Under the pieces are notes generated by a model that saw only the letters and a program-made list of their open reading frames with translations, did no database searches and was not told the DNA's origin. The position numbers and the translations under genes are program-made. Source: Sphingobium sp. OAS761 (GTDB lineage: Bacteria; Pseudomonadota; Alphaproteobacteria; Sphingomonadales; Sphingomonadaceae). Taken from it: a stretch of DNA of 64,000 nt. Shown piece after piece: positions 1 to 64,000 of this stretch (position 1 is its first letter; each line of letters begins with the position of its first letter). The DNA is taken from the NCBI RefSeq assembly GCF_024168485.1, contig NZ_JALJVY010000001.1, positions 372,001 through 436,000 of the forward strand, written 5' to 3'.

Positions 1-93
1 GGTTTCGTAGACTTCGCCGACCTCCTCCAGCATCCAGCGGACGATCTGCCCGCGCGACATGGGGTTGGTGTAGAAAACGAGATCGAGGGACAT
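1..93 (-). CDS. glutathione S-transferase, N-terminal fragment (cut by window edge)
   Basis: The minus strand encodes 31 residues beginning MSLDLVFYTNPMSRGQIVRW, the start of the thioredoxin-fold N-terminal domain of a cytosolic glutathione S-transferase. The Asn-Pro-Met-Ser-Arg-Gly segment occupies the place of the glutathione-activating Ser/Cys of bacterial GSTs. An AAGGA ribosome-binding site lies 8 bases before the ATG at 93. The rest of the gene, including the helical C-terminal domain, is beyond position 1, so substrate class cannot be judged. It lies downstream of clpA on the same strand but is separated from it by a terminator, so it is probably a separate transcript. Confidence 0.72.
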   Translation of the reverse strand, partial: MSLDLVFYTNPMSRGQIVRWMLEEVGEVYET

Positions 94-283
94 GGCGGCA
101 TCCTTTCTGAATCAGGTCTGCGCATGGTGCGCCGGGTTGCCGATGGATGCCAGCGTCGGTGTGGGATTCATTTTAGCGCGCGAGAAGCGGGAGGCTGGGG
201 GGCTTTGCGGTCATGGCTGACCGGGTCAGCCCTCTTATCGCTGAGGTTGAGCGCCAGCCCGCAAATCCACGTCGTCTATGGCA

Positions 284-318
284 ACAAAAAAAGGCGACCC
301 GAACGGGCCGCCTTTTTC
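284..318 (-). terminator. rho-independent terminator of clpA
   Basis: On the minus strand GGCGGCCC pairs with GGGTCGCC around a GTTC loop and is followed by seven T residues. It begins about 20 bases after the clpA stop codon. Confidence 0.85.
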
Positions 319-337
319 GATTTGCGTGCGAACGCTC

Positions 338-2671
338 TTACTTCGTTCCGGCTGCCGTCTTCGCCTTGCCGCCCTTCTTGCCCTTCTTGGGCGCGGCGGG
401 AGTGATTTCAAAGGCCAGGGCCCCAACCCCTTCGGCATCTTCCTTCATGCGGACGTGGACCTCGCCGCCATGGACCAGCTTGCCGAACAGCAGTTCCTCG
501 GCCAGCGGCTGCTTGATCTTTTCCTGCATCAGGCGGCCCATCGGACGGGCGCCATAGAGCTTGTCATAGCCCTTGGCGGTGAGCCATTCCTTCGCCTTGT
601 CGTCCAGCGTGATGTGGACGTCGCGATCGGCCAGTTGCAGTTCGAGTTGCAGCACGAACTTGTCGATGACGCGGGCGACGATTTCCGGCGGCAGATAGCC
701 GAAGGGCACGATCGCATCCAGGCGGTTGCGGAATTCGGGGGTGAAGAGCTTCTTCACCGCGTCTTCCTGCACGTCGTCGCGCGACAGTTCGCCAAAACCG
801 ATGCTTTCCTTCGCCATGTCCGACGCACCGGCATTGGTGGTCATGATGAGGATGGTGTTGCGGAAATCGACGGTCTTGCCGTGATGATCGGTCAGGCGGC
901 CATTGTCCATCACCTGAAGCAGGATGTTGAACAGGTCGGGATGCGCCTTCTCGATTTCGTCCAGCAGCAACACGCTGTGCGGGTTCTGATCGACCGCGTC
1001 GGTCAGCAGGCCGCCCTGATCATAGCCGACATATCCCGGAGGCGCGCCGATCAGCCGGCTGACCGAATGGCGTTCCATATATTCCGACATGTCGAACCGC
1101 TGGAGCGGGATGCCGAGCAGCGTCGCGAGCTGGCGCGCCACCTCCGTCTTGCCGACGCCGGTGGGGCCGGAGAAGAGATAGTTGCCGATCGGCTTGTCGG
1201 GATCGCGCAGGCCCGCGCGCGACAGCTTGATCGCGGAGGACAGCACTTCGATCGCCTTGTCCTGCCCGAACACCACGCGCTTCAAATCCGTGGTCAGGCT
1301 TTCCAGCACGCTCTTGTCGTCGGACGACACCGTCTTGGGCGGAATGCGCGCCATGGTGGCGATCACCGCCTCGATCTCCTTGGGGGTGATCGTCTTTTTC
1401 CGCTTCGAAGGTACGACCAGCATCTGCATCGCGCCGACCTCGTCGATCACGTCGATCGCCTTGTCGGGCAGCTTGCGGTCGTTGATGTAGCGCGCCGAAA
1501 GCTCCACGGCCGCCTTGATCGCGTCCGGTGTATATTTGACGTGGTGATGCTCCTCGAACGCCGAACGCAGGCCCGCGAGGATCTTGATCGTGTCCTCGAT
1601 CGTCGGTTCGTTGACGTCGATTTTCTGGAACCGGCGCAGCAGGGCGCGGTCCTTTTCGAAATGGTTGCGGAATTCCTTGTAGGTGGTCGAGCCGATGCAG
1701 CGGATCGTGCCGCCCGACAAAGCAGGTTTCAGCAGGTTCGATGCATCCATCGCGCCGCCGCTGGTCGCGCCCGCGCCGATCACCGTGTGGATTTCATCGA
1801 TGAACAGCACCGCATGCGGCATCTTTTCCAGTTCGGTGACGACCGCCTTCAGCCGTTCCTCGAAATCGCCGCGATACCGGGTTCCGGCCAGCAGCGCGCC
1901 CATGTCGAGCGAATAGATGACCGCTTCCTTCAGCACGTCGGGCACGTCGCCCTCGACGATCTTGCGGGCCAGCCCTTCGGCGATCGCGGTCTTGCCGACG
2001 CCCGGATCGCCGACATAGAGCGGGTTGTTCTTTGACCGGCGGCAAAGAATCTGGATGGTGCGATCCACCTCCGCGGTGCGGCCGATCAGCGGATCGACCT
2101 TGCCGCGACCGGCCTTCTCGTTGAGGTTGACGGTGAACTGTTCGAGGGCACTGTCCTTCTTGGCCTTCCCGTCCTGCACCTTCTTTTCCTCCTCGGCGGC
2201 GCCCTTTGCTTCCTGACGCTCGGGCTGGGGCGTGCCCTTGCCGACGCCGTGGCTGATATAGCTGACGGCATCGAGACGGCTCATGTCCTGCTGTTGCAGG
2301 AAGTAGACGGCATAGGATTCCCGCTCGGAAAAGAGCGCGACCAGAACATTGGCGCCCGTCACCTCATCCTTGCCGGACGACTGGACGTGCAGGATTGCGC
2401 GCTGAACCACGCGCTGGAAACCGCTGGTGGGGGAGGGATCGGACGAGCCCTCGACCTTAAGGCTGTCGAGCTCGGCGTCGAGATAATGGGTCACGGCATC
2501 GCCCAGCTCGCCCAGGTCCACGCCGCAGGCCTGCATCACCTTCGACGCATGTTCATCGTCGATCAGGGCGAGCAGCAGATGTTCCAGCGTCGCATATTCA
2601 TGCCGACGCTCGGACGCGTGGGTCAGGGCATTGTGCAGGGTGGTTTCGAGGGCGGACGCGAAGGATGGCAT
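338..2671 (-). CDS. clpA: ATP-dependent Clp protease ATP-binding subunit ClpA
   Basis: This 777-residue Hsp100 unfoldase feeds substrates, including N-degron proteins, to the ClpP peptidase in the cytoplasm. The order is a Clp N-domain (about 1-145), a charged linker (about 148-175), a first AAA+ module with Walker A GDPGVGKT at 221-228 and Walker B VLFIDE near 288, and a second module with Walker A GPTGVGKT at 502-509. There is no ClpB-type middle coiled coil. The C-terminus carries a Lys/Gly/Ala-rich tail of about 20 residues, a common alphaproteobacterial feature. Length and architecture are normal for ClpA. The adaptor gene clpS, often just upstream of clpA, is not here: the next gene upstream is a DUF1192 protein. 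A strong terminator follows. Confidence 0.96.
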   Translation of the reverse strand: MPSFASALETTLHNALTHASERRHEYATLEHLLLALIDDEHASKVMQACGVDLGELGDAVTHYLDAELDSLKVEGSSDPSPTSGFQRVVQRAILHVQSSGKDEVTGANVLVALFSERESYAVYFLQQQDMSRLDAVSYISHGVGKGTPQPERQEAKGAAEEEKKVQDGKAKKDSALEQFTVNLNEKAGRGKVDPLIGRTAEVDRTIQILCRRSKNNPLYVGDPGVGKTAIAEGLARKIVEGDVPDVLKEAVIYSLDMGALLAGTRYRGDFEERLKAVVTELEKMPHAVLFIDEIHTVIGAGATSGGAMDASNLLKPALSGGTIRCIGSTTYKEFRNHFEKDRALLRRFQKIDVNEPTIEDTIKILAGLRSAFEEHHHVKYTPDAIKAAVELSARYINDRKLPDKAIDVIDEVGAMQMLVVPSKRKKTITPKEIEAVIATMARIPPKTVSSDDKSVLESLTTDLKRVVFGQDKAIEVLSSAIKLSRAGLRDPDKPIGNYLFSGPTGVGKTEVARQLATLLGIPLQRFDMSEYMERHSVSRLIGAPPGYVGYDQGGLLTDAVDQNPHSVLLLDEIEKAHPDLFNILLQVMDNGRLTDHHGKTVDFRNTILIMTTNAGASDMAKESIGFGELSRDDVQEDAVKKLFTPEFRNRLDAIVPFGYLPPEIVARVIDKFVLQLELQLADRDVHITLDDKAKEWLTAKGYDKLYGARPMGRLMQEKIKQPLAEELLFGKLVHGGEVHVRMKEDAEGVGALAFEITPAAPKKGKKGGKAKTAAGTK

Positions 2672-2824
2672 GTCTGTTCTACTCCTGGCCCCATGCAGGG
2701 GCGGTATCGAACCTTATGTCGGCATTGCTCGACGCCGGATCAAGCCATCCGGCCCGATCAGCGGAATTGCCAGACTGCCCATGCCCGGAGAGACCCTGAA
2801 GGGTACAGGGGGCGGGGCGCCGGT

Positions 2825-3022
2825 TCATCGCTTGAATAGCGCCTCGGCACTTGCCTTATGGTTAACGGCGCTTTCCATTTTCGATCTGGTGCGCACTATT
2901 TCCGCTTCCAGCGCGGAGATGCGCGCCCCCAGTTCGGCAACGGACAGGGAGGCCAGATCCTGCCGCAGCAGTCTGGCCAGAGGATCGTCTCCCTTACGCG
3001 GCAGATCGTCGTCCATGTCCAT
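2825..3022 (-). CDS. DUF1192 family small protein
   Basis: A 65-residue acidic protein with MDMDDDLPRK at the start, then DPLARLLRQDLASLSVAELG, then a short helical stretch EAEIVRT and a Lys/Ala-rich end. The Asp-rich N-terminus followed by LSVAEL and a single amphipathic helix is the DUF1192 pattern, a family of small soluble alphaproteobacterial proteins of unknown function. Start codons at 3022 and 3016 are both possible. An upstream reading frame to 3163 exists but overlaps the divergent oxidoreductase and lacks family character. It reads toward clpA, 153 bases away, and is divergent from the quinone oxidoreductase, sharing a promoter region of about 100 bases. Confidence 0.75.
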   Translation of the reverse strand: MDMDDDLPRKGDDPLARLLRQDLASLSVAELGARISALEAEIVRTRSKMESAVNHKASAEALFKR

Positions 3023-3126
3023 GCAGGCCAATGTTGACCCTGCGGGCCACTCTGTCAATAAGGGCGCTCGCTTTGCCGCATGATTTTTGTGCGACGCAGC
3101 ATCATACGGCTTTTGGGGAAGCACAT

Positions 3127-4143
3127 ATGGCGGACGCGGACGTGCAGCAATTTGCGGTGCCATCGGATATGACCGCGATCGGTATCGCGGCGCCGGGCGG
3201 CCCCGACATGCTGGTCCCGGAACGGCGGCCGGTGCCGGTGCCGGGCGCCGGCGAAGTGCTGATCCGGGTCGCGGCGGCCGGGGTCAATCGCCCGGACGTC
3301 CTGCAACGCATGGGCAAATATCCGCCGCCGCCCGGCGCCTCGGACATTCCGGGACTGGAAGTTGCCGGCACGGTCGTCGCGGCCGGCGAGGGCGCGGACA
3401 TGATGGTCGGGCAGAAGGTCTGCGCCCTGCTGGCGGGCGGAGGCTATGCCGAATATGCGGTCGCGCCCGCGGGCCAGTGCCTGCCGGTGCCGAACGGCGT
3501 CGACCTGGTGGAGGCGGCGGCACTGCCCGAGACATTGTTCACCGTGTGGACCAACCTGTTCGAACGCGCCTATGTCGTGGCGGGAGACACGGTGCTGGTG
3601 CATGGCGGCACCAGCGGCATCGGTACGATGGCGATCACCCTGTGCCGGCTGTTCGACATCCGCATCGTCGTAACCTGCGGCAGCGACGGGAAATGCGCGC
3701 AGGCGCGGGAATGGGGCGCCGATCACGCGATCAATTACCGGACCGGGGATTATGTCGCGGCGGTGAAGGAGATCACCGGCGGAAAGGGTGTGCAGGCCGT
3801 GCTGGACATGGTCGGCGGCGACTATGTGCCGCGCAACCTGGAATGCCTGGCCGAGGACGGACGGCATGTGTCGATCGCGGTACTGGGCGGGGCGAAGGCG
3901 AGCATCTTCATTCCGGCGATCATGAGCAAGCGGCTGACCATCACGGGATCGACGCTGCGGGCGCGATCGGTGGGCTTCAAGAGCCTGGTCGCGGATGAGC
4001 TGATGCGCAACGTCTGGTCCTTCGTGGAAGAGGGCCGTCTGCGCCCGGCGATGGACCGGCGCTTCGCGCTGACGGACGCGGCGAAGGCGCATGCGCGGAT
4101 GGACGCGGGCGAGCATTGCGGGAAGATCGTGCTGGTGGCGTAA
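3127..4143 (+). CDS. NAD(P)H-quinone oxidoreductase, zinc-independent MDR family (PIG3-like)
   Basis: A 338-residue medium-chain dehydrogenase/reductase of the quinone oxidoreductase branch (PIG3/TP53I3-like). It should reduce quinones or related carbonyl substrates with NADPH in the cytosol. The N-terminal GroES-like domain contains AAGVNRPDVLQRMGKYPPPP and the GLEVAGTV segment. The Rossmann domain carries the cofactor loop VHGGTSGIGTMAI. Zinc-ligand cysteines of alcohol dehydrogenases are absent, as expected for this branch. The chosen ATG at 3127 is preceded by GGGGAAG; an upstream in-frame ATG at 3031 would overlap the promoter of the divergent DUF1192 gene. The physiological substrate cannot be told from sequence. 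Confidence 0.88.
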   Translation: MADADVQQFAVPSDMTAIGIAAPGGPDMLVPERRPVPVPGAGEVLIRVAAAGVNRPDVLQRMGKYPPPPGASDIPGLEVAGTVVAAGEGADMMVGQKVCALLAGGGYAEYAVAPAGQCLPVPNGVDLVEAAALPETLFTVWTNLFERAYVVAGDTVLVHGGTSGIGTMAITLCRLFDIRIVVTCGSDGKCAQAREWGADHAINYRTGDYVAAVKEITGGKGVQAVLDMVGGDYVPRNLECLAEDGRHVSIAVLGGAKASIFIPAIMSKRLTITGSTLRARSVGFKSLVADELMRNVWSFVEEGRLRPAMDRRFALTDAAKAHARMDAGEHCGKIVLVA

Positions 4144-4276
4144 GGGCGCGCTGACCGGCATCGGCGATGATCCGGTGCGGATGAAACCGTAGCATTTCCG
4201 TCATATTCTCTGCGGAACTGTAACATAGTGGCGCTAAGGATTCGGTCCCGAGGACAGAGGTTTTCGGGGACCCATC

Positions 4277-5149
4277 ATGAACGCCATCACGCGCCTGCCC
4301 TTCCTGAGCGACCTGGAAGAGGGCGTTGAAGATACGCTCCAGACGCCCGAGCGGGAAGGGCAGCGGCGCCGCTATCGCACCATCTGGATTTCGGACATTC
4401 ACCTTGGCACGCGCGGCTGCAATGCGGCGATGCTGATCGACTTTCTGGACAATGTGGACAGCGAAACCATCTATCTGGTCGGTGACATCATCGACGGATG
4501 GCGCCTGAAAAAGCGCTTCTACTGGCCGCAGGCGCATAATGACGTGGTGTGGCGCATCATGAAGCGCGCCAAGCGCGGCACGCGCGTCGTCTATATTCCC
4601 GGCAACCATGACGAGATGTTCCGGCAGTTCACCGGCATGAGCTTTGGCGGGGTGGAAATCCGGCGCAAGGCGATCCACCAGACGGCCGACGGCCGCAAGC
4701 TGCTGGTGCTGCATGGCGACGAGTTCGACACGATCATGCTGGCGCATCGCTGGCTCGCCTTTGTAGGGGACGCGGCCTACACGACGCTGATGCGGCTGAA
4801 TGTGGTCGTGAACGCGGTGCGGCAGCGCATGGGGCTGCCCTATTGGTCGCTTTCCAAGATGGCCAAGCACAAGGTCAAGAATGCCGTGTCCTTCATCTCC
4901 CGCTTCGAGGAAGTGGTGGCGCATGAGGCCGGGGCGCGCGGCGTCGACGGCGTGGTGTGCGGCCACATCCACAATGCCGAGATGCGCCGGATCGAGGGCG
5001 TCGATTATTATAATGACGGCGACTGGGTGGAAGGCTGCACCGCGCTGGTCGAACATTGCGACGGGCGGATGGAGGTGCTGCATTGGGCCGATGAAATCGC
5101 CGGGCGGTCGCAGGACGGTCGCGTGGAACAGGCCCGGATCGCGGCGTGA
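4277..5149 (+). CDS. UDP-2,3-diacylglucosamine diphosphatase-like metallophosphoesterase (COG2908)
   Basis: A 290-residue calcineurin-like phosphoesterase. The metal motifs run in order: SDIHLGTRG near residue 40, VGDIIDGWR near 75, PGNHDEM near 111, LHGDEFD near 149 and GHIHNAE near 236. This order and the DGWRLKKRFYWP segment match the COG2908/LpxH-like group that hydrolyses UDP-2,3-diacylglucosamine in lipid A synthesis. Alphaproteobacteria commonly use LpxI for that step, so the in vivo substrate is uncertain; a lipid-linked or phospholipid substrate remains possible. A glycosyltransferase starts 48 bases downstream in the same direction, a pairing that points to envelope glycolipid metabolism. 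Confidence 0.8.
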   Translation: MNAITRLPFLSDLEEGVEDTLQTPEREGQRRRYRTIWISDIHLGTRGCNAAMLIDFLDNVDSETIYLVGDIIDGWRLKKRFYWPQAHNDVVWRIMKRAKRGTRVVYIPGNHDEMFRQFTGMSFGGVEIRRKAIHQTADGRKLLVLHGDEFDTIMLAHRWLAFVGDAAYTTLMRLNVVVNAVRQRMGLPYWSLSKMAKHKVKNAVSFISRFEEVVAHEAGARGVDGVVCGHIHNAEMRRIEGVDYYNDGDWVEGCTALVEHCDGRMEVLHWADEIAGRSQDGRVEQARIAA

Positions 5150-5197
5150 CGCCGGAAGTGGCATCGCCCGGGGCAGTCTTCAGTGGAGCATGACGTG

Positions 5198-6226
5198 ATG
5201 CGCATCGCCATCGTGACCGATGCCTGGAGCCCGCAGGTCAACGGCGTCGTGCGAACCCTGCAGACCATCCAGCGCGAACTGGAGCATATGGGCCATCAAG
5301 TGAAGGTGGTGTCGCCCGATCTCTACGGGTCCATTCCCTGTCCGACCTATCCCGAGATCCGGCTGGCGCTGGTGCGGTCCGCCGTGGTGGGTCAGGAGAT
5401 CGCGGCGTTCCGGCCCGACGCGGTGCATCTGGCGACGGAAGGACCGCTGTGCGTGGCGGCCCGGCGCTGGTGCCTGCGCAGCGGCGTGCCCTTCACGACC
5501 GCCTATCACACCCATTTCCCCGATTATGTGGCGCAGCGCACGGGTCTGCCTGCCGCGTGGTTCTGGCGCTATATACGCTGGTTTCACGGGCCGGCGCAGG
5601 CGGTGCTGGTGTCGACCCGTTCGGTGCGCGAACAATTGCGCGCGCACGGCGTCGCCAATGTGCGGCCCTGGGGCCGGGGCGTGGACCTGGCCGCCTTCAC
5701 GCCCGCCGCCCCGCCGCCCGATCTGTTCGCCGACCTGGCGCGCCCGATCATGCTCTATGTCGGGCGGGTCGCGGTCGAGAAGAATCTGGAGGCGTTCCTC
5801 GCCAGCGATCATCCCGGCACCAAGGTGGTGGTCGGCGACGGGCCGGCGCGCGCTGCGCTGGAACGGGCCTGGCCGCAGGCGCGCTTTCTGGGCGCGATGT
5901 TCGGCACCGGACTGGCGGGCGCCTATGCCGGGGCGGACGTGTTCGTCTTTCCCAGCCGGACCGACACGTTCGGGCTGGTGATGATCGAGGCGCTGGCCTG
6001 CGGCACGCCGGTCGCGGCCTATCCCGTGACCGGCCCGGTCGACATCGTGACGGCCGAAACCGGCGCCCTGTCGGACGATCTGGGGCAGGCGATCGGGCAG
6101 GCGCTGACCCGCGACCGCGCCGCCTGCGCCGCCTATGGGCGCGGCTTCAGCTGGGAACGGAGCGCGCGCGAATTCCTGTCGGGCCTCCACGAAATCGACC
6201 CGGACGTCATCGACAGCGCCGCCTGA
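5198..6226 (+). CDS. glycosyltransferase family 4 (GT-B), alpha-mannosyltransferase-like
   Basis: A 342-residue GT-B glycosyltransferase of the GT4 type. The N-terminal half opens with MRIAIVTDAWSPQVNGVVRT, the donor/acceptor loop typical of glycolipid mannosyl or glucosyl transferases. It contains TAYHTHFPDY, and the C-terminal half has LYVGRVAVEKNLEAF and the nucleotide-sugar motif FPSRTDTFGLVMIEALACGTP with the E-x7-E pattern. It lies in an apparent two-gene operon with the upstream phosphoesterase. ATG 5198 was chosen because GGAG lies 9 bases upstream; a GTG at 5183 is the alternative. By analogy to GDP-mannose-dependent lipid transferases it probably decorates a membrane lipid; the sugar is inferred, not shown. 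Confidence 0.8.
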   Translation: MRIAIVTDAWSPQVNGVVRTLQTIQRELEHMGHQVKVVSPDLYGSIPCPTYPEIRLALVRSAVVGQEIAAFRPDAVHLATEGPLCVAARRWCLRSGVPFTTAYHTHFPDYVAQRTGLPAAWFWRYIRWFHGPAQAVLVSTRSVREQLRAHGVANVRPWGRGVDLAAFTPAAPPPDLFADLARPIMLYVGRVAVEKNLEAFLASDHPGTKVVVGDGPARAALERAWPQARFLGAMFGTGLAGAYAGADVFVFPSRTDTFGLVMIEALACGTPVAAYPVTGPVDIVTAETGALSDDLGQAIGQALTRDRAACAAYGRGFSWERSAREFLSGLHEIDPDVIDSAA

Positions 6227-6275
6227 CGCTTTTCCTTGCCGCCGGGGCCGCGATGGATTATCTCTCCTCCGTCAC

Positions 6276-6308
6276 GGCCGCCCAGATTGGGCGGCCCTTA
6301 TCGTTTTT
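6276..6308 (+). terminator. rho-independent terminator after the glycosyltransferase
   Basis: GGCCGCCC pairs with GGGCGGCC around a 5-base loop and is followed by CTTATCGTTTTT. It ends the phosphoesterase-glycosyltransferase unit and lies before trcR, which argues against any trcR start upstream of it. Confidence 0.75.
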
Positions 6309-6327
6309 ACGTGCCGGAGAAGACCCC

Positions 6328-7026
6328 GTGTCCCAGCCCCTTATGCCCCATGCGACCGCCAGCTGGCTGGTCGACAACAGCGCGCTGAGCTTTGACCAGA
6401 TCGCGGAATTTTGCGGGCTTCACATCCTTGAGGTGCAGGCGATCGCCGACGATACCGCCAGCATCAAATATACCGGTCGCGATCCGGTGCGCGCCCATGA
6501 GATCACCATGGAGGAAATCCACAAGGGCGAGGCGAACCCCGACTACAAGCTCAAGATGCTGAAGGGCCCCGAGCCGGTCCGTCGCACCAAGGGGCCGCGC
6601 TACACCCCGGTCAGCAAGCGGCAGGACAAGCCGGACGGCATCGCCTGGATCCTGCGCAATCATCCCGAAGTGTCGGACGGCGCGATCGGCAAGCTGATCG
6701 GCACGACCCGCACGACCATCGCCGCGATCCGCGACCGCACCCACTGGAACATCTCCAACATCACGCCCAAAGACCCGGTGACGCTGGGCCTGTGTTCGCA
6801 GCGCGAACTGGATGCGCTGGTGGCGCGGGCCGCCAAGAAGGCGGGGATCGAGGCCCCGACCGATTCGCGCCTGGACGGCGACCGCGAGGCGTTGATCGAG
6901 GAACTGCGGCGCGAGCGCGAGGATGCCGTGCGTCGCGCGGAGCAGGCGCTCAAGAGCGAAGGCGACCTGATTTCGGGTGTCGCTACCGTGCTGGATCCGT
7001 TCAGCAGCAACAAGGGCGAGGTGTGA
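6328..7026 (+). CDS. trcR: cell cycle transcriptional regulator TrcR (DUF1013)
   Basis: A 232-residue protein matching the DUF1013/TrcR family of alphaproteobacteria. The N-terminus has LMPHATASWLVDNSALSFDQ and the segment FCGLHILEVQAIADD. A second block, HPEVSDGAIGKLIGTTRTTI, looks like a helix-turn-helix. The C-terminus is a charged helix (EALIEELRREREDAVRRAEQ) that may form a coiled coil. TrcR proteins associate with RNA polymerase and affect cell-cycle transcription in Caulobacter relatives. The start is taken as GTG 6328, with GGAGAAG about 6 bases upstream and the expected sequence MSQPLMP; ATG 6343 is the alternative. Longer frames from 6253 or 5449 would read through the terminator before it. 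Confidence 0.85.
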   Translation: MSQPLMPHATASWLVDNSALSFDQIAEFCGLHILEVQAIADDTASIKYTGRDPVRAHEITMEEIHKGEANPDYKLKMLKGPEPVRRTKGPRYTPVSKRQDKPDGIAWILRNHPEVSDGAIGKLIGTTRTTIAAIRDRTHWNISNITPKDPVTLGLCSQRELDALVARAAKKAGIEAPTDSRLDGDREALIEELRREREDAVRRAEQALKSEGDLISGVATVLDPFSSNKGEV

Positions 7027-7081
7027 TGCCGTAGCGTCGGCGGCGTTCCCCGGGGCGCGCCGCGACGCCGCCGGAATGCAG

Positions 7082-7113
7082 GGCCGTGCGGGCATGTCCG
7101 CGCGGCCTTTTTT
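7082..7113 (+). terminator. rho-independent terminator of trcR
   Basis: A stem formed by GGCCGTGCGG and CCGCGCGGCC with a 6-base loop and one internal mismatch, followed by TTTTTT. It lies 55 bases after the trcR stop. Confidence 0.85.
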
Positions 7114-7162
7114 GCTGCGGTTGACGCTTGCGTAAAGTAGGCGATGGCCATACATTCCAGGC

Positions 7163-8869
7163 ATGGAGAGCATAGAAAAAATCCTGACGGAGCATTACCG
7201 GCACCCTACGCCATGGGCCCAGAGCTTTGCGCCGCTGTCGATGGGACAGATGGTCGCCGACAGCGTCAACGCCCATCCCGACGCCCATATGATCGACTTC
7301 ATGGGCCGCAAGTTCAGCTATGGCGAGACGTTCGACCAGATGCGTCGCATCGCCTGCGGACTTCAGGCGATGGGCGTGCGCAAGGGCGATCGGGTCGGCC
7401 TCTTCCTGCCCAACACGCCCCATTATGTCACGGCCTATTATGGCGCGCTGATGGCCGGGGCGATCGTGGTCAACTTCTCCCCGCTCTATACCGCCGCCGA
7501 ACTGGAGCATCAGGTCGAGGACAGCGGGACGAAGATCCTTTTCACACTGTCGGCAAAGGCGTTGCTGCCCACCGCGCTGGACGTGCTGGAGCATAGTTCG
7601 CTGGAAACCCTGATCGTGGGGACGGTGGCGGAAATGCTGCCGCCGGTGAAATCGCTGCTGTTCCGCTGGTTCAAGGCGGGTGAATCCGCGCCCATCCCCG
7701 ACGACCCCCGCGTGATCCGCTATGACCGGCTGATGGCCAACCGCGGCGAATGCGCCATGGCCGACATCGATCCGGCCAACGACATCGCGTTGCTGCAATA
7801 TACCGGGGGCACCACCGGCACGCCCAAGGGGGCGATGCTGACGCACCAGAACCTGACCGCCAATGCGCGACAGGCGCAGGCGATCGACCCGCGTGCGCAT
7901 GAAGAGGACCGGATCATCGCGGTCCTGCCTTTCTTCCACGTGTTCGCCAATACCTGCACGCTCAACCGGACGGTCATGAACGGCGGCGAGATGGTGATGC
8001 TGCCGCGTTTCGATGCCGCCCAGGTGCTGGCGGCGGTGCAGCGCGTCAAGGCGACGTCGCTGCCCGGCGTCCCGACCATGTATCAGGCGCTGCTGGATCA
8101 TCCCGCGCTCAGGAATGTCGACTTTTCCTCGCTGCGCGCCTGTATTTCCGGGGGCGCGCCGCTGCCGCTGGAACTCAAACAGAAATTCGAGACGGCGACC
8201 GGTGCCAGGCTGATAGAAGGCTATGGTCTGACTGAAACCAGCCCCATCGTCTGTTCCAACCCCTATGAAGGGTTGAACAAGAGCGGGACGGTGGGACAGC
8301 CCGTGCCCGGAACGCGCGTCAGGCTGGTGGACCGGGAGGACCCGACGAGACCGCCGCCCGAGGGCGAGCCGGGCGAATTGCTGTTCGCCGGGCCCCAGAT
8401 CATGAAGGGCTACTGGAACCGGCCGGACGCCGACGCGCAGGTGTTCGTCGGCGATTATGTCCGCACCGGCGACGTCGGCATCATCGACGAGGATGGTTAT
8501 GTGAAGATCGTCGACCGGCTTAAGGACATGATCGCGGTCGGCGGGTTCAAGGTGTTCCCGAGCCAGGTCGAATCCGTGCTCTACCACCATCCCGCGATCA
8601 AGGAGGCGCTGGTGATCGGCGTGCCCGACCGTTATCGGGGCGAACAGCCCAAGGCCTTCGTGACATTGAACGAGGGTGAGACGATCGACGGCGCGGCGTT
8701 GAAGGACTGGCTGAACCCGCAACTGGGCAAGCATGAGCGGGTATGCGAGGTGGAGGTGCGACTTTCCCTGCCCAAGACACTGGTCGGGAAGCTGTCGCGC
8801 AAGGAACTGGTCGCGGAGGAACGGGCCAAGGCGGAAGCCGCGGCGATGGAGGCTGGAACACCGGCCTGA
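7163..8869 (+). CDS. fadD: long-chain fatty acid-CoA ligase
   Basis: A 568-residue member of the ANL adenylating superfamily that activates fatty acids to acyl-CoA via an acyl-adenylate, feeding beta-oxidation or lipid synthesis. The P-loop motif LQYTGGTTGTPKGAML is near residue 212. EGYGLTETSP (A5 motif) lies near 352, GDVGIIDEDGYVKIVDRLKD (A7-A8) near 435, and the catalytic lysine region SLPKTLVGKLSRKEL (A10) near the C-terminus. The N-terminus is that of the bacterial FadD group rather than short-chain ligases. The gene stands alone downstream of the trcR terminator; msrA follows 33 bases later and could be cotranscribed. Confidence 0.9.
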   Translation: MESIEKILTEHYRHPTPWAQSFAPLSMGQMVADSVNAHPDAHMIDFMGRKFSYGETFDQMRRIACGLQAMGVRKGDRVGLFLPNTPHYVTAYYGALMAGAIVVNFSPLYTAAELEHQVEDSGTKILFTLSAKALLPTALDVLEHSSLETLIVGTVAEMLPPVKSLLFRWFKAGESAPIPDDPRVIRYDRLMANRGECAMADIDPANDIALLQYTGGTTGTPKGAMLTHQNLTANARQAQAIDPRAHEEDRIIAVLPFFHVFANTCTLNRTVMNGGEMVMLPRFDAAQVLAAVQRVKATSLPGVPTMYQALLDHPALRNVDFSSLRACISGGAPLPLELKQKFETATGARLIEGYGLTETSPIVCSNPYEGLNKSGTVGQPVPGTRVRLVDREDPTRPPPEGEPGELLFAGPQIMKGYWNRPDADAQVFVGDYVRTGDVGIIDEDGYVKIVDRLKDMIAVGGFKVFPSQVESVLYHHPAIKEALVIGVPDRYRGEQPKAFVTLNEGETIDGAALKDWLNPQLGKHERVCEVEVRLSLPKTLVGKLSRKELVAEERAKAEAAAMEAGTPA

Positions 8870-8902
8870 CACTTCCTATCTCCCCGTTTCAGGACGACAA
8901 GG

Positions 8903-9445
8903 ATGGATCATATGGCCGACGACATCGCGACACTAGCCGGGGGCTGTTTCTGGTGCACTGAGGCGGTGTATCAGAATCTCAAGGGCGTGAAGGCGGTGGA
9001 AAGCGGCTATATCGGCGGCGCATTGCCCGATCCCACCTATGAACAGGTCTGTTCGGGCAGCACGGGCCATGCCGAGGCGATCCGCATTGCCTACGACCCC
9101 GATGTCATATCCTACGACGACCTGCTCGCCATCTTCTTTGCGACGCACGACCCGACGACGCTGAACCGTCAGGGCAATGACGTCGGCACCCAGTACAGGT
9201 CCGCCATCTTTCCGCATTCGCCCGAGCAGGAAGCGCAGGCGCGTGCCGGGATTGAGCGCGCGCAGGCGGACCAGTCGGCCCCGATCGTCACCACGATCGA
9301 GCCGGACGCGCCCTGGTATCCGGCCGAGGACTATCACCAGAAATATTGGGAGCGGGTCGGCGACCGAAACCCCTATTGCATGGCGGTGATCCCGCCCAAG
9401 CTTGCCAAGCTGCGCAAGGGTTTTGGCGAGCGGATCGACGCCTGA
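8903..9445 (+). CDS. msrA: peptide methionine (S)-S-oxide reductase MsrA
   Basis: A 180-residue MsrA that repairs the S-diastereomer of methionine sulfoxide, free or in proteins, using thioredoxin-recycled cysteines. The catalytic motif GGCFWCTE is at about residues 13-20, with the nucleophilic Cys first in GCFWC. The family also shows [40 protein letters not shown] and the YHQKYW block near the end. A second recycling Cys near the C-terminus occurs in NPYCMAV. The start may be ATG 8903 or ATG 8912. A perfect inverted repeat lies shortly downstream. Confidence 0.95.
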
Positions 9446-9518
9446 TCGGTGCGCGCGCGCCCGCACGCCCCGCGCGACGTCCTTGGTGGGCGGTTCATAT
9501 CCGTCATGCTAGGGGATT

Positions 9519-9572
9519 GATTTTGACATTTGCATTCCCGCCGGCTTGGATGGGTCTGCAAATGTCAAAATC
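9519..9572. repeat. perfect 16-bp inverted repeat with 22-base spacer
   Basis: GATTTTGACATTTGCA at 9519-9534 is the exact reverse complement of TGCAAATGTCAAAATC at 9557-9572. The spacer is 22 bases. The arms are AT-rich in an otherwise GC-rich region. It lies between the msrA stop (9445) and a small lipoprotein gene (9618). It could be a transcription terminator without a clean U-tract, an operator pair, or a remnant of a dispersed palindromic element. Confidence 0.8.
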
Positions 9573-9617
9573 GGACCACTGAGGACGGCGAAACGCATCA
9601 GCCGGGGATCGACGACG

Positions 9618-9881
9618 ATGACGAGAAAGATAATGTTCGCAATGCCGCTGCTGCTGCTGGCCCTGCCGGGGTGCGTGCGCACCGTGGCGAGCGTGGTGAC
9701 GGCACCGGTGCGGGCCGGGTCGCAGGTGGCGGACTGGGCGACCACCAGCCAGGACGAAGCCGACCGCAACTATGGCCGCAAGATGCGCAAGCAGGAAGCG
9801 CGCGAGGGCAAGGCGGCGAAGAAGGCGGCGAAAGAGCGCCGCAAACAGTGCCGGGATGCCGGCTACAGCGACTGCGACTGA
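9618..9881 (+). CDS. small lipoprotein of unknown function
   Basis: An 87-residue protein with a lipoprotein signal peptide: MTRKIMFAMPLLLLALPGC, lipobox LPGC with Cys19 as the lipidation site. The mature part begins VRTVASVVTAPVRAGSQ, has a short acidic stretch (TTSQDEADRN), and ends in a strongly basic Lys/Arg/Ala-rich helix (about residues 52-77) before CRDAGYSDCD. A basic, highly charged tail on an anchored lipoprotein suggests contact with nucleic acid, lipid phosphate or peptidoglycan, but nothing is specific. An in-frame start at 9546 falls inside the upstream inverted repeat and would bury the signal peptide. It is convergent with the downstream threonylcarbamoyl-AMP synthase gene. 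Confidence 0.75.
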   Translation: MTRKIMFAMPLLLLALPGCVRTVASVVTAPVRAGSQVADWATTSQDEADRNYGRKMRKQEAREGKAAKKAAKERRKQCRDAGYSDCD

Positions 9882-9884
9882 CCG

Positions 9885-10841
9885 TCAGGCGGCGGCGCGG
9901 CGCAGCCGGTCGTTGATCGCCGCGCCGATGCCTTCGACCGGGATCGGCGCGACCGCGATGCTGGCAGCCGCGCTGGCATCGGCGACATGCAGCGCGGAGA
10001 ACAGGTTAGCCGCCGCCTCGCGCATGTCCGCTTCGAGGCTGAGGTTGATGTGGCAGGGCATCAGGCCGAAACCGATCAGATATTCGTCCTTTTCCGCGCG
10101 CAACGCGTTCAGCCGGACGGGCTTGGACGGCGCATAATGGCTTTCCAGTTGGCCGGGCGCCTCGATCCGCGACGTGTCGCCCGCGCCGGTGACGGGCACG
10201 CCCGCCGCCTGCTCCAGCATCGCCGCCGTGACCGGGCCGGGGCGCAGCAGCCGCACGCGGTCCGCCTCCGGCGCGGCGATGGTGGATTCGAGCCCCTCGC
10301 TGGTCGGCCCTTCATCCAATACCAGGCGCAGCCGGCCGGACAGGCTTGCCAGCACATGTTCCGCGCGCGTCGGGCTGATCGAACCGCTGCGATTGGCCGA
10401 TGGCGCGGCGAGCGGCCGGCCGCTTTCGCGGACCAGCGATCGCATGGCGGGATGGGCGGGCAGTCGCAGCGCGACGGTCGGCAGGCCCGCCGTCACCAGC
10501 GCGGAAAGGCCGCTGTCGGCGCGCACCGGCAGCACCAGCGTCAGCGGGCCGGGCCAGAAACGCTCGGCCAGCAGCCGCGCCATCGGGGAAAAGTCTGCCA
10601 GTCGCTCCGCCATGTCCAGGTCGGCGACATGGACGATCAGCGGGTTGAAGCTGGGCCGTCCCTTGGCGCTGTAGATGGCGGCGACAGCCTGATCGTCGGT
10701 GGCGTCGGCGGCAAGTCCATAGACGGTTTCGGTGGGAACGGCGACAAGTTCGCCGGCGCGGATGAGCAGGGCGGCCTCCCGCAGCGCGTCGGCACCATAG
10801 CGGCAGGTTCTGGTCGCGAAAGCTGGATTGGCGATGGTCAC
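9885..10841 (-). CDS. tsaC: L-threonylcarbamoyladenylate synthase (Sua5 type)
   Basis: A 318-residue Sua5/TsaC enzyme. It makes threonylcarbamoyl-AMP from threonine, bicarbonate and ATP, the precursor of the t6A base at position 37 of ANN-decoding tRNAs. The YrdC-like domain shows VAVPTETVYGLAAD near residue 34, the basic loop SAKGRPSFNPLIVHV and PLAAPSANRSGSISPT. The linker ESHYAPSKPV marks the longer Sua5 form with a C-terminal domain, so this is Sua5 rather than the short TsaC. The start context at 10841 is divergent from the DUF815 ATPase gene with about 110 bases between. Confidence 0.93.
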   Translation of the reverse strand: MTIANPAFATRTCRYGADALREAALLIRAGELVAVPTETVYGLAADATDDQAVAAIYSAKGRPSFNPLIVHVADLDMAERLADFSPMARLLAERFWPGPLTLVLPVRADSGLSALVTAGLPTVALRLPAHPAMRSLVRESGRPLAAPSANRSGSISPTRAEHVLASLSGRLRLVLDEGPTSEGLESTIAAPEADRVRLLRPGPVTAAMLEQAAGVPVTGAGDTSRIEAPGQLESHYAPSKPVRLNALRAEKDEYLIGFGLMPCHINLSLEADMREAAANLFSALHVADASAAASIAVAPIPVEGIGAAINDRLRRAAA

Positions 10842-10951
10842 GGCCCCGGCGATATACTCTCCACATCCGCCGAGTAAAAGACCATTGCGTCAGAAGAATG
10901 ACATTGCCTTGGCGCTTGTCCTCCATCACCCGCGTCGGTAAGCCGCGCGCC

Positions 10952-11767
10952 ATGAACGACGCGATCCTGACCCGCATTGCCGAGGCGCTGGAACGGCTGG
11001 CGCCGCCGCCGGCTGCCCCTGCCGACCTTTCCGCCGCCCCGGCCTATGTCTGGGACGGCCGATCCATCCGTGCGGTCGAGGCGTTCGCGCCGGTCGATTA
11101 TGCGCTGCTGACCGGCATCGACGCGCAGAAGGAAGCGCTGCTGGAAAACACGCGGCGCCTGGCGGCCGGGCATGCCGCCCATGACGTGCTGTTGTGGGGC
11201 GCGCGCGGTACGGGCAAGTCCGCCGTCGTTGCGTCCGCGGTCGGTGAACTCCAGCGGCAGGGGCGGGACATCGCGCTGTTGCAATGCGCGATCGACGAAC
11301 TGGCCAGCCTGCCGGCGCTGTTTTCGGCGCTGCGGGCGACGACGCGGCCGTTCATCCTGTTTCTGGACGATCTGGGGTTCGACGACAGCGGCGCCGATGC
11401 GCGTGCGCTGCGATCCCTGCTGCAGGGGGGCACGGCGGCGCGGCCGGCGCATGTGCGGCTGTATGTCACGTCCAACCGCCGCCATATCGTGCCGCGTCAC
11501 ATGGCCGAGCAGGATGATCCGATCAATCCGCGCGACGTGGTCGATGACAAGATGGCGCTGTCGGACAGGTTCGGGCTGAGCCTGGGCTTTCACGCCATGG
11601 ATCAGGACGCCTATGTCGCCATCGTGCGCGGTTATGCCGACAGCCTGGGCCTGGACTTCGATCCGTTGGAGGCGATCCGGTGGTCGACGCAGCGCGGCAG
11701 CCGGTCGGGCCGGGTCGCCTGGCAATATGTGGTCGAACTGGCGGGGCGCAACGGGCGCGCCGTCTGA
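10952..11767 (+). CDS. DUF815 family P-loop ATPase
   Basis: A 271-residue AAA-like ATPase of the DUF815 family. Walker A is LLWGARGTGKSAVV near residue 90 and the Walker B-like segment is ILFLDDLGFDDSGA near 137. A sensor-like stretch is RLYVTSNRRHIVPRHM. The block DVVDDKMALSDRFGLSLGFH, typical of DUF815, follows. Function in bacteria is unknown; the fold resembles replication and helicase-loading ATPases. ATG 10952 was chosen because family members begin close to this point; the longer frame from 10898 runs into the promoter of the divergent gene. It is convergent with the sugar dehydrogenase gene, with 4 bases between stops. Confidence 0.82.
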   Translation: MNDAILTRIAEALERLAPPPAAPADLSAAPAYVWDGRSIRAVEAFAPVDYALLTGIDAQKEALLENTRRLAAGHAAHDVLLWGARGTGKSAVVASAVGELQRQGRDIALLQCAIDELASLPALFSALRATTRPFILFLDDLGFDDSGADARALRSLLQGGTAARPAHVRLYVTSNRRHIVPRHMAEQDDPINPRDVVDDKMALSDRFGLSLGFHAMDQDAYVAIVRGYADSLGLDFDPLEAIRWSTQRGSRSGRVAWQYVVELAGRNGRAV

Positions 11768-11771
11768 CGCG

Positions 11772-13097
11772 CTATTTCGCCTTCGTCACCCGCCATATTA
11801 TCCCGCCCACATCGTCGCTGACCAGCAGCGCGCCACCGGCGTCCGGGGTGACGTCCACCGGCCGTCCATTGGCCGAACCTTCCGCGTCCAGGAATCCGGT
11901 CAGCACGTCGATCGGCTTGGCCTTCGTCGTTTCGCCATCCTTCAGCGGAACGAACACCACCTTGTATCCGGCCGCCGGCTTGCGGTTCCAGCTGCCGTGC
12001 AGCGCGATGAAGGCGCCATTGCCGAAGGGTGCGCCCAGCTTCACATTCTGCGCGAAGCTCAGGCCCAGCGGCGCGACATGGTTGCCCAGCGCATAGTCGG
12101 GGCGTTTGGTATATTCCCGAATCTCCGGCCGCTGCGGCTGGACCCGGCGATCCTCATACCCGCCCCAGTAATTCCACGGCCAGCCGTAGAAGGCGCCGAA
12201 TTCGACCCGGGTCAGATAATCGGGAACAAGGTCCGCGCCCAGCATGTCGCGTTCGTTGACCACGCCCCAAAGGCCGCCGCCTTCCGGTTCGAAGGCCAGG
12301 CCGACCGGGTTGCGCAGCCCCGACGCGAAGATACGCGAATAGCCGGTCTTGGGATTGACCTCCAGCACCGCGGCGCGGCGCGCTTCGCTCTCCATCCCGT
12401 TTTCGCCGATATTGCTGTTGGACCCGACCCCGACATAGAGCAGCCCGTCCGGGCTGACAGCCAGGCTGCGCGTCCAGTGCATGTTGGGGGCCTGCGCCGG
12501 CAGGTCGATGATCTTGCGCCCCTTGGCCGCGATCCGCGTATCGCCGGCCTTGTATGGATAGGCCATCAGCGCATCGGTATTGGCGACATAGAGCGTGTCG
12601 CCGATCAGCGCCATGCCATAGGGGGAATTGAGTCCGGTCAGGAAGGCGGTGCGGGTTTCGGCGTGACCGTCACCGTCCGCGTCGCGCAGCAGGGTGATGC
12701 GGTTGGCCGACGGCACGCCCGCGCCCGCTTCGGCCATCAGATAGTTCATGACGCGCTGGACCAGGCCATCCTTCGGCCGGGGCGGGCTGTTCGTTTCCGC
12801 GACCAGTATGTCGCCATTGGGCAGGCGCAGCAACGAACGGGGATGGGCCAGCCCCTCGGCGAACCGCGCTACCGCCAGCCCGCGCGCGGCGACGGGGGCC
12901 GCCCCGGCTTTCCACGGCTTTACCTTGGCGATGTTGACGGTCGGTATCATTTCGCTGCGGGGGCTGGTGAAGGCCGGTTCCGGTCCCACGTCGGCGCCCG
13001 GCGGCAGGCGCGCCGTATCGCCCTGCGCGAAATAGAGGAAGGCGCCGCCCGCAAGGGCGATCACGATAAGCGGAAGGGCGATGACATGCTTGTTCAT
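11772..13097 (-). CDS. PQQ-dependent sugar dehydrogenase / sorbosone dehydrogenase-like, membrane anchored
   Basis: A 441-residue protein with an N-terminal hydrophobic segment MNKHVIALPLIVIALAGGAF that should export it to the periplasm as an anchor or signal. The rest is a six-bladed propeller of the soluble glucose dehydrogenase / L-sorbosone dehydrogenase class: FAEGLAHPRSLLRLPNGDIL, a Ca-binding-like loop RDADGDGHAE, GLNSPYGMAL, FASGLRNPVGLAFEPEGGGL and NERDMLGADLVPDYLT. These proteins oxidise sugars or aldehydes with PQQ, feeding electrons to the respiratory chain. No cytochrome domain is fused. PQQ synthesis genes are not in the window, so the cofactor must come from elsewhere. A frame start at 13133 is possible but 13097 gives a cleaner signal. 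Confidence 0.82.
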   Translation of the reverse strand: MNKHVIALPLIVIALAGGAFLYFAQGDTARLPPGADVGPEPAFTSPRSEMIPTVNIAKVKPWKAGAAPVAARGLAVARFAEGLAHPRSLLRLPNGDILVAETNSPPRPKDGLVQRVMNYLMAEAGAGVPSANRITLLRDADGDGHAETRTAFLTGLNSPYGMALIGDTLYVANTDALMAYPYKAGDTRIAAKGRKIIDLPAQAPNMHWTRSLAVSPDGLLYVGVGSNSNIGENGMESEARRAAVLEVNPKTGYSRIFASGLRNPVGLAFEPEGGGLWGVVNERDMLGADLVPDYLTRVEFGAFYGWPWNYWGGYEDRRVQPQRPEIREYTKRPDYALGNHVAPLGLSFAQNVKLGAPFGNGAFIALHGSWNRKPAAGYKVVFVPLKDGETTKAKPIDVLTGFLDAEGSANGRPVDVTPDAGGALLVSDDVGGIIWRVTKAK

Positions 13098-13158
13098 GGC
13101 GTCCCATCTAGGTCGGGGCGCAGCGCCGGGCAAGGCGGATAGCGGCGGCGCCGGCGGC

Positions 13159-13332
13159 TTATTCGCCCCGTTCGCGCAACCAGAGCAGAATGGCGATGGC
13201 GATGCCGGTGCCGAGCCCGGACAACAGGCCGATGCTGGGCTGCCCCATCAATCCGCCGCCGATCGTGCCGACCATGGTCAGCAGCGCGATGATCGCGCCC
13301 GCGCCGGTCGGAGTCTTGTTGTTCCTGCTCAT
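13159..13332 (-). CDS. small glycine-rich membrane protein
   Basis: A 57-residue reading frame, MSRNNKTPTG at the start and WLRERGE at the end. Two hydrophobic Gly/Ala/Ile-rich segments, about residues 11-28 and 35-51, would make a helical hairpin across the inner membrane with both ends in the cytosol (positive-inside rule). It lies 61 bases upstream of the sugar dehydrogenase on the same strand and could be its first operon gene. I do not recognise a named family. Codon usage (third-position G/C) matches neighbours. Confidence 0.6.
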   Translation of the reverse strand: MSRNNKTPTGAGAIIALLTMVGTIGGGLMGQPSIGLLSGLGTGIAIAILLWLRERGE

Positions 13333-13392
13333 GGAGCGCCCTTTGCCACGGCCGCGCCGTCAATGCCAGCCGCTTCCCGTCGCGGCCCGTTT

Positions 13393-13437
13393 CGGGACGA
13401 CGTGTCCCGGTGTGGCACTCCTGTCCCGTCCCGGGAC
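13393..13437. promoter_or_regulatory. GGGAC/GTCCC palindrome cluster (candidate activator site)
   Basis: CGGGAC-GACGT-GTCCCG at 13393-13409 is a perfect 6-5-6 inverted repeat. GTCCCGGGAC at 13428-13437 is a perfect 10-bp palindrome, preceded by another GTCCCG at 13423-13428. A further GTCCCG lies at 13476-13481. They sit about 60-100 bases upstream of a sigma-54-like -24/-12 element, the usual distance for an enhancer-binding protein. Confidence 0.4.
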
Positions 13438-13492
13438 TTGCCTAATCCTTCGTTCACCCTCGTATCCCGCCCTGCGTCCCGGCGGCGGGAAA

Positions 13493-13508
13493 TGGCACGC
13501 GGCTTGAA
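13493..13508 (+). promoter_or_regulatory. sigma-54-like -24/-12 promoter
   Basis: TGGCACGCGGCTTGAA matches the consensus TGGCACG-N4-TTGCA at every fixed position except the -12 C, which is A. Predicted transcription would start near 13519, 36 bases before the ATG of the 69-residue gene. The sigma-54 activator PrsR encoded at 56292-57656 is one possible partner; this link is inference. Confidence 0.4.
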
Positions 13509-13554
13509 CCGTCGACCTGACTAAGGGGTCGCCAGAATATTATGCGGGGGTGCA

Positions 13555-13764
13555 ATGCAGATGCCGTTTGTCGCGGATCGCAAGAGCTACGAGGATGCCG
13601 CCGAACTGATCGCAATGTTCGGCGACAATGCGGGGTACGAAGCGGCCGCCCGCGCCGACCGCAGCCTGGACATGGGCAATCATATCCATTTCTGCCACTG
13701 GCGCCAGATCGAGCGGCTGATCGTCGTGCTGACCCATTATCAGCCGATCGGCACGGTTCACTGA
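13555..13764 (+). CDS. small hypothetical protein (69 residues), possible sigma-54-regulated gene
   Basis: A 69-residue soluble protein: MQMPFVADRKSYEDAAELIA at the start, then a helical AAARAD segment and GNHIHFCHWRQIERLIVVLT near the end. The HFCHWRQIERLI block, rich in His, Cys and Trp, is the most distinctive part. A GGGGG ribosome-binding site precedes the ATG. I do not recognise a named family. It has its own promoter region of 222 bases with palindromes and a sigma-54-like element, large for this compact genome. It is convergent with argC, 10 bases apart. Confidence 0.65.
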   Translation: MQMPFVADRKSYEDAAELIAMFGDNAGYEAAARADRSLDMGNHIHFCHWRQIERLIVVLTHYQPIGTVH

Positions 13765-13774
13765 CCGCGACCGA

Positions 13775-14719
13775 TCAGAGCCGCAGGCCCGCCGTTTCCG
13801 GCAGGCCGGCAAGGATGTTCAGGTTCTGCACCGCCGCGCCCGCCGCACCCTTGCCCAGATTGTCCAGCGCCGCGATCAGCCGCGCCTGACCGCTTTCGGC
13901 ATTGCCGAACACGAAGAGGGCCAGCCGGTCGGTGGCGCCCACATGCTCCAGGTCGATGCTGGTCATGCCGGCGCTGGCGTCGAACGGCGCCACACTGACG
14001 ATCGGCGACCCCGCATAGGCGGTCGCGAGCGCTTCGTGGATGCTTTCCAGCGTCGGGACACCGGGCATGGCCCGCAATTGCAACGGAACCTCCACGATCA
14101 TGCCGCGATAGGCATCCGCCACGGCCGGCGCGAACAAGGGCGGATGGGCGAGGCCGGAATAGCATGTCATTTCCGGGACATGCTTGTGGGAAAGGCCAAG
14201 GCCGTAGGCGCGAAACCCGGTCGGGGCGCCGCCTTCCCCCTCATAGTCCGCGATCATCGCCTTGCCGCCGCCGGAATAGCCCGACGCCCCCGATACCGAA
14301 ACCGGCCAGTCGGACGGGATCCGCCCGGCAAGGACCAGCGGGCGCACGAGCGCCAGAAATCCGGTCGGCCAGCAGCCCGGGTTGGCGACGAACCGGGATG
14401 CGGCCAGCCGGTCGCGATGCCCGGGCTCCAGCTCGGGAAAGCCGTAGGTCCACCCGTCCGCCACCCGGTGCGCGGTGGACGCGTCGATGACGCGTGTATG
14501 ATCGTTGTCGATCAGCGCCACCGCCTCGCGCGCGGCGTCATCGGGCAGGCACAGGATCACGACGTCCGCCGCGTTCAGCGCGTCGCGCCGCGCGGCCACA
14601 TTTTTGCGGTCCCGCTCGTCCAGCCTGATCAGGGAAAGCTCCGCACGGCCCGCCAGCCGCTCGCCGATCTCCAGCCCGGTCGTGCCCACGCCGCCGTCGA
14701 TGAAGACCCGGGTCGTCAT
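13775..14719 (-). CDS. argC: N-acetyl-gamma-glutamyl-phosphate reductase (type 2 ArgC)
   Basis: A 314-residue enzyme of arginine synthesis. It reduces N-acetylglutamyl-5-phosphate to the semialdehyde with NADPH. The N-terminus MTTRVFIDGGVGTTGLEIGE is the cofactor-binding loop of the short ArgC class (type 2). The catalytic Cys lies in FVANPGCWPTGFLAL near residue 115. SGASGYSGGGKAMI and GLSHKHVPEM follow in the substrate domain. Its ATG overlaps the stop of the upstream NlpC/P60 gene (ATGA), so the two are translationally coupled, an unusual partner for an arginine gene. Confidence 0.93.
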   Translation of the reverse strand: MTTRVFIDGGVGTTGLEIGERLAGRAELSLIRLDERDRKNVAARRDALNAADVVILCLPDDAAREAVALIDNDHTRVIDASTAHRVADGWTYGFPELEPGHRDRLAASRFVANPGCWPTGFLALVRPLVLAGRIPSDWPVSVSGASGYSGGGKAMIADYEGEGGAPTGFRAYGLGLSHKHVPEMTCYSGLAHPPLFAPAVADAYRGMIVEVPLQLRAMPGVPTLESIHEALATAYAGSPIVSVAPFDASAGMTSIDLEHVGATDRLALFVFGNAESGQARLIAALDNLGKGAAGAAVQNLNILAGLPETAGLRL

Positions 14720-15624
14720 GCGCCGATCCTCCGCATCGCGATAACGGGCTGGGGATGGTCGGGCGCCAGCCGCGCGACGACGTCGGCCAGCGGTTCCTTC
14801 ACCACCGCCATCCAGTGGGCGTTGGCGTGCAGCAGGATATGTGCATCCGTCATGATGCCGACATGGCCGGGAAAGAAGATGAGGTCACCCCGTTGCAGCC
14901 CGGAGTCGGTCGGCACCGGCTGGCCGATCCCTTCGCATTGCAGGTCGGTGTCGCGCGGCACGGCGATGCCGCATTGGCCCAGCGCGACCTGCACCAGTCC
15001 CGAACAGTCGATGCCGCGATGACCGCGTCCGCCCCAGACATAGGGCTGACCCAGATAGCTTTCTGCCACGGCGACCCAGTCCGCCGGCACGGATGCGACC
15101 GGTGCGGCATGGCGCGCATGGACATAGCCTTCGGCGCAGGCGATGAATCCGTCCTGGAAATCGCCGGAGAACAATGCGCCTTGCGGCCAATAATCGACGA
15201 TCGGCGCCTTGATGGCCGGTGCGGCGAACAGCGGCGCGGTCTCCGCGATGATCCGGTGAGTCGGCTGTTCCTCGACATCCAGGGCGTCGCGCCGGACATA
15301 GCCGACATACCCGTCATGGCCGCAAAAGCCCCAGGCCCAGTCGGTCGTCACGTCGAGCGCGTGAAAAATCTCCCCGCGCAGCAGTTCGCTCGATGCCTCG
15401 GCCGATGGCGTGGTGGACGTCAGCACCGGTGTGCCGCCGGCCACGCAGCTCAGCGGGACGGCGCGTGCATAATGGGCGGAAAAGAGCGTGCCGGCCAGCG
15501 ACAGGTCGGCCAGATCGCCGCGCGCGGCATGGATGCGGCGGTCGAGCGCAACGGACCGCCCTTCCAGATGGAAGCGGGTTCTTTCAGGCGGAGCGTTCCG
15601 CGCGGGAGTGATCGGACCTTTCAT
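14716..15624 (-). CDS. NlpC/P60 family cell-wall peptidase with SH3-like domains
   Basis: A 302-residue protein. The N-terminal two thirds hold SH3-like segments (LDRRIHAARGDLADLSLAG, then WAWGFCGHDGYVGYV and LFAAPAIKAPIV). The C-terminal third is an NlpC/P60 cysteine peptidase: YLGQPYVWGGRGHRGIDCSG with Cys in DCSGLVQ as nucleophile, GDLIFFPGHVGIMTDAH with the catalytic His, and a third polar residue in LLHANAH. Such enzymes cut D-Glu-diaminopimelate bonds in peptidoglycan stem peptides or recycled peptides. No signal peptide is visible, so a cytoplasmic recycling role is plausible. The start at 15624 overlaps the end of the MarR gene by 41 bases; 15663 is the alternative. Confidence 0.85.
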   Translation of the reverse strand: MKGPITPARNAPPERTRFHLEGRSVALDRRIHAARGDLADLSLAGTLFSAHYARAVPLSCVAGGTPVLTSTTPSAEASSELLRGEIFHALDVTTDWAWGFCGHDGYVGYVRRDALDVEEQPTHRIIAETAPLFAAPAIKAPIVDYWPQGALFSGDFQDGFIACAEGYVHARHAAPVASVPADWVAVAESYLGQPYVWGGRGHRGIDCSGLVQVALGQCGIAVPRDTDLQCEGIGQPVPTDSGLQRGDLIFFPGHVGIMTDAHILLHANAHWMAVVKEPLADVVARLAPDHPQPVIAMRRIGA

Positions 15625-15991
15625 CGCGCGCGGTTCCTGCGATGAAATGGTGAAAGGCGTCAAGAAATTCCGCCCCTTTGGACGTGCGTGTGATGAAAAT
15701 ATTGCGGCGATCGGTCACATCGCGCTCCCGCCGCAGGTAGCCGAGCGCCGACAGCTTGTTGAGCGCACGGGTGATCACCGGCTTGGAAACGTGCAACGCC
15801 TCGGCCAGTCCGCGCACCGTATGCGGTCCGGCGGCGATATAGACCGTCATCATAAGCGCCATTTGCCGGTTCGTCAGATCGGGGCGGCCCGATCGGACAT
15901 AGTTGACCAGCGTGTGCATCCAGTGTCGCAATGGCGGCATGCCGGATTGACCGATTTCGATGAGCTGTTCTTTGGCCGAATGCGCGTTCAT
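15584..15991 (-). CDS. MarR family transcriptional regulator
   Basis: A 135-residue winged helix-turn-helix regulator. The recognition region reads GPHTVRGLAEALHVSKPVIT followed by ALNKLSALGYLRRERDVTDRR, the wing of the MarR fold. A flanking helix at each end would make the dimer interface. The last residues are charged (DERSDHSRAERSA). The 3-prime end overlaps the NlpC/P60 gene, and argC overlaps that in turn, so the three form one unit with the regulator first. Ligand unknown. Confidence 0.85.
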   Translation of the reverse strand: MNAHSAKEQLIEIGQSGMPPLRHWMHTLVNYVRSGRPDLTNRQMALMMTVYIAAGPHTVRGLAEALHVSKPVITRALNKLSALGYLRRERDVTDRRNIFITRTSKGAEFLDAFHHFIAGTARDERSDHSRAERSA

Positions 15992-16050
15992 GGGCCCTTA
16001 ACGCGCAATGGCAAATCCGGTTGCGTAACGGCCCCGTGATTATCAGGCCA

Positions 16051-17448
16051 TTATATATTCTTGCCAAAGCGTCGCTGGAGCAATCGGAAAACGGCGCGCA
16101 GACCCAGCGCCTCGCCGCCCTTGGGCCGGCCGGGCCGCGCGGCCGGGCGCCAGGCGAAGGTATCGAGGTGCAGCCAGGGCGTGTCGGCGGGCACGAAGCG
16201 CTGAAGGAACAACGCGGCGGTGACGGCGCCCGCGAAGCCGCCTTCGCCGGCATTGTTGATGTCGGCCACGTCGGACTTCAGCATGTCGGCATAGCCGTCC
16301 CAGAGCGGCAGTCGCCACAGCGGATCGTCGACCTCCGTCGCGCAGGCGACGATCTGCGCGGCAAGATCCTCGTCATTGGCGAAGGTTGCGGGCAGGTCGG
16401 GGCCGAGCGCGACGCGGGCGGCACCGGTCAATGTCGCGAAATCGATCACCAGGTCCTGCTTGTCCTCGCCCGCGCGGGTCAGCGCGTCGCCCAGCACCAG
16501 CCGGCCCTCCGCATCGGTATTGCCGATCTCCACCGTCAGTCCCTTGCGCGTATGCAGGATGTCGCCGGGACGGAAGGCGTTGCCGCCGACCGCATTTTCC
16601 GCCGCAGGGATCAGGAGATGCAGCCGAACCGGCAGGTGCGCGGCCATGATCAGGCGGGCCAGAGCCAACGCGTGCGCCGCGCCGCCCATGTCCTTCTTCA
16701 TCAGGCGCATGGCAGATGACGGCTTCATGTCCAGGCCGCCGCTGTCGAAACAGATGCCCTTGCCGATGATGGCGACTCGCGGTGCGCCCGGATCGCCCCA
16801 GACCATCTCGATCAGCCGGGGCGCGAAATGCCGGTCGGCGGCGCGGCCGACCGCGTGGATCATCGGATAGCCCTGTTCCAGCGCGTCGCCGCGTGTCACC
16901 GACATGTCGGCGCCGAATGCCGCCGCGACCTCTCCCGCCGCCGCCTCCAGTTCCGCCGGACCCATGTCGGCCGCCGGCGTGTTGACGAGGTCGCGTACCA
17001 GCGCGATCGCGCGCGCGAGTTCGATCGTCGGGTCGATCCGGGCGACGTCGCGCGACAGCAACAGGCGCGGGCCGGTTGCGGTTTCGTCCTTGCGATAGCG
17101 GTCGAACCGATATTGCGCGGTCAGCCAGCCCAGCGCGGCGGCACCGGGCGCGCCGTCCGCCAGCCGATAGCTGCCCGCAGGCAGCGTTTCGGCCAGCCTG
17201 GCCAGGCACCACGGACCCAGCGCCTGCTGGTCGGCGACACCGGCGACCACGCTCCAGTCGTCGGCGCCATCCCCCGGCAGGATCGCCCGCTCGCCCGCCT
17301 TGCCGCCGAATTTCTGGGCGGCGATCAGGGCACGGACGTGGTCGGGCCGGGAGGACAGCCAGGCATCGAACCCCGTGGCGTCGATCAGGTGGATGGCATG
17401 GGCGGGCTGGCCTGCGTCGGCCTTGAGCAGATCGGGATAGTCGGTCAT
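16051..17448 (-). CDS. leucyl aminopeptidase family protein (M17)
   Basis: A 465-residue M17 zinc/manganese aminopeptidase that removes N-terminal residues from peptides in the cytosol. The C-terminal catalytic domain has VAIIGKGICFDSGGLDMKPS with the metal/active-site lysine and aspartate, MKKDMGGAAHAL, and the family signature NTDAEGRLVLGDAL. The N-terminal domain is diverged and short, as in the PepA-like branch of alphaproteobacteria. ATG 17448 begins MTDYPDLLKADAG; the frame extends to 17478. It lies 60 bases after the MarR start and is divergent from the small gene at 17586. Confidence 0.92.
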   Translation of the reverse strand: MTDYPDLLKADAGQPAHAIHLIDATGFDAWLSSRPDHVRALIAAQKFGGKAGERAILPGDGADDWSVVAGVADQQALGPWCLARLAETLPAGSYRLADGAPGAAALGWLTAQYRFDRYRKDETATGPRLLLSRDVARIDPTIELARAIALVRDLVNTPAADMGPAELEAAAGEVAAAFGADMSVTRGDALEQGYPMIHAVGRAADRHFAPRLIEMVWGDPGAPRVAIIGKGICFDSGGLDMKPSSAMRLMKKDMGGAAHALALARLIMAAHLPVRLHLLIPAAENAVGGNAFRPGDILHTRKGLTVEIGNTDAEGRLVLGDALTRAGEDKQDLVIDFATLTGAARVALGPDLPATFANDEDLAAQIVACATEVDDPLWRLPLWDGYADMLKSDVADINNAGEGGFAGAVTAALFLQRFVPADTPWLHLDTFAWRPAARPGRPKGGEALGLRAVFRLLQRRFGKNI

Positions 17449-17585
17449 TGCGCGGATGTAAGGAGCGCGAAGGGGCATGAAAAGCGCAAAAAAATTTCAT
17501 CGTCCGCGGGCCACGGCCGGACTTTTCTTCATTTGCCACGTTCGCTCGGCAGGCCTAGTTTTGAAACAGGACAATAAGGAGAAGG

Positions 17586-17789
17586 ATGATGTTGCACGAC
17601 AATGATCGCGGCCTTCAGGCCGCCCGCACGCGTGCCTATGCACTCGCCGAGACCGGGCGATACGACAATAGCCATGCGGTCGAGCAGGCCCTGATCGCGG
17701 AAGGCTGGCCGAACGCCGCGCGCGCGCTGGAAGGCGATCATGCGCGCAAGGCGATCGGCGAACGCTGCCGCGCCGCACAGGCGCATTGA
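17586..17789 (+). CDS. small hypothetical protein (67 residues)
   Basis: A 67-residue soluble, helical protein rich in Ala, Arg and His: RGLQAARTRAYALAETGRYD, then AVEQALIAEGWPNAARALEG and a C-terminal RKAIGERCRAAQAH. An AAGGAG ribosome-binding site precedes the ATG at 17586 (17589 is an alternative). The stop TGA overlaps the ATG of the following lipoprotein gene by one base (TGATG), which implies coupled translation. I do not recognise a named family. Confidence 0.65.
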   Translation: MMLHDNDRGLQAARTRAYALAETGRYDNSHAVEQALIAEGWPNAARALEGDHARKAIGERCRAAQAH

Positions 17790-18628
17790 TGCGGAGCGGG
17801 CGGCTGGCGTTCGCGGCGTTCGCGCTCCTGTTACCGGGCCTGATGCTGGGGGCGTGCGTTCCCCGCGACCCGGCGGGGAACGCGGCGGATGCGACCAACA
17901 ACGCGGCGGCCGCGAACTTCGCCGACCGCATGGCGGGAACACCGCCGCCCGCGCCCCCTGCCAAGGCGTTCAAGGCAGAGGACAATAGCCCGCTGCTGGA
18001 ATTTTCCTACGCCTATCCCGCCCAGGCGGCAGCGGTCCCGGCACTCGTCGCGAAGTTCGGCGCCGGGATGAAGGCGGCGAAGGACGACGCCATGAAGATG
18101 GCGCGCGAGGATAGCCGGTCCGCCAAGGAATCGGGCTATCCGTTCCGGGCCCACAGTCTTGAGACCGAATGGTCGGTGGCCGCCGACACGCCCCGATTCC
18201 TGTCGCTCCGGTCGCAGACCTATGTCTATACCGGCGGTGCGCACGGCATGACCGGTTACGACACGCTGCTGTGGGACAAGACCCGGGGGCGGGAAAGCAG
18301 CACCAAGGCCCTGATGACGTCGCCCGCGGCATTCGCGGCGGCCATCCACGACCGGTTCTGCAAGGAACTGGACCGGCAGCGCGCGGAGAAAAGGGGCGAG
18401 CCGGTCGTGCCGGGAGACGATGAATTCACCCAATGCATCGACCCGATGGAACAGGTGCTGGTGCCCACGTCGAAAGACGGCACGCTGATCGACGGTGTGA
18501 CCGTTGTGATCGGCCCCTATAGCGCCGGTCCCTATGCGGAGGGCAGCTACGAAGTGGCGCTGCCGGTCGATGCCGCGATGCTCAAGGCGATCAGGACGGA
18601 CTACCGGGACGCGTTCGCGCAGCCCTGA
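17789..18628 (+). CDS. lipoprotein with DUF4163/RsiV-like (DUF3298) domain
   Basis: A 279-residue lipoprotein. The signal peptide MRSGRLAFAAFALLLPGLML ends at lipobox LGAC with Cys23. A low-complexity Asn/Ala/Pro linker follows. The globular part contains SPLLEFSYAYPAQAAAVPAL, SLRSQTYVYTGGAHGMTGYD and TLIDGVTVVIGPYSAGPYAE. The YxYTGGAHG motif and the IGPYSAGPYAEG block are typical of DUF4163 followed by DUF3298, the region shared with the lysozyme-sensing anti-sigma factor RsiV. Here it has no membrane helix or sigma-binding domain, so lysozyme or wall-fragment binding in the periplasm is only a possibility. It is translationally coupled to the 67-residue gene before it. Confidence 0.8.
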   Translation: MRSGRLAFAAFALLLPGLMLGACVPRDPAGNAADATNNAAAANFADRMAGTPPPAPPAKAFKAEDNSPLLEFSYAYPAQAAAVPALVAKFGAGMKAAKDDAMKMAREDSRSAKESGYPFRAHSLETEWSVAADTPRFLSLRSQTYVYTGGAHGMTGYDTLLWDKTRGRESSTKALMTSPAAFAAAIHDRFCKELDRQRAEKRGEPVVPGDDEFTQCIDPMEQVLVPTSKDGTLIDGVTVVIGPYSAGPYAEGSYEVALPVDAAMLKAIRTDYRDAFAQP

Positions 18629-18646
18629 GCGGCAGCGCCGTCGCGG

Positions 18647-20014
18647 CTAGACCGGCACGCCGTAGAGGTCATGCTCGTCGGCATCCTCGATCCGTACGGC
18701 GATCCTGTCGCCGGCCTTCCGTCCGTCGCCCACATCGCGCAGGAAGACGTTGCCGTCGATTTCCGGCGCATCCGCCTGGCTGCGCGCCGTGGCGCCGATG
18801 CTGCCATCTTCCTCGTCCGGTTCGCCCACCTCGTCCAGGATGACGGGCAGGACGCGGCCGACCTTTGCCTGCAACTTGGCGGCGCTGATCGCGGCGGTCC
18901 GTTCCATGATGCGCTGGTAGCGTTCTTCCTTGACCTCTTCGGGCACGGCGTCGGGCAGGGCGTTGGCGGCCGCGCCTTCGACGGGTTCGAACCGGAAGGC
19001 GCCGACGCGGTCGAGCTGCGCTTCGTCCAGCCAATCGAGCAGATACTGGAAATCCGCCTCTGTTTCGCCGGGAAAGCCGACGACGAAGCTGGATCGAATC
19101 GCGATGTCCGGGCAGATGTCGCGCCATTTTCGAACGCGGTCCAGCACCTTGGCCTCATTGGCCGGGCGCTTCATGGCCTTGAGCACGGAGGGCGCGGCGT
19201 GCTGGAAGGGGATGTCGAGATAGGGCGTCAGCAGCCCTTCGGCCATCAGCGGAACGACATGGTCGACATGGGGGTAGGGATAGACATAGTGCAGCCGCAC
19301 CCAGGGCGCGGCGCCGTCCGCCGCGCGCAACTGGCCCAGCTCCCGTGCCATGTCGGTCATGTGGGCGCGAACTTCCCGGCCCTTCCACTGGCGCGGTTCG
19401 TGGCGCGTGTCGACGCCATAGGCCGATGTGTCCTGACTGATGACCAGCAATTCCCGCGTCCCGGCGGCGACCAGCTTTTCCGCCTCGCGCAGCACCGCGT
19501 CGATCCGGCGCGACACCAGGTCGCCGCGAATGGACGGGATGATGCAGAAGGAACAGCGATGATTGCAGCCCTCCGAAATCTTCAGATAGCTGTAGTGGCG
19601 CGGAGTGAGCTTCAGCCCGCCTTCGGGCACCAGGTCGACGAAGGCGTTGGGCACGGGCGGCGACGCGTCATGCACTGCGTTGACGACCTGCTCATATTGA
19701 TGCGCGCCGGTGACGGCGAGAACCTGCGGGAATTTAGCGCGGATCGCGTCCGCCTCGTCCCCCATGCAGCCGGTGACGATGACGCGGCCGTTTTCCGCGA
19801 TTGCCTCGCCGATGGCTTCCAGCGATTCCTCCTTGGCGGAATCGAGGAAGCCGCAGGTGTTGACCAGCACGACGTCGGCGCCGGCGTAGTCGGGCGACAT
19901 CTGATAGCCGTCGGAGCGCAGCTTGGTGAGGATGCGCTCGCTGTCCACCAGATTCTTGGGACAGCCGAGCGACACCATGCCGACTTTCGGCGCTTGCGGA
20001 ATTTTGGTTGCCAT
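18647..20014 (-). CDS. rimO: ribosomal protein S12 methylthiotransferase RimO
   Basis: A 455-residue radical SAM enzyme that methylthiolates the conserved Asp of ribosomal protein S12. The MTTase N-terminal domain binds an iron-sulfur cluster through Cys in [27 protein letters not shown] and [10 protein letters not shown]. The radical SAM core has the CxxxCxxC motif in [19 protein letters not shown]-terminal TRAM domain follows ([13 protein letters not shown] to the end). [11 protein letters not shown] identifies RimO rather than MiaB. The ATG at 20014 starts [10 protein letters not shown]. It is the last gene in the minus-strand run that starts with serS. Confidence 0.96.
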
Positions 20015-20070
20015 GATCGCCGCGCACATAGGGTTTTTCGCGCCAAATGTCACGTGGTCGACAAGGCGGT

Positions 20071-21111
20071 TCAGCCGACGCCATTGCCTTCGGTGATTTC
20101 GATGATCATGTCCCCGGCCTGAAGCCGCTTTGCACCGTCTTCCCAGAAGCCGACGGGACGGTCGCCGCGATAGACCCGCACGCCAAGGCCCGTTGTTATG
20201 GCAGAGAGCGGGGCGCCGATTTCCTCGGGTCGGACCGGACGCTCGTTCAGCTTCACCCGGCCGCCCGACGCGGCGAGATCGGCCATATAGTCGGCGATAT
20301 GCGCGCCGCCCGTGCTGCCCGCCAGCAGCAGGCCCGCGAAGCTGACCGGATTGATGACGGTCGTCGCGCCCGCTTGCCGGGCGGGAAGCTCGTTATCCTC
20401 GTTGCGCACGACGATGCTGATCGGCAGGTCGGGGGCAAGATGCCGGGCGGTAAGCGTGATCAGGATCGACGTGTCGTCGCGACCGGCCGACACGATCATA
20501 CCGCGCGACCGGTGGATCGCCACGTCCTTGAGCGTCTTGTCCCGCGTCGAATCGCCGCACAGGATATTGCAACCCTTCGCTTCGGCCAGTTCGAGTGCCT
20601 TTTCGCTGCCGTCGATCACCACGATCTCGCGCGGGTCCGTGCCGCGCGCGATCAGTTCGTGCACCGCTTCCTGGCCGCTGGTGCCAAAGCCGGTGACGAT
20701 GATGTGATTGTGCAGATCGGCCTGGATGCGTGCCATGCGCCACCTGTAAACTATGTTGCGGAAAAACAGATTATAGGCCGTGCCCAGAAAGAGCAGCCAG
20801 ACGAACAGCCGGATCGGCGTGACGAACAGCGATTCGAACAGGCGGGCGGCCGGCGTGACGGGGACGATGTCGCCATAGCCGACCGTCGTCACCGTCACGG
20901 TGGTGAAGTAGAGCACATCGATGAAATCGATATGGTCGTCATAATTGTCCTTCAGCCCGTCGCGCCCCACCCAGTGCAGCAGCAGGACCAGCGCGATCAG
21001 GCCGAACAGCAGCGCCACGCGCCACGCCAGGTCCGCCCAGATCGGCAGGGACGAGCGCCGCCGCAGGAAGCCCGCCGTCGGGGAGCGGGTGAGGCCTTCG
21101 TCGATCCTCAT
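20071..21111 (-). CDS. potassium channel with RCK/TrkA-N domain
   Basis: A 346-residue two-helix potassium channel. TM1 is [20 protein letters not shown] (about 30-49). The pore loop contains [15 protein letters not shown] with the selectivity filter TVGYGD near 75. TM2 is [17 protein letters not shown]. The cytoplasmic RCK/TrkA-N domain has [17 protein letters not shown], the nucleotide-binding glycine loop, and [19 protein letters not shown]-terminal RCK_C-like part ends the protein. It should conduct K+ under control of a cytosolic ligand. The ATG overlaps the stop of nlpD (ATGA), so it is coupled to the wall-hydrolase activator gene. Confidence 0.9.
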
Positions 21112-22163
21112 GCCGGCGGCAGCTTGCCGACCGGGTCCACCGGCGTGCGGTCCTTGCGCAATTCGAAATGCAGCTTGGGCGTGCTGGCATAGCCGGTGTC
21201 GCCGGTCAGGCCGATGACCTGCCCCTTGGCCACCTTTTGCCCGCGCACCACGTCGACTCGGCTGGCATGGCCATAGGCGCTGACCCAGCCGCTGCCATGG
21301 TTGATCAGGACCAGGCCGCCGAACACCGCCACCTTGTCCCCGGCATATGCGACGACGCCGCCGGCGGCCGCGCGGATCGGCGTGCCCATGGGTGCGGCGA
21401 TGTCGATGCCGTTATTCTTCGATCCGCTCTGGCCCGGTCCGAAGCGTGAGACGATCGTGCCCTTGAGCGGCCAGCCGAAACTGCCGGCGAAGCTGCCCGG
21501 CTGGGCCATGGGCACGTTGGCGGGCAGGGGATCGGGCCGGGACGAGGCGACGGCGACCGGCGCGTTTTCGGCCGCGGCGGGCTGGCCGCCGGTCACCACA
21601 TCGTCGATGTCGATGCGGAAGGCGGCGGCACGCTGTTCCATCGACGGCGGACGCACGGGCGTCTCGCCGGGCAGCAGCAGCCTCTGCCCGCGCCGCAGCG
21701 TATAGGGTTCCTCCAGGCCGTTCGCCTCGACGATGCGGCTCCACGGCACGCCATAGGCCGCCGCGATGGCGATCCCGGTCTCGCCCTCCGCAACGGCATG
21801 ATAGCGGCCGCCGGGAATGGTCAGCCGCTGCCCGGCGCGGATCAGATAGGGCGGGACCAGGCCGTTGGCGCGCGCGATCATCTCCGATCCCGCGCCGGTG
21901 CGATTGCCGATCCCGCGCAGCGTGTCGCCCGGTTGCACGACATAGGCGGACCCGGCGACATTTTGCGCGTTCGCCACCACCTGCTGCGCGGTCCAGACGG
22001 GCTCGGCCTCCACGACCCGGGCGGTCGATGCGTCGGCGTCCATGCGGGGCGGTGGCGTATCCGGACGGGGTGCTCGGCCGGTTTCCGCCGGGATGCACGC
22101 GGCCAGCATCATCGGCGCGAGCAGCAAGGGCGATCGTTGCATCCTGCGCCCCTGATCCCCCAT
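21108..22163 (-). CDS. nlpD: LysM and LytM/M23 domain lipoprotein, NlpD-like amidase activator
   Basis: A lipoprotein of about 351 residues. Lipobox LAAC follows a short hydrophobic stretch (PLLLAPMML). Two LysM domains bind glycan: YVVQPGDTLRGIGNRTGAGS with RAGQRLTIPG, then HAVAEGETGIAIAAAYGVPW with RRGQRLLLPG. The C-terminal LytM fold has NNGIDIAAPMGTPIRAA, GSGWVSAYGHASRVDV and LHFELRKDRTPVDP. The first metal position of M23 enzymes (HxGxD) is NGID here, as in NlpD, so this is probably a non-catalytic activator of a peptidoglycan amidase. Start 22163 or 22142 are both possible. surE lies just upstream, the classical surE-nlpD neighbourhood. Confidence 0.88.
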   Translation of the reverse strand: MGDQGRRMQRSPLLLAPMMLAACIPAETGRAPRPDTPPPRMDADASTARVVEAEPVWTAQQVVANAQNVAGSAYVVQPGDTLRGIGNRTGAGSEMIARANGLVPPYLIRAGQRLTIPGGRYHAVAEGETGIAIAAAYGVPWSRIVEANGLEEPYTLRRGQRLLLPGETPVRPPSMEQRAAAFRIDIDDVVTGGQPAAAENAPVAVASSRPDPLPANVPMAQPGSFAGSFGWPLKGTIVSRFGPGQSGSKNNGIDIAAPMGTPIRAAAGGVVAYAGDKVAVFGGLVLINHGSGWVSAYGHASRVDVVRGQKVAKGQVIGLTGDTGYASTPKLHFELRKDRTPVDPVGKLPPA

Positions 22164-22206
22164 GTCCATCCTCACTCCCCGTCGCCGCCCATCGCCCGGC
22201 CGCCCA

Positions 22207-22971
22207 TCATTCCGCGAAGGCCGCGGCCGTCGCCTTCAACGCGCTGTCCTGCGTCAGGTCATAGTGCAACGGCGTCACCGTCACATAGCCTTCGGCGATC
22301 GCGGCCAGGTCCGATCCTTCCGGTACCGCATCGCTGCTGCCAAGACCAAACCAGAAATAGGGGTAGCCGCGCGGGTCCATGCCTTCGATGATCTGCGTGC
22401 GGTCGACGTCGTGAAACCCCTGCCGCACGACCCGTATGCCCTTCACCGCATCCGGGTCGACGGCGGGGAAATTCACGTTGAACAGCATCCGGGGGGAAGG
22501 GGGCATGTCGATCAGCGGCCGCAGCGCCCTTTCGCCCCACGCGATCGCCGCCGCGAACGGCACGCTATCGCCCATGCCCTCGCGCGCGTAGACTTGGCTC
22601 AGCGCGATGGACCGTATGCCGGAGATCGCGCCCTCCATCGCCGCCGCGACAGTGCCGGAATAGGTGACGTCCTCCGCCAGGTTGGCGCCGCGGTTCACGC
22701 CGGACAGCACCAGATCGGGCTTGCACGCCTTCATCAGGTGGCCGACCGCCATCATGACCGCGTCGGTCGGCGTGCCGGTGACGCTGTAATGCTTTTCGCC
22801 GTGGCGGCGCACCCTGAGGGGACGGGTCAGCGTCAGGCTGTGGCCCGCGCCCGATTGTTCCTCATGCGGCGCGACGATCCAGATGTCGTCGGAAAACCGG
22901 CGCGCGATCTGCTCCAATATCTTCAGGCCGGGCGCGTGGACGCCGTCGTCGTTGGTAAGCAGGATGCGCAA
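22207..22971 (-). CDS. surE: 5'/3'-nucleotidase SurE
   Basis: A 254-residue metal-dependent nucleotidase that dephosphorylates nucleoside monophosphates. The N-terminal acidic metal site is MRILLTNDDGVHAPGLKILE, with Asp8 and Asp9. A second ligand lies in APHEEQSGAGHSLTL, and VLSGVNRGANLAEDVTYSGT completes the active site. Length and motifs are typical. serS ends 21 bases upstream on the same strand, so both are likely in one transcript. Confidence 0.95.
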   Translation of the reverse strand: MRILLTNDDGVHAPGLKILEQIARRFSDDIWIVAPHEEQSGAGHSLTLTRPLRVRRHGEKHYSVTGTPTDAVMMAVGHLMKACKPDLVLSGVNRGANLAEDVTYSGTVAAAMEGAISGIRSIALSQVYAREGMGDSVPFAAAIAWGERALRPLIDMPPSPRMLFNVNFPAVDPDAVKGIRVVRQGFHDVDRTQIIEGMDPRGYPYFWFGLGSSDAVPEGSDLAAIAEGYVTVTPLHYDLTQDSALKATAAAFAE

Positions 22972-22992
22972 GTCGATACTCCTGTCGGGGGC

Positions 22993-24279
<1,287 letters not shown>

Positions 24280-24364
24280 CTATGCCGCCGCGCGCGAACC
24301 GGCGCAACCCCGGGCGCCTTCACCCGTTGAACAGGGGCAGCGAAAACAGAAAGGAGAATGCAGG

Positions 24365-24805
24365 ATGCAAATCGACCATGACACGGTGGTGTTGGTGGCG
24401 GACGGACGCAAGATATTGTTCTTCCGTAACGACGGCGATGCCGAATTCCCGAATTTGAAGGCGGAGGTGGTGCGCGAGCAGGAAAATCCGGCCGATCGCG
24501 ACCAGGCGTCGGATGCGCCGGGCCGGGCCTTCAATTCCGTCGGCAGCCATCGCAGCGCGATGCAACAGACCAATTTTCACGATCTGGAGGAAGCGCGCTT
24601 CGCCGCCGACGCGGCGGACCTGCTGAAACGGCGCGCGTTGGCCAACGACTATGAACGGCTGATCGTCGTCGCGCCGCCCACGGCACTGGGCGAGATGCGA
24701 AAACATTATCACAAGGAGGTGCGGCAAAGGCTGGTGGGCGAGGTTGCGAAGGACCTGTCCAACCATCCGGTGCCGGACATAGAGCGCATCATCGCCGAAA
24801 GCTGA
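24365..24805 (+). CDS. host attachment protein family (baeRF-like)
   Basis: A 146-residue cytosolic protein. The start MQIDHDTVVLVADGRKILFF is typical of the family named host attachment protein (Pfam Host_attach, part of the archaeo-eukaryotic release-factor-like baeRF group). Other blocks are HRSAMQQTNFHDLEEARFAA and RLIVVAPPTALGEMRKHYHK. It lacks a signal peptide, so the name from a plant-attachment study may not describe its chemistry; a ribosome-related role has been proposed for the superfamily. AAGGAG precedes the ATG. It is convergent with the Ser-rich protein across a shared terminator. Confidence 0.8.
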   Translation: MQIDHDTVVLVADGRKILFFRNDGDAEFPNLKAEVVREQENPADRDQASDAPGRAFNSVGSHRSAMQQTNFHDLEEARFAADAADLLKRRALANDYERLIVVAPPTALGEMRKHYHKEVRQRLVGEVAKDLSNHPVPDIERIIAES

Positions 24806-24816
24806 CGGACGCGAAA

Positions 24817-24847
24817 AGGGCGGCTTACCCGGTCGGGTAGCCGCCCT
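24817..24847. terminator. bidirectional terminator between convergent genes
   Basis: AGGGCGGC and ACCC pair with GGGT and GCCGCCCT around a GGTC loop, with a one-base bulge. CTCTTT follows on the plus strand and CTTTTCG on the minus strand. Confidence 0.75.
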
Positions 24848-24871
24848 CTTTGCAATATTTGTCTGTCGCCG

Positions 24872-25939
24872 TCAGGCCGCGTTCTGGGCCTTGCGCTCTG
24901 CAAAGCGGCGGCGGGCGACCAGCGCCACGGCGGCCGCGCCGAACAGCAGGACCATCGGCGGGGCGGGAACGTCCGTGCCGCCGGTGCTGGAACTGGAACC
25001 GCCGCTCGACGAACTGCTGGACGACGAACTGCTCGAAGAGGACGAGGACGAACTGCCGCTAGAACCCGAACTGCCCGACGAACCGCTGCTGCCCGAACTC
25101 CCGGTGCTGCCGAAGCTCGACGAACCGCCCGAGGATGAAGAGGAGCCGCTCGAGGACGAAGAGCTGGACGAGGACGAACTGCCCGACGAACCACTGCTGC
25201 CCGAACTGCCGCTGGAGCCGGAGCTGCCGCTCGAACCCGAACTGCCGCCGCTGGAGCTGGGGTGATCGGGCTTGCCCGGCTTGCCGCCGCTCGATCCGCC
25301 CGAACTGCTCGAAGAGGAGCTGGACGAAGAGGAGGACGATGACGAGCTGGAGCTGGACGAGGAGCTGGAGCTGACCCCGGAAGATGTCGACACGCCACCG
25401 GTGGAGGTGGACACGCCGCCGGTGGAAGTCGACACGCCGCCGGTCGAGGTCGACACGCCGCCGGTCGAGGTCGACACGCCGCCTGTCGTCGAACTGGTCG
25501 AGCTGCTGATCCCGCCGGTGGAGCTGCTGGTGGACGATATGACGACCGAACCGCCGCTGCCGCCTCCGCCACCGCCGAAGAAGCCACCGATGAAACCGCC
25601 GCCGCCGAAGCCGCCGCCACCGCCCATCACCACCGGAACAGCGCCGCCGCCACCGGACATCATCGGCATTTCGGCCGGCGGCAGGGGCAGGGGCAGGGGA
25701 ACGGGCGCCGGCTGGCTGGTGACGGTCACCGTCTGCGGTGCGCACGCGGTCACGGTCTTGACCACCTTGCGCTTCACGGCGCGCACGGCATAGCGCTTCT
25801 TGGGCGCTGCCTTGACGCTCTTGTTGCTGTGAACGACCGCAGGGCGCGCGCTTTCCGCCACATGGACCGCGCCGCCGCCGATGATCGCCCCGCCGCAAGT
25901 GCAGGCGCATAATTTAGCCAAGGCCATCCGTACCGACAT
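24872..25939 (-). CDS. Ser/Gly-rich low-complexity protein with PEP-CTERM-like sorting tail
   Basis: A 355-residue protein. Residues 1-30 form a signal-like region (MALAKLCACTCGGAIIGGG). A Lys/Arg-rich stretch (44-62), a Pro-rich part (78-92) and a Gly-rich part (96-130) follow. From about 131 to 320 it is almost only Ser, Gly and Thr: five 7-residue repeats of the TGGVSTS type near 152-187, a run of more than 20 Ser, SSG triplets and further Ser runs. The last 34 residues contain VPAPP, a hydrophobic helix LLFGAAAVALVA and the basic end RRRFAERK. This layout equals a PEP-CTERM signal with VPAP in place of VPEP, so the protein is probably an exosortase substrate exposed on the surface or in the matrix. 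The Ser-rich region would suit glycosylation. The MSVRMALAK start is at 25939; 25927 is possible. Confidence 0.78.
   Translation of the reverse strand: MSVRMALAKLCACTCGGAIIGGGAVHVAESARPAVVHSNKSVKAAPKKRYAVRAVKRKVVKTVTACAPQTVTVTSQPAPVPLPLPLPPAEMPMMSGGGGAVPVVMGGGGGFGGGGFIGGFFGGGGGGSGGSVVISSTSSSTGGISSSTSSTTGGVSTSTGGVSTSTGGVSTSTGGVSTSTGGVSTSSGVSSSSSSSSSSSSSSSSSSSSSSSSGGSSGGKPGKPDHPSSSGGSSGSSGSSGSSGSSGSSGSSGSSSSSSSSSSSGSSSSSGGSSSFGSTGSSGSSGSSGSSGSSGSSSSSSSSSSSSSSSSSGGSSSSTGGTDVPAPPMVLLFGAAAVALVARRRFAERKAQNAA
25386..25490 (-). repeat. five tandem 21-bp repeats in the Ser-rich gene
   Basis: Five consecutive 21-base units beginning GTCGACACGCC (plus strand) encode the 7-residue TGGVSTS repeat on the minus strand. 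Units three and four are identical. The others differ by a few bases, mostly at third codon positions. Confidence 0.9.
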
Positions 25940-26349
25940 AGGGTCCACTCTTCGTTTTTTGTCCAGGACCCGCCTCCGGTGTATCCAGGTGGCGGGACTG
26001 AGACTTCCTATCCCCAAGAACGCAAAAGAAAGCGTTAACTGCAATGACGTTAACCCTGAATATCGGGTGCAAGTCGAGGTAATTCCTGCGGTTCGCTGAA
26101 GGGATATGGTTAACGTCCCACAATGGAACGGCCGCGGGGCAAGAGCTGAATCCCCTTGCCTTGCTCTGCCGTCCCGGCGGCCGGTCGCGACGCAATCGCC
26201 CGTGCCGTCGGCGAAATCGTACCGGGCCGGTCCGGCTTCACCATTGCGCGCTTGTGTCGCCTCGTACCCATGGCTATTAGGCGCCACGAGAAAAAGGCAT
26301 GTGCGCCCCGGGACTTCCAGCATCGGGGCCATTCGATTCGGAGAGCCAG
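25940..26349. other. 410-base intergenic region between the Ser-rich gene and dksA
   Basis: No convincing gene is present. It is less GC-rich than its surroundings next to the Ser-rich gene. It holds three GTTAAC hexamers at 26034-26039, 26049-26054 and 26109-26114. The two divergent promoters must lie here, but I see no clear -35/-10, sigma-54 or GGAAC-type element. Confidence 0.6.
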
Positions 26350-26814
26350 ATGGCATCGGTCCTGAATTCCGATAAAGACGGTGCAAAGCCGCCCAAATCG
26401 ACTGTGACGCTACCCCCCGATTATCGGCCTTCGCCCGACGAAGAGTTCATGAATCCGCTTCAGCAGGAATATTTCCGGCAGCGCCTGTGGGCGTGGAAGA
26501 AGCAGATACTGACGGAGGCCGAAGGGACTTTGGCGGTGCTCCAGAACGAACCGCTGCGCGAACCCGATCTGAACGATCGCGCATCCAGCGAAACGGACTG
26601 GTCGATCGAACTGCGGACCCGCGACCGTCAGCGCAAGCTCATTTCCAAGATCGACGCGGCGCTGCGTCGCATCGACGAGGGCGAATATGGCTATTGCGAA
26701 GTGACGGGCGAGCCGATCTCGCTAGGTCGGCTGGAGGCGCGGCCGATCGCGACGATGACGGTCGAGGCGCAGGAGCGTCACGAGCGCCAGGAGAAAATCT
26801 CCCGCGATGATTAA
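26350..26814 (+). CDS. dksA: RNA polymerase-binding transcription factor DksA
   Basis: A 154-residue DksA that works with ppGpp to retune RNA polymerase during the stringent response. The coiled-coil arms include QQEYFRQRLWAWKKQILTEA and ELRTRDRQRKLISKIDAALR; the acidic tip residues between are present (EPDLNDRASSETDW). The C-terminal zinc-finger region reads YGYCEVTGEPISLGRLEARP with one Cys only; the other three ligands are absent, as is usual in alphaproteobacterial DksA. ATG 26350 begins MASVLNSDKD; the longer frame from 26299 lies in intergenic sequence. Confidence 0.93.
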   Translation: MASVLNSDKDGAKPPKSTVTLPPDYRPSPDEEFMNPLQQEYFRQRLWAWKKQILTEAEGTLAVLQNEPLREPDLNDRASSETDWSIELRTRDRQRKLISKIDAALRRIDEGEYGYCEVTGEPISLGRLEARPIATMTVEAQERHERQEKISRDD

Positions 26815-26877
26815 CGCTTTGTCCATTCCCCGAGCTTAGATTGCCCGTACCACATCACAAGTCATTACGGGTTTGGA

Positions 26878-27252
26878 ATGGACGACGAACCGAACAATGC
26901 TGAACGAGGCCCGGCGCGCTCCGCACCGCGTGACAGCCTGTTTTTGCTCGCGTCGCTGCAGGCAGAGGATGGCGCATCGCTTGGCAAGGCGCGAATCCGC
27001 AATCTGTCAGCCACCGGACTGATGGCGGATTGCGAACGCGCCATTCCCGCCGGCACCCGGGTCAAGCTCGATCTGCGCGGCGTCGGCCCCATCAGCGGCA
27101 TGATCGCCTGGTCGCGGGAAGACAAGATCGGGCTGGCATTCGATGAACCGATCGACCCCCAGCTTGCACGCAAGCCCGTATCCTCCGGCGTTGCCAAGGC
27201 GCAGATGCCCGACTATCTGCGCATGCATCAGCGGCAAATGCCGCGCCGCTGA
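26878..27252 (+). CDS. PilZ domain protein
   Basis: A 124-residue protein with one PilZ domain, the c-di-GMP receptor fold. The N-terminal Arg motif (RxxxR) may be RSAPRDSLF, near residue 14-18. The second motif, usually D/NxSxxG, is NLSATGLMAD near residue 42. GTRVKLDLRGVGPISGMIAW forms the barrel. The Arg motif is diverged, so binding of c-di-GMP is probable but not certain. It lies 63 bases after dksA and may be cotranscribed. A terminator follows. Confidence 0.82.
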   Translation: MDDEPNNAERGPARSAPRDSLFLLASLQAEDGASLGKARIRNLSATGLMADCERAIPAGTRVKLDLRGVGPISGMIAWSREDKIGLAFDEPIDPQLARKPVSSGVAKAQMPDYLRMHQRQMPRR

Positions 27253-27287
27253 CGATCCGGCGCCTCGGCCGTTTCCGGACACAAAAA

Positions 27288-27320
27288 AACCCCGCGGACC
27301 GGATGGTCGCGGGGTTCTTT
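27288..27320. terminator. bidirectional terminator (PilZ gene / DUF465 gene)
   Basis: AACCCCGCG pairs with CGCGGGGTT around an 11-base loop. It is followed by CTTT on the plus strand, and the minus strand gives a run of T from AAAAAAA at 27283-27289. Confidence 0.85.
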
Positions 27321-27339
27321 GCAGATGAGCGAACCTGGC

Positions 27340-27498
27340 TTAATGCTGCGCGGTCATCTCTTCCTTCAGCCGTAATTTCTGCTTCTTGAGCGTCGCCACA
27401 AGAACGGCGTCGGGCATGGGTCGACTTGTCTCCGCCTTGATTCGGGCTTCGAGACCGGCATGCTTTGCTGAAAGAGCTGAAACGTGGCTGTTTTCCAT
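27340..27498 (-). CDS. DUF465 (YdcH-like) small helical protein
   Basis: A 52-residue protein: MENSHVSALSAKHAGLEARI at the start, then PMPDAVLVATLKKQKLRLKE near the end. The pattern of an N-terminal helix with HAxLE and a C-terminal VxxLKKxKLRLKEE is that of DUF465. These are short antiparallel helical proteins of unknown function, abundant in alphaproteobacteria. CAGGAGAATGTC precedes the ATG; the same leader occurs before the EF-hand gene at 38052. Its terminator is shared with the PilZ gene. Confidence 0.8.
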   Translation of the reverse strand: MENSHVSALSAKHAGLEARIKAETSRPMPDAVLVATLKKQKLRLKEEMTAQH

Positions 27499-27685
27499 GA
27501 CATTCTCCTGAAAGAGGCTGATGGACCTATGAGTAGATCATGATTCGGTCGGCTTGTCTCGACCGGATTCGGCCTTTGCGACGGGCCGCGAGAAAATTTG
27601 CGGTGGCCCGCATGCGCGCGGCTCGCTATTCAGCGGCTTTGGCGACCAACGGGAAGCGAGCAGGCGGGTGAGCCGGGAAGATATC

Positions 27686-27865
27686 ATGCGGCGACTGGAA
27701 CTGCTGCGGGTCGAACATCGCGATCTCGACAGCGCGATCGCCGCGCTGGCCGAATCGAGCGCCGGCGACCAGATGCAGGTGGCCCGCCTGAAAAAGCGCA
27801 AGTTGCGCCTGCGCGACGAGATCGCGTTCCTGGAAGACCAGCTGGTGCCCGACATCATCGCCTGA
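27686..27865 (+). CDS. second DUF465 family small protein
   Basis: A 59-residue protein: MRRLELLRVEHRDLDSAIAA at the start, VARLKKRKLRLRDEIAFLED near the end. EHRDLD and LKKRKLRLRDEI place it in DUF465, the same family as the gene divergent from it 187 bases away. GGGAAG lies 5-6 bases before ATG 27686. An upstream GTG at 27668 would add six residues. Confidence 0.8.
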   Translation: MRRLELLRVEHRDLDSAIAALAESSAGDQMQVARLKKRKLRLRDEIAFLEDQLVPDIIA

Positions 27866-27887
27866 CGGGCCGGATCCGGCGAGGATG

Positions 27888-27906
27888 GTTAATTCCGCGC
27901 TAACCG
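27888..27906. promoter_or_regulatory. CtrA-like TTAA-N7-CTAA element
   Basis: GGTTAATTCCGCGCTAACC contains TTAA, seven bases, then CTAA. This is one mismatch from the CtrA consensus TTAA-N7-TTAA. It lies about 80 bases before the DUF1465 gene. The match is short and unproven. Confidence 0.25.
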
Positions 27907-27982
27907 ACCATGAATGGGACAGTCGCCGATCGTGGCGAGCAGCGGGCCTGACAAGGGCGCAGGATTATGGCAGTGACGGTCC

Positions 27983-28459
27983 ATGGAAATCGCGCCCTTC
28001 CTAGATGCCGGCCTGCACCGGCGCCTGGTCGACAGCCTCTATGTCGAAGCCATGGTCATGGCCGACGAAGCGCGCGCCTATTTCGACGGCGGCGTGGAGG
28101 AGGACGGGTTGGACAACCCGCTGCGGCGCGTCGCGTTCGCCTGCGAATCGCTCAAGGTCACGACAAGGCTGATGCACGTCATCGCCTGGCTGCTGGGCCA
28201 GCGCGCCTGGCAGCGAGGCGAAATCGACACGGACGAACTGAGCGGGGAGAAATACCGGCTTGGTCGCGCCAGTGAGACCGACCCGGCCGTCACGGAAGAA
28301 TTTCCCTTCGCCGCGCGTGCGCTCATTGCCGCCAGCCAGGATCTCTACGAGCGGGTGGCCCGGTTGCAGGACCGCATGGAAGCGATGCGCCATCGCCCGG
28401 CCGCCGATGGGTCCGGCCCGGCCCGGGCGCTGCTGGATCGCCTGAACACCGTCTTTTAA
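27983..28459 (+). CDS. DUF1465 family protein
   Basis: A 158-residue soluble, largely helical protein. Characteristic parts are LVDSLYVEAMVMADEARAYF, the RRVAFACESLKVTTRLMHVI block and AWLLGQRAWQRGEID, then LIAASQDLYERVARLQDR. This is the DUF1465 pattern, an alphaproteobacterial family with no settled function. The gene has a separate promoter region that contains a CtrA-like element. tamA starts 76 bases downstream. Confidence 0.82.
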   Translation: MEIAPFLDAGLHRRLVDSLYVEAMVMADEARAYFDGGVEEDGLDNPLRRVAFACESLKVTTRLMHVIAWLLGQRAWQRGEIDTDELSGEKYRLGRASETDPAVTEEFPFAARALIAASQDLYERVARLQDRMEAMRHRPAADGSGPARALLDRLNTVF

Positions 28460-28535
28460 ACTTTCGCCTCGGACTGTCCTGTTCCGATGTGGTGGGCACT
28501 GGCGCTGTGGCCCGGATTTGGTCTAGATCACGCAC

Positions 28536-30584
28536 ATGACCATTGGTTCGCGGACGCGACGCCGCATTTCTGGCCGACCGCCCGCCGTCCGGCACTGTCT
28601 TGCTTGGCTGCTCCTGCTGGTTCCCGTGCCGGGACTGGCCCGGCAGACGCCGCCCGACAGCACCGCCGGCATGGACAGTCCGCTCGACGCCATGCCGGAA
28701 ATCGGGCTCGACTGGCCGGACTTGGGGCAGCCCGACGCGGTCGCCCCACTGCCCGAGGATCCGGCCGACATTGCCCAGGAGCAGGTTGCAGTGCCGGAAC
28801 TCCCGGACCTGACGACCCCCGATGAAGAGGAACCCGTCGCCGCGTTCGCCGATTCGGGCGAGGAGCGCCGCTACACTGTTACGCTGAACGGCGTGGATGC
28901 CATCGCGGACGGCCTGTTCCGGCAGCGGTTCGACCAGTTGTCGGTCCTGCGGCAGGGGCAGGACAAGCCCGCCAATATCGCCCAGATCAACCGCCGGATG
29001 AAGGAGGACAGCGAACTTCTCGACCGGCTGCTGCGGGCCAAGGGCTATTATGCCGCGCGCGTTCGCGGGGCCGTAACGGCGCCGCCCACGGGCAGCGACC
29101 GGCTGGCAGTCGACTTATCGATCGTTCCGGGCACGCAATATCTGCTGGGGTCCGTGGATGTGACCGGCCTGGCCGAAACCGGCGCGCGGCAAGATCAACT
29201 GCGCGCCGCTTTCCCGCCCAAGCCCGGCGATCCGGTGGACGCGGACAATATATTGGCGGGCCGTGATGCTCTGGCGACCGCACTGGCCGAAGGCGGGTTT
29301 CCCTTCGCCGCCGTCGACGAACCCGAAGTGCGGATAGACCATGAGGATCGCAAGGGCGATCTGGACATCATCGTGACGCCGGGCGGTTTCCGGCGTTTCG
29401 GGGCGATCCGGCTGGACGACGACAGCCTGTTCAGCGCCCGGCATGTCCAGCGGATCGCCCGCTTCGATCCCGGCGACGCCTATATGGCGTCGGATGTGGA
29501 GGATCTGCGGCGCGCGATCGTCGCCACCGGCCTCGTCTCGTCCGTCCGGCTGACACCCGTGGATGCCGGTGACGACGATCATGTGAACATCGACGTCGCC
29601 GTGCGCCCGGCGCCGCTGCGCACCGTCGCGGGGGAACTGGGCTACGGCACGGGCGAAGGCTATCGCGCGGAGGTCAGCTGGCAGCATCGCAATTTCTTCC
29701 CGCCCGAAGGTGCGGTGACGTTGCGCGGCGTGCTGGGCACGCAGGAGCAGACGGCATCCTTCACCTATCGTCGCAACAATTTCCGCCGCCGCGACAATGT
29801 GCTGACCGGCCTGCTGTCGGTCAGCAACATCCGGCGCGATGCCTATGACGCCCGCACCGTCACCCTGTCCGGCGCGCTGGAACGGCAGACCAACATCCTG
29901 TTCCAGAAGAACTGGGTCTGGCATGTCGGCGCTGAACTGATCGCGTCGGACGAGGCGGATGCCTTTTCCGGCGGTGCCCGGCGCACATTCCTGATCGGCG
30001 CGGTCCCGCTCAGCCTGACCTATGACGGCAGCGACGACCTGCTCAATCCCACCCGCGGCTTTCGCCTCGGCGGCCGGATCAGCCCGGAACTCTCCTTTCA
30101 GAACAAGACGTTCGGCTACACGCGGGTGCAACTCGACGGCAGCGCATACCAGCCGCTGGGCGAACGGGTTGTGGTCGCGGCGCGCGCGCGGTTCGGCACC
30201 ATTCTGGGATCGGCGGTGGACCAGATCGCACCGTCGCGGCGCTTCTATGCCGGCGGCGGGGCGTCGGTGCGCGGCTATGGCTATCAGGCGATCGGGCCGC
30301 GGTACGGGCCGGACGACGATCCGGTCGGCGGCAAGAGCCTGGCCGAATTGTCGGTCGAGGCACGCATACGCTTCGGCAATTTCGGCATCGTGCCGTTCGT
30401 CGACGCCGGCAACATTTCGGCCAGCTTCCTGCCCCGTTTCCGCGACTTGCGGATCGGCACGGGGCTGGGGGTGCGTTACTATAGCAGCTTCGGTCCCATC
30501 CGCGTCGATGTGGGCACCCCGCTCAATCCGCAGCAGGGCGATCCCAAGGTGGCGGTCTATGTCTCGCTGGGGCAGGCCTTCTGA
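28536..30584 (+). CDS. tamA: translocation and assembly module TamA (Omp85 family)
   Basis: A 682-residue outer membrane protein. The signal peptide includes CLAWLLLLVPVPGLARQTPP. An acidic Pro-rich spacer (about 45-105) precedes three POTRA domains (about 110-340: RYTVTLNGVDAIADGLFRQR, LGSVDVTGLAETGARQD and FGAIRLDDDSLFSARHVQRI). The C-terminal 16-strand barrel ends with RVDVGTPLNPQQGDPKVAVY and a terminal Phe. RFYAGGGASVRGYGYQAIGP is the conserved Omp85 lid-lock (VRGY) motif. TamA pairs with TamB to move lipids or outer membrane proteins. tamB overlaps its stop (TGATG), so the pair is coupled. Confidence 0.93.
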   Translation: MTIGSRTRRRISGRPPAVRHCLAWLLLLVPVPGLARQTPPDSTAGMDSPLDAMPEIGLDWPDLGQPDAVAPLPEDPADIAQEQVAVPELPDLTTPDEEEPVAAFADSGEERRYTVTLNGVDAIADGLFRQRFDQLSVLRQGQDKPANIAQINRRMKEDSELLDRLLRAKGYYAARVRGAVTAPPTGSDRLAVDLSIVPGTQYLLGSVDVTGLAETGARQDQLRAAFPPKPGDPVDADNILAGRDALATALAEGGFPFAAVDEPEVRIDHEDRKGDLDIIVTPGGFRRFGAIRLDDDSLFSARHVQRIARFDPGDAYMASDVEDLRRAIVATGLVSSVRLTPVDAGDDDHVNIDVAVRPAPLRTVAGELGYGTGEGYRAEVSWQHRNFFPPEGAVTLRGVLGTQEQTASFTYRRNNFRRRDNVLTGLLSVSNIRRDAYDARTVTLSGALERQTNILFQKNWVWHVGAELIASDEADAFSGGARRTFLIGAVPLSLTYDGSDDLLNPTRGFRLGGRISPELSFQNKTFGYTRVQLDGSAYQPLGERVVVAARARFGTILGSAVDQIAPSRRFYAGGGASVRGYGYQAIGPRYGPDDDPVGGKSLAELSVEARIRFGNFGIVPFVDAGNISASFLPRFRDLRIGTGLGVRYYSSFGPIRVDVGTPLNPQQGDPKVAVYVSLGQAF

Positions 30585-33500
30585 TGGTTGAGGGGGGGGC
30601 TTCTCCTGTTCCACCGCCGCCGCGCCGGGCGTGGGACGGACGCTGGCAACGCTGGGTGGCCGGCGTGCTGGCATTGCTGGTCGCCATAGTCGCCGCCGCC
30701 CTGGTCTGGCTCGACACGACGGGGGGACATCGCTTCCTGGCCGGCCGCATCGCGGCAATCCGGTCGGCGTCGGGGTTGCGGATCCATGTCGGCGCGATCG
30801 AAGGCAGCATCTATCGCAAGGCGGTGCTGCGCGATCTGGCGCTTTCCGACGGGAAGGGCGTGTTCCTCGACGCGCCGCGCGTCGAACTGGACTGGTGGCC
30901 CTTCGCCTGGCTGTCCAACCGCCTCGACATAGACCGCCTGACGATCCCGCGCGCGACCTTGCACAAGCTGCCCCGCCTGAATCCGACGCAGCGGCGCGGG
31001 GCGATCCTGCCCGGCTTCGACATCCGACTGATGCAGTTTTCGGTGGGCCGGCTCGACATTGCGGCACCGGTGACCGGTCGTCCGCAGGTGGCGACCATCG
31101 CGGGGAAGGCCGATATTCGCGGCGGTCGCGCGGTCATCGATCTTTCGGCGCGCACGCAGGACGGCGGCGACGCGCTGATCGTCGCGCTGGACAGCCGTCC
31201 GGACAATGATCGCTTCGCGCTGGAGGTCCGGGTGAACGCGCCAAGGAACGGCGTGTTGGCGGCGATGGGCGGCCTGCGGCAGGACCTCATCCTGACGGTC
31301 GACGGAAAGGGCGGATGGACCCGGTGGGACGGCCGGTTGCGGGCGACGCTGGACGGCGATGCGGCGGCCGACATGGTGCTCGCGGCGCGCAGCGGCGCCT
31401 ATTCCGCGCGCGGCACGCTGGAAGCGTCGGCCATCGCCGGACAGGGCCTTGTCCGGCGCCTTGCCGACCCGCGCCTGTCCGTCCGCGCCGACGGAACGCT
31501 GGTGAACCGGGTGATCGACGGGCGGCTGTCGCTGCGGTCCGGCGCGATCGACCTGGATGCCGACGGCGCGATCGACCTGCGCAACAATGCGCTCGACAAC
31601 ATGCTTGTGCATCTTCGCCTCGCCCGCCCGCAGGCGCTGCTCAGGAATATGCAGGGCCGGGATGTCGCGGCGAAGATCCGGCTGGACGGCGCATTCGGGG
31701 CGCTGGGCTACGAATATCTGCTGACCGCGCGGCAGCTCGTTTTCGACAAGACCGCGATCAGCGACGTGCGGGCAAATGGCAAGGGCCGGCATGCAGCCGG
31801 GGCGCCGGTGGTCGTGCCCCTGCACCTCACCGCCGCGCGGCTGGAAGGCCATGGCGACCTGGTCGAAGGAATTTTCCGCAGGTTCGATCTGGATGGCGTG
31901 CTCCAGTTCAAGGGGCAGCAGATCGTCAGCAATCCCATGACCGTGCGCAGCGACAAGCTGCGCGGCAAGCTGGTGATGATCGCGGACATCGGCACCGGGC
32001 GCTATGATTTCGGGCTGGACGGACGGATCGACGGCCTGTTTATTCGTGGGCTCGGCATCGTCGACCTGACATCGAAGCTGCGCGCGGTGCCCCGTGCCGA
32101 CGGCAGTTTCGGGCTGAGCGGCGACGCGCTGGCGCGAATGCGCCGGCTGGATAATGATTTCCTCCGGTCGCTGGGCGGCGGCCTGCCGGCCGCGCGCAGC
32201 AGGCTGGAATTGCTGAAGAACGGGGAACTGGCGTTGACCGGCCTGCGTCTGGAAGCACCGCTGCTGACGCTGACCGCCGATGGCGTGCGCCATCGCGACG
32301 GAACCTTCCATTTCGCGGGCAGCGGCGACCATCGCCGCTATGGTCCGCTGCGGCTGACGCTGGACGGCCGGATCGAGCGGCCGGAGGTAGACCTGCTGCT
32401 CGACCGGCCGTTGGATGCGCTGGGCCTGCGCGCCGTCCATGCCCATCTGCTTCCCGATGCGACGGGCTATGCCATTGTCGCGACAGGCGATTCCACCTTG
32501 GGTGCCTTCACCGGGCGGGGCAATCTGCTGCTGCCATCGGGCGGGCAGGCCGTGGTCCGGGTGGCGAGCCTCGCCGTCACGGGGGTTACGGCCAGCGGAG
32601 ATGTGCGCCCGGTTACCGGCGGGCTGGAAGGCCAGTTGGGCGTGCAGGGCGCGGTCACCGGCTTCATCGGCCTGCATATGGTGAACGAGGTGCAGCAGCT
32701 TCAGCTCAGGCTGACAGCGAATGAGGCCAGCTTCGACGGGCCGACCGTCATCGTGGTGCGGCGTGGCACGCTGGACGGCACCATCCTGCTTGATCCGGCC
32801 GGAACGACCATCGATGCGACGGCGCAGGCCCGCGGAGTGCGCGTCGGCGGCGTCCTGCTCGGCCGGCTCGCGCTGAATGCCAATCTGGTCGACGGCAAAG
32901 GGCGCGTGCGCGGCAGCCTGTCCGGCCAGCGGGGGCGCCTGTTCGACCTTCAGGGCGATGCGCAGGTGGAGCCGGGCCGCATCCGCCTGTCGGCGAACGG
33001 CACGATCGACAAGCGCAGCGTCCGGCTGGAACGGTCCGCGCTGCTGACGCGCACCGACGATGGCTGGCGCCTCGCGCCGACCCGGCTGCTCTATGCCGGC
33101 GGGTCGCTGCAACTGTCCGGCGAACTGGGCCGCGCGTCCACGCATGTCGAGGCGCGGATGCAGGCATTGCCGCTGTCGCTGCTCGATATCGGCTACGACA
33201 ATCTGGGCCTGGGCGGCATGGCGACCGGATCGCTGAGCTACGCGCAGCCTCGCGGCGGCCTGCCCAGCGGGACGGCAGAATTGCGCATTCGCGGCCTGTC
33301 GCGATCCGGCCTGTCGCTCAGTTCGCGCCCGGTGGATGTCGGCGTCAACGCGGCGCTCGGTCCCGACCGGCTCGCCACGCGCATGGTGTTCGTTTCCGAC
33401 GGCAGGACCATCGGGCGGGCGCAGGCGTTGCTGACGCCGCTCGGGCAGGATGGCGGACTGATCGCGCGCCTCAACGCGGCACCGTTCGTGGCGCAATTGC

Positions 33501-34762
33501 GCTATGCCGGTGCGGCCGATACGCTCTGGCGCCTGACCGGGGTGGAAATCGTCGACATTGGCGGTCCGGTCAACGTGTCGGCCGACATGCGCGGCACGCT
33601 GGGCGATCCCCGCATCACGGGGCAGCTCGCCACCGACAATGCCACGATCAACAGCCCCGTCACGGGAATGCGCCTGCGTCAGGTCAGGGCCCGTGCCGCC
33701 TTCTCCGGCGCGCAGCTCGTTTTTTCCAGCTTCGCAGCGACCGCGCAAAATGGCGGTTCGGTGACCGGCACCGGGCGCTTCACCTTCAACGGCATCGCAG
33801 GGGTGGGCATGGATCTCGCGCTTCAGGCGGACAATGCCGCGTTGCTGGAACGCGACGACATCGCCGCGACCGTTACCGGCCCGATCACGCTGCGCTCCGA
33901 TGGCGTGGGCGGGACGGTGGGCGGGGACCTGGTCCTCAACCGGAGCCGCTTCACCCTGGGGCGCGCGGCGGCCGTCGCGGCGATCCCGGAACTCAAGGTG
34001 GTGGAAATCAACCGGCGCGGCGACGAGATCGAGCGGGTGCGGACCAACGTGCCGTGGGCGCTGGCCATCAAGGCGCGGGCGCGCAACAGGCTGATGGTCA
34101 CGGGCCTGGGACTGGACAGCGAATGGCGTGCGGATCTTGACATTGGCGGCACCGTCACCGCCCCGGTGGTCGGCGGCCGGGCGGAACTGGTTCGGGGCGG
34201 CTACGAATTTGCCGGTCGCCGGTTTGACCTGCGCGAAGGGCATATCCAGTTCGATCGCCGGACCCCCGTCAATCCGACGCTGGACATCAGCGCGCAGGCC
34301 GATGTGAGCGACCTGAGCGCCACCATCCATGTCGGCGGCACGGGATTGCAGCCGGACATCAGCTTCACCAGCATTCCGGCATTGCCGCAGGACGAATTGC
34401 TGTCCCGCATCCTGTTCGGAACATCGATCACCAACCTGTCCGCACCCGAAGCGCTGCAACTCGCGTCCGCCGTGGGATCGCTTCAGGGGGGCGGCGGGCT
34501 CGACCCCATCAATGCGGTGCGCAAGGCGGCGGGCCTCGACCGGCTGCGCATCATCGCTGCCGATCCCGCCCAGGGGCAGGGAACGTCCATCGCGGCGGGC
34601 AAATATCTTACCCGCAAGACCTATGTGGAACTGATCACCGACGGGCAGGGCTATTCCGCGACGCGGATCGAATATCAGGTGACGCGCTGGCTCTCGCTGC
34701 TGGGTGCGATTTCGACGCTGGGACGGCAAAGCGCCAACGTCCGCGTATCCAAGGATTATTGA
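30584..34762 (+). CDS. tamB: translocation and assembly module TamB (AsmA-like, DUF490)
   Basis: A 1392-residue bridge protein spanning the periplasm. One N-terminal anchor helix (WVAGVLALLVAIVAAALVWL, about 22-41) is followed by a long series of beta-rich AsmA/TamB repeats. The C-terminal DUF490 region, with GGYEFAGRRFDLREGHIQFD and LPQDELLSRILFGTSITNLS, ends in KTYVELITDGQGYSATRIEY. These hydrophobic grooves are thought to carry phospholipids to the outer membrane. It shares a start/stop overlap with tamA. No break was found along the frame. Confidence 0.93.
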   Translation: MVEGGASPVPPPPRRAWDGRWQRWVAGVLALLVAIVAAALVWLDTTGGHRFLAGRIAAIRSASGLRIHVGAIEGSIYRKAVLRDLALSDGKGVFLDAPRVELDWWPFAWLSNRLDIDRLTIPRATLHKLPRLNPTQRRGAILPGFDIRLMQFSVGRLDIAAPVTGRPQVATIAGKADIRGGRAVIDLSARTQDGGDALIVALDSRPDNDRFALEVRVNAPRNGVLAAMGGLRQDLILTVDGKGGWTRWDGRLRATLDGDAAADMVLAARSGAYSARGTLEASAIAGQGLVRRLADPRLSVRADGTLVNRVIDGRLSLRSGAIDLDADGAIDLRNNALDNMLVHLRLARPQALLRNMQGRDVAAKIRLDGAFGALGYEYLLTARQLVFDKTAISDVRANGKGRHAAGAPVVVPLHLTAARLEGHGDLVEGIFRRFDLDGVLQFKGQQIVSNPMTVRSDKLRGKLVMIADIGTGRYDFGLDGRIDGLFIRGLGIVDLTSKLRAVPRADGSFGLSGDALARMRRLDNDFLRSLGGGLPAARSRLELLKNGELALTGLRLEAPLLTLTADGVRHRDGTFHFAGSGDHRRYGPLRLTLDGRIERPEVDLLLDRPLDALGLRAVHAHLLPDATGYAIVATGDSTLGAFTGRGNLLLPSGGQAVVRVASLAVTGVTASGDVRPVTGGLEGQLGVQGAVTGFIGLHMVNEVQQLQLRLTANEASFDGPTVIVVRRGTLDGTILLDPAGTTIDATAQARGVRVGGVLLGRLALNANLVDGKGRVRGSLSGQRGRLFDLQGDAQVEPGRIRLSANGTIDKRSVRLERSALLTRTDDGWRLAPTRLLYAGGSLQLSGELGRASTHVEARMQALPLSLLDIGYDNLGLGGMATGSLSYAQPRGGLPSGTAELRIRGLSRSGLSLSSRPVDVGVNAALGPDRLATRMVFVSDGRTIGRAQALLTPLGQDGGLIARLNAAPFVAQLRYAGAADTLWRLTGVEIVDIGGPVNVSADMRGTLGDPRITGQLATDNATINSPVTGMRLRQVRARAAFSGAQLVFSSFAATAQNGGSVTGTGRFTFNGIAGVGMDLALQADNAALLERDDIAATVTGPITLRSDGVGGTVGGDLVLNRSRFTLGRAAAVAAIPELKVVEINRRGDEIERVRTNVPWALAIKARARNRLMVTGLGLDSEWRADLDIGGTVTAPVVGGRAELVRGGYEFAGRRFDLREGHIQFDRRTPVNPTLDISAQADVSDLSATIHVGGTGLQPDISFTSIPALPQDELLSRILFGTSITNLSAPEALQLASAVGSLQGGGGLDPINAVRKAAGLDRLRIIAADPAQGQGTSIAAGKYLTRKTYVELITDGQGYSATRIEYQVTRWLSLLGAISTLGRQSANVRVSKDY

Positions 34763-34820
34763 GCCGACGCCTCGGCCGGTCGCGTCATCCGCACATATTC
34801 CGGTCGAAGCGAAGGAAGGG

Positions 34821-34838
34821 CGTTGCAAAATTGCAACG
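34821..34838. promoter_or_regulatory. inverted repeat upstream of the outer membrane barrel gene
   Basis: CGTTGCAAAATTGCAACG has two 8-base arms and a 2-base centre. It lies about 100 bases before the ATG at 34940 and could be an operator or overlap a -35 region (TTGCAA). Confidence 0.35.
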
Positions 34839-34939
34839 TTTTCAGCTGTTTATCTCCCGTTCATGAAACAAACGGGTTTGCCCGGACTTCAGCGTCTCGT
34901 CCCCGGCAGGGGAATAAGAATGACAATGGAGTATCAGTT

Positions 34940-35593
34940 ATGCGTAAGTTGATGGTCGCAACTCTTCTGGCCGGCGCCACCGTCGCAACCCCCGCGCTGG
35001 CACAGAGCGCGGATCCGACGTTCACCGGCCCTCGCGTCGAAGCGATCCTGGGCTACGACCATGTCGGCGCCGGCAGCGATGTCGACAATGACAATGGCAA
35101 TGACGACCAGTCGATCGACGGTCTGCTGTACGGCATCGGCGCGGGCTATGACGTCAATCTCGGCAGCGCGGTCGTCGGCGTCGAGGGCGAATGGACCGAC
35201 TCCACGGCAAAGAGCGATCGCTCCGACCCGACCGACCAGTTCGGTTTCGGCCGGGTGAGCCAGGGTCGCGACCTCTACATCGGCGCGCGGGCAGGTATCC
35301 TCGCCAATCCCAACACGCTCGTCTATGTCAAGGGTGGCTATACCAACAGCAAGCTGAACGTGCTGGCCGGCAACACCGACCAGATGACCGATACGTCCTT
35401 CAAGCTCGACGGCTGGCGGATCGGCGCCGGCGTGGAACGGGCGATCAACGCCAACACCTTCGCGAAGCTGGAATATCGCTATTCCAATTATACCGATGCC
35501 CATATCGATTATATGGACGGCGCGACCAGCAGCGAATTCGATATCGACACCGACCGCCATCAGGTCGTGGCCAGCGTGGGCTGGCGCTTCTGA
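34940..35593 (+). CDS. outer membrane beta-barrel protein (OmpA-like / opacity porin fold)
   Basis: A 217-residue protein. The signal peptide MRKLMVATLLAGATVATPAL ends at ALAQS. The mature part looks like an eight-strand barrel: alternating strands such as GPRVEAILGYDHVGAGSDVD, VVGVEGEWTDS, RDLYIGARAGILANPNTLVY, FAKLEYRYSNY and RHQVVASVGWRF, with terminal Phe as the assembly signal. The first loop is very acidic (DVDNDNGNDD), perhaps a calcium-binding loop. It has its own promoter region and a strong terminator. Exact role unknown. Confidence 0.85.
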   Translation: MRKLMVATLLAGATVATPALAQSADPTFTGPRVEAILGYDHVGAGSDVDNDNGNDDQSIDGLLYGIGAGYDVNLGSAVVGVEGEWTDSTAKSDRSDPTDQFGFGRVSQGRDLYIGARAGILANPNTLVYVKGGYTNSKLNVLAGNTDQMTDTSFKLDGWRIGAGVERAINANTFAKLEYRYSNYTDAHIDYMDGATSSEFDIDTDRHQVVASVGWRF

Positions 35594-35600
35594 TGGGGGA

Positions 35601-35631
35601 AAGGGCCGGTCACGCGACCGGCCCTTTTTTT
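35601..35631 (+). terminator. rho-independent terminator of the barrel gene
   Basis: GGGCCGGTC pairs with GACCGGCCC around ACGC and is followed by seven T residues. Confidence 0.92.
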
Positions 35632-35677
35632 GACCGGCCCCTTTCGATCCGCATGCGGGACTGTTATTTACATCGTT

Positions 35678-36097
35678 GTGAGTAACGCGATTCCCCACCA
35701 ATATCCCGTCGGCATCGATCCGGACGACATCGACTTCATGGGGCATGTCAACAATGCCAGCTACCTGAAATGGGTACAGAGCGCCGTGCTTGACCATTGG
35801 CGCGCGCTGGCGCCCGCCGAAGCGGTGGCGGCCCATCTCTGGGTCGCGCTGAAGCATGAGATCACTTATCGCAAGCCCACCTTTCTGGACGATGAGGTGA
35901 TTGCGACCGTCCTTCTGGAAAAAGTGCAGGGCGCCCGGGCCTTTTATGAAACGATCATCCGCCGGGGCGAGGAAGTGCTGGTAGAGGTCAAGTCGAGCTG
36001 GTGCTGCATCGATGCCGGGACATTGCGTCCCGCGCGCCTGGCGCGTGAGGTGATCGATCGTTTTTTCGTCAAGGATGGGGGCGTCGGCGATCGCTAG
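35678..36097 (+). CDS. acyl-CoA thioesterase, hotdog fold (4HBT)
   Basis: A 139-residue hotdog thioesterase. The opening MSNAIPHQYPVGIDPDDIDF is followed by MGHVNNASYLKWVQSA, the active-site block of 4HBT/YbgC-type enzymes, in which Asp before MGHVNN is catalytic. ALKHEITYRKPTFLDDEVIA forms the central helix and strand. The start is probably GTG 35678; no strong ribosome-binding site was seen. A longer frame from 35630 runs into the terminator of the barrel gene. Acyl substrate cannot be told. Confidence 0.83.
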   Translation: MSNAIPHQYPVGIDPDDIDFMGHVNNASYLKWVQSAVLDHWRALAPAEAVAAHLWVALKHEITYRKPTFLDDEVIATVLLEKVQGARAFYETIIRRGEEVLVEVKSSWCCIDAGTLRPARLAREVIDRFFVKDGGVGDR

Positions 36098-36124
36098 CGC
36101 CCATCGGCGCGAGGCGCCCGGCGG

Positions 36125-36799
36125 CTAAAGCGTCGCTTCTATTTCCCGCGCAGCCATGTCGGGATTGTCCGCCAGGCTGATCGGCCGGCCCACCACCAGA
36201 ATGGATGCGCCCCGGTCCAGCGCCTCGCGCGGCGTCACGGCACGCTTCTGGTCGCCCTTTGCCCCGCCGGCCGGCCGGACGCCGGGCACCACGAAAAAGC
36301 CGTCGGGCCACATGTCGCGGACCATTTTCACCTCTTCGCCCGAGCATACGATGCCGTCCAGCCCCGCGTCACGCGCCAGTTCGGCGAGGCGCAGCACCTG
36401 GTCCCGCGCCTGACCGCCCACACCGATGTCCGACAGATCGCGATCGTCCAGGCTGGTGAGCACGGTCACGGCCACTACCTTGGTATGAATCCCGGCCGCG
36501 GCCTTGGCGTCTTCCAGCATGGCGCGTCCGCCGGCGGCATGAACCGTCAGGACCGCAGGTTCCAGCATATGCAGGGCCTGTACCGCCTTGGCGACCGTAT
36601 TGGGGATATCGTGCAGCTTGAGGTCCAGGAAGATGGGCAGGCCCAGCTTCATCATTTCATGGACGCCATGATGGCCATTGGCACAGAAAAATTCGAGACC
36701 CAGTTTCAGGCCGCCGACATGGTGTCGCACCTGTTCCGCAAGCTGTTTCGCCTTGGTCAGGTCGGGCGTGTCGATGGCGACGTAGATCGGGCTTTTCAT
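36125..36799 (-). CDS. pyrF: orotidine 5'-phosphate decarboxylase
   Basis: A 224-residue TIM-barrel enzyme that makes UMP from OMP. The catalytic D-K-D block is FLDLKLHDIPNTVAKAVQAL near residue 60. The start MKSPIYVAIDTPDLTKAKQL carries the conserved Asp, and VVPGVRPAGGAKGDQKRAVT closes the phosphate site. Start at 36799 overlaps the LapA gene stop (ATGA), so it is coupled to that membrane protein. Confidence 0.95.
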   Translation of the reverse strand: MKSPIYVAIDTPDLTKAKQLAEQVRHHVGGLKLGLEFFCANGHHGVHEMMKLGLPIFLDLKLHDIPNTVAKAVQALHMLEPAVLTVHAAGGRAMLEDAKAAAGIHTKVVAVTVLTSLDDRDLSDIGVGGQARDQVLRLAELARDAGLDGIVCSGEEVKMVRDMWPDGFFVVPGVRPAGGAKGDQKRAVTPREALDRGASILVVGRPISLADNPDMAAREIEATL

Positions 36800-37164
36800 G
36801 CGGGGCCTGTAACGCTGGGGGTGGATATGGTCGGGGCGGCGGGCAGGGTGGTTCCATCGGTACCGGGCGCGGCGGGCGCGTCCGAAAAGGCGGGCGACGG
36901 TGGCGGCGCGGCGGCCGATGTCGCAGCGGCCAGTGCCCGTTCGGTACTGTCCAGCCGTCGCCGCATCCGCCAGCGGGTGGCGCGGGCCATCACCCAGAAA
37001 GGCAGGGCGCCGAGCAGGAACGCGCCGATCAGCAAGACGGGCAATTTGGTTTCCAATATGATGTCGCCCCACAGGCGAACCGTCACCGGCACGTAATTGG
37101 CCATGCAGAAAAAGGCGAGCGCCACGGCAATGACCACCCAGAATGCGGTCCGCAAAAATTGCAT
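36796..37164 (-). CDS. LapA domain membrane protein (DUF1049)
   Basis: A 122-residue protein with two membrane helices: FLRTAFWVVIAVALAFFCMA (about 3-22) and LPVLLIGAFLLGALPFWVMA (about 40-59). VRLWGDIILETKLPVLLIGA is the LapA/DUF1049 signature. The C-terminal half is a disordered Ala/Pro/Ser/Thr cytosolic tail after a basic stretch (RATRWRMRRRLDS). ATG 37164 fits AGAGGG 9 bases upstream; 37170 is an alternative. Family members are linked to lipopolysaccharide assembly control in enterobacteria, not shown here. Confidence 0.8.
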   Translation of the reverse strand: MQFLRTAFWVVIAVALAFFCMANYVPVTVRLWGDIILETKLPVLLIGAFLLGALPFWVMARATRWRMRRRLDSTERALAAATSAAAPPPSPAFSDAPAAPGTDGTTLPAAPTISTPSVTGPA

Positions 37165-37306
37165 CGGCATAATCCCTCTGCTGCCCCACGAAATCATAGC
37201 TTAGGCGATCCCGCCACATTTCGGAAGCATGTCGTGGCCACCGCGTGAAGCGGCGCGCGAAGACATCTTTTCATCCCCCGGGGTCTGGGGCATAGCTGGC
37301 GAAATC

Positions 37307-37492
37307 ATGAGCAAGAACAAATCATCCGCGCCGGACGGCGCTCCTCCTTCTTCCCCCGAACCGTCTGCCGGCGACACGCTGGCCGATGCTGCGCGCACAT
37401 CCGCCGGAAAGGGCGTATGGATGGGCGCGGCTGTCGGAATCGGGTCGGCCGCGATCGTCGCCGCGCTGCTCTACGCCCGGAAGAAGTCCTGA
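37307..37492 (+). CDS. small single-pass membrane protein
   Basis: A 61-residue protein. Residues 1-40 are polar and Pro/Ser-rich (MSKNKSSAPDGAPPSSPEPS). A C-terminal helix GVWMGAAVGIGSAAIVAALL is capped by YARKKS, so the tail faces the cytosol. I do not recognise a family. The upstream frame to 37229 lacks a clear start. Confidence 0.55.
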   Translation: MSKNKSSAPDGAPPSSPEPSAGDTLADAARTSAGKGVWMGAAVGIGSAAIVAALLYARKKS

Positions 37493-37500
37493 CGCAGGTT

Positions 37501-37532
37501 GGGGCGACATGGCCTTCGTTCCATGCCGCCCC
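37501..37532. terminator. hairpin after the small membrane protein gene
   Basis: GGGGCGACATGG pairs with CCATGCCGCCCC with one mismatch and an 8-base loop. There is no T-run, so termination strength is unclear. It lies between two convergent genes. Confidence 0.45.
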
Positions 37533-37605
37533 GGTGCGACCCGTTGAGGGTTCTGTCATCCGTCCTTCGCGACGAATTGTTCCATGCGTCCGTTGATCGG
37601 GCGGG

Positions 37606-38052
37606 TCAGCCTGCCGCGCCGCTGAGATAGGTGACCAGCTCCGCCTTGCTGACCATCATGCTCTTGTCGGCGTCGGCGGTGGAGAAGGCACCGTCGGCCC
37701 ATGCGGTCACCTGCGCGGCCGGCAGGGCCTGGCCCGTGGCCTTCATTTCCTGATCCTTCAGCGCCACCATCCAGCGTGAAAACTCGCTCTTGTCCAGCGA
37801 TCCGTCCTTGTTCGCGTCATAGGCGGGAAATTCGCTGTCCACGATGGATGCAACGGCATTGGCGGGATTTGCGGGCTCGGCCGGGGTCGCGGGCGTTGCC
37901 GGGGTTGCAGGCGTCGCGGTTGCGGGGTCGGCAGGCTGAGCCGGCATCGCCGGTTCGGCCGGCATCATGCTCTGGCCCGGCGCCATCGTCTGCTGTGCGA
38001 TCGCGGGTGCCGTAATGGCAAGCGCGGTCGTGAACAAGATTGTACGGATCAT
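37606..38052 (-). CDS. secreted EF-hand protein
   Basis: A 148-residue exported protein. The signal peptide is MIRTILFTTALAITAPAIAQ. A repetitive Pro/Ala/Thr/Met linker (about 22-68) contains ATPATPATPATPAEPA. Two EF-hand-like loops follow: DANKDGSLDKSEF, which fits the Ca2+ loop, and DADKSMMVSKAEL, which lacks the usual Gly at the centre. A periplasmic or surface calcium-binding role is likely. The ATG follows CTTCAGGAGAATGTC, a leader identical in its last 14 bases to that of the DUF465 gene at 27498. Confidence 0.8.
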   Translation of the reverse strand: MIRTILFTTALAITAPAIAQQTMAPGQSMMPAEPAMPAQPADPATATPATPATPATPAEPANPANAVASIVDSEFPAYDANKDGSLDKSEFSRWMVALKDQEMKATGQALPAAQVTAWADGAFSTADADKSMMVSKAELVTYLSGAAG

Positions 38053-38147
38053 GACATTCTCCTGAAGTGCGACCTTGTTATGGAATGCGGGCCAATGGCT
38101 CCATTTCCGAAATATGTGGAAATAGAATAGTCGAGCCTGCCAATTGT

Positions 38148-38167
38148 TCCTGAACATCTGTTCAGGA
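38148..38167. promoter_or_regulatory. 20-bp perfect palindrome between the EF-hand gene and purB
   Basis: Two 9-base arms, TCCTGAACA and TGTTCAGGA, flank TC. The core is GAAC-N4-GTTC. It lies 96 bases from the EF-hand start and 160 bases from the purB start, so either could be the target. Confidence 0.45.
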
Positions 38168-38327
38168 TTCATCATTCGTCTTGGAAAATACCTCGTTTCG
38201 ACCGTTTTTTCTTCAAAGGAGAGAATGTTTGTCGGCTGTCGACATGCCTGGGCGTTGCGATTTGCCCCGCGCAATGGACGCTGCTAGTCGGCGCGCGACA
38301 TTCACCCTCGATCATCAGGATTCGCTT

Positions 38328-39644
38328 ATGGTCCCGCGCTATTCCCGTCCCGCCATGGCTGCCCTCTGGGAGCCGGAGGCCCGTTTCCGGATCTGGTTCG
38401 AGATCGAGGCGCACGCCACTGAAAAGCTGGGAGAGCTGGGCGTCGTCCCGCCGTCCGCCGCCCGGGCGCTGTGGGACTGGTGGGCCACCAACCCGGCCAT
38501 CGACGTGCCCGCCATCGACGCGATCGAGGCGGTGACCAAGCATGACGTCATCGCCTTCCTGACCTGGGTGGCCGAACAGGTGGGCGACGAAGCCCGCTTC
38601 ATGCACCAGGGCATGACATCATCCGACGTCTTGGACACCTGCCTTGCCGTGCAGCTTGCCCGCGCAGCCGACATATTGATCGCGGATCTCGATGCTCTGC
38701 TGGAGGTCATAAAGCGCCGCGCCTTCGAACATAAGCTGACCCCCACCATCGGCCGCAGCCACGGCATCCATGCCGAACCGGTCACGTTCGGCCTGAAGAT
38801 GGCCGAAGCCTACGCCGAATTTTCGCGCTGCAAGACCCGCCTGATCGCCGCCCGCGCGGAAGTCGCCACCTGCGCCATTTCGGGCGCGGTCGGCACGTTC
38901 GCCAATATCGACCCGCGCGTCGAGGAACATGTCGCGGAAAAGCTGGGGCTCGCCATCGAACCTGTGTCGACGCAGGTCATTCCGCGCGACCGTCACGCCA
39001 TGTTCTTCGCCACGCTCGGCGTCATCGCCTCTTCCATCGAGCGGCTTGCCGTCGAGGTGCGCCACCTCCAGCGCACGGAGGTTCTGGAGGCGGAGGAATA
39101 TTTCTCGCCGGGCCAGAAAGGCTCGTCGGCCATGCCGCACAAGCGCAACCCCGTGCTGACCGAAAACCTCACCGGCCTGGCCCGCATGGTCCGCAGCTAC
39201 GCCATGCCGGCGATGGAGAATGTCGCCCTCTGGCATGAACGCGACATCAGCCATTCGTCGGTCGAACGCTATATCGGTCCCGACGCGACGATCACGCTGG
39301 ACTTCGCGCTGGGTCGCCTGACCGGCGTGATCGACAAGCTGCTGGTCTATCCCGAGCGGATGATGAAGAATCTCGACAAGATGGGTGGCCTCGTCCATTC
39401 GCAGCGCGTGCTGCTGGCGCTGACCCAGGCGGGCGTCAGCCGTGAGGACAGCTATCGTTACGTTCAGCGCAACGCCATGAAGGTCTGGGAATCGGACGGC
39501 CAGCTGTCGCTGATGGAATTGCTCAAGGCCGACGAGGATGTCGCTGCCGCGCTGAGCGCGCAGGACATCGAGGACAAGTTCAACCTCGACTATCATTTCG
39601 CCCAAGTCGACACGATCTTCCGCCGGGTGTTCGGCGAGGCTTGA
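38328..39644 (+). CDS. purB: adenylosuccinate lyase
   Basis: A 438-residue enzyme of the fumarase/aspartase superfamily that acts twice in purine synthesis, splitting SAICAR and adenylosuccinate. The signature loop is GSSAMPHKRNPVLTENLTGL near residue 265. TSSDVLDTCLAVQL and GRSHGIHAEPVTFGLKMA carry the catalytic His and substrate contacts. The start MVPRYSRPAMAALWEPEARF is the standard family start; a frame from 38181 exists but adds no family sequence. Confidence 0.96.
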   Translation: MVPRYSRPAMAALWEPEARFRIWFEIEAHATEKLGELGVVPPSAARALWDWWATNPAIDVPAIDAIEAVTKHDVIAFLTWVAEQVGDEARFMHQGMTSSDVLDTCLAVQLARAADILIADLDALLEVIKRRAFEHKLTPTIGRSHGIHAEPVTFGLKMAEAYAEFSRCKTRLIAARAEVATCAISGAVGTFANIDPRVEEHVAEKLGLAIEPVSTQVIPRDRHAMFFATLGVIASSIERLAVEVRHLQRTEVLEAEEYFSPGQKGSSAMPHKRNPVLTENLTGLARMVRSYAMPAMENVALWHERDISHSSVERYIGPDATITLDFALGRLTGVIDKLLVYPERMMKNLDKMGGLVHSQRVLLALTQAGVSREDSYRYVQRNAMKVWESDGQLSLMELLKADEDVAAALSAQDIEDKFNLDYHFAQVDTIFRRVFGEA

Positions 39645-39665
39645 TCGGCCCCGGGGCGGGCGCGT

Positions 39666-40148
39666 TTACCTGCGCGTCCGCCGGCTGCCGGCCTCCAGCA
39701 CCGTTTCCATCGCGACGAATGTCGACGTGCTCGCGACATGGGGCAGGGCGCTTATCTTCTCGCCCAATACGACGCGATATCGCCTGATGTCGGCGGTGCG
39801 GACTTTCAGCAGATAATCGAAATTGCTGGCCAGCATGTGGCATTCCTCCACCTCGGGGATGCGCCGCACCGCCGCGTTGAAGGCCTGTAGCGCCGTCTCG
39901 CGCGTGTCGGACAGCTTCACCTCGGTGAAGGCGACATGATCCATGCCCAGCTTCGCGGGATCGACCATCGCGCGAAAGCCGCGAATGACGCCGGTTTCCT
40001 GCAATCGTTTCAGCCGCACCTGACAGGGGGTCTTGGACAGGCCCACCTGCGTCGCCAGATCGGTCACGGTCATGCGCCCGTCATCGACCAGCGCGGCGAC
40101 GATCCTCCGGTCGAATTCATCCATTTCGACTGCCATGACGGGTTTCAT
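39666..40148 (-). CDS. putR: Lrp/AsnC family regulator, PutR-like
   Basis: A regulator of about 160 residues. The N-terminal helix-turn-helix is DDGRMTVTDLATQVGLSKTP followed by CQVRLKRLQETGVIRGFRAM. The C-terminal RAM (Lrp effector) domain includes FTEVKLSDTRETALQAFNAA and VEECHMLASNFDYLLKVRTA. It is divergent from putA with about 100 bases between, the layout of PutR, which activates putA when proline binds. Possible starts are 40148, 40136 and 40124 (MDEFDRR); none has a strong ribosome-binding site. Confidence 0.85.
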   Translation of the reverse strand: MKPVMAVEMDEFDRRIVAALVDDGRMTVTDLATQVGLSKTPCQVRLKRLQETGVIRGFRAMVDPAKLGMDHVAFTEVKLSDTRETALQAFNAAVRRIPEVEECHMLASNFDYLLKVRTADIRRYRVVLGEKISALPHVASTSTFVAMETVLEAGSRRTRR

Positions 40149-40249
40149 GATGATATTTGCCTGATGAAGCCGGTAATATAGGTCGTTTAGCATGGATTTC
40201 GGCATTTCATAAGGCGGAACGCGTATCGCGTTTCGGCTATTATAGGCTG

Positions 40250-43200
40250 ATGACCGACCTTGCGCCCTTCGCCCGTTTCGCTCCCGCGATCCGCCCGCAA
40301 TCGCCCCTGCGCCAGGCGATCACCGCCGCCTGTCGGCGCGATGAGGCCGACGCGCTCGCGCCGCTGATCGCCGCCGCCACCCTGTCGCCGGAGATGAAGG
40401 CACAGGTTGCCGCGACTTCACGCCGCCTCGTCACCGCGCTGCGCGGCGACCGCAAGGCATCGGGTGTAGAGGGGCTGGTGCAGGAATATGCCCTGTCCAG
40501 CCAGGAGGGGGTGGCGCTGATGTGCCTGGCCGAGGCGCTGCTGCGCATTCCCGACAATGATACGCGCGACGCGCTGATCTGCGACAAGATCGCCGACGGC
40601 GACTGGGGTGCGCATCTGGGGAGCGACAAGTCGCTGTTCGTCAATGCCGCCACCTGGGGACTGGTGGTGACGGGAAAGCTGGTGGGCAGCGTCGACGATC
40701 GCGGCCTTGGCGCCGCGCTGACCCGGCTCATCGCGCGTGCAGGCGAGCCGGTCATCCGGCGCGGCGTCGACCTGGCGATGCGGATGATGGGCGAACAGTT
40801 CGTCACCGGCGAAACGATCCGCGAAGCGTTGAAGCGCGCCCGCGACATGGAGGCCCGGGGTTTCGGCTACAGCTACGACATGCTGGGCGAGGCGGCGACC
40901 ACGGCCGCCGACGCGGCGCGCTATCATGCCGACTATGAAAGCGCCATCCACGCCATCGGCAAGGCATCGGCCGGGCGCGGCATCTACGCCGGCCCCGGCA
41001 TCTCGATCAAATTGTCGGCGCTGCATCCACGTTACAGTCGGGCGCAGGCGGGCCGCGTCATGGGCGAACTGCTGCCGGCGGTGAAGCGGCTCGCGCTGCT
41101 GTCGAAAGGCTATGACATCGGCCTTAACATCGACGCGGAGGAGGCCGACCGGCTCGAACTCTCGCTCGATCTGCTGGAAAGCCTGGCCACCGATCCGGAC
41201 CTGGCCGGCTGGAACGGCCTGGGCTTCGTGGTTCAGGCCTATGGCAAGCGCTGTCCGTTCGTCATCGACTGGATCGTCGACCTGGCCCGCCGGGCGGAGC
41301 GGCGCATCATGGTTCGCCTGGTCAAGGGCGCCTATTGGGATGCCGAGATCAAGCGGGCGCAGGTCGACGGTCTGCCCGACTTTCCCGTCTACACGCGCAA
41401 GGTGCATACCGACGTAGCCTATATCGCCTGCGCGCGGAAATTGCTGGCTGCCGCCGATGCGGTATTCCCGCAGTTCGCGACCCACAATGCGCAGACGCTC
41501 AGCGCGATCTACCATCTCGCCGGGCCGGATTTCGCGCTCGGCGACTATGAGTTCCAATGCCTGCACGGCATGGGCGAGCCGCTGTATGAACAGGTCGTCG
41601 GCGCGGGCCGGCTGGACCGCCCCTGCCGCATCTATGCGCCCGTGGGCACACATGAGACATTGCTTGCCTATCTGGTGCGCCGCCTGCTCGAAAACGGCGC
41701 GAACAGCAGCTTCGTCAATCGTGTCGGCGACCCGGCGGTGCCGGTGGAGGAACTGATCGCCGACCCCGTCGACATCGTGCGCGCGATGCCGCATCCGGGT
41801 GCACGGCATGACCGGATCGCGCTGCCGGCGGACATCTACACCGGCCGCCGCAATTCGGACGGCCTCGACCTGGCGAGCGAAGCGACGCTGGCGGACCTGG
41901 GCGATGCCCTGCGCCATAGCGCGACGATTGGCTGGACGGCCGCGCCGGAGGGTGCGACGGGACCGTCACGCACGGTGTTCAGCCCCGCCGATCATCGCGA
42001 CGTGGTGGGCCGCGTCACCGAAGCCTCCGTCCAGGAGGCGCGCGCCGCCGTGATCCGCGCCGCCGCCTCCCGCTGGAGCAACGGCCCGGTCGCCGAGCGC
42101 GCCGCCATGCTGGGGCGGGCGGCGGACGCGATGCAGGCGCGGATGCCGGTGCTGCTCGGCCTCATCGTCCGGGAAGCGGGTAAGTCGCTGCCCAACGCGA
42201 TCGCCGAAGTGCGTGAGGCGATCGACTTCCTGCGCTATTATGCGGGGCAGGCATGCGCGACCTTCGGCCCCGCGCAACGCGCGTTCGGGCCGGTCGTCTG
42301 CATCAGCCCCTGGAATTTTCCGCTGGCGATCTTCACCGGGCAGGTGGCGGCGGCGCTGGTCGCCGGCAATCCCGTGCTGGCCAAGCCCGCGGAGGAAACG
42401 CCCCTGATCGCGGCGGAGGCGGTGCGGCTGCTGCACGAGGCGGGCGTGCCTGCGGACGCGCTTCAGCTGCTGCCGGGCGACGGACGCATCGGCGCGGCGC
42501 TGGTGGCGGCACCGGAAACCTGCGGCGTCATGTTCACCGGATCGACCGAGGTCGCGCGACTGATCCAGAAGCAGCTTGCGACCCGCCTGCTGCCCGACGG
42601 CAGGCCGGTGCCGCTGATCGCCGAGACCGGCGGACAGAACGCGATGATCGTGGACAGCAGCGCGCTGGCCGAACAGGTGGTGGCCGATGTCATCGCCTCC
42701 GCCTTCGACAGCGCCGGGCAGCGTTGTTCGGCGCTGCGCATCCTGTGCCTTCAGGAAGAAGTCGCCGATAGGACGCTGGCGATGCTGAAGGGCGCGCTGG
42801 CCGAATTGCGTATCGGTCGCACCGACGAACTGGCGGTCGACATAGGCCCGGTGATCGGGGCCGAGGCCCGCGACGGCATCGATCGCCATGTCGACGCCAT
42901 GAGGGCCTTGGGCCGCAAGGTCGAACAGAGCCCGCTGCCGCCGGAGACGGCGCACGGCACCTTCGTGGCGCCGACGATCATCGAGATCGACGCCATCGCC
43001 GACCTGCACCGGGAGGTGTTCGGCCCCGTTCTGCATGTCCTGCGGTTCAGGCGAGAGCAGCTCGACGCGCTGGTCGATGCGATCAACGCCACCGGATATG
43101 GCCTGACCTTCGGCCTCCATACCCGTCTCGACGGGACGGTCGCCCGGGTGACCGCGCGGGTCCGGGTCGGCAACATCTATGTGAACCGCAACGTCATCGG

Positions 43201-43849
43201 CGCGGTCGTGGGGGTTCAACCCTTTGGCGGGCGGGGCCTGTCGGGCACCGGGCCAAAGGCCGGCGGCCCGCTTTACCTGGGCCGCCTCGTCGCAACGCCC
43301 CCGGCTATGGCGGATCGGGTTGGCCATCTTTTGTCGCCGCTTCATGCCTTTGCCGACTGGCTCGACGCGCGGGGCGACGCTGCCGCTGCCGCCCAGGCCC
43401 GCCGCACCGGCGACGCGTCCGCGCTGGGTCTGGAACTGGATTTGCCCGGCCCGGTGGGCGAGCGCAACCTATACGCCCTGCATCCGCGCGGCCGCATCCT
43501 GCTGCGCCCGGCCACGCGACTGGGCCTGTTCCGCCAGATGGCGGCCGTGCTGGCCACCGGCAACAGCGGGGCCGTGGTCGGGATGGCGCTGCCGCCCGGA
43601 CTGCCCGCGCCGGTCGCCGCCTGCTTCACGACAGATCCGGCGGGGCCCTTTGCCGCCGCGCTGGTGGAAGGCGGTCCGGATCGCGTCGCCGCGCTGGTCG
43701 AAAGCGTGGCCGGCCTCGACGGCCCCATCGTTCCTGTTCATGCGGAAGGGCCGGAGGGCTATTGCCTCGACTGGCTGCTGGAGGAAGTGTCGACCTCCGT
43801 CAACACGACTGCGGCCGGGGGCAATGCCAGCCTGATGATGCTCGGCTGA
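40250..43849 (+). CDS. putA: bifunctional proline dehydrogenase / P5C dehydrogenase PutA
   Basis: A 1199-residue bifunctional enzyme that turns proline into glutamate. The N-terminal proline dehydrogenase barrel has GFGYSYDMLGEAATTAADAA, YAGPGISIKLSALHPRYSRA and IMVRLVKGAYWDAEIK, with flavin and proline contacts. The aldehyde dehydrogenase half has CISPWNFPLAIFTGQVAAAL, PLIAETGGQNAMIVDSSALA with the catalytic Glu and the nucleophile Cys826 in GQRCSALR. PFGGRGLSGTGPKAGGP ends the NAD domain. A C-terminal ALDH-like extra domain follows to 1199. The ribbon-helix-helix DNA-binding domain of enteric PutA is absent, so regulation falls to the divergent PutR. Confidence 0.95.
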   Translation: MTDLAPFARFAPAIRPQSPLRQAITAACRRDEADALAPLIAAATLSPEMKAQVAATSRRLVTALRGDRKASGVEGLVQEYALSSQEGVALMCLAEALLRIPDNDTRDALICDKIADGDWGAHLGSDKSLFVNAATWGLVVTGKLVGSVDDRGLGAALTRLIARAGEPVIRRGVDLAMRMMGEQFVTGETIREALKRARDMEARGFGYSYDMLGEAATTAADAARYHADYESAIHAIGKASAGRGIYAGPGISIKLSALHPRYSRAQAGRVMGELLPAVKRLALLSKGYDIGLNIDAEEADRLELSLDLLESLATDPDLAGWNGLGFVVQAYGKRCPFVIDWIVDLARRAERRIMVRLVKGAYWDAEIKRAQVDGLPDFPVYTRKVHTDVAYIACARKLLAAADAVFPQFATHNAQTLSAIYHLAGPDFALGDYEFQCLHGMGEPLYEQVVGAGRLDRPCRIYAPVGTHETLLAYLVRRLLENGANSSFVNRVGDPAVPVEELIADPVDIVRAMPHPGARHDRIALPADIYTGRRNSDGLDLASEATLADLGDALRHSATIGWTAAPEGATGPSRTVFSPADHRDVVGRVTEASVQEARAAVIRAAASRWSNGPVAERAAMLGRAADAMQARMPVLLGLIVREAGKSLPNAIAEVREAIDFLRYYAGQACATFGPAQRAFGPVVCISPWNFPLAIFTGQVAAALVAGNPVLAKPAEETPLIAAEAVRLLHEAGVPADALQLLPGDGRIGAALVAAPETCGVMFTGSTEVARLIQKQLATRLLPDGRPVPLIAETGGQNAMIVDSSALAEQVVADVIASAFDSAGQRCSALRILCLQEEVADRTLAMLKGALAELRIGRTDELAVDIGPVIGAEARDGIDRHVDAMRALGRKVEQSPLPPETAHGTFVAPTIIEIDAIADLHREVFGPVLHVLRFRREQLDALVDAINATGYGLTFGLHTRLDGTVARVTARVRVGNIYVNRNVIGAVVGVQPFGGRGLSGTGPKAGGPLYLGRLVATPPAMADRVGHLLSPLHAFADWLDARGDAAAAAQARRTGDASALGLELDLPGPVGERNLYALHPRGRILLRPATRLGLFRQMAAVLATGNSGAVVGMALPPGLPAPVAACFTTDPAGPFAAALVEGGPDRVAALVESVAGLDGPIVPVHAEGPEGYCLDWLLEEVSTSVNTTAAGGNASLMMLG

Positions 43850-43880
43850 TCCCCGCCGACCGGATCCTGTCAATGTAGCG

Positions 43881-43918
43881 GCGAAAAGGGCGCGAAACCG
43901 GGCGTCTTTTCGCGTTTT
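43881..43918 (+). terminator. probable rho-independent terminator of putA
   Basis: GCGAAAAG at 43881-43888 pairs with CTTTTCGC at 43906-43913 and is followed by GTTTT. Inner bases pair only partly. Confidence 0.55.
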
Positions 43919-43926
43919 CCGGGCGC

Positions 43927-45960
43927 ATGGTTTACCAAATATCAAGATGGTCAGTGCAGGATCGCAACGACGTGCCGAACCTGCTACGCCTTCTGTACGC
44001 GAAAATGCGCGCGCATTATGCGCCCAGCACCCGGCAAAGCGCTGAGGTGCGCGATAGCCTTGTGAAAGCGCTCTACGCGTCGCCGGCGTCCCTCATGTCG
44101 GGGGCTGTATCGGGCGGTGCGATCAGTCTGGTCCTGGCGTGGGGAACCGCGGTTCCGGCAATGTGGGTCATCGCCGGACTGGCGGTTTTCGTAGGCGTCA
44201 GCCGGTCCATTTCCTCTGTTTATTTTCAGCGGCAACTGGCCGACAGCGATTCGCCGGCGCCTATCTGGGGCCAGGCATATGAGCTGGGCGCATGGCTCTA
44301 TGCCGGATTGCTCGGGTTGCAGGCCTTCGCATCGCTGCTCCTGACCCGCGATGCAACGCTGCATGTCCTGGCGGTGGGCATGGTGGCATCCTACGCCGGC
44401 GGCATTTCCGGCCGCAATGCCGGCCGCGTCCATGTGGCGGTGGGCCAGACCTGCCTGTCGCTGCTGCCCACGTCGCTGGGCCTCATGCTCTATGGCGACG
44501 TCGGATATTTCATCCTGGGCCTGCTTTGCTTCCTGATGATTTTCGCCATGGGCGAGATCACCAAGACCACCCATCGGATCGTGCTTCAGGCGCTGGAGGG
44601 CAAGCAGGAAAAGTCGCAGCTGGCGATCAAGTTCGAACGGCTTGCGCGCTATGACAGCCTGACCGGCGTCGAAAACCGCATGGCGATGCAGATGCGCCTG
44701 CGCGAAATGTTCTTTTCGCGCGTCAACGACACCGCACCGATGGCGATATTGTGGCTGGACCTGGATCGCTTCAAGGAAATCAACGATACGCTGGGTCATA
44801 TCGTCGGCGATCAGCTCCTGTGCCAGCTGGCAGAGCGCCTGAACGAAACCCTGGACGGTCGCGGCCATGTGGCCCGCTTCGGCGGCGACGAGTTCATCCT
44901 GATCTGTCCCGATACCGGCCGCGCGCAGGCGGAAGGCATCGCGCAGGACGTCATGCATATGCTGAGCGGCGATTTCTCGGTCATGGGCTATCATCTCGCC
45001 GTGACGGCGTCGGTCGGCATCGCGATGGCGCCGGACGACGGCATCGACGGCGACATATTGCTGCAACATGCCGATCTTGCCCTTTATCTCGCCAAGCGCG
45101 AAGGGCGAAACCGGTTCGCTTTCTTCGACTGGAGCATGAAGGAGCGGCAGGAGCGCGTCTACGAACTGGAAACGGGTCTGCGCGCGGCGCTGACCGATGG
45201 AAGCCTGCGGCTGCACTACCAGCCCATATTCGATGCCATTTCGGGACGCATCAGTATCTGCGAGGCACTGATGCGCTGGAATCATCCCTTTCTCGGACCG
45301 GTATCGCCCTCCGAGTTCATTCCAATCGCCGAAAGTTCCGGCCTGATCGAGCCGATGACGGAATGGGCGCTGAAGCAGGCCTGCGCGGATGCGATGCAAT
45401 GGCCCGACGATATCAGGGTGGCGGTCAACATTTCCCCGGCGCTCATCAAGACGGACGGCCTGTCGCGCGCCGTGATGTCCGCCCTGCTTACGTCGGGGCT
45501 GAAGGCGCGACGGCTGGAGCTGGAGGTGACCGAATCGATCCTGCTGGAGGATGACGGCCGGTCGCACATGATTCTGGGCGAGCTGCGCCGCATAGGCCTG
45601 CGTCTGGCGCTGGACGATTTCGGCACCGGCTATTCCTCGCTGGCTTCGCTGCGCGTGCACGATTTCGACACCATAAAGGTCGACCAGAGCTTCGTGCGCG
45701 GTATCCACGAAAATCCGCGTGACCGCGCCATTGCGCAGTCGGTGGCGTTCCTGGCCCGGCAACTGGGCGTGGAAACGGTCGCGGAAGGGATCGAGACGCA
45801 GGAACAACTGGACTATGTCCGCGACATCGGCCTCACCAATGTGCAGGGCTTCGCCCTCAGCAGGCCCATCCCGATGGACGAACTGCTGAAGCTGATGGAC
45901 GGATTCCGCGCGGGCCTCGACAGCCCGGCGGCAAATATACCGGCGCGCAAAATCGCCTGA
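43927..45960 (+). CDS. membrane-bound GGDEF-EAL c-di-GMP turnover protein
   Basis: A 677-residue protein. Six hydrophobic segments lie between about residues 53 and 212 (AMWVIAGLAVFVGVS, LYAGLLGLQAFASLLL, VGYFILGLLCFLMIFAMG and others). The GGDEF domain (about 235-395) starts YDSLTGVENRMA and has an intact ARFGGDEFILI site; the inhibitory RxxD site before it is absent. The EAL domain (about 410-660) has EALMRW, NISPALIKTDG, ELEVTESIL and LALDDFGTGYSSLASLRVHD, with metal ligands conserved. So both synthesis and hydrolysis are possible. It is convergent with the RpfF-like gene, 9 bases apart. No PAS domain is present. Confidence 0.9.
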   Translation: MVYQISRWSVQDRNDVPNLLRLLYAKMRAHYAPSTRQSAEVRDSLVKALYASPASLMSGAVSGGAISLVLAWGTAVPAMWVIAGLAVFVGVSRSISSVYFQRQLADSDSPAPIWGQAYELGAWLYAGLLGLQAFASLLLTRDATLHVLAVGMVASYAGGISGRNAGRVHVAVGQTCLSLLPTSLGLMLYGDVGYFILGLLCFLMIFAMGEITKTTHRIVLQALEGKQEKSQLAIKFERLARYDSLTGVENRMAMQMRLREMFFSRVNDTAPMAILWLDLDRFKEINDTLGHIVGDQLLCQLAERLNETLDGRGHVARFGGDEFILICPDTGRAQAEGIAQDVMHMLSGDFSVMGYHLAVTASVGIAMAPDDGIDGDILLQHADLALYLAKREGRNRFAFFDWSMKERQERVYELETGLRAALTDGSLRLHYQPIFDAISGRISICEALMRWNHPFLGPVSPSEFIPIAESSGLIEPMTEWALKQACADAMQWPDDIRVAVNISPALIKTDGLSRAVMSALLTSGLKARRLELEVTESILLEDDGRSHMILGELRRIGLRLALDDFGTGYSSLASLRVHDFDTIKVDQSFVRGIHENPRDRAIAQSVAFLARQLGVETVAEGIETQEQLDYVRDIGLTNVQGFALSRPIPMDELLKLMDGFRAGLDSPAANIPARKIA

Positions 45961-45969
45961 CCGGTCCGC

Positions 45970-46923
45970 CTATCCCGCCAGCCGGTGCTGTGCCGACGCG
46001 AGCCGGCGCATCATCCGAACATCGGTCAGGCTGATTTTCAGTGCGGACAAGGCCCAATTGTCGACGATGTCCTGCAATTCGCCATATTCCAGCGGATCGA
46101 CGCGGCGCCCGGCCTGAAACACGCCGACATGGCCGGAATGATGCCGGCGGTTGGCCGCCATGTAATCGCGCACCGCCCGTTCGCCCTCGCCGTCGTCGAC
46201 CAGGATATGGACGATGCCCATGTCATACATTTCCTCGGCGCTGTAGACCTTGCCGGACAGGATCATCCGTTCCGCCATCAACCGGCCGAGCTTGCGCGCC
46301 AGGATCGAATAGGCGCCCATGCCGGGAAACAGGCCGAACAGCATTTCCGGCAGCCCGAAGCGTGCACGGCGTTCCGCGATCACGACATCGAAGCACAGCA
46401 GCGCCTCGAAACCGCCGCCCAGTGCGTCCCCCTGTGCCAGTGCGATGGATACCGCCGGAATGTCCGCGTTTTTCCAGGTCTGGTACACCACGTCGATGCA
46501 GGCGTGACCATAGCGTCGCAAACCGGGAAGGTCGCCATTTTCGATGCAGGCGCAAAACAGGTCCAGATCGCCGCCGAGATTGAAGACTCCCGGGAAATGC
46601 GAACCCGCGACGATATATTTGACAGGCATTTCGCCGGCGTCGAACAGCCGCTTGGTTTCGGAGTACCAGGTCTGGGCGTCCCGCAGCATTTCCCGGCTGA
46701 AATTCGGGCGGCCCGACGGCGCCATGAAGGCCCAGACCGCTTCCGCCTCGGCATCCCAGTGCACGTCGATTTCCCCCAGGTCGAACATGGTCGACCTGGC
46801 CGGATCCTTCGAAATGCCATGCTGCCTTATGTCGCGGGATGGCGGTCCCGCCTCGACGTCATGCTGTTCCGACGCAATCTCGGCCGTATCCCTGCTGTAG
46901 CTAAATCGCCCTGAATCAACCAT
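45970..46923 (-). CDS. rpfF: RpfF-like crotonase, probable DSF fatty acid signal synthase
   Basis: A 317-residue crotonase-fold enzyme. RpfF hydrolyses and dehydrates acyl-ACP to make cis-2-enoic fatty acid signals (DSF). Key parts are FPGVFNLGGDLDLFCACIEN, ALAQGDALGGGFEALLCFDV and RFGLPEMLFGLFPGMGAYSI. The two glutamates, in GGGFE and GLPE, are 20 residues apart, the same spacing as catalytic Glu141 and Glu161 of Xanthomonas RpfF. A polar N-terminal extension of about 45 residues precedes the fold; ATG at 46923 is used, and Met at MFDLGEID is the alternative. The GGDEF-EAL gene converges on it, which suggests DSF / c-di-GMP linkage. Confidence 0.82.
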   Translation of the reverse strand: MVDSGRFSYSRDTAEIASEQHDVEAGPPSRDIRQHGISKDPARSTMFDLGEIDVHWDAEAEAVWAFMAPSGRPNFSREMLRDAQTWYSETKRLFDAGEMPVKYIVAGSHFPGVFNLGGDLDLFCACIENGDLPGLRRYGHACIDVVYQTWKNADIPAVSIALAQGDALGGGFEALLCFDVVIAERRARFGLPEMLFGLFPGMGAYSILARKLGRLMAERMILSGKVYSAEEMYDMGIVHILVDDGEGERAVRDYMAANRRHHSGHVGVFQAGRRVDPLEYGELQDIVDNWALSALKISLTDVRMMRRLASAQHRLAG

Positions 46924-47156
46924 ATGCGTCCCCGTCTTTTTGCGGTCCCTGAACTGTGTCGGGTCCGTATCAAGATGCAATCGATCGGGCGGAGAAGGCT
47001 AGGGCTTTAACTATTTTTGTTCTTGATTGTTGCAAATTGGTCGTCGGAAACCGGGGGTGTTTCGCTACTGCTGTGGCGATCGTGCAACAATCTGCCGCTT
47101 CATCGCGTGCGCGGCCGCCAAGGCTTTGTTAACTATCCCTGATTATTCCGGACTCC

Positions 47157-47336
47157 ATGAACCGCGACCGGATGACCGCCAAGACCGTGACCATCGTCCT
47201 TCAGGATATCGACGGGGCGGCATGGCCGTTGCGCCTTTCGGCCGATTGCCTTCGCTTCATCGGGCCCTATCGGCGGCTGGAGGGATTTCATATCGACGCG
47301 GTGGCTCTGTTCGAGGGCGTGCGCAGGGCGGGATGA
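47157..47336 (+). CDS. small hypothetical protein (59 residues)
   Basis: A 59-residue protein: MNRDRMTAKTVTIVLQDIDG, AAWPLRLSADCLRFIGPYRR, LEGFHIDAVALFEGVRRAG. It looks globular with alternating strands. I do not recognise a family. It is upstream of tgt on the same strand, 38 bases away, and may be cotranscribed. Codon usage matches real genes of the region. Confidence 0.5.
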   Translation: MNRDRMTAKTVTIVLQDIDGAAWPLRLSADCLRFIGPYRRLEGFHIDAVALFEGVRRAG

Positions 47337-47374
47337 CGCTTGTGCGTGCCGGCGATCACGCCTAGATCGCCCGG

Positions 47375-48505
47375 GTGAACAGCCCCCGTTTCTCCTTTTC
47401 CATCGCTGCAACCGACGGCAAGGCCCGCACCGGAACCATCCGGATGCAGCGCGGCGAGATCCGCACGCCCGCCTTCATGCCGGTTGGCACCGCAGCGACG
47501 GTCAAGGCCCTGCGCCCGGCCGAAGTGCGCGCCGCCGGCGCCGACATCATCCTGGGCAACACCTATCATCTGATGCTGCGGCCCGGCGCCGAGCGCATGG
47601 ACCGGCTGGGCGGCCTGCATCATTTCATGGGGTGGGACCGGCCGATCCTGACGGACAGCGGCGGCTATCAGGTGATGAGCCTCAGCGCGCTCACGAAGAT
47701 CAGCGAGGAAGGGGTGGCTTTTTCCAGCCATCTCGACGGGTCGCGGCACATGCTGACGCCCGAACGGTCGATGGAAATCCAGCGGTTGCTGGGCAGCGAC
47801 ATCGTCATGGCCTTCGACGAATGCACGAAGAACGGCTGTACCCATGATGAGGCGGCGCGGTCGATGGAGCGGTCCATGCGGTGGGCGAAGCGCTCGCGCG
47901 ACGCATTCGACGCCGGCGGCGCCCATGCGCAACGCGCGGCCCTGTTCGGCATTCAGCAGGGTTCGCTGGATGAAGGGCTGCGCCGGGTGTCGGCGGACAG
48001 GCTGATCGAAACGGGTTTCGACGGCTATGCGGTCGGCGGTCTCGCGGTGGGCGAAGGGCAGGAGGCGATGTTCGCCACGCTGGACTTTGCGCCCGACATG
48101 CTGCCGGCGGACAAGCCGCGCTACCTGATGGGCGTCGGCAAGCCGGACGACATCGTGGGCGCGGTGGAACGCGGGATCGACATGTTCGACTGCGTGCTGC
48201 CCACGCGCAGCGGCCGCAACGGCCAGGCCTTCACCTGGGCAGGTCCGCTCAACATCCGTAACGCGCGCTTTGCCGAGGATCAGGGGCCGCTCGATCCGCG
48301 CTGCGACTGCCCGGTCTGCACCACGTGGAGCCGCGCCTATCTTCATCATCTCGTCAAATCCGGCGAAATGCTGGGCGCAATGCTGATGACCCAGCATAAT
48401 ATCCATTTCTACCAGGCGTTGATGCAGGCATTGCGCGACCATATCGCGCAGGGGCGGCTCGCAGCCTTCGCGGCGGCTTTCCGCGCCGACTATCGGCGCG
48501 CCTGA
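47375..48505 (+). CDS. tgt: queuine tRNA-ribosyltransferase (tRNA-guanine transglycosylase)
   Basis: A 376-residue TIM-barrel enzyme. It swaps guanine-34 for preQ1 in tRNAs with GUN anticodons. The catalytic parts are [20 protein letters not shown] (Asp nucleophile region), [20 protein letters not shown] and [20 protein letters not shown]. The zinc site is [17 protein letters not shown]. The start is GTG 47375, giving [10 protein letters not shown], with no ATG nearby in frame at the right place. Confidence 0.95.
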
Positions 48506-48509
48506 CGCG

Positions 48510-50099
48510 TCAGCGCAGGACGGGAATGGCGATGCGGTAGGCGCCGGTGGCAGCATCATGGTCCAGCGGTGCGCGCAACTGGCGAGAGAGGCCGGTCAGC
48601 ACGCGGCCATAGCGTTCCTCCAGATAGGTCGTCAGCAAACGGCCCTCGCGCAATGCCGGCGACTGCATTTCCAGGGACGCCCGTGTCGCGTCGTCGTCCT
48701 GTTCCCGGATGGAAATGCGGATCTGCCCCTTGGGGTCCAGCATCATGGCCAGTTCGACCAGTTCGGTGACCAGAAAGGCCACCGGCACGGCCACGTCCTG
48801 GCTGATGTGCAGATTGTCGCTGACGATCTGTATGCCAAAGCGGCGCGCCTCCGCAGCCGCGGTGCCGCGCAGGCTGGCGGACAATTCGCTGACCAGCGAT
48901 CGCACGCCGACGCCGCGATGTTCCTCCAGCTCGGCGAAATGATTGCGATGAACGACCGACAACGCGTCCACCCGGCGCTGGATCGATGCGTAGGCGGTCA
49001 CGGCCTCGGGCTCGTGCGCCGACCGGGCATGCAGGTTGATCAGGCTGGCGATGATCTGCAGGTTGTTCTTGACCCGGTGGTGCACTTCACGCGTCAGCTT
49101 GCGCTGCGCATCCAGGCTCGCGGCCATCTCTGCCTCATGGGTCGCGACATCCTGGCTGATTTCGTAAAACGTCTCGCCCAGCGCCGCGATTTCCCGGGCC
49201 GGGGTTCGGACCCGCCGCATCGGTTGCAGAACCTGTCCCGGCTGATAGCCGGCAACGGCCCGACGCAGCAGGACGAGCGGCCGGATCAGCAGTCGATTGA
49301 CGACGAACCAGCCGATCGCGGCGGCGGCGAACCACATGACCAGCGGCAGGAACAGCGACAGCGTCCGGGCAATCGTCGCCGGAGGATCGCGCACCGTCAT
49401 CATCAGCAGGACATCGGACGGGTCGATCCGTGCCGAAAGGCTCAGCCCCTCGCGCGACAGGCGCTTCGATCTCGGTTCGCTGATGACGAGGGCCAGTTTC
49501 CCCTGATGCAGGCTGAGCTGGCGGTTCTGCAATGCGGTGGCCGGGTCCGCCACGCTTTCGAGATGGCGCCGCGAATAATATATCAGTCCCACCAGGCGGC
49601 CGTTCGCGCTCTTTACGCGCGTGGCGAGCAGGGATTGTTCGGGCATCAACTGCACGTCGGGGCCGATGAAATGATCCGTGCCCGCCATGGCGCCGGTTTC
49701 CGGGCGGTCGGAACCGCAAAGCCTGCGGCCCGCGCGATCGTAGATGTAGAACCGGCCGTCATCCTTGTTGTCGAGCAGGAAGAAGCCGAGCCGCTTGCAG
49801 ATGCCGTCGTCCGGACGACCGTTGGAAAGCGTGTTCAGCGTCAGGGCGAGCGCAGTGCGGTCGGACGCCAGATCGGCTGTCAGTTTCCGGGCGCTCTGCG
49901 TCACTGCCATGCGCAGCAACGCTTCCTTTTCGAGGTCCGCGGTGCGGATCGCCTGAAGGGAGGCCACAAGGGCGATCAGGCCAAGCGGCAATAGGGCAAG
50001 GGTCAGGATGAGGAACATCTTGACGCCGGTCGATCGGAAAAATCGGAATAGCGGGCCCGCCAGCGCATCTGCTGCCGGCGCCTGACTGCCCCCGTTCAT
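48510..50099 (-). CDS. phyP: PhyP-like HisKA_2 membrane sensor protein of the general stress response
   Basis: A 529-residue membrane sensor. TM1 is FLILTLALLPLGLIALVASL (about 29-48), a periplasmic sensor region follows (about 55-245), and TM2 is LFLPLVMWFAAAAIGWFVVN. A HAMP-like linker precedes the HisKA_2 helix REVHHRVKNNLQIIASLINL with the phosphorylatable His. The ATPase half is degenerate: TELVELAMML stands where the N-box Asn should be, and the G1 Asp/Gly motif is missing. A phosphatase-only role on PhyR fits what is known of PhyP in Sphingomonas, a negative regulator of PhyR. nepR lies 7 bases upstream in the same operon. Confidence 0.85.
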   Translation of the reverse strand: MNGGSQAPAADALAGPLFRFFRSTGVKMFLILTLALLPLGLIALVASLQAIRTADLEKEALLRMAVTQSARKLTADLASDRTALALTLNTLSNGRPDDGICKRLGFFLLDNKDDGRFYIYDRAGRRLCGSDRPETGAMAGTDHFIGPDVQLMPEQSLLATRVKSANGRLVGLIYYSRRHLESVADPATALQNRQLSLHQGKLALVISEPRSKRLSREGLSLSARIDPSDVLLMMTVRDPPATIARTLSLFLPLVMWFAAAAIGWFVVNRLLIRPLVLLRRAVAGYQPGQVLQPMRRVRTPAREIAALGETFYEISQDVATHEAEMAASLDAQRKLTREVHHRVKNNLQIIASLINLHARSAHEPEAVTAYASIQRRVDALSVVHRNHFAELEEHRGVGVRSLVSELSASLRGTAAAEARRFGIQIVSDNLHISQDVAVPVAFLVTELVELAMMLDPKGQIRISIREQDDDATRASLEMQSPALREGRLLTTYLEERYGRVLTGLSRQLRAPLDHDAATGAYRIAIPVLR

Positions 50100-50106
50100 G
50101 ACGTCT

Positions 50107-50298
50107 TCAGTCCAGCTTGCTTAAAAGGTCCAGCATTTCCGCAGGGATCGATTCCTCGACAGTGCGCTGATATACGGATTTCAAGGCGTCCGAGACATGT
50201 GCCTCTTCCTTGTCCGTACCACGCTTGCCGCGCGAGGGAGACTTGGCTTCCGCCTCGCCCTTGATCCCCTTGCTTCCGGCAGACCGGCGTTCCGTCAT
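50107..50298 (-). CDS. nepR: anti-sigma factor NepR
   Basis: A 63-residue protein that holds EcfG inactive until phosphorylated PhyR binds it. The C-terminal helices DALKSVYQRTVEESIPAEML and DLLSKLD are the NepR core; the N-terminal half (KGIKGEAEAKSPSRGKRGTD) is disordered and charged. ATG 50298 is used, though its ribosome-binding site is poor. A TTG at 50310 has AGAGGGG 6 bases upstream and might be the real start. An ATG at 50409 would give an atypical N-terminus. A GGAAC-type promoter lies upstream at 50446-50472. Confidence 0.85.
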   Translation of the reverse strand: MTERRSAGSKGIKGEAEAKSPSRGKRGTDKEEAHVSDALKSVYQRTVEESIPAEMLDLLSKLD

Positions 50299-50445
50299 CG
50301 AAGAAACCAAAATTTGCCCCTCTGAAGCAATGGCATTAACACCAGTTAATTCCGTCTTTGCGACAATTCCACGCCGCGTCAATTCGTTCACGACCGCATT
50401 TTTCCGCATGATGCGCAATAATATCTAAAAATCAGCCTTCATCCC

Positions 50446-50472
50446 GAAACAAATTGGCACGTCGATGGTTCC
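50446..50472 (-). promoter_or_regulatory. EcfG-type promoter of nepR-phyP
   Basis: On the minus strand GGAAC, 17 bases, then GTTTC. The published EcfG consensus is GGAAC-N16/17-CGTT. The predicted start of transcription would be near 50438, giving a leader of about 140 bases to ATG 50298. Confidence 0.65.
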
Positions 50473-50619
50473 ACCGGGCGAGGCGTTTTTTTGACGCCGC
50501 CGGACTTGCCCGTTTCGGGGGGGCGGGGGGTTGCCATGACGATATAGTCGGACCATCCTGTTCCCTCTCCGGCAGGCCGGGGACACAGGCCCCTTTTCGG
50601 GCAGGGAGACGATTTGACG

Positions 50620-51411
50620 ATGTCGCTTGGACAGCAGCTACACCCCCATCTTCCGTTTTTGCGTCGGTATGCGCGTGCGCTGACCGGCAGCCAGACGCAT
50701 GGCGACGCCTATGTGCGTGCGACGCTGGAGGCGATCGTGGCGGCCCCCGAGGAATTTCCGTCCGGCGTCGACCCGCGCCTGGGCCTTTACCGCACCTTCC
50801 ATGCCATCTGGTCGTCGTCGCACATGGACGACCTGCCGGCGGGCGCCGGGGAAGGGCGTGAGGCTGTCGCCCAGGCGCGCCTAGCCCGACTGACCCCGTT
50901 GCCGCGCCAGGCGCTGTTGCTGACCGCGCTGGAAGGCTTCACCGTCGACGACGTGGCCTATCTGATCGCCATGCCGGTCGACGATGTGGAAGCACTGGTG
51001 CAGGAGGCACTGGGCGAGATCGAGGCGCAGACCCGGGCCAAGGTGCTGATTATCGAGGACGAACCGATTATCGCGATGGATATCGAAACCATCGTGCGCG
51101 ATCTGGGTCATGACGTCACCGCCATCGCGGTCACGCGGGAAGACGCCGTTCGCGAGGCGATGGCCGACCGGCCCGGACTGGTTCTGGCCGACATCCAGCT
51201 CGCCGACGATTCCAGCGGCATCGATGCGGTGAAGGATATATTGAGCGAATTTTCGGTGCCCGTCATTTTCATCACCGCCTTCCCCGAGCGGCTGCTGACG
51301 GGGGAGCGGCCCGAGCCGACTTTCCTGATCACCAAGCCGTTCCAGCGCGCAACGGTGAAAGCCGCCATATCCCAGGCGCTGTTCTTCGACGAAGCGACGG
51401 CACCGGCCTAG
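50620..51411 (+). CDS. phyR: response regulator PhyR (sigma-like plus receiver)
   Basis: A 263-residue anti-anti-sigma factor. Residues 1-135 are the EcfG-like sigma mimic (LPFLRRYARALTGSQTHGDA, LPRQALLLTALEGFTVDDVA). Residues 140-262 are a receiver with acidic pocket IIEDE, phospho-acceptor Asp191 in LVLADIQLADD and Lys in LITKPF. On phosphorylation the sigma-like part binds NepR and frees EcfG. The ATG at 50620 is used; the TTG at 50614 is an alternative. It is divergent from nepR-phyP. I see no GGAAC promoter for phyR itself. Confidence 0.95.
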   Translation: MSLGQQLHPHLPFLRRYARALTGSQTHGDAYVRATLEAIVAAPEEFPSGVDPRLGLYRTFHAIWSSSHMDDLPAGAGEGREAVAQARLARLTPLPRQALLLTALEGFTVDDVAYLIAMPVDDVEALVQEALGEIEAQTRAKVLIIEDEPIIAMDIETIVRDLGHDVTAIAVTREDAVREAMADRPGLVLADIQLADDSSGIDAVKDILSEFSVPVIFITAFPERLLTGERPEPTFLITKPFQRATVKAAISQALFFDEATAPA

Positions 51412-51424
51412 GCATTGACGTGAT

Positions 51425-51446
51425 GGGCCGCCCTTTGTGGCGGCCC
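51425..51446 (+). terminator. hairpin after phyR
   Basis: GGGCCGCC pairs with GGCGGCCC around CTTTGT. No T-run follows, so readthrough is possible. Confidence 0.45.
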
Positions 51447-51450
51447 GGAC

Positions 51451-51475
51451 GGAACTCCCCTCCGCGCGTCGCGTT
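51451..51475 (+). promoter_or_regulatory. EcfG-type promoter before the first small membrane gene
   Basis: GGAAC, 16 bases, CGTT: an exact match to the EcfG consensus. It is 31 bases before the ATG at 51506 and could also serve ecfG downstream. Confidence 0.7.
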
Positions 51476-51505
51476 AGTAAGGCGTAACGATCGGGAGATG
51501 AAGCC

Positions 51506-51637
51506 ATGGCAGACAAAGAGCAGCACATCGACGCTGACGACGCCCGCGCAGGCTCCACGGAAAATGTCGTTCGGTACGTTTTGGGCGTTTCGTTTGTGCT
51601 GGCGGTCATCGCCATGCTTCTGGTCCTTTGGATCTGA
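51506..51637 (+). CDS. 43-residue single-pass membrane protein, EcfG-linked
   Basis: A 43-residue protein: MADKEQHIDADDARAGSTEN, then a hydrophobic helix VLGVSFVLAVIAMLLVLWI to the end. The N-terminus is acidic and should face the cytosol. GGGAG lies 8 bases before the ATG. It is preceded by a GGAAC-N16-CGTT promoter and followed by ecfG. I do not recognise a named family. The reading frame is too short for most gene callers. Confidence 0.7.
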   Translation: MADKEQHIDADDARAGSTENVVRYVLGVSFVLAVIAMLLVLWI

Positions 51638-51681
51638 GGCTGGCGCAATCGCCTTCAAGCATATAGGATACGGGCAGATTT

Positions 51682-52374
51682 ATGGCTTTGACGACGTCGG
51701 TTCATGCGACGAGGGCGACAGCCAACACGGGGATTGTTGCCATGGATGAGGACGTTGGCGAAGCCGTAGAGCGTGCGACGTTGTCCGATGACGATTTCAA
51801 GCGCGAGCTTGCGGCGGTCATCCCCCATCTGCGTGCGTTCGGGCGTTCCCTGTCGGGTAACAGGGATGTTGCCGACGACCTGGTTCAGGAAACCCTGTTG
51901 AAGGCATGGGCCGCGCGCGCGCGATTTCAGGCCGGCACGAACATGCGCGCGTGGACCTTCATCATCCTGCGCAACCATTATCTGTCGCAGATGCGGCGTT
52001 CGCGCTTTCGCGGCGATTGGGACGATCTGACGGCCGACCGGATTCTTGCCGCGCCTGCCGGGCAGGACAAGCATGTCGAACTCAGCGACATGCAGCGCGC
52101 GCTGCTGCAACTTCCCCAGCCGCAGCGTGAGGCGCTGATCCTCGTTGGCGCGGGCGGTTTCGCCTATGAAGAAGCGGCCGAAATCTGCGGTGTTGCCGTC
52201 GGAACGATCAAGAGCCGGGTTGCGCGGGGACGTGCTGCGCTGGAACAGATACTGGAAACCGGCGAACTTCCGTCGCGGCGGCACCAGGAAACGAGCGAAA
52301 GCGGCGTGTTGAACGAGATCATGGACGATGTCGATCGTCTCAGCCGGGGCACGGACAATTCCGGCGTCGGCTGA
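51682..52374 (+). CDS. ecfG: RNA polymerase sigma factor EcfG
   Basis: A 230-residue ECF sigma factor. The sigma2 domain has DLVQETLLKAWAARARFQAG and TNMRAWTFIILRNHYLSQMR. The sigma4 domain has LPQPQREALILVGAGGFAYE and AAEICGVAVGTIKSRVARGR, the helix-turn-helix. These are typical EcfG (ECF15) motifs. An N-terminal extension of about 38 residues precedes the conserved part, so a start at ATG 51742 (MDEDVGEAVE) may be used. EcfG drives the general stress regulon under PhyR-NepR control. Confidence 0.93.
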   Translation: MALTTSVHATRATANTGIVAMDEDVGEAVERATLSDDDFKRELAAVIPHLRAFGRSLSGNRDVADDLVQETLLKAWAARARFQAGTNMRAWTFIILRNHYLSQMRRSRFRGDWDDLTADRILAAPAGQDKHVELSDMQRALLQLPQPQREALILVGAGGFAYEEAAEICGVAVGTIKSRVARGRAALEQILETGELPSRRHQETSESGVLNEIMDDVDRLSRGTDNSGVG

Positions 52375-52376
52375 AC

Positions 52377-52402
52377 GGAACAGCGTAGTCGGCTCGTTCG
52401 TT
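52377..52402 (+). promoter_or_regulatory. EcfG-type promoter after ecfG
   Basis: GGAAC, 17 bases, CGTT. It starts 3 bases after the ecfG stop and lies 22 bases before the ATG at 52424. Confidence 0.65.
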
Positions 52403-52423
52403 TTACTGTCGGAGGCAGGAAAA

Positions 52424-52564
52424 ATGGATAAAGAGCCGTCCGACAAGACGCGTGGCGAGCGGCGGGCCGATCACGAAAAGACACCGGGAAGCGGGGTCAT
52501 TTTCTCCATCGTGGTTTTGGCGCTCATCCTTGCGATCGGGTTCTTCTATCTGACCCGTCATTAG
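52424..52564 (+). CDS. 46-residue single-pass membrane protein, EcfG-linked
   Basis: A 46-residue protein: charged N-terminus MDKEPSDKTRGERRADHEKT, then GVIFSIVVLALILAIGFFYL and TRH. Its layout, a polar cytosolic head and one helix at the end, mirrors the 43-residue protein before ecfG, though the sequences differ. GGAGG precedes the ATG. A GGAAC-type promoter is directly upstream. No named family was recognised. Confidence 0.7.
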   Translation: MDKEPSDKTRGERRADHEKTPGSGVIFSIVVLALILAIGFFYLTRH

Positions 52565-52820
52565 TCGGGACCGGTCTGGCGCAAGCCGCCGCGCTTTGCG
52601 GTCGCGTCGCCTGCCCGCCCGCCCGTTTCGACGCCGACCACGGTCGTCGGACTGCCGATCCCGCCACGCCCGCGCTCCTTTTCCCCGTGAAATCGCCGCG
52701 TTCAGACTTTTTTCGTCAATTTGCGGCAGAATGCCACCCAGTGTCGGATTTCCTTACAGCCCTGTGTAAGAAATGGACGACGCGGTATGACGGGCAAGGG
52801 CGGCGGTAACCAGCGCGACG

Positions 52821-54209
52821 ATGATCAGGCTGTTCAAACATTATGTACCCCATGCCGTGCTGCTCCTGGGCATGCTGGATTTCGTCATGCTGTTGTGCGC
52901 AGCCGAGACCGGATGGGTGATGCGCGCCCAGCAGATCGGCATGGCGATCGAGCATGTCTCGACGCGCATCGGACCGCTGCTGAGCTTTGCCGTGGCGATA
53001 CAGACCGCGATGATCGCGGTGGGCGTCTATGGAACCGAAGCGCTGCAATCGATCCGTTTCGCCTTCGCGCGCTTGCTGGTCGCGGTGTCGCTCGGCGTCA
53101 TCTTCCTGTCGGTGGCCTATTTCCTGCTGCCGGGGATGACGCTCTGGCGCTCCAATTCGCTCTACGCCATGGGGCTGGCCCTGGTTCTCCTCCTTACGGT
53201 CAGGCTTCTGCTCGGCTCCATTATGGGCGGCGAGGCTTTCAAGCGGCGGCTTGTCGTCCTGGGCGCGGGCACCCGCGCCGACCGGATACGCGAGCTGGAG
53301 CGCAAGAAGGGCGCGGGCTTCCTGATCGTCGGCTATATCGCCATGAACGACGGGCCGCAGGTGATCGATGAGGCGATCAATCGCAACGCCATCTTCAACC
53401 TGGCCGATTTCGTCGTCCGCCTGAATGCCAGCGAAGTGGTGCTGGCGCTGGAGGAACGGCGCAACGCGCTGCCCCTGTCGGACCTGCTGCGGATCAAGAC
53501 GACCGGCGTCCACGTCAATGAGATTTCGACCTTCCTGGAGCGGGAAACCGGCCGGGTCGACCTGGCCAGCGTCAATCCCAGCTGGCTCATCTTCTCGGAC
53601 GGCTTTTCCGCCGGCCGCCGCCTGTCGAGTTTTGCCAAGCGCCTGTTCGACATCGTCGCCAGCACGATCCTGTTGCTGCTGACCGGCCCGGTCATCCTGA
53701 TCGCGGCGATCCTGGTCAAGCTGGACAGCAAGGGGCCGGCCTTCTACCGGCAGCAGCGCATCGGCCTCTACGGCCAGGAATTCTGGATCGTGAAGCTGCG
53801 GACGATGCGGCAGGACGCCGAAGTCGCGGGCAAGGCGGTCTGGGCTGAAAAGGACGATCCGCGCATCACGCGCCTCGGCTACTGGCTGCGCAAGCTGCGG
53901 ATAGACGAACTGCCGCAGACATGGACGGTGCTGAAGGGAGAGATGAGCTTCGTCGGCCCGCGCCCCGAACGGCGCCAGTTCGTCGAGGATCTGGAACAGC
54001 ATCTGCGCTATTATGCCGAACGGCATATGGTAAAGCCCGGCATCACCGGCTGGGCGCAGATCAACTATCCCTATGGCGCGTCGATCGAGGATGCTCGGCA
54101 CAAGCTGGAATATGACCTCTATTATGCGAAAAATTATACACCGTTCCTGGACCTGCTGATCCTGATCCAGACGGTGCGGGTCATCCTGTGGCCCGACGGC
54201 GCACGCTGA
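52821..54209 (+). CDS. PEP-CTERM system-associated sugar transferase (TIGR03013-type)
   Basis: A 462-residue polyprenyl-phosphate sugar-1-phosphate transferase. The N-terminal half has four or five membrane helices, then a Rossmann-like part (RRLVVLGAGTRADRIRELER). The C-terminal bacterial sugar transferase domain starts KRLFDIVASTILLLLTGPVI and has SKGPAFYRQQRIGLYGQEFW, LRTMRQD and MSFVGPRPERRQF. Such enzymes start exopolysaccharide units in genomes with exosortase XrtA. prsK begins 10 bases after it. The upstream 256 bases hold no clear promoter. Confidence 0.88.
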   Translation: MIRLFKHYVPHAVLLLGMLDFVMLLCAAETGWVMRAQQIGMAIEHVSTRIGPLLSFAVAIQTAMIAVGVYGTEALQSIRFAFARLLVAVSLGVIFLSVAYFLLPGMTLWRSNSLYAMGLALVLLLTVRLLLGSIMGGEAFKRRLVVLGAGTRADRIRELERKKGAGFLIVGYIAMNDGPQVIDEAINRNAIFNLADFVVRLNASEVVLALEERRNALPLSDLLRIKTTGVHVNEISTFLERETGRVDLASVNPSWLIFSDGFSAGRRLSSFAKRLFDIVASTILLLLTGPVILIAAILVKLDSKGPAFYRQQRIGLYGQEFWIVKLRTMRQDAEVAGKAVWAEKDDPRITRLGYWLRKLRIDELPQTWTVLKGEMSFVGPRPERRQFVEDLEQHLRYYAERHMVKPGITGWAQINYPYGASIEDARHKLEYDLYYAKNYTPFLDLLILIQTVRVILWPDGAR

Positions 54210-54219
54210 CGCCCTGATC

Positions 54220-56292
54220 ATGGGGACGCTGCTGCAATTTGTCGGCGACTGGGGCCATGCTCTCGCGGCGGTCCTGTTCGCGGCGCTGGGCATCTTCCTG
54301 TTCCGGCGGCGGGAGGAAGCGGTCGAGCCGCGCCTGCTCGTCGCGGCGCTGCTGCTGACATCCTGCTGGGCGCTCTACGTGTCCTTCGGCGGCGTGTCCA
54401 AACCGCTGTCCGGCATCGGCGAAAGCATCCGCAACGGCGCGTGGCTGATAACCCTTTTCGTCCTGTTCCGCCGGGGACCGGCCGGCCGCACCGCGCCGAT
54501 GCAGGCCGTCAGCGCAGTCTACGCCGTGCTCGCCGGCCTGCTGATACTACAGACGTTCATCGATCTGGGATGGCGGCAGATCCCGGCCAGCAGCGACGTG
54601 CAGCACGCGCTCGTCAAGCTGTCGCTGATCCTGCGCATGATGGCGGCGGTGGGCTGCCTGCTGCTCGTGCATCATCTCTACACCGCGTGGCCATCGCGGG
54701 AACGGCAGGGCATTGCCCTGTTGCTGGGTGCGCTGGCGGCGATGTGGACCTATGATCTCAACCTGTACACGATCTGCTATTTCGCCCCCGGCCGGGTGAG
54801 CGAGCTTTATGCGCTGCGCGGGCTGGCCATGGCGCTGCTGGCGCCGGTGATCGCGCTTGCGCTGCGCAGGAACATGGCGGATCGACTGCAACTGTCGCGT
54901 ACCCTGACCTTTCAGTCGCTCTCCCTGGTCGCGGTGCTGCTCTATGTCGTGGTGCTGAGCGCCCTTGCGGTCCTCATAGAATTGATCGCCGGCCCCTATG
55001 CCCGCGTGATAGAGATCGGGGCCGTCTTCTTCTCGGCCGTCACCGTGCTCGCTCTGCTGCCGTCTCCCCGGTTCAGGGCGCTGTGGAAAGTGCAGGTCGC
55101 CAAGCATTTTTTCCAGCATCGCTACGACTATCGCGCCGAATGGCTGCGTTTCGGCGAGACCATCGGCCGGTCGGGGGCCGATGCGCCGCCGCTTTTCGTG
55201 CGCGTCGCAAAGGCGGTGGCCGACATTACGGATTCGCCGGCCGCCATGCTGATGCTGCGCGACGCGGCCGGCGGCCTGTCGTTCGAAGGTCACTGGAACT
55301 GGGATGGCGACCTGCCCGATGCCGCGACCATATCGGCGGAACAGGCCGAACGGATGGAGCAGACCGGCTGGATATTCGATTTGGCGGTGCCGGGATCGTC
55401 CTCCGCCCTGCCGGACGCCCTGTCGGCCAGCCCGCGCGCCTGGGCACTGGCGCCGCTGATCCACTATGACCGGCTGGTCGGCGCCATCCTGCTCGCCCGT
55501 CCGCCGGTCGACCGGCGGCTGGACTGGGAGGATTTCGACATGCTCCGCGCCGCCGGGCGGCAGGCCGCCACCTATATCAGCGAAGCGCAGGGGCAGAAGG
55601 CGCTGGACGACGCCCGCCATTTCGACGAATTCAACCGTCGCTTCGCCTTCATCATCCACGATATCAAGAATCTGGTCAGTCAATTGTCGCTGCTGGCCCG
55701 CAATGCCGAACGTCATGCCGACAACCCGGATTTTCGCGCCGACATGTTGCTGACGCTCAAGGAATCGGTCGGCCGGATGAACGACATGCTTGCCCGCCTG
55801 TCGCAGCATAATCGCGGCCGGGCGGAAGAACCGCGGGCGCTGGACCTGCGTCCCATACTGGACCGGGTGGCTGACGCGCGCGCGCGCCATCATGCGCTGG
55901 CCGTATCGGGTCAGGCCCCGGCAGCTCTGGCCGACCCGGCCCGCGTCGAACAGATACTCATACATCTGATCCAGAACGCCATCGATGCCAGTCCGCCCGA
56001 CGCGCCGGTCGAATTGCGCCTGTCGGCCGATGATACAGGTGTCGTGGTGGACATCGTCGATCGCGGATGCGGCATGAGCGCCGATTTCATCCGGCGCGAC
56101 CTGTTCAAACCCTTTTCGTCCAGCAAGACGGGCGGCTTCGGCCTTGGAGCGTTCGAGGCGCGCGCGCTGGCGCAGGCGATGGGCGGCCGGATCGACGTGG
56201 AGAGCAAGACCGGTGCGGGCACCCGTTTCACCCTGCGCCTGCCGCGCGCGGTGGCCGGCACCGATGATCATGTCCGGGAGAAGGCAGCCTGA
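54220..56292 (+). CDS. prsK: PEP-CTERM system histidine kinase PrsK
   Basis: A 690-residue membrane kinase. About eight hydrophobic helices occupy the N-terminal 280 residues (HALAAVLFAALGIFLF, LVAALLLTSCWALYVSFGGV and others). A GAF-like domain follows (about 325-445). The kinase core starts FNRRFAFIIHDIKNLVSQLS, with His in IIHDIKN, and the ATPase has QNAIDASP, DRGCGMS and FGLGAFEARALAQAMGG. This matches PrsK, which phosphorylates PrsR. Its stop overlaps the prsR ATG (TGATG). Confidence 0.9.
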   Translation: MGTLLQFVGDWGHALAAVLFAALGIFLFRRREEAVEPRLLVAALLLTSCWALYVSFGGVSKPLSGIGESIRNGAWLITLFVLFRRGPAGRTAPMQAVSAVYAVLAGLLILQTFIDLGWRQIPASSDVQHALVKLSLILRMMAAVGCLLLVHHLYTAWPSRERQGIALLLGALAAMWTYDLNLYTICYFAPGRVSELYALRGLAMALLAPVIALALRRNMADRLQLSRTLTFQSLSLVAVLLYVVVLSALAVLIELIAGPYARVIEIGAVFFSAVTVLALLPSPRFRALWKVQVAKHFFQHRYDYRAEWLRFGETIGRSGADAPPLFVRVAKAVADITDSPAAMLMLRDAAGGLSFEGHWNWDGDLPDAATISAEQAERMEQTGWIFDLAVPGSSSALPDALSASPRAWALAPLIHYDRLVGAILLARPPVDRRLDWEDFDMLRAAGRQAATYISEAQGQKALDDARHFDEFNRRFAFIIHDIKNLVSQLSLLARNAERHADNPDFRADMLLTLKESVGRMNDMLARLSQHNRGRAEEPRALDLRPILDRVADARARHHALAVSGQAPAALADPARVEQILIHLIQNAIDASPPDAPVELRLSADDTGVVVDIVDRGCGMSADFIRRDLFKPFSSSKTGGFGLGAFEARALAQAMGGRIDVESKTGAGTRFTLRLPRAVAGTDDHVREKAA

Positions 56293-57656
56293 TGAGCGAC
56301 ACGCGGCCCAAATTGCTGATCGTGGAAGATGATCCGGGGCTCCAGCGTCAGTTGCGCTGGGCCTATGACGATTACCGGCTGTTCATCGCCGGCGACCGGG
56401 AAGAAGCGATCGAGATGCTGCGCGCCGAAACGCCCGACGTCGTCACGCTGGACCTTGGCCTGCCGCCCGATCCCGACGGCACCAGCGAAGGCTTCGCCAC
56501 GTTGGCGGAGATATTGCGGATCAAGCCCGATACGAAAGTCATCGTGGCGTCTGGCCATGGTGCCCGGGAAAGCGCGCTGGAGGCGATCGCCGGGGGCGCC
56601 TATGATTTCTACCAGAAGCCGGTCGATATCGACGAGCTGGGCCTGATCGTGCGGCGCGCGTTTCACGTGCGCGCACTGGAGCAGGAAAATATGCGCCTTG
56701 CCGAAACCCTGCCCGGCGACGGGCCGGTGCTCGGCCGGTTGATCACCGGCGCGCCGGAAATGGCGCGGGTGGCCCGCACGATAGAGCGGGTCGCGGGCGC
56801 GCAGGTGTCGGTCATGCTGCTTGGCGCCAGCGGCACGGGCAAGGAATTGCTGGCCCAGGGCCTGCATGATGCCAGCCCCCGCCGCGCGGGCGCGTTCGTC
56901 GCGATCAATTGCGCCGCGATCCCCGAAAACCTGCTGGAATCGGAACTGTTCGGCCATGAAAAGGGCGCCTTCACCGGCGCCATCCGGACGATGCCCGGCA
57001 AGATCGAGCAGGCGCAGGGCGGCACGCTCTTCCTGGACGAGGTGGGCGATTTGCCGCTGTCGCTCCAGGCCAAGCTGTTGCGTTTCCTTCAGGACCGGGT
57101 GATCGAACGGATCGGCGGGCGGCAACCCATCGCCGTCGACACCCGGATCGCCTGCGCGACTCACCAGAATCTGGAAGAAATGATCGCCGCCGGCACCTTC
57201 CGGGAAGATCTCTTCTATCGCCTCGCCGAAATCGTCGTGCGTATTCCCGCGCTCAAGGAACGGCCGGGCGATCCCGCCTTGCTCGCGCGTCATTTCCTGT
57301 CGCGTTTCGCCCGCGAAATGAATCCGCAGGTGAAGGGGCTGGCGCCCGACGCGCTCGCCGCGCTCGATGCCTGGCACTGGCCCGGCAATGTGCGGGAACT
57401 GGAAAACCGGATCAAGCGCGCGGTGATCATGGCCGACGGCAAGCTGGTCACGGCGGCCGACCTCGATCTGGACGAGGACCGGGTAGAGGGCGGGGAACTG
57501 GTCAATCTGAAGGCGGCCCGTGAAATGGCGGATCGCCGTGCCATTCGCCGCGCCATCGCCCGGACGGACGGCAATATCTCCGGTGCGGCCAAGATGCTGG
57601 GGATCAGCCGGCCGACGCTGTACGACCTGCTCAAGCAATATCAGATGCAGGGCTGA
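56292..57656 (+). CDS. prsR: PEP-CTERM system sigma-54 response regulator PrsR
   Basis: A 454-residue NtrC-type activator. The receiver has acidic pocket IVEDD and phospho-acceptor Asp54 in LDLGLPPDPD. The AAA+ domain has Walker A GASGTGKE, the sigma-54 contact loop GAFTGA and Walker B GGTLFLDEVGDLPLSLQ. The C-terminal Fis-type helix-turn-helix is GNISGAAKMLGISRPTLYDL. It should open -24/-12 promoters of PEP-CTERM and polysaccharide genes. Coupled to prsK and followed by prsT 5 bases later. Confidence 0.93.
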   Translation: MSDTRPKLLIVEDDPGLQRQLRWAYDDYRLFIAGDREEAIEMLRAETPDVVTLDLGLPPDPDGTSEGFATLAEILRIKPDTKVIVASGHGARESALEAIAGGAYDFYQKPVDIDELGLIVRRAFHVRALEQENMRLAETLPGDGPVLGRLITGAPEMARVARTIERVAGAQVSVMLLGASGTGKELLAQGLHDASPRRAGAFVAINCAAIPENLLESELFGHEKGAFTGAIRTMPGKIEQAQGGTLFLDEVGDLPLSLQAKLLRFLQDRVIERIGGRQPIAVDTRIACATHQNLEEMIAAGTFREDLFYRLAEIVVRIPALKERPGDPALLARHFLSRFAREMNPQVKGLAPDALAALDAWHWPGNVRELENRIKRAVIMADGKLVTAADLDLDEDRVEGGELVNLKAAREMADRRAIRRAIARTDGNISGAAKMLGISRPTLYDLLKQYQMQG

Positions 57657-57661
57657 CCGCG

Positions 57662-59662
57662 ATGCGCAGATCACGCCTTTTTCTGCTGGCCGGTTTCGCC
57701 CTGTTGCTGATCGCCGTGGTCGGCCTGTGGCAATGGCGGGGCCATGAACGGGACGGCAGCGCGGCGCTCGCGCGCGGGCTGGCCGCGCTCGACAAGGGCG
57801 ATGCCCGCGTCGCGCGGGTCGAACTGATGAATGCCATCAAGGCGGCGCCGCGATCGGCCGCCGCGCACCGGGCGCAGGCGCGCGCGCTCGTCCTGCTGGG
57901 CGACGGCGCCGGGGCCGAGGCGGAAGTGGAACGGACACGCGCGCTCGGGGCGCCGGCCGCCGACACCCGCGCGGTCATGGCCGAAGCCCTGTTGTTGCAG
58001 GGAAACGCCGCTGCCGCCGCGCGCGAAGCAGAGGCGCTGGACGTTCCGGACGGGGATCGCGACGCCGCGGACCGGATGGCCGCCCGCGCCGCGCTTGCGC
58101 AGGACGATCCGCGCACCGCGCAGCGGCTGCTCGCCCGGCTGCTGCAACGCGCGCCCGCCGATGTGCAGGCTTGGGTCGATCTGGGCCGTTTGCGGCTCGC
58201 CGTCGGTGATCAGGCGGGCGCGATCGCGGCCGCGGACCACGCCGTGGCCCTTTCGCCAAACTCGGCAAGGGCGCTGACCCTGCGTGCCGAACTGACCCGT
58301 GCCCAATATGGCCTGAGCGCGTCCCTGCCCTGGTTCGACCGGGCGCTGGTGGCCGATCCCGCTTCGGTCCCGACCATGGAACAATATGCCGCGACGCTGG
58401 CCGACGCGGGGCAGGCGGGGCGGATGCTGGCCCTCACGCGGCGGATATTGGCGCTCGACCCGGGCAATCCGCGCGCCTTGCTGATGCAGGCGGTGATGGC
58501 GGCGCGGGCAGACCGGCCGGACCTGGCGCGCGCGCTGCTTGACCGGACGCAGGGGCGGCTGGACGAAGAACCGGCGACCCGGCTGCTGCGCGGGACGCTG
58601 CATCTGGCGGACGGAAACGCGGTCCTGGCTGCCGAGGCGCTGGCGCCGCTGGTTGCCGCGCAACCGGACAACAGGACCGCGCGCACCCTGCTCGGACGGG
58701 CGCAACTGATGGCCGGCGATGCCGCGTCGGCCGCGGCGACGCTTGCCCCGGCCGTGGCCCAGCGCGACGCCGGTCCCTATATATTGACCCTCGCGGCGCG
58801 GGCGCAGGAAATGCTGGGCCATCGCGCCATGGCCGGCGACATGCTGGCGCGTGCGGCATGGCCGGTGCGCGCTGCGACCGACAGTTTCGCCAGCCCGCGC
58901 GATGCCATCGTGGCGTCCGGACCGGCCCCGGCCGATCCGGCCACGGCCCATGACAATATTCCCTATATCCGCGCCCTGATGCGGGCCGGTCGCACCGGTC
59001 AAGCGGTCGCCCGGGCTCGCCTGCTGAGCGACGCCAATCCCGGCGCACCGGCGGCGTGGCTCATTCTGGGCGATACGTTCGACTTGGCAGGTCGTCCGGG
59101 TGATGCCGCGCGCGCCTATGAAAGCGCGGCCAATATCCGTTTCGACCGGGCGGCGGCGCTGCGGCTCGCGGCGGCTTGGGGCAGGGCGGGCGACAGCGCG
59201 CGCGCAGCCCAGGTCGTCCAGCTCTTCCTGGCGCAGAACCCGACCGACCCGGACATGCTGCGGGTCGGCGCGGCGATGGCGATGGAACGGCGCGACTGGC
59301 GCGGTGCCCTGCGGATGCTGCAGGCGGTACGGGCGCAGCTGGGCGATGCCGACGCCCTGTTGATGGCCGACCTTTCGCGGGCTGCGCTTGAAACCGGGGA
59401 CCGGATCGCCGCGCGGGCCTATGCCGCCCATGCCTATCGGCTGATGCCGGCCAATCCGGTGACGGCGGATGCGCTGGGCTGGGTGTTGCTCAACAGCGGC
59501 GCGGACGCGCGCGAAGCGGTGGACCTGCTGGAAAAGGCGGTCGCGCTGGCGCCCGCGCAGCCGGTGCTGCGCCAGCATCTCAGTCGCGCCTATGCGGCGG
59601 TGGGGCGAACGAAGGAAGCGCGCCTGGTGCTGTCGACCGGAGCGACGACGCCGGAAAGCTAG
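57662..59662 (+). CDS. prsT: PEP-CTERM system TPR protein PrsT
   Basis: A 666-residue protein with an N-terminal membrane helix (LFLLAGFALLLIAVVGLWQW, about 6-25) and then TPR-like helical repeats throughout (ALARGLAALDKGDARVARVE, AAAHRAQARALVLLGDGAGA, VTADALGWVLLNSGADAREA). The repeats face the periplasm. PrsT is found next to PrsK and PrsR in exosortase genomes and may help polymer or PEP-CTERM protein export. It lacks a lipobox. It ends the cluster; 87 bases without a clear terminator follow. Confidence 0.87.
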   Translation: MRRSRLFLLAGFALLLIAVVGLWQWRGHERDGSAALARGLAALDKGDARVARVELMNAIKAAPRSAAAHRAQARALVLLGDGAGAEAEVERTRALGAPAADTRAVMAEALLLQGNAAAAAREAEALDVPDGDRDAADRMAARAALAQDDPRTAQRLLARLLQRAPADVQAWVDLGRLRLAVGDQAGAIAAADHAVALSPNSARALTLRAELTRAQYGLSASLPWFDRALVADPASVPTMEQYAATLADAGQAGRMLALTRRILALDPGNPRALLMQAVMAARADRPDLARALLDRTQGRLDEEPATRLLRGTLHLADGNAVLAAEALAPLVAAQPDNRTARTLLGRAQLMAGDAASAAATLAPAVAQRDAGPYILTLAARAQEMLGHRAMAGDMLARAAWPVRAATDSFASPRDAIVASGPAPADPATAHDNIPYIRALMRAGRTGQAVARARLLSDANPGAPAAWLILGDTFDLAGRPGDAARAYESAANIRFDRAAALRLAAAWGRAGDSARAAQVVQLFLAQNPTDPDMLRVGAAMAMERRDWRGALRMLQAVRAQLGDADALLMADLSRAALETGDRIAARAYAAHAYRLMPANPVTADALGWVLLNSGADAREAVDLLEKAVALAPAQPVLRQHLSRAYAAVGRTKEARLVLSTGATTPES

Positions 59663-59749
59663 AGGCGGTTCGGGTCGACCGTTCCGGGCTACGGCCCGGA
59701 CAATGCGGGGTTCAGACCTACAGGCGTCTTCGCCCGGCCCGAAAGCGCG

Positions 59750-60094
59750 CTAGACCTTCTGAACGTCCAGGTCGTCGCTGCGCAGTCCCAGCCGCCGAAT
59801 CTGCGCCGCCACGGGCGGCCATGTCGTTTCCAGAAAGCGGCGACATTCCATGTCACGCAGCCGCCGTGTCGCGCCATCGGCGACGAACATGCCGATGCCC
59901 CGCTTCACCACGACCAGCCCGTCGTCCTGAAAGCTCTGATACGCCTTGGCGACGGTCAGCGGATTGGCCCCCTGGCTTGCCGCGAACGCCCGCACCGATG
60001 GCAGCAAGTCTCCATCGCGGAAGGCGCCGTCCAATATGGATGCCGTGATGATTTCCCGCAGGCGCAGATAAACAGGCTTGGATTCGTCGACCAT
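59750..60094 (-). CDS. GntR family regulator (YtrA-like)
   Basis: A 114-residue regulator. The winged helix has PVYLRLREIITASILDGAFR and LPSVRAFAASQGANPLTVAK, then QDDGLVVVKRGIGMFV. Only a short helical C-terminus (about 40 residues) remains in place of an effector domain, the YtrA pattern, often found with ABC transporter genes, none of which is here. It is convergent with prsT. Confidence 0.85.
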   Translation of the reverse strand: MVDESKPVYLRLREIITASILDGAFRDGDLLPSVRAFAASQGANPLTVAKAYQSFQDDGLVVVKRGIGMFVADGATRRLRDMECRRFLETTWPPVAAQIRRLGLRSDDLDVQKV

Positions 60095-60165
60095 GGTGCA
60101 TCAGTGCCATAATACAGCGAGTGGGGTCAATGCGCCGCATTACGAAAATTGCGCAAAAAGCGTAA

Positions 60166-60744
60166 TTATCTATCCCAATCGAACACTACCGTATTATAAT
60201 TTGGCCGAGGGCGTTCTTCCTGTGCCTTGCCCGGTGTTCCGATGAAGACGAAGCCGGCGATCCGCTCGCCCTCCCGGCCGAATGCGTCGCATACCGTCGC
60301 ATTGTAGCTGGGCCAGCCGGTCAGCCATCCGCCGGCAAAGCCCAGCGCATGGGCCGCGTGCAGCAGGTTCATGATCGCGGCGCCCGCCGACAGCTCCTGT
60401 TCCCACACCGGAATCTTGCTGCCTGGCACCGGCGACGACAGGGCGACGACCAGCGTTGGCGCCTGATGCGCGAACTGGTGCATCGTTTCGATCTCCAGCC
60501 GCCCGGCATCCGGCTTTTCGGCGCGATACGCATCCTCCAGCAGCCGGGCCAGCGCCGCCCGCTGGTCCTGGCGCACGATGACGAACCGCCACGGCGCCAG
60601 CTTGCCGTGATCGGGCGTGCGAAGCGCGATTTCCAGAATCTGCCGCAACTGGTCGTCGTCGGGACCGGGGGCGATCAGGTCGCGCGGCTTGCCGGACCGG
60701 CGGGTGCGCAGCAGGGCGATGGGGGAGGAAAGGTCGTTGAACAT
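60166..60744 (-). CDS. nitroreductase family protein (YdjA-like)
   Basis: A 192-residue FMN enzyme. The start MFNDLSSPIALLRTRRSGKP has the Arg-rich FMN loop. Other parts are RTPDHGKLAPWRFVIVRQDQ and LLHAAHALGFAGGWLTGWPS, then RIAGFVFIGTPGKAQEERPR. It is the short YdjA group, with loose substrate range. ATG 60744 is used; the frame extends to 60864. It lies 71 bases upstream of the GntR gene on the same strand. Confidence 0.88.
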   Translation of the reverse strand: MFNDLSSPIALLRTRRSGKPRDLIAPGPDDDQLRQILEIALRTPDHGKLAPWRFVIVRQDQRAALARLLEDAYRAEKPDAGRLEIETMHQFAHQAPTLVVALSSPVPGSKIPVWEQELSAGAAIMNLLHAAHALGFAGGWLTGWPSYNATVCDAFGREGERIAGFVFIGTPGKAQEERPRPNYNTVVFDWDR

Positions 60745-60887
60745 CGCCGCGACAGATGGCGCGGGCATCGGTCCGGCGCAAGGGGGGCGCGCGCCGCTTT
60801 GACAGGCTCCTGCGTTCCGCTCTAGGCTGGCCGCATAAACGGTGCGCCTGGTCGGACCGGTCACAAGATAGTCGAAAAGGGTGCCGG

Positions 60888-62417
60888 ATGGCGACTTCGG
60901 ACATGATGGCGGTGGGGCCGGGCAAAACCTGGCTCGGCCATCCGCGCGGGCTGTATCTGCTGTTCTTCGCGGAAATGTGGGAACGCTTCTCCTATTACGG
61001 GATGCGCGCCATCCTGATTTTCTACCTGACCAAGCATTTCCTGTTCGGCGAGGACAAGGCCTATCTGCTGTACGGGGCCTATACCTCGCTGGTCTACATA
61101 ACGCCGGTGATCGGCGGTTACCTGTCCGACCGCTACCTCGGCCCGCGCAAGGCGGTGACGGCGGGCGGCATATTCATCGCCATCGGCCATTTCCTGATCG
61201 CGCTGACCGAAGGGCCGGGGGGGCAGGACTTCTATTTCCTCAACGGCTTCTACCTTGCCCTTGCCAGCATCATCGTGGGCACCGGCTTCCTGAAGGCCAA
61301 CGTGTCGGTTCTGGTCGGCGAACTTTATGCGCGCGACGATCACCGCCGCGACCCCGCCTATTCCATCTTCTACATGGGCATCAACATGGGCGGGATGCTC
61401 GGTCCCATCGTCTGCGGCCTGCTGGGCGAATTGTGGGGGTGGAGCTGGGGCTTCGGCGCGGCGGGCGTGGGCATGCTGCTTGGCCTCGTCATGTTCGTGT
61501 GGCTCAAGCCATGGCTGATGGGCCGGGGCGAACCGCCCCGGCCGCAAACCCTGCGCGCGCCGACGGCTGTCGGCCTGTCGCAGGAATGGACCATCTATCT
61601 GGGCGCGGCGCTGGGCGTCGCCGGGGTCTGGCTGGTCATCCGCTATGCCGAATGGCTTGGCTATGCACTGCTGGCATTTTCCGCGCTGACGGTGGTTTAC
61701 ATCCTGTGGCGGGCGGTCGGCACGCTGGGCCGGATCGATCGCGACCGGATCTTTGCCGCCCTGTTCCTGATCGCGCTCAACCCGCTGTTCTGGGGCCTGT
61801 TCGAACAGACCGGATCGTCCCTCAACATCTTCACCGACCGCAATGTCGATCGCATGATCATGGGCTGGGACGTGCCCGCGTCGGTGTTCCAGTCGGTCAA
61901 CTCGATCTTCATCATCCTGCTGGCGCCGTTGTTCGCCCTGCTGTGGACCCTGCTCGACAAGCGGCGGCTGGAACCGTCATCGCCCGCGAAGTTCGGCATC
62001 GGCCTGATCCTGTGCGGCGCGGGGTTCCTGGTCCTGGTTGCGGGAGCCGCGATGGCGGGCGCTCGGCTCACGCCGGTGATCTTCGTCTTCCTGATCTACC
62101 TGCTGCACACCATGGCCGAACTCTGCTTCTCGCCTGTCGGTCTGTCCGCCATGACGCGCCTGTCGGTGTCGAACATGGTCGGGCTGGTGATGGGCACATG
62201 GTTCCTTGCCATGGCGGCCGGCAACTTTATCGCCGGGTTGATCGCGCGCGCCACCGGCAGCGGGGAAGCGGGCGACGTATCGCAGGTGCTTGACGTGTAC
62301 AGCCGGATCGGCTGGTTCTCGGTGGTGATGGGGGGCGTCGTGCTGCTGCTGGCGCCGCTGGTGACGCGCATGATGCACCTCGACAGCATCGGTTCGGACA
62401 GGGAGGAACAGGCATGA
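60888..62417 (+). CDS. POT family proton-dependent peptide transporter
   Basis: A 509-residue MFS transporter for di- and tripeptides with 12-14 helices. The proton-coupling motif is EMWERFSYYGMRAIL (ExxERFxYY) near residue 30. GGYLSDRYLGPRKA and the PTR2 signature region FYMGINMGGMLGPIVCGLLG follow, then LFEQTGSSLNIF and LLHTMAELCFSPVGLSAMTR. ATG 60888 begins MATSDMMAVG. The first amidohydrolase overlaps its stop (ATGA), so peptide uptake and the hydrolase are coupled. Confidence 0.93.
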   Translation: MATSDMMAVGPGKTWLGHPRGLYLLFFAEMWERFSYYGMRAILIFYLTKHFLFGEDKAYLLYGAYTSLVYITPVIGGYLSDRYLGPRKAVTAGGIFIAIGHFLIALTEGPGGQDFYFLNGFYLALASIIVGTGFLKANVSVLVGELYARDDHRRDPAYSIFYMGINMGGMLGPIVCGLLGELWGWSWGFGAAGVGMLLGLVMFVWLKPWLMGRGEPPRPQTLRAPTAVGLSQEWTIYLGAALGVAGVWLVIRYAEWLGYALLAFSALTVVYILWRAVGTLGRIDRDRIFAALFLIALNPLFWGLFEQTGSSLNIFTDRNVDRMIMGWDVPASVFQSVNSIFIILLAPLFALLWTLLDKRRLEPSSPAKFGIGLILCGAGFLVLVAGAAMAGARLTPVIFVFLIYLLHTMAELCFSPVGLSAMTRLSVSNMVGLVMGTWFLAMAAGNFIAGLIARATGSGEAGDVSQVLDVYSRIGWFSVVMGGVVLLLAPLVTRMMHLDSIGSDREEQA

Positions 62418-63811
62418 GCATGGCGGGCAGACTGGTGCTGGTCGCGGCATTGCTGGCGGGGACCGCCACGCCGCTCGCGGCGCGAAAGGACAGGGACGAG
62501 GCACCGGCATGGCAAGGTGCGTCGGCCGAACCGGAAAATCCCTATCCGTCGACCTACCGGCCCTATCCCGGCACCCCGACGGTCCTGCGCGGCGCGACCA
62601 TCTTCGACGGGGAAGGCGCGCGCATCGACAATGGCGTGCTGTTCCTGTCGGACGGCAAGGTGACGGCGATCGGCGGGCCGGACACGCCCATCCCGGCGGA
62701 CGTGACGGTGATCGACGCCCAGGGCAAATATGTGACGCCCGGCGTTATCGACATCCACAGCCATCTGGGCGACTATCCTTCGCCCGGCGTGGACGCGCTG
62801 TCGGACGGGAATGAGGCGACATCGCCCGTGACCCCGCATGTCTGGGCCGAACACAGCATCTGGCCGCAGGACCCCGGTTTTTCCCGCGCGCTGGCCAATG
62901 GCGGCGTGACCACGCTCCAGATCCTGCCCGGTTCGGCCAATCTGTTCGGCGGGCGCAGCGTCACGCTGAAGAACGTGCCCGCGCGTACGATGCAGGGGAT
63001 GAAATTCCCCGGCGCGCCCTATGGCCTGAAAATGGCCTGCGGCGAAAATCCCAAGCGCGTCTACGGGTCGAAGGGGCGCGAGCCGTCGACCCGCATGGGC
63101 AATATGGCGGTCGACCGCCAGACCTGGATCAAGGCCCGCGAATATCAGAAGAAGCGCGCGGCCGGTAAGGACCAGACCCGGGACCTGGGCATGGAAACGC
63201 TGGCGGATGTGCTGGAAGGCAAGATCCTGGTCCAGAACCATTGTTATCGCGCCGACGAAATGGCCAACGTCATCGATATGTCCAAGGAATTCGGCTACAA
63301 GGTGGCGGCCTTCCACCATGCGGTCGAAGCCTACAAGATCGCGGACCTGCTGCGTGACAACGGCATCTGCGCCGCGTTGTGGGGCGACTGGTATGGCTTC
63401 AAGATGGAAGCCTATGACGGCATCAAGGAAAATATCCCGCTCGTCCATCGGGCGGGCGCCTGCGCCATCGTCCACAGCGACGATCAGGACGGCATCCAGC
63501 GGCTCAACCAGGAAGCGGCAAAGGCGCTGGGCGCCGGGCGGCGCATGGGCATCGACATATCGGATGCGGTCGCATGGACATGGCTCGCCATCAATCCGGC
63601 CCGCGCCATGGGGATCGCCGATCGGACCGGCAGTCTGAAGACCGGCAAGATGGCCGACGTCGTGTTGTGGAACGGCAATCCGTTCAGCACCTATACGCGG
63701 CCGGAAAAGGTCTGGATCGACGGCGCGCTGATGTATGACAGCGCCAATCCGAAATTGCGGCCGGTGACCGATTTCGAACTGGGCCAGATCGGCGGGGGGG
63801 ACGTGAAATGA
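62414..63811 (+). CDS. exported amidohydrolase
   Basis: A 465-residue member of the amidohydrolase superfamily. The signal peptide is MAGRLVLVAALLAGTATPLA. The first metal motif is PGVIDIHSHLGDYPSPG; further ligands are probably in VQNHCYRADEMANVI, KVAAFHHAVEAYKI and IVHSDDQDGI. The metal-site motifs and INPARAMGIADRTGSLKTGK match peptidase-like or imidazolonepropionase-like members. With the POT transporter before it, a role in periplasmic peptide or cyclic peptide cleavage is likely, though not proved. Confidence 0.85.
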   Translation: MSMAGRLVLVAALLAGTATPLAARKDRDEAPAWQGASAEPENPYPSTYRPYPGTPTVLRGATIFDGEGARIDNGVLFLSDGKVTAIGGPDTPIPADVTVIDAQGKYVTPGVIDIHSHLGDYPSPGVDALSDGNEATSPVTPHVWAEHSIWPQDPGFSRALANGGVTTLQILPGSANLFGGRSVTLKNVPARTMQGMKFPGAPYGLKMACGENPKRVYGSKGREPSTRMGNMAVDRQTWIKAREYQKKRAAGKDQTRDLGMETLADVLEGKILVQNHCYRADEMANVIDMSKEFGYKVAAFHHAVEAYKIADLLRDNGICAALWGDWYGFKMEAYDGIKENIPLVHRAGACAIVHSDDQDGIQRLNQEAAKALGAGRRMGIDISDAVAWTWLAINPARAMGIADRTGSLKTGKMADVVLWNGNPFSTYTRPEKVWIDGALMYDSANPKLRPVTDFELGQIGGGDVK

Positions 63812-64000
63812 ACGGCATAGGGCATATTCGTTCGGCCTTGGCCGTCCTCGCGATGACCGTCGCCACGCCGGTCATCGCCCAATCCTCCGTCGCCATCACC
63901 GGCGCGACGCTGGCCATCGGCGACGGGTCGGAACCCGTCCGCAACGGGACCGTGGTCATTGCCGGGGGCAAGGTGGTGGCGGCTGGTGCGGGCGTCGCCG
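63808..64000 (+). CDS. second exported amidohydrolase, N-terminal part (cut by window edge)
   Basis: The first 64 residues are visible. They hold a signal peptide (SALAVLAMTVATPVIAQ) and then SSVAITGATLAIGDGSEPVR with GTVVIAGGKVVAAG, the beta-sandwich start of an amidohydrolase. The ATG overlaps the stop of the previous amidohydrolase (ATGA). Metal ligands are beyond the window. Probably a partner or paralogue of the gene before it. Confidence 0.75.
   Translation, partial: MNGIGHIRSALAVLAMTVATPVIAQSSVAITGATLAIGDGSEPVRNGTVVIAGGKVVAAGAGVA

Follow-up and report, generated by a model that had tools for sequence, protein, structure and literature searches.

A serine-rich protein with a VPAPP tail as a probable client of exosortase XrtA in Sphingobium and other Sphingomonadaceae

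The 64,000-nucleotide stretch of the Sphingobium sp. OAS761 genome analysed here (the window) contains a gene for a serine-rich protein that ends in VPAPP, a hydrophobic helix and a cluster of arginines, and it raises the question of whether this protein is handled by an exosortase and, if so, under which control. The original prediction described an export-like start, a Ser/Gly/Thr region, VPAPP, a helix and, at the very end, RRRFAERK. The translation bears out this anatomy (Table 1) save for the last point, RRRFAERK being followed by AQNAA.

The low-complexity region (residues 134–324, 191 aa) is made up of 115 Ser, 41 Gly and 17 Thr. Since the Ser codons of its poly-Ser runs are mixed (six codons, 2.2 bits) the stretch is not a simple DNA repeat. 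Several long ORFs overlap the gene on the opposite strand; these look like by-products of its codons. The VPAPP motif starts at residue 324, the last segment (324–355) being VPAPPMVLLFGAAAVALVARRRFAERKAQNAA, and the 15 residues which follow VPAPP have a mean Kyte-Doolittle value of 2.38 and lead into RRR. Residues 29–75 hold 11 Lys and Arg and a single Asp or Glu.

Table 1. Positions, strands and basis of assignment of the features discussed in the text (numbering of the window).
Feature	Position	Strand	Basis
Ser-rich VPAPP-tail protein gene (P0001)	24872..25939	-	355 aa + stop by translation
Residues 1-28 MSVRMALAKLCACTCGGAIIGGGAVHVA, candidate export signal or N-terminal anchor, conserved	25856..25939	-	identity and hydropathy
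Residues 29-95, linker: basic, then Pro-rich	25655..25855	-	residue counts
Residues 96-133, Gly/Phe block (GGFGGGGFIGGFFGG)	25541..25654	-	motif counts, alignment
Residues 134-323, low-complexity Ser/Gly/Thr	24971..25540	-	91% S/G/T in residues 134-324
Residues 324-355, VPAPP + hydrophobic helix + RRRFAERKAQNAA; candidate XrtA sorting tail	24875..24970	-	
Conserved upstream region, three GTTAAC boxes (26034, 26049, 26109)	26034..26114	-	upstream alignment
dksA, divergent neighbour, synteny conserved	26299..26814	+	TIGR02420 142.2 > 115.5
EpsB_2, glycosyltransferase of XrtA/PEP-CTERM system	52821..54209	+	TIGR03013 489.5 > 393.35 bits
prsK	54220..56292	+	TIGR02916 491.9 > 300 bits
prsR	56292..57656	+	TIGR02915 666.1 > 502.6 bits
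prsT-like TPR protein	57662..59662	+	TIGR02917 185.4 bits, below 312.2 cut-off

With the N-terminal 94 residues as query, 34 of the 37 genus genomes, the window's own among them, give a match, one each, and 24 genomes from other families of the order give none. In a class-wide sample five of 385 genomes match, own included, all from the same bacterial family. A scan of named genomes gave at least 94 confirmed candidates, the best 80 of which represent 79 distinct loci in Sphingobium, Novosphingobium, Sphingopyxis, Sphingomonas, Parasphingorhabdus, Rhizorhapis, Sphingosinicella, Citromicrobium and others; the closest among the matches listed are from Sphingobium. Within these 79 loci (best 80 of at least 94) the protein ranges from 233 to 521 residues (L080, L112 and L113 excluded), residues 29–90 average 14.4 Lys and Arg and 2.1 Asp and Glu, and FFGG or GFFG occurs in 77. 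The Gly/Phe block has invariant columns in alignment A3 (22 sequences). Within flanks of at most 3 kb, DksA is encoded at 65 of these loci and SerS at 57 (best 80 of at least 94); two of the dksA-less loci end before reaching dksA and 12, many of them from Novosphingobium, are without it. The gene looks old and vertically inherited.

Are the last residues an exosortase sorting signal? Against NCBIfam (E ≤ 10) the whole protein has no match to any PEP-CTERM model, TIGR02595 included, its single match reaching 11 of the 200 bits required. Against PF07589 it scores 14.7 bits (cut-off 20.7); in the PF07589 search of its own genome it scores 19.7, again below the cut-off, no other match there reaching E ≤ 0.01. 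Taken by themselves, the last 40 residues exceed the TIGR02595 cut-off (19.0 against 16) and fall just under that of PF07589 (20.3). They also exceed two MYXO-CTERM cut-offs (TIGR03901, 20.3 against 20; TIGR03382, 19.3 against 15.85), but MYXO-CTERM is described as having an invariant Cys (PMC11980579), which is missing here, no Cys being present in residues 316–355. HMM support is thus marginal and not specific. In the profile check proposed in the original prediction, the last 40 residues exceed the cut-off of TIGR02595 but not that of PF07589, and the whole protein stays below.

Three other matches to PF07589 in this genome (E 0.4–2.2) do not resemble sorting tails: the match in L038 is out of frame inside a longer ORF, that in L039:1928–3322 coincides with the N-terminal membrane segment of its ORF, and the third, in L004, has a hydrophobic helix followed by ARRRRPER, without VPxP.

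The tail itself is strongly conserved. The tail query matched all 34 genomes of the genus with a match, and in the 30 examined in full VPAPP is present in every locus, own copy included. At E ≤ 1, 28 of these 30 tails match TIGR02595 and 28 match PF07589; the two-tail shortfall presumably reflects L034 and L035, whose 40-residue pieces begin inside the helix. These two orthologues continue for 27 residues after the Arg cluster and end in IPIIRTGNI. Over the wider set (79 loci from the best 80 of at least 94) a tail was found in 76; the three exceptions are L080, whose frame runs off the locus, and L112 and L113, whose frames are short. The near-invariant Pro-Glu-Pro of PEP-CTERM proteins was seen neither in the window, which has VPAPP, nor in 75 of these 76 tails, also VPAPP, while the remaining one reads VPEPG. 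In the 77 proteins compared (that of the window plus 76 of the 79 loci, L080, L112 and L113 being left out; best 80 of at least 94) VPAP, LF and the helix residues after them hardly vary, and the hydrophobic helix followed by a basic cluster, present in the window, is kept. Ten residues remain after the PF07589 match, which stops at residue 345 of the 355; 87% of PEP-CTERM domains are reported to have fewer than ten residues C-terminal to them (PMC1569441).

One might suppose that this is a plain C-terminal membrane anchor which is never cut, the protein being a tethered Ser-rich stalk which belongs to the same EPS system and co-occurs with XrtA without being its substrate. A helix with an Arg cluster suits any C-tail anchor, the HMM scores are marginal and shared with MYXO-CTERM, and L034 and L035 carry their 27-residue extensions after the Arg cluster. 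The near-invariance of VPAP, LF and the helix residues (77 proteins; best 80 of at least 94) goes beyond what an anchor should need, however, and the occurrence of VPEPG in one orthologue (best 80 of at least 94) also argues against it, so that we regard a plain anchor as unlikely; the distribution of the gene relative to exosortases, given below, tells against it too.

The genome contains a single exosortase match (PF09721, 219.1 bits), an ORF at G000:C8:190849–192393 (L036:14850–16394). It is XrtA (TIGR03109, 303.9 against 208), fused to an EpsI domain, and its ACSG, NGVR and HVVYG correspond to CxG, NxxR and HxxxG, the motifs described for EpsH (PMC1569441). Its neighbours include XrtA-type EPS genes over the cut-offs of TIGR03098, TIGR03099, TIGR03027, TIGR03007, TIGR03015, TIGR03087 and TIGR03108, and one below that of TIGR03018 (197.2 against 230.65); one of the ten ORFs scanned at this locus had no family match. 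The window holds further XrtA-linked genes (Table 1). Of the prs genes that the original prediction had placed there, prsK and prsR exceed their cut-offs and prsT does not. Just before these XrtA-linked genes (48510–52374) are a PhyK-like kinase, PhyR and a sigma-70/ECF-type factor, in what looks like a general stress response cluster. At 43927–46980 a GGDEF-EAL protein adjoins a crotonase-family protein resembling the DSF synthase RpfF (177.1 bits against an RpfF cut-off of 550; NF006452, 358.5 against 177).

The distribution of gene and enzyme was compared in 298 genomes of the bacterial family, the gene being detected by a profile of 22 N-termini. This profile matches 181 genomes and XrtA is over its cut-off in 194; the gene is present in 176 of the 194 genomes with XrtA and in five of the 104 without (both, 176; gene alone, 5; XrtA alone, 18; neither, 99). 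Fisher's test gives p = 4e-53, which is not a true probability as the genomes are related, and for this reason the cases within genera weigh more. In eight genera otherwise holding both, some genome lacks the gene and has no XrtA over cut-off (G241, G186, G138 and G298, G341, G166, G113, G177, and G194, the last 77% complete). Within the genus the gene is missing from G017, G026 and G034, and none of these has a long-frame exosortase; in two the sole exosortase frame is of 325–327, and the third, 60% complete, has no exosortase. Among the other 34, 33 have an exosortase frame of at least 510 and G020 has a fragment.

There are exceptions on both sides. The gene occurs without XrtA over cut-off in G130, G176, G231, G252 and G294, the last four within genera otherwise holding both. 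In G130, a genome without an exosortase match, the orthologue (C155:17758–18189) has one in-frame TAG, which may point to decay once XrtA had been lost, or to a sequencing error. Of the 18 genomes with XrtA alone, G097, G202, G211, G289 and G305 come from genera where other genomes carry the gene; G202, G211 and G305 are 67–90% complete. Where exosortase matches are only below cut-off, the gene is missing from 56 of 57 genomes, which argues further against a plain anchor; the exception, G252, has two such matches, which might be parts of a single gene.

How many clients does XrtA have in these bacteria? We counted PF07589 matches per genome (E ≤ 0.01, the top count being recorded as at least 27) and took the number of exosortases as the count of TIGR03109 matches at E ≤ 0.001; in G000, and perhaps in others, the PF07589 count takes in the tail of the Ser-rich protein itself. 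In the 143 genomes that carry the gene and have XrtA as their sole match the median is 1, with 141 genomes at 0–4, one at 5 and one at 9. Among the 15 that lack the gene and again have XrtA as sole match, ten have from 14 to at least 27 and five have 0–3, three of the latter being 67–90% complete. With XrtA plus another match the median is 10 if the gene is present (33 genomes, 12 of them at 1–4), and the counts are 10, 17 and 23 in the three genomes without it. The 56 gene-less genomes with only below-cut-off exosortase matches have a median of at least 27. At E ≤ 0.05 the 18 XrtA genomes without the gene divide into 13 with at least 10 matches, two with 3 and three with none. A pattern requiring PEP fits 25 of the 30 loci retained from the PF07589 search of the XrtA-alone genomes and four gene-positive ones. 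Genera g27 (4 listed genomes) and g106 (5) have XrtA and at least 14 PEP-CTERM matches without the Ser-rich protein.

The simplest reading is that there are two ways of using XrtA, either with many canonical clients or with the Ser-rich protein and few others. From this comparative evidence, XrtA appears to be near-dedicated in many Sphingomonadaceae, with the Ser-rich protein as a main or only client. The stronger form, that in most XrtA-bearing members of the family XrtA is in effect dedicated to one vertically inherited VPAPP client, the usual many-client role being filled by another exosortase or, in a few genera, by an XrtA without this client that serves many canonical PEP-CTERM proteins, seems to us evenly balanced. 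Small proteins of the genus in L152, L154, L155 and L156, with a WCWFGKC-type motif (TFCWFKC in L152), a Ser/Gly linker and a VPEPEQMALFGMGAAVL tail, are likely a second XrtA client in some species. They share with the Ser-rich protein a signal-like N-terminus, the Ser/Gly linker, a VPxP tail and the genus, but their frames are of 85–143 aa and their tail is a canonical VPEP; the tail query found none in the genome of the window at E ≤ 0.05.

With regard to regulation, GTTAAC occurs 108 times in 77 upstream regions of up to 400 bases, as against an expected mean of 4.6 and maximum of 10 in 100 order-1 Markov sets, and 54 of the 108 lie 101–120 bases before the start. It is also found at eight of the 12 loci without dksA nearby (loci from the best 80 of at least 94). 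The boxes at 26030–26115 of the window are conserved over genera. GTTAAC-N9-GTTAA, counted on both strands of its one place, and GGACGTTAACCAT each occur at one place in the genome, upstream of the Ser-rich gene, and so no regulon was found. CtrA control was considered for the upstream GTTAACCAT, but TTAA-N7-TTAA, given as the canonical CtrA site (PMC9437464), occurs in none of 109 upstream regions. A search for structured RNA returned a single weak Rfam match (19.9 against a gathering score of 55).

One might have expected an ordinary canonical PEP-CTERM protein under the control of PrsK/PrsR and sigma-54. Both prsK and prsR are in the window, and this is a single gene, 359 bases from the first ATG of the divergent dksA frame, an arrangement common for PEP-CTERM genes (PMC1569441). 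The motif is VPAPP, though, and a different conserved element, GTTAAC, lies upstream. Moreover, a scan of the gene's strand (25940–26300, up to 4 mismatches) found no site for the sigma-54 PEP box, and in the genus only five of 30 upstream regions have a sigma-54-like site, with 2–3 mismatches; the consensus scanned, with fixed GG and GC, is what we take the box to be. We therefore consider this reading very unlikely; control by PrsK/PrsR, suggested by the shared window, finds no support, there being no sigma-54-like site upstream on the gene's strand. The proteobacterial box is reported upstream of 99 of 167 proteobacterial PEP-CTERM genes (PMC1569441).

The N-terminus poses a separate question. 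Residues 1–28 are signal-like by eye and by hydropathy (1.7 over residues 10–25), and their mean pairwise identity is 83%, the same as that of the tail (83%; both in the 77 proteins, from the best 80 of at least 94 candidates). Such conservation is unusual for a cleaved signal, the core (GGAIIGGGA) is Gly-rich, and a cut after residue 28 would put His or Gln at -3. These residues might instead be a retained anchor, both ends being held and XrtA freeing only the C-terminus, which could be compatible with the protein being an XrtA client. PEP-CTERM proteins are usually predicted to have signal peptides (PMC1569441), and we think a retained anchor possible, if somewhat doubtful. If XrtA is indeed dedicated to this protein, the N-terminal 28 residues would be a working part and not just a signal peptide.

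Compared with the PEP-CTERM/XrtA system (TIGR02595/PF07589, TIGR03109) the protein has the same tail plan of a short motif, a hydrophobic helix and an Arg cluster, the same enrichment in Ser and Thr, a single gene with a long upstream gap, and the association with XrtA and an EPS locus. It differs in having VPAPP rather than VPEP, in scoring below the full-length cut-offs, in the ten residues after the PF07589 match, in that no sigma-54 box was found, and in being well conserved with one match per genus genome; no Pfam or NCBIfam model scores over its cut-off on the N-terminal part or the Gly/Phe block. With PepA (NF033554) it shares a weak tail match (14.4 bits) and the prsK/prsR/prsT/epsB2 context, but the cut-off of 80 bits is not reached and the pepA of Aquincola is described as RpoN-dependent (PMC9850573). 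PepA of Aquincola, a PEP-CTERM protein of floc formation, decreased released polymers and increased cell-bound EPS when overexpressed (PMC9850573), and may be a useful parallel. An exosortase accompanied by one detected client has a precedent in Rhodospirillum rubrum, with EpsH and one PEP-CTERM gene; there, however, the gene has motif 1 of the promoter element of PEP-CTERM genes (PMC1569441), whereas the Ser-rich protein is a probable client conserved over many genera of one bacterial family. No paper on the Ser-rich VPAPP family was found on searching PEP-CTERM with Novosphingobium, Sphingomonas and Sphingopyxis, and exosortase with Sphingobium; the PEP-CTERM literature matching Sphingomonas or Sphingopyxis had titles on other organisms. 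The available text of PMC11340318, on Sphingomonas EPS, names an exosortase-associated amidotransferase, and neither PEP-CTERM nor XrtA.

Taken together, we consider the Ser-rich protein a probable client of XrtA, because its tail alone matches TIGR02595, one orthologue has VPEPG, gene and enzyme co-occur, PF07589 counts are low where both are present, and the only exosortase of the genome is an XrtA with the CxG, NxxR and HxxxG motifs among XrtA-type EPS genes. The link to XrtA made in the original prediction has accordingly gained support from the tail-only match, the sole XrtA and the 298-genome comparison. Several points weigh against it: the lack of the Glu of PEP in VPAPP, the full-length scores, the PF07589 score of the tail just under the cut-off, the MYXO-CTERM matches, the five gene-only and 18 XrtA-only genomes, the 27-residue extensions of L034 and L035, the lack of a sigma-54 box and the absence of XrtA from flanks of up to about 3 kb at all 79 loci (best 80 of at least 94). 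Co-occurrence, moreover, is not equal to cleavage.

On the family model (PMC1569441) the N-terminus would carry the protein across the inner membrane, where the VPAPP tail would hold it, the Arg cluster facing the cytoplasm. XrtA, whose gene is in an EPS locus in another part of the genome, is predicted to cut at or near VPAPP, and would then hand the protein on to the outside or to the EPS layer. More speculatively, the basic block could be a binding site for acidic polysaccharide and the Ser-rich part a flexible, perhaps glycosylated, stalk. A matrix or surface role, as put forward in the original prediction, would be plausible.

To our knowledge little is known of how exosortases act on their clients or of the clients' own function, partly because many genomes hold many clients. 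Exosortase genomes are reported to have a median of eight PEP-CTERM clients (PMC1569441). Many of the genomes described here have one exosortase match and few PEP-CTERM matches, which could make the function of both enzyme and client tractable, and a poorly understood export system could thereby become easy to test.
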